Source: Holophagaceae bacterium (GTDB lineage: Bacteria > Acidobacteriota > Holophagae > Holophagales > Holophagaceae). Taken from it: a stretch of 13,586 nucleotides of DNA. The notes below the pieces were generated by a model. The model was not told the DNA's origin, made no database searches, and was given only the letters and a program-made list of their open reading frames with translations. Both the position numbers and the translations under genes were made by a program. Below, one piece after another: positions 1 through 13,586 of the stretch. Positions within the stretch are counted from its first letter, which is position 1; each line of letters begins with the position of its first letter. The DNA lies in assembly GCA_025353305.1 (NCBI GenBank), contig JANXQX010000111.1:1-13586 (forward strand), in the 5' to 3' direction.

Positions 1-43
1 GGCCTTCGGCCCGCAGGCGCTACGCGCCTCGCGAAGCGATTTT
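1..43 (+). terminator. Three tandem hairpins ending in TTTT (possible terminator)
   Basis: Three perfect stems with 3-nt loops lie end to end: GGCC-TTC-GGCC at 1-11, AGGCGC-TAC-GCGCCT at 15-29 and TCGC-GAA-GCGA at 29-39. TTTT follows at 40-43. On the plus strand the last hairpin plus the T run resembles a weak intrinsic terminator for a gene left of the window. On the minus strand no T run follows, so it is not an intrinsic terminator for the dehydratase gene. The T tract is short. The cluster could instead be one copy of a dispersed palindromic repeat. Confidence 0.35.
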
Positions 44-79
44 GAGCCGGAATCAGTCATGTTGGAGCTTGGCGCTTTC

Positions 80-103
80 TTGGTGTCTTCGTGTCTTGGT
101 GGT
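80..103. repeat. Degenerate 8-nt tandem repeat
   Basis: Three consecutive octamers TTGGTGTC, TTCGTGTC and TTGGTGGT occupy 80-103. A further related unit, TTGGCGCT, lies just upstream at 69-76, separated by 3 nt. The tract is intergenic, immediately before an AT-rich stretch. From memory, similar CACCAAGA-type tracts occur between genes in unrelated environmental bacteria, but I cannot verify this here. No function is assigned. Confidence 0.55.
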
Positions 104-134
104 GAATTTTTATTTTTTCGAATGCAAACTCGTA

Positions 135-380
135 TCAATGGGTGAAGGGCAGGATCGCCTCATCTATCCTCGCCGCCAGCTTGTGGTCCTTCTCGGTCAC
201 GCCACCCGCATCGTGGGTAGTGAGCTTGATGCGGACGTAGCCCCAGCCGAACTCGATATCGGGATGGTGGTTCATGGCCTCGGCGGGCGGAACCACCGCG
301 CTCACGAGGTTGAAGGATGTCATGAAATCCGGCGTCTTGATGTCGCGGTGCAGGGCACCATCGCGTTCGATCCAATTCAT
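135..380 (-). CDS. phhB: Pterin-4a-carbinolamine dehydratase (PhhB/PCD)
   Basis: This cytoplasmic enzyme dehydrates 4a-hydroxytetrahydropterin, the product formed when an aromatic amino acid hydroxylase uses its pterin cofactor, and so begins cofactor recycling. The 81-residue product is slightly shorter than typical family members (about 95-115 aa). It carries the family core, with adjacent histidines in NHHPD (H38, H39) and a third histidine in LTTHDAGG (H56), which correspond to the catalytic histidines of the family. The ATG at 380 is chosen because GGAG precedes it by 6 nt. An upstream TTG at 416 would overlap the preceding stop codon and adds residues unlike the family. The gene starts 32 bp after the hydroxylase stop on the same strand, so the two are very likely co-transcribed. 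Confidence 0.93.
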   Translation of the reverse strand: MNWIERDGALHRDIKTPDFMTSFNLVSAVVPPAEAMNHHPDIEFGWGYVRIKLTTHDAGGVTEKDHKLAARIDEAILPFTH

Positions 381-412
381 GGTTGGCTCCGGGAGGCAAG
401 GGTCGGGGGAAT

Positions 413-1975
413 TCAAGCCTTCACGCTATCAAGCAGCTCGTGGATCTCCTCGGTGAGCAGCCAGTCATCCTCGGCCTCGGCCAACCAGGCTTGAAGGGGT
501 GCGGAGTCTGATTTTCCGCTTTCCCGCATGGCTCTCACGGCTTCATAGATCTCGGCCAAGCGCGGGCTCAGGGCTTCGGCTTTCCGGGCTCGGGCCTCCG
601 CTTCGGCGTTGCCTTCGGCGAAGGCATTCAGTTCTCCAAACCATCGATCCCAATCTCCAGGATCAGCGGGGCCGCCGGCCACGGATGGCAGCCCTTCGCT
701 GATGAACAGCAGGGCCCAGGAAGGCATATCCAGGGGTTTGCCATCCTGTGTGGCCCGCAGATTGATGGCCTCATGGTCGCCCACCATGAAGCCGGTAATG
801 ATAAGGCCGGACGACAGCTTTATCTCGAAAGCCCCCCTACTGGGAAGCTCCGCTTTCCCGAAGGCCACCAAAGCTTCGCCCGACCAGGGCTTCTGCAGGG
901 CATGACCGTTCAGCGACAGGAGGATGGGGCCCTCCAAGCGGGCCAGGGAAGCCTGCAGGCTGGCGGCGGATTCAGGACCGCGAACCACTTCCACCACCTT
1001 GCCGCTCAATTCCAGGCCTCCTGTAAGCACGAGATGATTGACTGTCCGGGCCCGCAGAGCCTCATTCAAACCGAAGTCACCGCCTTGTTTCCAGGCCATG
1101 GTGGCTTCGAATGCTTCCAATACTTCGAAAAGATGATCGAAGTCCCTGGCCACGAAAAGTTGTGGCTGCATGGTGGTGATGTCATATTCGGTGTCTGCGC
1201 ATATCAGGCTCAGAGGAAGCTTGCTCACTGTCTCCGAGAGACAGCGCTCGGCTTCGCCGATGGAGGACAATAGTCCTGCGCCATAGATTTTCGGATGATC
1301 CAGATCGCCCACCAGGCCGTATTCCGCGGTCCACCAGTACAAACGCGAAGCCTTGGTGTTCTCGCTGACGTAGCGGCGACTGGCGCAGGCGGCATGCAGA
1401 CGATCTACGGACAGTTGGACTTCTGCGGGCGTGGCGGCAGGGTCCTCCTTCACCACGCTCAGGTTGCGGATGGCCTCGAAAACGGCCTGGTCTTCCACTG
1501 ATGCTATGGCCTTGAACCCCGCGACACCGCTGCGTTTCAAGTATTCGGAAAAGCGTGCGTCCGCAAGGATCGGCGCGTGGCCGGCGCTTTCATGGACGAT
1601 GTCGGGAGCCGGCGTGTACTCAACATGTTCGAAGGTGCGGATGTCCGCAGCGATGGCCAGGACACCCAGGCTCTGGAGTTCCGTGAACACCGCCGGAGGA
1701 ATGAAACCCCGCACGGACACAGCGCTCCAGCCCAGGCGGGAGAGCTTCTCGTTCATCTCATCAAGGCTTGGGATGCGCTCCAAGCCGATGCCGGTGGCCT
1801 CCAGGCCCCGCAGGTAGCTCTCCACCGCTTTGTCTTTCAGGTCCTCGGTCAGGCGGCCCAGAATGTGGCGCCAGACCGCATGGTCCCGGGGCGTATAGGC
1901 ATCGCAGTCCTGGGGGACCAAAAATCTCTGAAGATGCTTGGGAAGGGCTTGGATGGCGCGTTCCGTCGGGGTCAT
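413..1975 (-). CDS. Aromatic amino acid hydroxylase, phenylalanine-4-monooxygenase type, long form
   Basis: A non-haem iron, tetrahydropterin-dependent hydroxylase that most likely converts phenylalanine to tyrosine. Of the 520 residues, about 20-320 form the catalytic domain. The iron-binding signature PDIVHESAGHAP gives H128 and H133, and WWTAEYGL gives the third ligand E218. No N-terminal ACT regulatory domain is seen. Proteobacterial PhhA is only about 260-300 aa. This protein has some 200 extra C-terminal residues (about 320-520) of unrecognised fold; longer bacterial homologues exist to my knowledge. The ATG at 1975 is preceded by GGAG at 5 nt. The frame stays open upstream to 2185, but that part overlaps the LysR gene and is not family-like. 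The pterin dehydratase follows 32 bp downstream, which supports pterin dependence. Substrate preference (Phe versus Trp or Tyr) is inferred. Confidence 0.92.
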   Translation of the reverse strand: MTPTERAIQALPKHLQRFLVPQDCDAYTPRDHAVWRHILGRLTEDLKDKAVESYLRGLEATGIGLERIPSLDEMNEKLSRLGWSAVSVRGFIPPAVFTELQSLGVLAIAADIRTFEHVEYTPAPDIVHESAGHAPILADARFSEYLKRSGVAGFKAIASVEDQAVFEAIRNLSVVKEDPAATPAEVQLSVDRLHAACASRRYVSENTKASRLYWWTAEYGLVGDLDHPKIYGAGLLSSIGEAERCLSETVSKLPLSLICADTEYDITTMQPQLFVARDFDHLFEVLEAFEATMAWKQGGDFGLNEALRARTVNHLVLTGGLELSGKVVEVVRGPESAASLQASLARLEGPILLSLNGHALQKPWSGEALVAFGKAELPSRGAFEIKLSSGLIITGFMVGDHEAINLRATQDGKPLDMPSWALLFISEGLPSVAGGPADPGDWDRWFGELNAFAEGNAEAEARARKAEALSPRLAEIYEAVRAMRESGKSDSAPLQAWLAEAEDDWLLTEEIHELLDSVKA

Positions 1976-2027
1976 GAAGGCTCCAGGAATCAATATGGGG
2001 CCACCTGACTCTGACGGAAATCCATTA

Positions 2028-2056
2028 AAGATCGATCTTAACGTCGTTATTACGAC
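2028..2056. promoter_or_regulatory. Palindrome-rich block upstream of the hydroxylase (candidate operator)
   Basis: The 80-bp gap between the LysR-type gene and the hydroxylase contains a perfect 12-bp palindrome AAGATCGATCTT at 2028-2039. Next comes TAACG-T-CGTTA at 2039-2049, overlapping GTCGT-TATT-ACGAC at 2043-2056. Inverted repeats just upstream of a gene and beside a LysR-type regulator suggest an operator or promoter site. The last half-site reaches into the regulator's TAG stop codon. I see no convincing -35/-10 pair. Function is inferred from position and symmetry only. Confidence 0.4.
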
Positions 2057-2979
2057 TAGGAGTGAGCTCGAGCCAGGCTGGCCTTCAAGAAGCCCAGGCA
2101 GGCGAGAGCCTCGGCTCGCGCGCCACCGGCGGGTTCCAGGGCCACAACCTCCACGATCTGGGGCGTGGGTTCTTGGAGCCTCCACGCCCTCATATCAGCC
2201 GGGAAGGGGGCCAGAGGCCGCAGATCCGGGGTGATGGCGCAGGCGCCGTAGGCCCGCAGGGCAGGGTAGAGCTGCAGGAAACTCTCCACCCGGGCCACCT
2301 CCTTCACGGTGATGCCGGCCTCGGCAAATCGCTGGTTGTTGGCGCCGCCGTAGGGATCGTCCCGCAGCCAGTCCACGAAAGGCAGGCCAGCCAGATCCGC
2401 CACCTTCAAGTACTGGCGGGTTTCATGTTTCCGGGCGGTGGGCGAACCCGCCGCCGTCAGCACCACAAAAGGCAATTTCGCGAGCACCTGGCTTTCCACA
2501 CCCCGATGCGGGGGCAGCGGCGTGAAGCCCAGCGCCAGATCCAACTGGCGGGTCTGCACCTGCCGCACCAGGTCGAATGCGCCGCCGAAGCTCGTCTCGA
2601 GCTTGATGGAGCGCCGCGCCATCTCCGTGCTGATGCCGTCCAGCAGGGCCGTTGACAGCGTGGGATTCAAGCCGAGCCTTAGATTCGGTTCCAGACTTGC
2701 GAAATCCTGAAGGCGCTTCAGGTCCAGCTGGTGAAGCGGCCCTTGGGTGGCGTCGTAGAGGCGCTCGCCCCGCGGCGTGAGCTTAAGGCGTTGGCCCGGA
2801 CCCCGGTCCAGCAGCGGCTCGCCTGCGGTCACGGACTCCTCAAGCGCCCGCAAATGCTCGCTCACCACGCTGCGCGCCACACCCAGGTGCTGGGCTGCGC
2901 CTTCCAACGTCCCCGTTTCCACGGTGGTGACGAAGGATTCCAGCCAGGTCAAATGGCGTTGCAGTTTGCGGAGAGCCAT
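2056..2979 (-). CDS. LysR-family transcriptional regulator
   Basis: A 307-residue DNA-binding regulator of normal LysR length. Residues about 11-70 form the winged helix-turn-helix, with the recognisable pattern GTLEGAAQHLGVARSVVS followed by LRALEE and LTPRGERL. Residues about 95-300 match the periplasmic-binding-protein-like effector domain. It lies directly upstream of, and on the same strand as, the aromatic amino acid hydroxylase with an 80-bp gap, so it may regulate that gene. This is inferred; most LysR regulators are divergent from their targets, whereas this one is co-directional. The effector is unknown. The ATG at 2979 has no Shine-Dalgarno sequence, and a CATAAT hexamer ends 6 nt before it, so the mRNA may be leaderless. 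The neighbour behind it is pmbA, 72 bp away. Confidence 0.93.
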   Translation of the reverse strand: MALRKLQRHLTWLESFVTTVETGTLEGAAQHLGVARSVVSEHLRALEESVTAGEPLLDRGPGQRLKLTPRGERLYDATQGPLHQLDLKRLQDFASLEPNLRLGLNPTLSTALLDGISTEMARRSIKLETSFGGAFDLVRQVQTRQLDLALGFTPLPPHRGVESQVLAKLPFVVLTAAGSPTARKHETRQYLKVADLAGLPFVDWLRDDPYGGANNQRFAEAGITVKEVARVESFLQLYPALRAYGACAITPDLRPLAPFPADMRAWRLQEPTPQIVEVVALEPAGGARAEALACLGFLKASLARAHS

Positions 2980-2985
2980 GTGCGG

Positions 2986-3015
2986 ATTATGCGTTGAATC
3001 GCCACGCTGGATGAA
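2986..3015 (-). promoter_or_regulatory. Candidate promoter of the LysR gene
   Basis: On the minus strand a CATAAT hexamer (2991-2986) matches the -10 consensus at 5 of 6 positions. A weak -35-like TTCATC (3015-3010) lies 18 bp upstream. Transcription would start at or next to the ATG at 2979. This agrees with the absence of a ribosome binding site there, but the -35 match is poor. Confidence 0.3.
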
Positions 3016-3037
3016 GCCCCAAAATCAGGCGCAAGCG

Positions 3038-3051
3038 GTCCGCAACCGGAC
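3038..3051 (-). terminator. Small hairpin directly after the pmbA stop
   Basis: GTCCG-GTTG-CGGAC on the minus strand starts at the base after the pmbA TGA. The 5-bp stem with a 4-nt loop is not followed by an immediate T run, so it is at best a weak or factor-dependent termination signal. Confidence 0.2.
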
Positions 3052-4419
3052 TCAGGCCCCGCCCAGGGCCATTTCCTCGAGCAGGATCGAAAGCCCGGCG
3101 CTGCTGCCGTACCAGCGGAGATCGCTGCCCAGCGCCACGATGCGAGTGAGGAAATCGCGGAGATTGCCCGCGAAGGTTATCTTGTCCACGGCTTCCCCAA
3201 CGACGCCATCGCGGATGCGCAGGCCTGACGCACCCACGCTGAGGTCGCCGCTGACTGGATCCACGGTGTGCAGGCCCATGAGCTCCGTGATCAGCACGCC
3301 GTTCCAGGCCATGCGGTGCAACTCGGCGGAGGCTTTGTCCCCGGCTTTCGGAAAGAGGTTGAACAGCGTCACGCCGGGGTTGCCACCCAGGCCGCGGCTG
3401 GCGGTCCCAGTAGGGTGTTCGCCCATTTCCGCGGCGGTCTTCAGGGTGTGCAGGTAGGTCTTCAGCACACCCTCTTCAACCAGCACGTTGCGGCGTGTGG
3501 AGAGACCTTCGCCATCCCAAGGCTCGCTGCCCAGGCCGCGCGGCAGACGCCCGTCATCAATCAAGGTGAGCAGGGGGGAAGCGATGAGCCCACCTTTCTT
3601 CCCGGCGAACAGGCTGCGCTGCTTGAGCACGGATTCCGCCGAGAGCATCCCCGCAATGATGCCGAAGAGATCCACGGCCACTTCCGGATGCAGCACCACC
3701 GGGTACTTGCCCGCAGGCAGCGGCCTGGGGTTCAATTTCTGTTCACCTTTGATAGCGGCCTCGGCGCCCACCGCCAGCAGGTCGAAGCTTTCCGGATGGC
3801 GCCCCACGTCCCAGTGCCAGGAGGCCTGGCGGTCTGCGCCAGCGGCCACGGCCAGCTCGATGCTGGCGGAACAGCTGGAGGCGACATCGTAGGCCCGCAC
3901 ACCCTTCTGGGTGAGCAGCAGGGACGCTCCTTCGCCATCGGCCCAGGTGGCGCCACGCACCGCCACGACTTTGGAGGACGTTTTCCGCGCCGAGTCTTCC
4001 AGAGCATGGGCCCGTGCAATTCTTTGTTCGGCGGTGAGACCGGCGCCCCGGCCGTCGAAGCGGCTGGGCAGATCATCCACACCTTCGGGATCCGCCTGCC
4101 GGATCCAGGGATCCTCATCGCCCAGATCGGACAGTTCCCAGGCCTGGTTGAAGAGATCCTTGAAATCAGGTCGCGAGAGATCCGTGGTGGTGGCGGAACC
4201 CACCTTGATGCCTTTGTCCCCCCACCGCAAAACCCGGACGCCGATGCCCCCGCGCTTGGAGACGCTCAGATCTTCCAGCTCGCCATTCTGGACCTTGGCC
4301 TTGCGCGACCGGGAAACGGAAACAAAAGCCTCGGCACCACAGGCTCCGAGTTTTTCAGCATGGCGGATGCCTTCCTGCAGACTGGCTTCCAGGGATTCGG
4401 AAATGAAGGATCGGAGCAT
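3052..4419 (-). CDS. pmbA: TldD/PmbA family protein, PmbA (TldE) type subunit
   Basis: Partner subunit of the TldD/TldE protease, which in Escherichia coli matures microcin B17 and degrades the CcdA antitoxin. At 455 residues it has the normal length (E. coli PmbA is about 450). Family features include an N-terminal domain with VQNGELEDLSVSKRGGIGVRV, a central PAGKYPVVLHPEVAVDLFG segment, and the C-terminal TFAGNLRDFLTRIVALGSDLRW signature. It has no HExxxH motif; LHPEVAVD stands in its place. This identifies it as the non-catalytic TldE-type subunit. The HExxxH-bearing TldD sits 67 bp upstream on the same strand, so the heterodimer is encoded as a unit. The ATG at 4419 has AAGG 6 nt upstream. 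The natural substrate here is unknown; no precursor peptide or toxin-antitoxin pair is visible nearby. Confidence 0.94.
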   Translation of the reverse strand: MLRSFISESLEASLQEGIRHAEKLGACGAEAFVSVSRSRKAKVQNGELEDLSVSKRGGIGVRVLRWGDKGIKVGSATTTDLSRPDFKDLFNQAWELSDLGDEDPWIRQADPEGVDDLPSRFDGRGAGLTAEQRIARAHALEDSARKTSSKVVAVRGATWADGEGASLLLTQKGVRAYDVASSCSASIELAVAAGADRQASWHWDVGRHPESFDLLAVGAEAAIKGEQKLNPRPLPAGKYPVVLHPEVAVDLFGIIAGMLSAESVLKQRSLFAGKKGGLIASPLLTLIDDGRLPRGLGSEPWDGEGLSTRRNVLVEEGVLKTYLHTLKTAAEMGEHPTGTASRGLGGNPGVTLFNLFPKAGDKASAELHRMAWNGVLITELMGLHTVDPVSGDLSVGASGLRIRDGVVGEAVDKITFAGNLRDFLTRIVALGSDLRWYGSSAGLSILLEEMALGGA

Positions 4420-4486
4420 CTTGGGCCTTGGGAAATGAATACGCGGAGAGCAGCTGGAGCGCTGAGGAGGGCGGAGAAATACTGGC

Positions 4487-6571
4487 TCAGATCACCTGCG
4501 GCAGGGGTTCCGCCGTACCGCCCACCACCAGGGCTGGGACCAGGATCGTGGGCAGGGCGTCGCTGACGGGAACACCCTGGCCGTCCTTGCCGCAGGTGCC
4601 GATGTCGAAATGGTGGAGATCCGAGCCGATGCGGGTGATGGAAGCCAGCACTTCGGGTCCACAGCCCGTGAGCGTCGCGTTTTTCACCGGGTACAGGGGA
4701 ACGCCCTTTTCCACCCAGTAGCCTTCAGTGACCTGGAACACGAAGTTTCCGGTGACCGTATCCACCTGGCCGCCGCCCATGTGTTTCACGAGCAGGCCGC
4801 GGTCCAGATCCTTCACGATGGCTTCGGGCGCTTCGTTCCCCGGGGCCAGGAAGGTATTGCGCATGCGGGGGATGGGGAGGTGCCGGTAGCTTTCCCGGCG
4901 GCCGTTGCCCGTGACGTCCACGCCCATCTTCCGGGCGGTCTTGCGGGACTGCAGGTAATTTTTCAGGATGCCGTCCTCGATGAGCACCACGCGGCTCACC
5001 GGATTGCCCTCGTCGTCCATGCTCTGGCTGCCGCGCTTGAAGGGCAGGGTGCCGTCGTCGATGATCGTGACGCCGCTCCCGGCCACCTTCTCGCCCAATT
5101 TTCCGGCGAAGGCGCTCATGCCCGCCAGCGCAAGATCCGCTTCCAGACCATGGCCGCAGGCTTCGTGGATCATGGTTCCGCCTGCGGACGAACTGAGCAC
5201 GACCGGGAAGGTGCCCGCGGGCGCCGGTTGGGCGTCAAGGGCCTGGATGCTCAGGCGCACGGCCTCCTTGACGATCTTCGTCACGGCTTCATCGGTGAAG
5301 AGCTCGAATCCTCTGGTCTCACCTAGGGCCTGGTAGCCACTTTGGAGTTGCACGCCATCGCCGGAAGTGGCGTTCAGGCGCAACACGCCTTGAGTGCGAT
5401 GATCGGCGCTGAGGCTCGCGCTCCAGGTGCCCTCCTTCATTTCGGCGGAGGCGATCCACACGCTTTGAGTGGAATCGCCATAGCCCACGGAAACCTGCTT
5501 GATGGCACCGGCGCGGAGCGTTTCGCCATGCTCCCGCGCCATGCTTTCCGTGCGGCGCACCAGCGCGACTTTTTCTGAAAGCGGGACCGTTGCCGGGTCC
5601 ATTTCCACAGGGCTGGGCGTGGGGTGGACGAATTCCCGCAATTCGGGAAGGCTTGCGGCGGCGCCAATTCCGGGCGCGGCTAGAAGCTTTGCATCTTCCA
5701 GTAATTCATCAAAGGTCGGCGCGATCAGGTCCGCGAAGCGCGTGGTCTCGCCTTCCATCACACGGAGGCTGGCGCCGAAGGTCTCGCTGGCGACCACATC
5801 TTCCATTCGGCCATCGTCCATGCCAAGGGCGCAGGCTCGCCGGTATTCCACGAAAACCTCGCCGTACTCTCCGCCCCTGGAGAGCAGGGCCTCCAGGATA
5901 TGTCGGAGTTCTTCAGATGAAAATTTCGAATTCATGCGGTCCTTCCAGCGGCGCTGCCGGGCAATCTTCCAGGTTGACAGAAGGTGGGCCTCGGCCCGAT
6001 CGAGGATCTCATTGAGATCGCTGCCGTCATTCACGATCAGCGCATCAGCATGAAGCTTTTTTTCCGCATCGTGGCTCTGCGACCGCAAACGGGCGAGTGC
6101 CGCGCCCACGGGAATTCCATCCCGCGAAAGCAGGCGAGGCAGGCGCAGGTCTTCGGGTGCCTCCACAACCCAGAATTCGTCGAAGTGATGGGCGCGGCCG
6201 CGTTCCACCCACAAGGCCGCATCCAGCACAGCTCCTTTGGAGTCCGGCGGAAGCGCCGCCAGCCGGGCATCCCTAAGGGCCTCGATGCGGGGATGAAGGA
6301 TGGCGTTGAGGCGCGTCCGGGCTTCGCTGTCTTCAAATATTTTTCCACCTAGAAGCGCGCGATCCAGGTTGCCATCGGTCTTCAGAATTCCAGGACCGAA
6401 CGCCCGCACCAGTTCAGCCAAGCCCACGCTGCCTGGCTCTACGGCTTCCCGGGCCAGCTGATCGGCATCAATGATCGCCCAGCCCCGCTTGGCCATCTCC
6501 AGGGCCACAAAACTCTTGCCCGCAGCGATGCCGCCACTGAGGCCGAGGAGCGGGAAGGGCGGGTTCAGCAT
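4487..6571 (-). CDS. coaE-tldD: CoaE-TldD fusion: dephospho-CoA kinase joined to TldD metalloprotease
   Basis: One uninterrupted 694-residue frame encodes two complete enzymes. Residues 1 to about 205 are dephospho-CoA kinase, the last step of CoA synthesis: Walker A GGIAAGKS at 13-20, IDADQLAR with D35, D37 and R41, LNAILHPRI, and a normal CoaE ending (DALIVNDGS). From Met213 onward follow 482 residues of TldD, almost exactly the E. coli length (481). They include the zinc motif HEACGHGLEAD (H469, E470, H474) and GTCGKDGQ with C660, the probable third ligand. No stop codon separates them. However, Met213 (ATG at 5935) has a good ribosome binding site of its own, so TldD alone may also be made. 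The chosen start (ATG 6571) has GGAGGG directly abutting it, closer than ideal; a TTG at 6616 is less likely. pmbA follows 67 bp downstream. A sequencing indel near the CoaE end is the main alternative to a real fusion. Confidence 0.9.
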   Translation of the reverse strand: MLNPPFPLLGLSGGIAAGKSFVALEMAKRGWAIIDADQLAREAVEPGSVGLAELVRAFGPGILKTDGNLDRALLGGKIFEDSEARTRLNAILHPRIEALRDARLAALPPDSKGAVLDAALWVERGRAHHFDEFWVVEAPEDLRLPRLLSRDGIPVGAALARLRSQSHDAEKKLHADALIVNDGSDLNEILDRAEAHLLSTWKIARQRRWKDRMNSKFSSEELRHILEALLSRGGEYGEVFVEYRRACALGMDDGRMEDVVASETFGASLRVMEGETTRFADLIAPTFDELLEDAKLLAAPGIGAAASLPELREFVHPTPSPVEMDPATVPLSEKVALVRRTESMAREHGETLRAGAIKQVSVGYGDSTQSVWIASAEMKEGTWSASLSADHRTQGVLRLNATSGDGVQLQSGYQALGETRGFELFTDEAVTKIVKEAVRLSIQALDAQPAPAGTFPVVLSSSAGGTMIHEACGHGLEADLALAGMSAFAGKLGEKVAGSGVTIIDDGTLPFKRGSQSMDDEGNPVSRVVLIEDGILKNYLQSRKTARKMGVDVTGNGRRESYRHLPIPRMRNTFLAPGNEAPEAIVKDLDRGLLVKHMGGGQVDTVTGNFVFQVTEGYWVEKGVPLYPVKNATLTGCGPEVLASITRIGSDLHHFDIGTCGKDGQGVPVSDALPTILVPALVVGGTAEPLPQVI
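5933..5946 (-). promoter_or_regulatory. Internal ribosome binding site and ATG for TldD
   Basis: On the minus strand GGAAGGA is followed after 4 nt by ATG (5935-5933), exactly where the TldD family length would place the N-terminus. This is a better-spaced site than the one at the fusion start, suggesting that free TldD can be translated besides the CoaE-TldD fusion. In the +1 frame a TGA (5934-5932) overlaps this ATG as ATGA, the usual form of a gene overlap. Confidence 0.55.
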
Positions 6572-6581
6572 CCCTCCATAG

Positions 6582-6616
6582 TAGGCCGTAGGCCGTGGGC
6601 GGTGGGCTGTGGGCAA
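6582..6616. repeat. Degenerate 7-nt tandem repeat, left block
   Basis: Five consecutive heptamers TAGGCCG, TAGGCCG, TGGGCGG, TGGGCTG and TGGGCAA lie in the region just upstream of the coaE-tldD start. The consensus is TRGGCNG. A related block in opposite orientation lies at 6676-6703. Confidence 0.7.
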
Positions 6617-6620
6617 CGAG

Positions 6621-6675
6621 TAGGATATTTTTTATAGAAGTTGGTTGCACCGAAGGCGCATCCACATTGAACCTG
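6621..6675 (-). promoter_or_regulatory. AT-rich segment, possible promoter region for coaE-tldD
   Basis: Between the two heptamer blocks lies an AT-rich run (about 6625-6637). On the minus strand it reads TATAAAAAATATCC and contains the -10-like TATAAA (6636-6631). No acceptable -35 hexamer sits 16-18 bp upstream. A small stem GCACC-GAA-GGCGC with one G-U pair lies at 6647-6659. Promoter function for the coaE-tldD-pmbA run is inferred from position and base composition. Confidence 0.25.
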
Positions 6676-6703
6676 CAGCCCACCACCTACAGCCCATAGC
6701 CAT
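6676..6703. repeat. Degenerate 7-nt tandem repeat, right block (inverted)
   Basis: Heptamers CAGCCCA, CCACCTA, CAGCCCA and TAGCCAT are the reverse-complement form of the 6582-6616 repeat. Aligned as an inverted pair, 6584-6613 and the reverse complement of 6674-6703 agree at 22 of 30 positions, and all eight differences are transitions. The block ends just short of the stop codon of the secreted-protein gene (6706-6708). Confidence 0.65.
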
Positions 6704-6705
6704 TT

Positions 6706-7233
6706 TCAGGAAACAGTGACCTCCAGGGTGTACTCCTCACCGATGACGTTGAGTTCGGTGGTGTCCACCACGAAGTAGATGGTTTTGTCCCCTTTGGTGG
6801 GGTTGGTGAAGCGGGCTTCGGGATTGCCGGTCTTGATCATGTTCTGGAGCATTCCCTTCTCCAGGTTTCCCCATTTGTTCACGGTCCGGACCTCGAACCA
6901 GCCTTGGTGGAGCCCCCGCAAGCGCATGTGGATGGACCCCCCGGCGGGAACCTCCGCACGATAGGCCTTCCACCCGGCAACCTCCGACACTTTGTCAGTG
7001 ACCTTCAAGGAACCCGGAGGCAAGGCAACTGAAGGCTGGATGGCGCCCACCCGGCGGGCTTGGGTGCGGATCCTGGCGTCAATGCCATTGAAGCCCAAGC
7101 CCCGGGCGGGGTCGGTCATCCGTGTCGTGACGGGACCTGGAACATTTTGCAGTTTGGAAGCGTCCACTTCCTTGAAGTCTGTGGTGACAGCCCCCAACAG
7201 CGGGATTGCGATGATGATGAATGGTTGGCGCAT
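6706..7233 (-). CDS. Putative exported protein of unknown function
   Basis: I do not recognise this 175-residue protein. Residues about 5-18 (FIIIAIPLLGAVTT) form a short hydrophobic N-terminal segment after MRQP, consistent with a Sec signal peptide. There is no lipobox cysteine, and no cysteine anywhere in the protein. The rest alternates hydrophobic and polar residues, with likely beta-strand segments (IHMRLRGL, GWFEVRTVNKWG, TIYFVVDTTELNV, EEYTLEVTVS), suggesting a secreted beta-sandwich. The start is firm: the ATG at 7233 follows an excellent AGGAGGT at 4 nt, so the gene is probably well translated. It stands alone, divergent from accA. The frame is open further upstream to 7779, but that part is antisense to accA and not real. 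Confidence 0.82.
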   Translation of the reverse strand: MRQPFIIIAIPLLGAVTTDFKEVDASKLQNVPGPVTTRMTDPARGLGFNGIDARIRTQARRVGAIQPSVALPPGSLKVTDKVSEVAGWKAYRAEVPAGGSIHMRLRGLHQGWFEVRTVNKWGNLEKGMLQNMIKTGNPEARFTNPTKGDKTIYFVVDTTELNVIGEEYTLEVTVS

Positions 7234-7256
7234 GGGAACCTCCTGCTTTCTGATCA

Positions 7257-7284
7257 AATATGGGTGCGCGGTGGCGTGAGGCAA
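7257..7284 (-). promoter_or_regulatory. Candidate promoter of the secreted-protein gene
   Basis: On the minus strand TTGCCT (7284-7279) and CATATT (7262-7257) are separated by 16 bp and sit about 24 bp upstream of the ATG at 7233. The match is moderate. The divergent gap of 132 bp (7234-7365) should also hold the accA promoter, but I see no clear hexamers for it on the plus strand. Confidence 0.3.
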
Positions 7285-7365
7285 GTTCCCATTCCCCTGG
7301 TTCCGGTACACTCGAAGCGAATCCCTTTCGAGGCCCATGTGAGCAAACCATCCCCGGAGCAGGCA

Positions 7366-8298
7366 ATGGATCTGGCCCAACTGGAGAAGCCCATCCTGGA
7401 GTTGGAGGCGGAAATCCGCACCCTTGAAATGGACCCCACTCAATCCTCGAAGAAGGACAAGCTCGAAAAAAAGTTGAAAAAATTGAAGGGCGAGGCCTTT
7501 TCCAATATCACCGACTGGCAACGGGCCCAGTTGGCGAGGCATCCAAAGCGACCCTATACGCTGGACTACATCGAGCGCATCTGCGACCGCTTCGAAGAAA
7601 TCCATGGGGACCGCAACTTTGGTGACGATGCGGCAATCGTGGGTGGCCTGGGCTGGATTGACGGAAATCCGGTCATGGTCATCGGCCAGCAGAAAGGCCG
7701 GGACACCAAGCAGAAAATCCTGCGCAATTTCGGGATGCCCAAGCCCGAGGGCTACCGCAAGGCGCTGCGGTTCATGCACCTGGCGGAGAAATTCAAGCGC
7801 CCCATCCTATGCCTCATCGATACCCCTGGCGCCTATCCGGGCGTGGATGCGGAGGAGCGGGGCCAGGCTGAAGCCATTGCCCGGAATCTGCTTGAGATGG
7901 CCAAGCTGCGCGTGCCGGTCGTAGCGGTAGTGATTGGTGAAGGTGGCTCCGGTGGCGCGCTGGCATTAGGGGTGGCGGACCAGGTATTCATGATGGAAAA
8001 CGCCATTTATTCAGTGATCTCCCCCGAGGGCTGCGCTTCGATCCTTTGGAAAGACCCGGCCATGGCGCCCCAGGCGGCCAGCGCGCTGAAGCTGACGGCT
8101 CCCGCGCTCGTGGACCTGGGCGTCATTGATGGCATCATTCCAGAACCTCTTGGAGGCGCCCAGGGCGATTGGGACGGCGCTGCGATGGCCCTCAAGGATG
8201 CGGTAGGGCTCGCCTTCGCGGAATTGTCGGAGCTGACCCCGGATGACCTGGTGGAAGCCCGCTATCAGAAATTCGCTTCCATGGGCAGCGTGGGCTAA
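7366..8298 (+). CDS. accA: Acetyl-CoA carboxylase carboxyltransferase subunit alpha
   Basis: AccA forms, with AccD, the carboxyltransferase that moves CO2 from carboxybiotin-BCCP to acetyl-CoA, giving malonyl-CoA for fatty acid synthesis. The 310-residue length fits (E. coli 319). The N-terminal helical region has the typical LEKPILELEAEI start and a lysine-rich stretch (about 29-41). The crotonase-fold core shows GDRNFGDD (81-88), RNFGMPKPEGYRKA, DTPGAYPG (152-159) and the oxyanion-loop glycine run GEGGSGGALA (191-200), then ISPEGCASILW. The ATG at 7366 has GGAG 6 nt upstream; the frame is open back to 7060 but that stretch is not family-like. accD is not in the window. recJ begins 3 nt after the stop, so the two are translationally coupled. 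Confidence 0.97.
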   Translation: MDLAQLEKPILELEAEIRTLEMDPTQSSKKDKLEKKLKKLKGEAFSNITDWQRAQLARHPKRPYTLDYIERICDRFEEIHGDRNFGDDAAIVGGLGWIDGNPVMVIGQQKGRDTKQKILRNFGMPKPEGYRKALRFMHLAEKFKRPILCLIDTPGAYPGVDAEERGQAEAIARNLLEMAKLRVPVVAVVIGEGGSGGALALGVADQVFMMENAIYSVISPEGCASILWKDPAMAPQAASALKLTAPALVDLGVIDGIIPEPLGGAQGDWDGAAMALKDAVGLAFAELSELTPDDLVEARYQKFASMGSVG

Positions 8299-8301
8299 GC
8301 C

Positions 8302-9993
8302 ATGCCGGGCGGGAAAACGAGTGAAGCAAACGCCAAGCCCTGGCGTCTCCGCCGTGCCATCCCGCCGGGGCCTGAGCCTTGGGCATGGATGGCGAGGGAG
8401 CTTGCTCTGGATCCAAAGGCGGCGCGCCTCGCCTGGCTCAGGGGTCTCGACCATCCTGAAGACCTGGCCTGGAGGTTGGATCCCGCCTGGTCCCGCAGCC
8501 TGGACCCCTACCTGCTTCCAGGTGTGGGCGAGGCTGTGGCCTGTATTCGGCAGGCCATCGAACAGGGACAATCCATTTGTGTCTACGGCGACTACGACGT
8601 GGACGGCGTCACTGCGACCGCGCTGCTGGTCCGGGTGCTGGAAAAGCTTGGCGCGAAGGTCAGCTTTTTCATTCCCAACCGGTTTTCTGATGGCTATGGC
8701 TTGCACCTGGACTGCATCCGCGAATTGAAGGAAACCCTCCATCCCGATCTGCTCATCTCGGTGGATTGCGGCGTGCGCAGTGTGGAGGAGGTTCGCGCCA
8801 GCTCAGAACTGGGTATGGATTGGATCATCACCGACCACCATTCACTTGGCCCAGAGCTGCCTCCGGCCAAAGCCGTGGTTCACCCCCAAATCGGGGACTA
8901 CCCGAACCGCGCCCTTGCAGGCGTAGGCGTTGCGTTCAAGTTGGCCCAGGGACTGCTTGATGCGGCCCCGGACACAGCCTTTCTGGACGGCCTTCTGAAG
9001 CTCGTGGCCATCGGCACCATCGCCGACATGATGCTTCTGAACGGAGAAAATGCCTTGCTGGTGCGCCGCGGTCTTGATGCCTTGCGGGGTGCCAATGGTC
9101 TGGGCCTGGCGGCCCTGCTCAAGGCTGCGCGCATCGAAAACGGAACTGTTGTCAGGGCGCAGGACATTGCCTTTGGTGTGGCACCACGCCTCAACGCCGT
9201 GGGTCGCATGGGGGGCGCCGAAGATGCGGTGAGGCTGCTGTTGACGCGGGATTCTGCGGAGGTGCAAGGCCTTGCGGCGCGTGTGGAATCGCTGAATGCC
9301 GAGCGCCGCCAGATCCAGCGCCATCTCGCCTTGAACCTGTCGGCGCCGGATGGCGGGGATTTTGACCTCGTGGTGGAGCCCTCGGCCCACAAGGGTGTCA
9401 TTGGCATCGTGGCGGGCCAACGGATGCGCGAAAGCGGGCGACCCACGGGCGTCTGCACGGTGCTCGATGGCGTGGCTCAATGTTCGCTCCGCGCGCCGGA
9501 AGGTTTCGACCTGGGTGAACTGCTTAAATTGGCAGAGCCTTTTATCTTGAGTGGGGGCGGTCATAGGGCCGCCGCTGGTATGAGCTTCGACCTGGCCAAA
9601 TTGCCCTTCGTGCGCCAGAGTCTGCAACGCGGAGCAGCCGTGCAGGCACGGGGTCTGCGATCGCCAAGCCTGCCGGTGGATGGGCTGGGCGCAGAGCTGG
9701 TGCCTCCGCCGCTGGAAATGGATCGCCTGGAACCGTTTGGCCAGGGCTTTCCCCCAGTCCTGATGGTGATGCAGGGTGACCTTCAAGCAGCCCCCCAGCG
9801 CTTCGGCGAGGGTCACGTCAAACTGCGCCTGATGGGCCTCCCGGAACCATTGACCTGGTTTTCCGGCGCCGAAGCAAGCCATGGAATGCTGAAAGGCGAT
9901 GCCGTTCGAATGGCCTGCACAGTGCAGTACCAACCCCGCTGGGGCCGCAGCTTCCTGGTGGAAGGCCCGGTCGGCGCGGAGGCCGGCTCGTGA
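8302..9993 (+). CDS. recJ: Single-stranded-DNA-specific exonuclease RecJ
   Basis: A 5'-3' single-strand DNA exonuclease acting in RecF-pathway recombination, mismatch repair and base excision repair. At 563 residues it matches the usual length (E. coli 577). DHH-family motifs occur in order: GDYDVDG (96-102), VDCG (154-157), TDHH (177-180) and the GVGVAFKL and IGTIAD segments. The DHHA1 part has APRLNAVGRMG, HKGVIGIVAGQ (363-373) and SGGGHRAAAGM (417-427). An OB-like C-terminal domain follows, with the conserved RLEPFGQGFP. All metal-binding aspartates and histidines expected for activity are visible. It starts 3 nt after the accA stop with only a weak ribosome binding site, implying coupling. 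Its own stop overlaps the start of the next gene as GTGA. Confidence 0.96.
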   Translation: MPGGKTSEANAKPWRLRRAIPPGPEPWAWMARELALDPKAARLAWLRGLDHPEDLAWRLDPAWSRSLDPYLLPGVGEAVACIRQAIEQGQSICVYGDYDVDGVTATALLVRVLEKLGAKVSFFIPNRFSDGYGLHLDCIRELKETLHPDLLISVDCGVRSVEEVRASSELGMDWIITDHHSLGPELPPAKAVVHPQIGDYPNRALAGVGVAFKLAQGLLDAAPDTAFLDGLLKLVAIGTIADMMLLNGENALLVRRGLDALRGANGLGLAALLKAARIENGTVVRAQDIAFGVAPRLNAVGRMGGAEDAVRLLLTRDSAEVQGLAARVESLNAERRQIQRHLALNLSAPDGGDFDLVVEPSAHKGVIGIVAGQRMRESGRPTGVCTVLDGVAQCSLRAPEGFDLGELLKLAEPFILSGGGHRAAAGMSFDLAKLPFVRQSLQRGAAVQARGLRSPSLPVDGLGAELVPPPLEMDRLEPFGQGFPPVLMVMQGDLQAAPQRFGEGHVKLRLMGLPEPLTWFSGAEASHGMLKGDAVRMACTVQYQPRWGRSFLVEGPVGAEAGS

Positions 9994-11717
9994 GTTCTTC
10001 CACGTGGGCCGCCGCCAGGAATCCCTTGTGGACCGCCACTGGCTGGCTGCTCATTGCCGGGACGGTTGGCGCATGTTTCATCTACATTGGCCGGGGACCC
10101 AAGATCGTGGCGCCCCAGGACAGCGTGTTTCCCGGCTCACCCAAGGGAATCCGCGGCACGATCACCGAGCAATTGGACGACGGCCGCTTCGTTCTGTCTT
10201 ATCGGATCATCGAAGGGCAGGAATCGGATTTGAACCTGCAAGGGGTCACAGGCGCCCTGGAAGAACCTGAAGCGCGGTGGACCATGGCATCTCCGGCGGC
10301 GCGGAGGCAGGAGGGTCAGTGGACCCTCCAGGCACCCATGGATTTGCAAGGCGTCGCACCTGGAGGAGAAATTCTCGGCCGGGGTCATGTGGAGGGCACA
10401 GGCCCAGCCTTGGGCTGGCATAAGGGGGCATGGGAGGGTTTGGCGCCGCTCCATTGGGAGAACCTGGAGGGCGGAGGAAAAGGGCGCTGGGTGCTTCCGG
10501 CGGGCTGGCGGCGATCGAGTGATGGACGAATGGAAGTGGACAAGGGTCCAGTTCTGTGGGAATCCACGGAAGAAAGCCCCCTATTGAGGATGGAAGCCGG
10601 CAGCCTTTGGGCCAAGTCGGCTTTCCAGGAAGGGCACTTCCGGAATGTGAAGGCCGATGTGCAGGGAGGAACCGTAAGGGCCGACATCGCGGACTTGAAG
10701 ACAGACCGATTCGATTGGCCTGGGCATTTGTATTTTGAGCGCGACGATGGCTGGAAGGGCGAGGCCGCCGGTGGCTTCGCACCAAGGCCAAAACCCGGCG
10801 CCAGTGTTGATGTCATCGAACTGAGGCAGTTCCAGGCCCATCGAATAGTACCCGGCGGAGAAGAGCATCTAAGCTCCAATGGGGTCCGCTGGACCAAGGC
10901 TGGCCTGCGGTTAGAGGGCACCGTGGTCTGGGATCAGCCGCTGGATGGTTTGCGGCTCTCGCTGAATTCCCCCCGCATACTCCTTCGGGAAGGAGCAGGC
11001 AATGATCTTCCTGAAGACCTGCTGGTTGGCGAAGCCCGGGCCGAAGGCTCTGCTCTGCTCACCTGGGGAAATCGAAGCCTGAGCAGCCCTCGCGCCGTTG
11101 TGCATCGGGCTACGAGCAAATGGAGGCTTGAGGCTCCAGTCATGGGGCGCAGCGAGGAGGGCACCTTTTCTGCGGGTGCTGGTACTGGTGATCCCCATCG
11201 TTGGATTTTTGAAGGACCTGTTCTGGCGGATCTCTTTGGCGGCGGGAATCTGCGGGGGGCCAGGCTGATCTGGGAAGAATCAAAGAAAGGCGCTTCACCC
11301 GCTTGGACGATTCAGGGACGCCCGGCTACCTGGAACCGCCTGAGAGAACGACTCTCGGGACTTCGAATCCTCCGGCAAGGTGAGCGGTTGGAATTTTCTG
11401 AAGGCATCATGGGTTCCCTGGCCGCCAGCCAAGGGGATATGACCCTTCGGGCCGATCGTGGGGATTCGGATCCCGCCAAGGTCACCCTATCGGGCCACGT
11501 GGAATGCCAAGGAATGGGTTGGAGACTTAAAGCGGACCGCATCCTGGTGGTGCTGGGGCCAGGCCGGATCGTAAAGACAGTTAGGGCGGAAGGCGGTGTC
11601 CTGCTGCGGGGCCGGATGGGCGAGGGCAGGGGCGAGGCCCTTGATCTGGACATCACTACCCAGATGGCACGCTGGCAGGGACGCGTCCGGGGGCTAGCTG
11701 AAACTACGGGTCCGTAA
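9990..11717 (+). CDS. Large membrane-anchored LptC/LptA-like LPS export protein
   Basis: Probably the bridge component that carries lipopolysaccharide from the inner-membrane LptBFG transporter across the periplasm. One transmembrane helix (about residues 14-33) anchors 575 residues with an otherwise periplasmic, beta-rich, glycine- and tryptophan-rich body. The N-terminal part (about 50-140) resembles LptC. The last 120 residues (456-575) resemble the OstA/LptA domain, for example VTLSGHVECQGMGWRLKADRI and GEALDLDITTQMARWQGRVRG. E. coli LptC is about 190 aa and LptA about 185, so this looks like an LptC-LptA combination with an expanded middle (about 140-455) that I do not recognise. The GTG start overlaps the recJ stop and has GGAGG 7 nt upstream. 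The stop codon and last two residues (Gly-Pro) come from the inverted-repeat element. lptB follows, which supports the role. Assignment rests on context plus weak similarity. Confidence 0.75.
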   Translation: MSSSTWAAARNPLWTATGWLLIAGTVGACFIYIGRGPKIVAPQDSVFPGSPKGIRGTITEQLDDGRFVLSYRIIEGQESDLNLQGVTGALEEPEARWTMASPAARRQEGQWTLQAPMDLQGVAPGGEILGRGHVEGTGPALGWHKGAWEGLAPLHWENLEGGGKGRWVLPAGWRRSSDGRMEVDKGPVLWESTEESPLLRMEAGSLWAKSAFQEGHFRNVKADVQGGTVRADIADLKTDRFDWPGHLYFERDDGWKGEAAGGFAPRPKPGASVDVIELRQFQAHRIVPGGEEHLSSNGVRWTKAGLRLEGTVVWDQPLDGLRLSLNSPRILLREGAGNDLPEDLLVGEARAEGSALLTWGNRSLSSPRAVVHRATSKWRLEAPVMGRSEEGTFSAGAGTGDPHRWIFEGPVLADLFGGGNLRGARLIWEESKKGASPAWTIQGRPATWNRLRERLSGLRILRQGERLEFSEGIMGSLAASQGDMTLRADRGDSDPAKVTLSGHVECQGMGWRLKADRILVVLGPGRIVKTVRAEGGVLLRGRMGEGRGEALDLDITTQMARWQGRVRGLAETTGP

Positions 11718-11977
11718 AGGAATTAGGTGGTCAATCGCGCAAGGCGCCGGGCGAGCGAGGCAAGGAAGCTGAGGGGCCGCGCAGAGGTCCTACGCAACCC
11801 GAGGCTGACGCGGCATCGCGACGCCCGCCGCCAGCGCCCGGTGGGTTGGCGGCCAGCCGCGCGCCCCGGCGTCGTCAGGAACCTTGGACGATGAACCGCA
11901 TCGCCCCGCGGTCCCTTCCTTGCGGATGCATCGCGGCTGACCACCAACGATTGACCACCTAATTTCTTTACGGACCC
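11708..11977. mobile_element. 270-bp MITE-like foldback element between the lptC-like gene and lptB
   Basis: Terminal inverted repeats of 30 bp, 11708-11737 and 11948-11977, match at 29 of 30 positions. The only mismatch is G11720 opposite T11965. A second pair, GCAAGGAAG at 11760-11768 and CTTCCTTGC at 11915-11923, lies at nearly symmetrical distances inside, so the whole element can fold back. The GC-rich centre holds no credible protein. There is no transposase, so the element would be non-autonomous. No target-site duplication is visible at these ends, so the true ends or the family are uncertain. The left arm carries the lptC-like stop codon (11715-11717). The arms are too far apart (210 nt) for an ordinary intrinsic terminator. 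Confidence 0.65.
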
Positions 11978-12001
11978 TGCATCTTTCTGAGACCTTGAGC
12001 C

Positions 12002-12733
12002 ATGGCTGATATCTGCCTGGAGGCAAAAAACCTGAAAAAGACCTTCGGGGACCGCACGGTGGTCCGGGACGTGAGTCTGGCCGTGGCCCCCGGAGAGGTG
12101 GTCGGGTTGCTGGGACCCAATGGCGCAGGCAAGACCACGACGTTCTACATGGTGGTGGGCGTAGAGGCTCCCGACCAGGGCCATATTTCCTGGCAGGGCC
12201 AGGACATCACAGAGCAACCCATGCACCGGCGGGCCCGCATGGGCATCGGGTACCTACCCCAGGAATCCAGTGTCTTCCGCGGCCTGACGGTCTGGGAAAA
12301 CCTCATGGCGCTTGGGGAGTTGCAGCCCATCCCTCGAGCTGACCAGATTGCAAGATGTGAGCGGCTCCTGGCAGATTTTCACCTCGGCAATGTCCGCAAC
12401 ACCATGGGCATGAGTCTTTCCGGCGGAGAACGTCGGCGGTGTGAACTGGCGCGGGCCCTGGTCACGGATCCGAAAATAATGTTGCTGGACGAGCCTTTCG
12501 CGGGCGTGGATCCGAAATCAGTCCTGGAGATTCAAGGTCTAATTGATGATTTGAAGGCACGTGGCATTGGCGTGCTGATCACGGACCACAATGTTCGGGA
12601 GACCTTGCAGATTGCCGACCGCGCCTATATCTTGGCCGATGGGATGATCATGAAACAGGGGCTGCCTCAAGAGATCGCCGAAGATCCGGATATTCGACGG
12701 GTCTACCTGGGTGAACGGTTTAAGTTGGATTAG
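12002..12733 (+). CDS. lptB: LPS export ABC transporter ATP-binding protein LptB
   Basis: Cytoplasmic ATPase that powers LptBFG to extract lipopolysaccharide from the inner membrane and push it along the Lpt bridge. The 243 residues match the family (E. coli 241). Walker A is GPNGAGKTT (38-46), the Q-loop QESS begins at Q87, the ABC signature is LSGGE (139-143), Walker B is IMLLDEPFAGVDP (159-171) and the switch histidine is H196 in ITDHNVRE. FAGVDPKSV and ITDHNVRETL are typical of LptB rather than other ABC ATPases. The start ATG is 24 bp after the inverted-repeat element and has only a weak ribosome binding site. rpoN follows 13 bp after the stop, the same lptB-rpoN order as in E. coli. lptF and lptG are not in the window. 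Confidence 0.97.
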   Translation: MADICLEAKNLKKTFGDRTVVRDVSLAVAPGEVVGLLGPNGAGKTTTFYMVVGVEAPDQGHISWQGQDITEQPMHRRARMGIGYLPQESSVFRGLTVWENLMALGELQPIPRADQIARCERLLADFHLGNVRNTMGMSLSGGERRRCELARALVTDPKIMLLDEPFAGVDPKSVLEIQGLIDDLKARGIGVLITDHNVRETLQIADRAYILADGMIMKQGLPQEIAEDPDIRRVYLGERFKLD

Positions 12734-12746
12734 GATACAAAACAAC

Positions 12747-13586
12747 ATGGCCCAAGGCCCCAATCTCTCGCAGCGACTCTCCCAAAGCCAAACCTTGGCT
12801 TTGACGCCGTCCATGCAACTCAAGCTGAAGCTCTGGCAGATGAACCTTCAGGAGCTGAGCCAGACCGTGGAGCGGGAACTGGAGGAAAACCCCCTCCTGG
12901 AATTGGCTGAAGAAGGCGATGAGATCCCCACCTTGGAGGCCTTGGAGGAAGGCCACGACTCGGACGTGAGCCAGGATGCGCAGGACGCCGTCGCCCAGGA
13001 AGGCACCGAACTTCCAGAGGGCGTGGACACGGTGGATCTGGGTCCGATGCTCGATGCGATGAGCGAGATGAATCCGGAATCCAACATCGAGGCTTTCACC
13101 GAGGAAGGCGTCTCCCAGGTGCAGGAAGTCGACATGGCCGCGGAGAACAGCTGGGACACGGACCTGCCCCGGACCAGCAGCCTGCCGGACGATGAGCGCA
13201 CTTCCTGGGAGGACCGGCTGACCTCCAGCGAGACGCTCCGGGAGCATCTGGTATCCCAATTGCACGAAACTCTTGATGAAGAGGACCCCCGGATTCTTCA
13301 ACTGGAACGGTTGATCGAGAACTTTCTGGATGCCAAAGGATTTCTCCGGATGGACCCCGATGAACCCGGCGAGGCCACTCCCGAGGCACTTGCAGCCGAA
13401 CTGGGTGTCACCGTGGAGGATCTCCAAGGCCTCCTGGAAATCCTTCAGGAATTCGATCCCAGCGGCGTGGGCTGCTTCACGGTGCAGCAATCCCTGATGC
13501 TGCAATTGAGCCATGCCGGTGCCGAGCCCGACGATCTGGCGGTGCGCATCATCCGCAACCACACGGATCTGCTGGGGCAGAAGGAC
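12747..13586 (+). CDS. rpoN: RNA polymerase sigma-54 factor RpoN (partial, 3' end beyond the window)
   Basis: Sigma-54 directs RNA polymerase to -24/-12 promoters and needs AAA+ activators to open them. The frame is open for 280 codons to the window end with no stop. Region I (about residues 7-52) shows LSQRLSQSQTLALTPSMQL, the VERELEENPLLEL end and the usual leucine and glutamine richness; it is the part that responds to activators. Region II (about 54-150) is long and strongly acidic. The core-binding domain begins at about residue 155, with LIENFLDAKGFL, LAAELGV and EFDPSGVGCFTVQQSLMLQL. The C-terminal DNA-binding region and RpoN box lie outside the window. The ATG at 12747 is 13 bp after the lptB stop; TAGGA at the lptB stop is a distant, weak ribosome binding site. 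Long antisense frames here are shadows. Confidence 0.96.
   Translation, partial: MAQGPNLSQRLSQSQTLALTPSMQLKLKLWQMNLQELSQTVERELEENPLLELAEEGDEIPTLEALEEGHDSDVSQDAQDAVAQEGTELPEGVDTVDLGPMLDAMSEMNPESNIEAFTEEGVSQVQEVDMAAENSWDTDLPRTSSLPDDERTSWEDRLTSSETLREHLVSQLHETLDEEDPRILQLERLIENFLDAKGFLRMDPDEPGEATPEALAAELGVTVEDLQGLLEILQEFDPSGVGCFTVQQSLMLQLSHAGAEPDDLAVRIIRNHTDLLGQKD

Follow-up and report, generated by a model that had tools for sequence, protein, structure and literature searches.

A CoaE-TldD gene fusion with a conserved internal translation start, a candidate dual-product gene in Acidobacteriota

The gene described here joins a complete dephospho-CoA kinase (CoaE) to a complete TldD protease in a single open reading frame, and its sequence makes it quite probable that two proteins are produced from it: a CoaE-TldD protein translated from the first start and a free TldD translated from an internal start. 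It lies in a 13,586-nt stretch of Holophagaceae DNA (the window) and runs on the minus strand from an ATG at 6571 to a stop codon at 4489-4487, encoding 694 amino acids with zero internal stops (P0001, 4487..6571; identified by its open reading frame, Pfam matches and conservation). Ribosomes starting at the coaE ATG would read through into a 75-kDa CoaE-TldD, which would be the cell's only CoaE, while those starting at an internal ATG led by a Shine-Dalgarno (SD) motif would synthesize free TldD of 52 kDa. Either form of TldD could pair with TldE, yielding protease with and without an N-terminal CoA kinase, and the internal start would set the supply of TldD independently of CoaE. In one clade in which the internal start has been lost, the fusion would be the sole product.

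A preliminary description of this DNA had proposed an in-frame fusion of two intact-looking enzymes without naming the strand. The fusion is borne out, as is the length of 482 amino acids given for the TldD part, whose natural start is residue 213 (ATG, 5935-5933). The same description set a product of 75 kDa against one of 52 kDa; both sizes stand, but the internal start predicts the 52-kDa TldD beside the 75-kDa fusion, not one or the other.

Two enzymes in one reading frame

The CoaE part comprises residues 1-202 (5966..6571, minus strand) and is recognized by its Walker A motif (GLSGGIAAGKS) and conserved kinase residues. Pfam CoaE (PF01121) matches residues 9-184 with 155.3 bits (cut-off 27), and TIGR00152 reaches its cut-off on this part (117.9 vs 65.55); PRK03333, a 395-position dephospho-CoA kinase profile, stays below its own (170.8 vs 215). 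Across 71 non-redundant genes, G10, L11, G13, G14, I15, G18, K19, D37, H93, P94, R143 and R146 are at least 98% identical; these belong to the Walker A motif and the conserved kinase residues. Mycobacterial CoaE (6n39) is matched by sequence over residues 9-194 (E 3e-32), and Foldseek matches CoaE 4i1v (E 1e-14, target TM 0.86), the E values for the CoaE structures 4i1v and 6ari being about 1e-14 to 1e-13.

The TldD part, residues 213-694 (4490..5935, minus strand), contains three PmbA/TldD domains with best stretches at 238-277, 325-444 and 453-685, all above the Pfam cut-off. E. coli TldD is matched by sequence in the PDB over residues 220-687 (E 6e-79) and 5nj5 by Foldseek (E 3e-53). The best NCBIfam family is the TldD equivalog NF008006, whose cut-off of 513 bits is not reached (296.8 bits); by this measure the TldD half is a divergent TldD. 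HEACGH (469-474) and Cys660 align with the metal ligands of TldD, for which passages of PMC5810440 give HExxxH and a remote Cys. H469, E470 and H474 are present in 70/71 genes, the exception being locus L060 with its broken frame, and C660 is found in all 69 genes that have a letter there (L037 and L060 have gaps). A 455-aa tldE (pmbA; 3052..4419, minus strand), assigned by Pfam and NCBIfam, follows the stop codon of the fusion at a distance of 68 nt and encodes the expected heterodimer partner. At least two PF19289 matches occur in 67/70 fused genomes, and one each in G018, G070 and G077.

AlphaFold2, run on a 51-row alignment, folds both parts (pLDDT 91.2, pTM 0.89) and places the C-terminal helix of CoaE at 187-209, so that it would span most of the junction; the predicted arrangement of the two domains relative to each other is a lead only. 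Because TldD/E admits its substrates N-terminus first via a narrow channel, as described in part of PMC5810440, it is tempting to speculate that a CoaE placed on the N-terminal domain of TldD could affect substrate access.

Distribution of the fusion and its junction

How widespread is the fusion? A CoaE-profile search of 93 genomes from the class of Geothrix fermentans, a search not biased toward fused genes, found CoaE in 88: within a fused frame in 70, as a separate frame (201-264 aa) in 17 and as a fragment in one (G068), with none in the remaining five. In this class-wide search 69 of the 70 fused genomes gave one CoaE match, and G062 shows two fragments. The fused copy is the sole CoaE found in 25/25 fused genomes searched by profile, many of which are drafts of unstated completeness, and for this reason the dephospho-CoA kinase activity of the fusion is likely. 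CoaE is an essential enzyme that catalyzes the last step of CoA synthesis; since no second CoaE was found, the fused protein must, judging from gene content, be made. Among the best 120 of 1149 database rows (the query and 119 relatives), every protein has both domains and a length of 669-724 aa. The nearest nine relatives have 86-90% identity, followed lower among the same 120 rows by MAGs and cultured Geothrix species at ~72-82%.

By this distribution the fusion is old and family-wide, which refutes the suggestion in the preliminary description that a coaE stop codon had recently been lost. Separate coaE and tldD genes in related strains, which that description had named as evidence against the fusion, are absent from the 70 fused genomes, while 17 other genomes of the class do have separate genes. 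An assembly or annotation artefact, or a stop loss confined to one strain, is virtually out of the question: broken frames do occur in L089 (N-runs) and L060 (breaks within TldD), but an identical 10-codon junction is common to named Geothrix strains and to MAGs of many studies, which refutes this explanation. High-GC relatives contain long spurious frames, so frame length alone is no proof of fusion. A sample of 396 genomes from the phylum gave nine frames of at least 650 aa among the matches listed, all from genomes of the class list. CoaE also occurs in frames of 487-604 aa in eight genomes of this sample outside the class list (G213, G246, G274, G286, G096, G169, G267, G321); these may represent further fusions of CoaE, or simply frames left open by high GC content.

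The junction itself consists of residues 203-212 (IARQRRWKDR; 5936..5965, minus strand). Exactly 30 nt separate CoaE residue 202 from TldD Met1 in 108 of 109 adjoining loci, near-copies included, and counted per genome the 30-nt (10-codon) in-frame junction was computed in 69/70 fused genomes. The exception in both counts is L089 (genome G081), which has N-runs just past the start; inspected by eye, the codons of its junction keep the frame as well. Of 110 loci flagged as fused, L136 and L137 were dropped as unfused sisters (gap about -9300), and the remaining 108 were thinned to the 71 genes at <98% nucleotide identity; L060 was kept in this set despite its broken TldD frame, and L089 is not in it. 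Because the free CoaE of sister loci ends around residue 200-205 of the fusion (11 of 12 loci, from 11 genomes; L138 reaches ~223), the junction is, by this comparison, a piece of some ten residues that links the point where CoaE naturally ends to the natural TldD start. In the unfused sisters G091 and G093 (L136, L137), coaE lies ~6 kb downstream of tldE on the tldD-tldE strand. By eye, dus-type, htpX-type, acyl-CoA dehydrogenase and meaB-type genes stand between tldE and coaE in these two genomes.

The internal tldD start

The internal ATG, which is both TldD Met1 and fusion residue 213, occupies 5933..5935 (minus strand) and is marked by its codon conservation: residue 213 is ATG in 69/71 genes, GTG in one and GGC in one. 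Ahead of it lies the SD-like GGAAGGA (5940..5946, minus strand), supported by conservation and by a recoding test. Counting GGAG, GAGG or AAGGA 15 to 4 nt upstream of the start as an SD-like motif, we find one before TldD Met1 in 64/71 non-redundant genes, where 11.9 are expected from synonymous recoding (same peptides, each gene's own codon usage, 20,000 simulations). The excess persists when the set is thinned to <80% nucleotide identity (23/27 genes vs 6.0 expected) and further to 17 genes (14 vs 4.2); both counts exceed all 20,000 simulations, although relatedness among the sequences makes tail probabilities indicative only. Of seven other Met columns conserved in these genes, none has the motif in more than one gene (0-1 of 64-70), and all other in-frame ATGs together have it in 46/729. 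SD motif and start codon are thus conserved above chance, as would be expected of a dual-product gene.

The codons tell the same story. The Arg codon 210, after the junction Trp, is AGA or AGG in 53/57 genes, as against 113/2717 at 41 other Arg columns, of which the next highest is column 184 (25/67, AGG). The SD letters are kept even where the residue changes, as Ser AGT in L039, L041, L045 and L051, as Lys-Asp AAG GAC in the window's own lineage and as AGG AGC in L050, which has lost the junction Trp. This persistence of the letters while the amino acid changes points to selection that acts on DNA or mRNA at the internal start, not on protein. Synonymous recodings of the 45 nt upstream of the ATG are on average more strongly folded than the natural sequences (mean z +0.8 over 71 genes). 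SD pairing energy was dropped as a main argument, as it is not unusual within the gene: it is moderate in most members (about -5.5 to -6.4 kcal/mol), 15% of positions in the window gene pair more strongly than the internal SD, 3/32 other ATGs there, counted in any frame, equal or exceed it, and a value of -6.7 kcal/mol is reached by L086, a gene without the SD motif.

Further upstream, codons 197-201 form a conserved DNA-level element, CTTCTGTCAACCTGG, at -48 to -34 relative to the internal ATG (5969..5983, minus strand). These codons have the highest synonymous conservation of the gene, ranking 1 of 690 five-codon windows (55 genes, <88% identity), with a third-position difference of 0.10 vs 0.40-0.50 in the two domains. 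The family consensus is approximately CTTCTGKCANACTGG, about CTT CTG KCA NAC TGG (window 5983-5969), and the element may be part of the initiation region. A hairpin formed by the block from -48 to -31 is not supported: position -33 changes to C in five genes and -46 follows only in L075, while changes at -48 break the pair. RNAalifold gave no structure common to all 71 genes; the 27 genes sharing GGACCTGGAG have a consensus fold of -10.4 kcal/mol and the other 44 give none. No part of the window matches an Rfam family. Allowing up to two mismatches, the element matches 67 times in six genomes (9-13 each), vs 29 for a reversed control (2-8 each), a twofold excess that may reflect codon make-up; the three matches with zero mismatches are all at the fusion locus. 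Interpreting the element in terms of sigma-70 or sigma-54 was weighed by eye only and dropped.

SD motif, ATG and element occur together in 61/71 genes, and L038, L040 and L041 have SD and ATG with an incomplete element. A five-member clade (L042, L044, L086, L092, L096; SH-aLRT 99) in a quick, midpoint-rooted tree has lost both the SD and the element, and in L086 no start codon is left at the internal site. Outside this clade, L075 is without SD and element and L030 without the SD only. On this pattern the fusion with its internal start is likely the older state, the start having been dispensed with in one clade. If the signal-less clade has no other start, CoaE-fused TldD can apparently suffice. 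Frames of 609-1156 aa had hinted that tldE is also fused in this clade; this was rejected for L042, the one locus checked, where the long frame is out of phase with the fusion and tldE has its own plausible start within that frame. The frame in question (L042 6612-10004, plus strand, 1130 aa) is spurious, overlapping the fusion out of phase before entering tldE, a reminder that the length of a frame says little in these GC-rich genomes.

Alternative readings and known systems

If the gene served solely as an obligate bifunctional protein, every TldD would be fused and the internal start would be a vestige of a former coaE-tldD pair. No stop interrupts the junction in any fused genome read (69 computed, one by eye), the AlphaFold2 helix is predicted to cross it, and L042, L044, L086, L092 and L096 have no SD motif, L086 not even a start codon, so that this reading probably holds in that clade. 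For the family as a whole we regard it as unlikely, since a vestigial start would decay; in most lineages the motif has instead outlasted changes of the amino acid, and nowhere in the gene is synonymous constraint stronger than in the stretch immediately before it. An even less likely reading is that free CoaE is released at the Arg-rich junction by frameshifting or proteolysis, the fusion being a precursor only. Such a junction could be protease-sensitive, and in 20/71 genes the +1 frame meets a stop at position -2 or +1 relative to the ATG, but the CoaE helix is predicted to run through most of the junction, and frameshifting was rejected because no stop is conserved among the 71 genes in either the +1 or the -1 frame.

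Could the signal be a by-product of codon choice? Rare codons might slow the ribosome at the domain border to allow folding, leaving the SD likeness incidental. AGA, CTT and GCA/TCA are indeed rare in these GC-rich genes and could mimic part of the signal; AGA accounts for 105 of 3909 Arg codons, and 48 of the 105 are at the codon-210 site. We nevertheless consider such a pause very improbable: it is the letters GGAG/AAGGA that are conserved, not rarity (Ser AGT, Lys AAG-GA and AGG-AGC all keep them), the motif is kept in L048-L050 though third-position GC is only 45-57%, and a conserved ATG follows at fixed spacing.

Several reasons for the joining of the two enzymes may be considered under the preferred reading, a gene with two products. 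Matched expression, as put forward in the preliminary description, survives in part: a strict 1:1 ratio is unlikely in most members because the internal start predicts extra free TldD, and may hold in the signal-less clade. A modest answer would be that the fusion keeps CoaE supply in step with a portion of the TldD pool; it may also be that CoA, as the same description suggested, or precursors of CoA control the protease. Going further, we tentatively offer a regulated switch, in which the element at codons 197-201 would set free TldD against CoaE-TldD and tie peptide turnover to the final step of CoA synthesis, one clade having collapsed to the single fusion. The element has degraded together with the internal SD in that clade; were the switch true, the cell would determine what fraction of its TldD/E proteases bears a CoA kinase.

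Compared with free CoaE (PF01121, TIGR00152; 4i1v, 6ari), the fusion shares the whole domain, the Walker A motif and the fold, but its C-terminus continues into TldD, and no free copy was found in the fused genomes searched. M. tuberculosis CoaE and UPF0157 presumably form one chain. Parts of PMC2765170 deal with this M. tuberculosis CoaE and UPF0157, and parts of PMC3711429 with a DNA glycosylase/CoaE frame-transition cluster. Mouse bifunctional CoA synthase (2f6r) likewise joins CoaE to a second protein. In all three cases the partner is another one, and none is a protease. With E. coli TldD of TldD/E (5nj5; passages of PMC5810440) the fusion shares the whole of TldD, the HExxxH and Cys ligands and an adjoining tldE; unlike E. 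coli TldD, it bears CoaE at its N-terminus, and free TldD would come only from the internal start. Salmonella genes with two products by in-frame internal initiation, described in sections of PMC11005335, likewise give a long and an N-terminally short proteoform from one gene. Here the internal start stands at the border of two complete enzymes, and the short form would be the whole second enzyme.

CoaE joined or coupled to other proteins and in-frame internal initiation in bacteria are thus both known; what appears new is a CoaE-TldD join that also carries a conserved translation start. No paper containing both 'dephospho-CoA kinase' and 'TldD' was found among the PMC papers searched, and among the matches listed for TldD/PmbA and gene fusion, titles and the opening parts of abstracts mention no CoaE-TldD fusion. 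The fused proteins are present in public databases, where most of those with names are annotated as dephospho-CoA kinase and one source uses TldD protein; as far as the literature searches show, the sequence is recorded but not discussed. One family of soil and sediment bacteria has permanently tied its single copy of CoaE, an essential enzyme, to a widespread protease. The cellular role of TldD/E outside microcin processing is, to our knowledge, poorly understood, and retention of the fusion across an entire family hints that the two functions are connected. With a start signal embedded in the gene the idea is testable, two sizes of TldD being expected in most species and one in the signal-less clade. 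The arrangement would also illustrate how the second half of a fused gene can remain under control of its own.

In the surroundings of the gene, an imperfect inverted repeat (26-nt arms, 77%, with GTAGGC/GTGGGC-like units) lies at 6584-6701, between the fusion start and the next gene. At 413-2185 on the minus strand the window carries an aromatic amino acid hydroxylase gene of the PRK14056 type (NCBIfam E 9e-181), followed at 135-416 by a 93-aa frame that by eye resembles pterin carbinolamine dehydratase.
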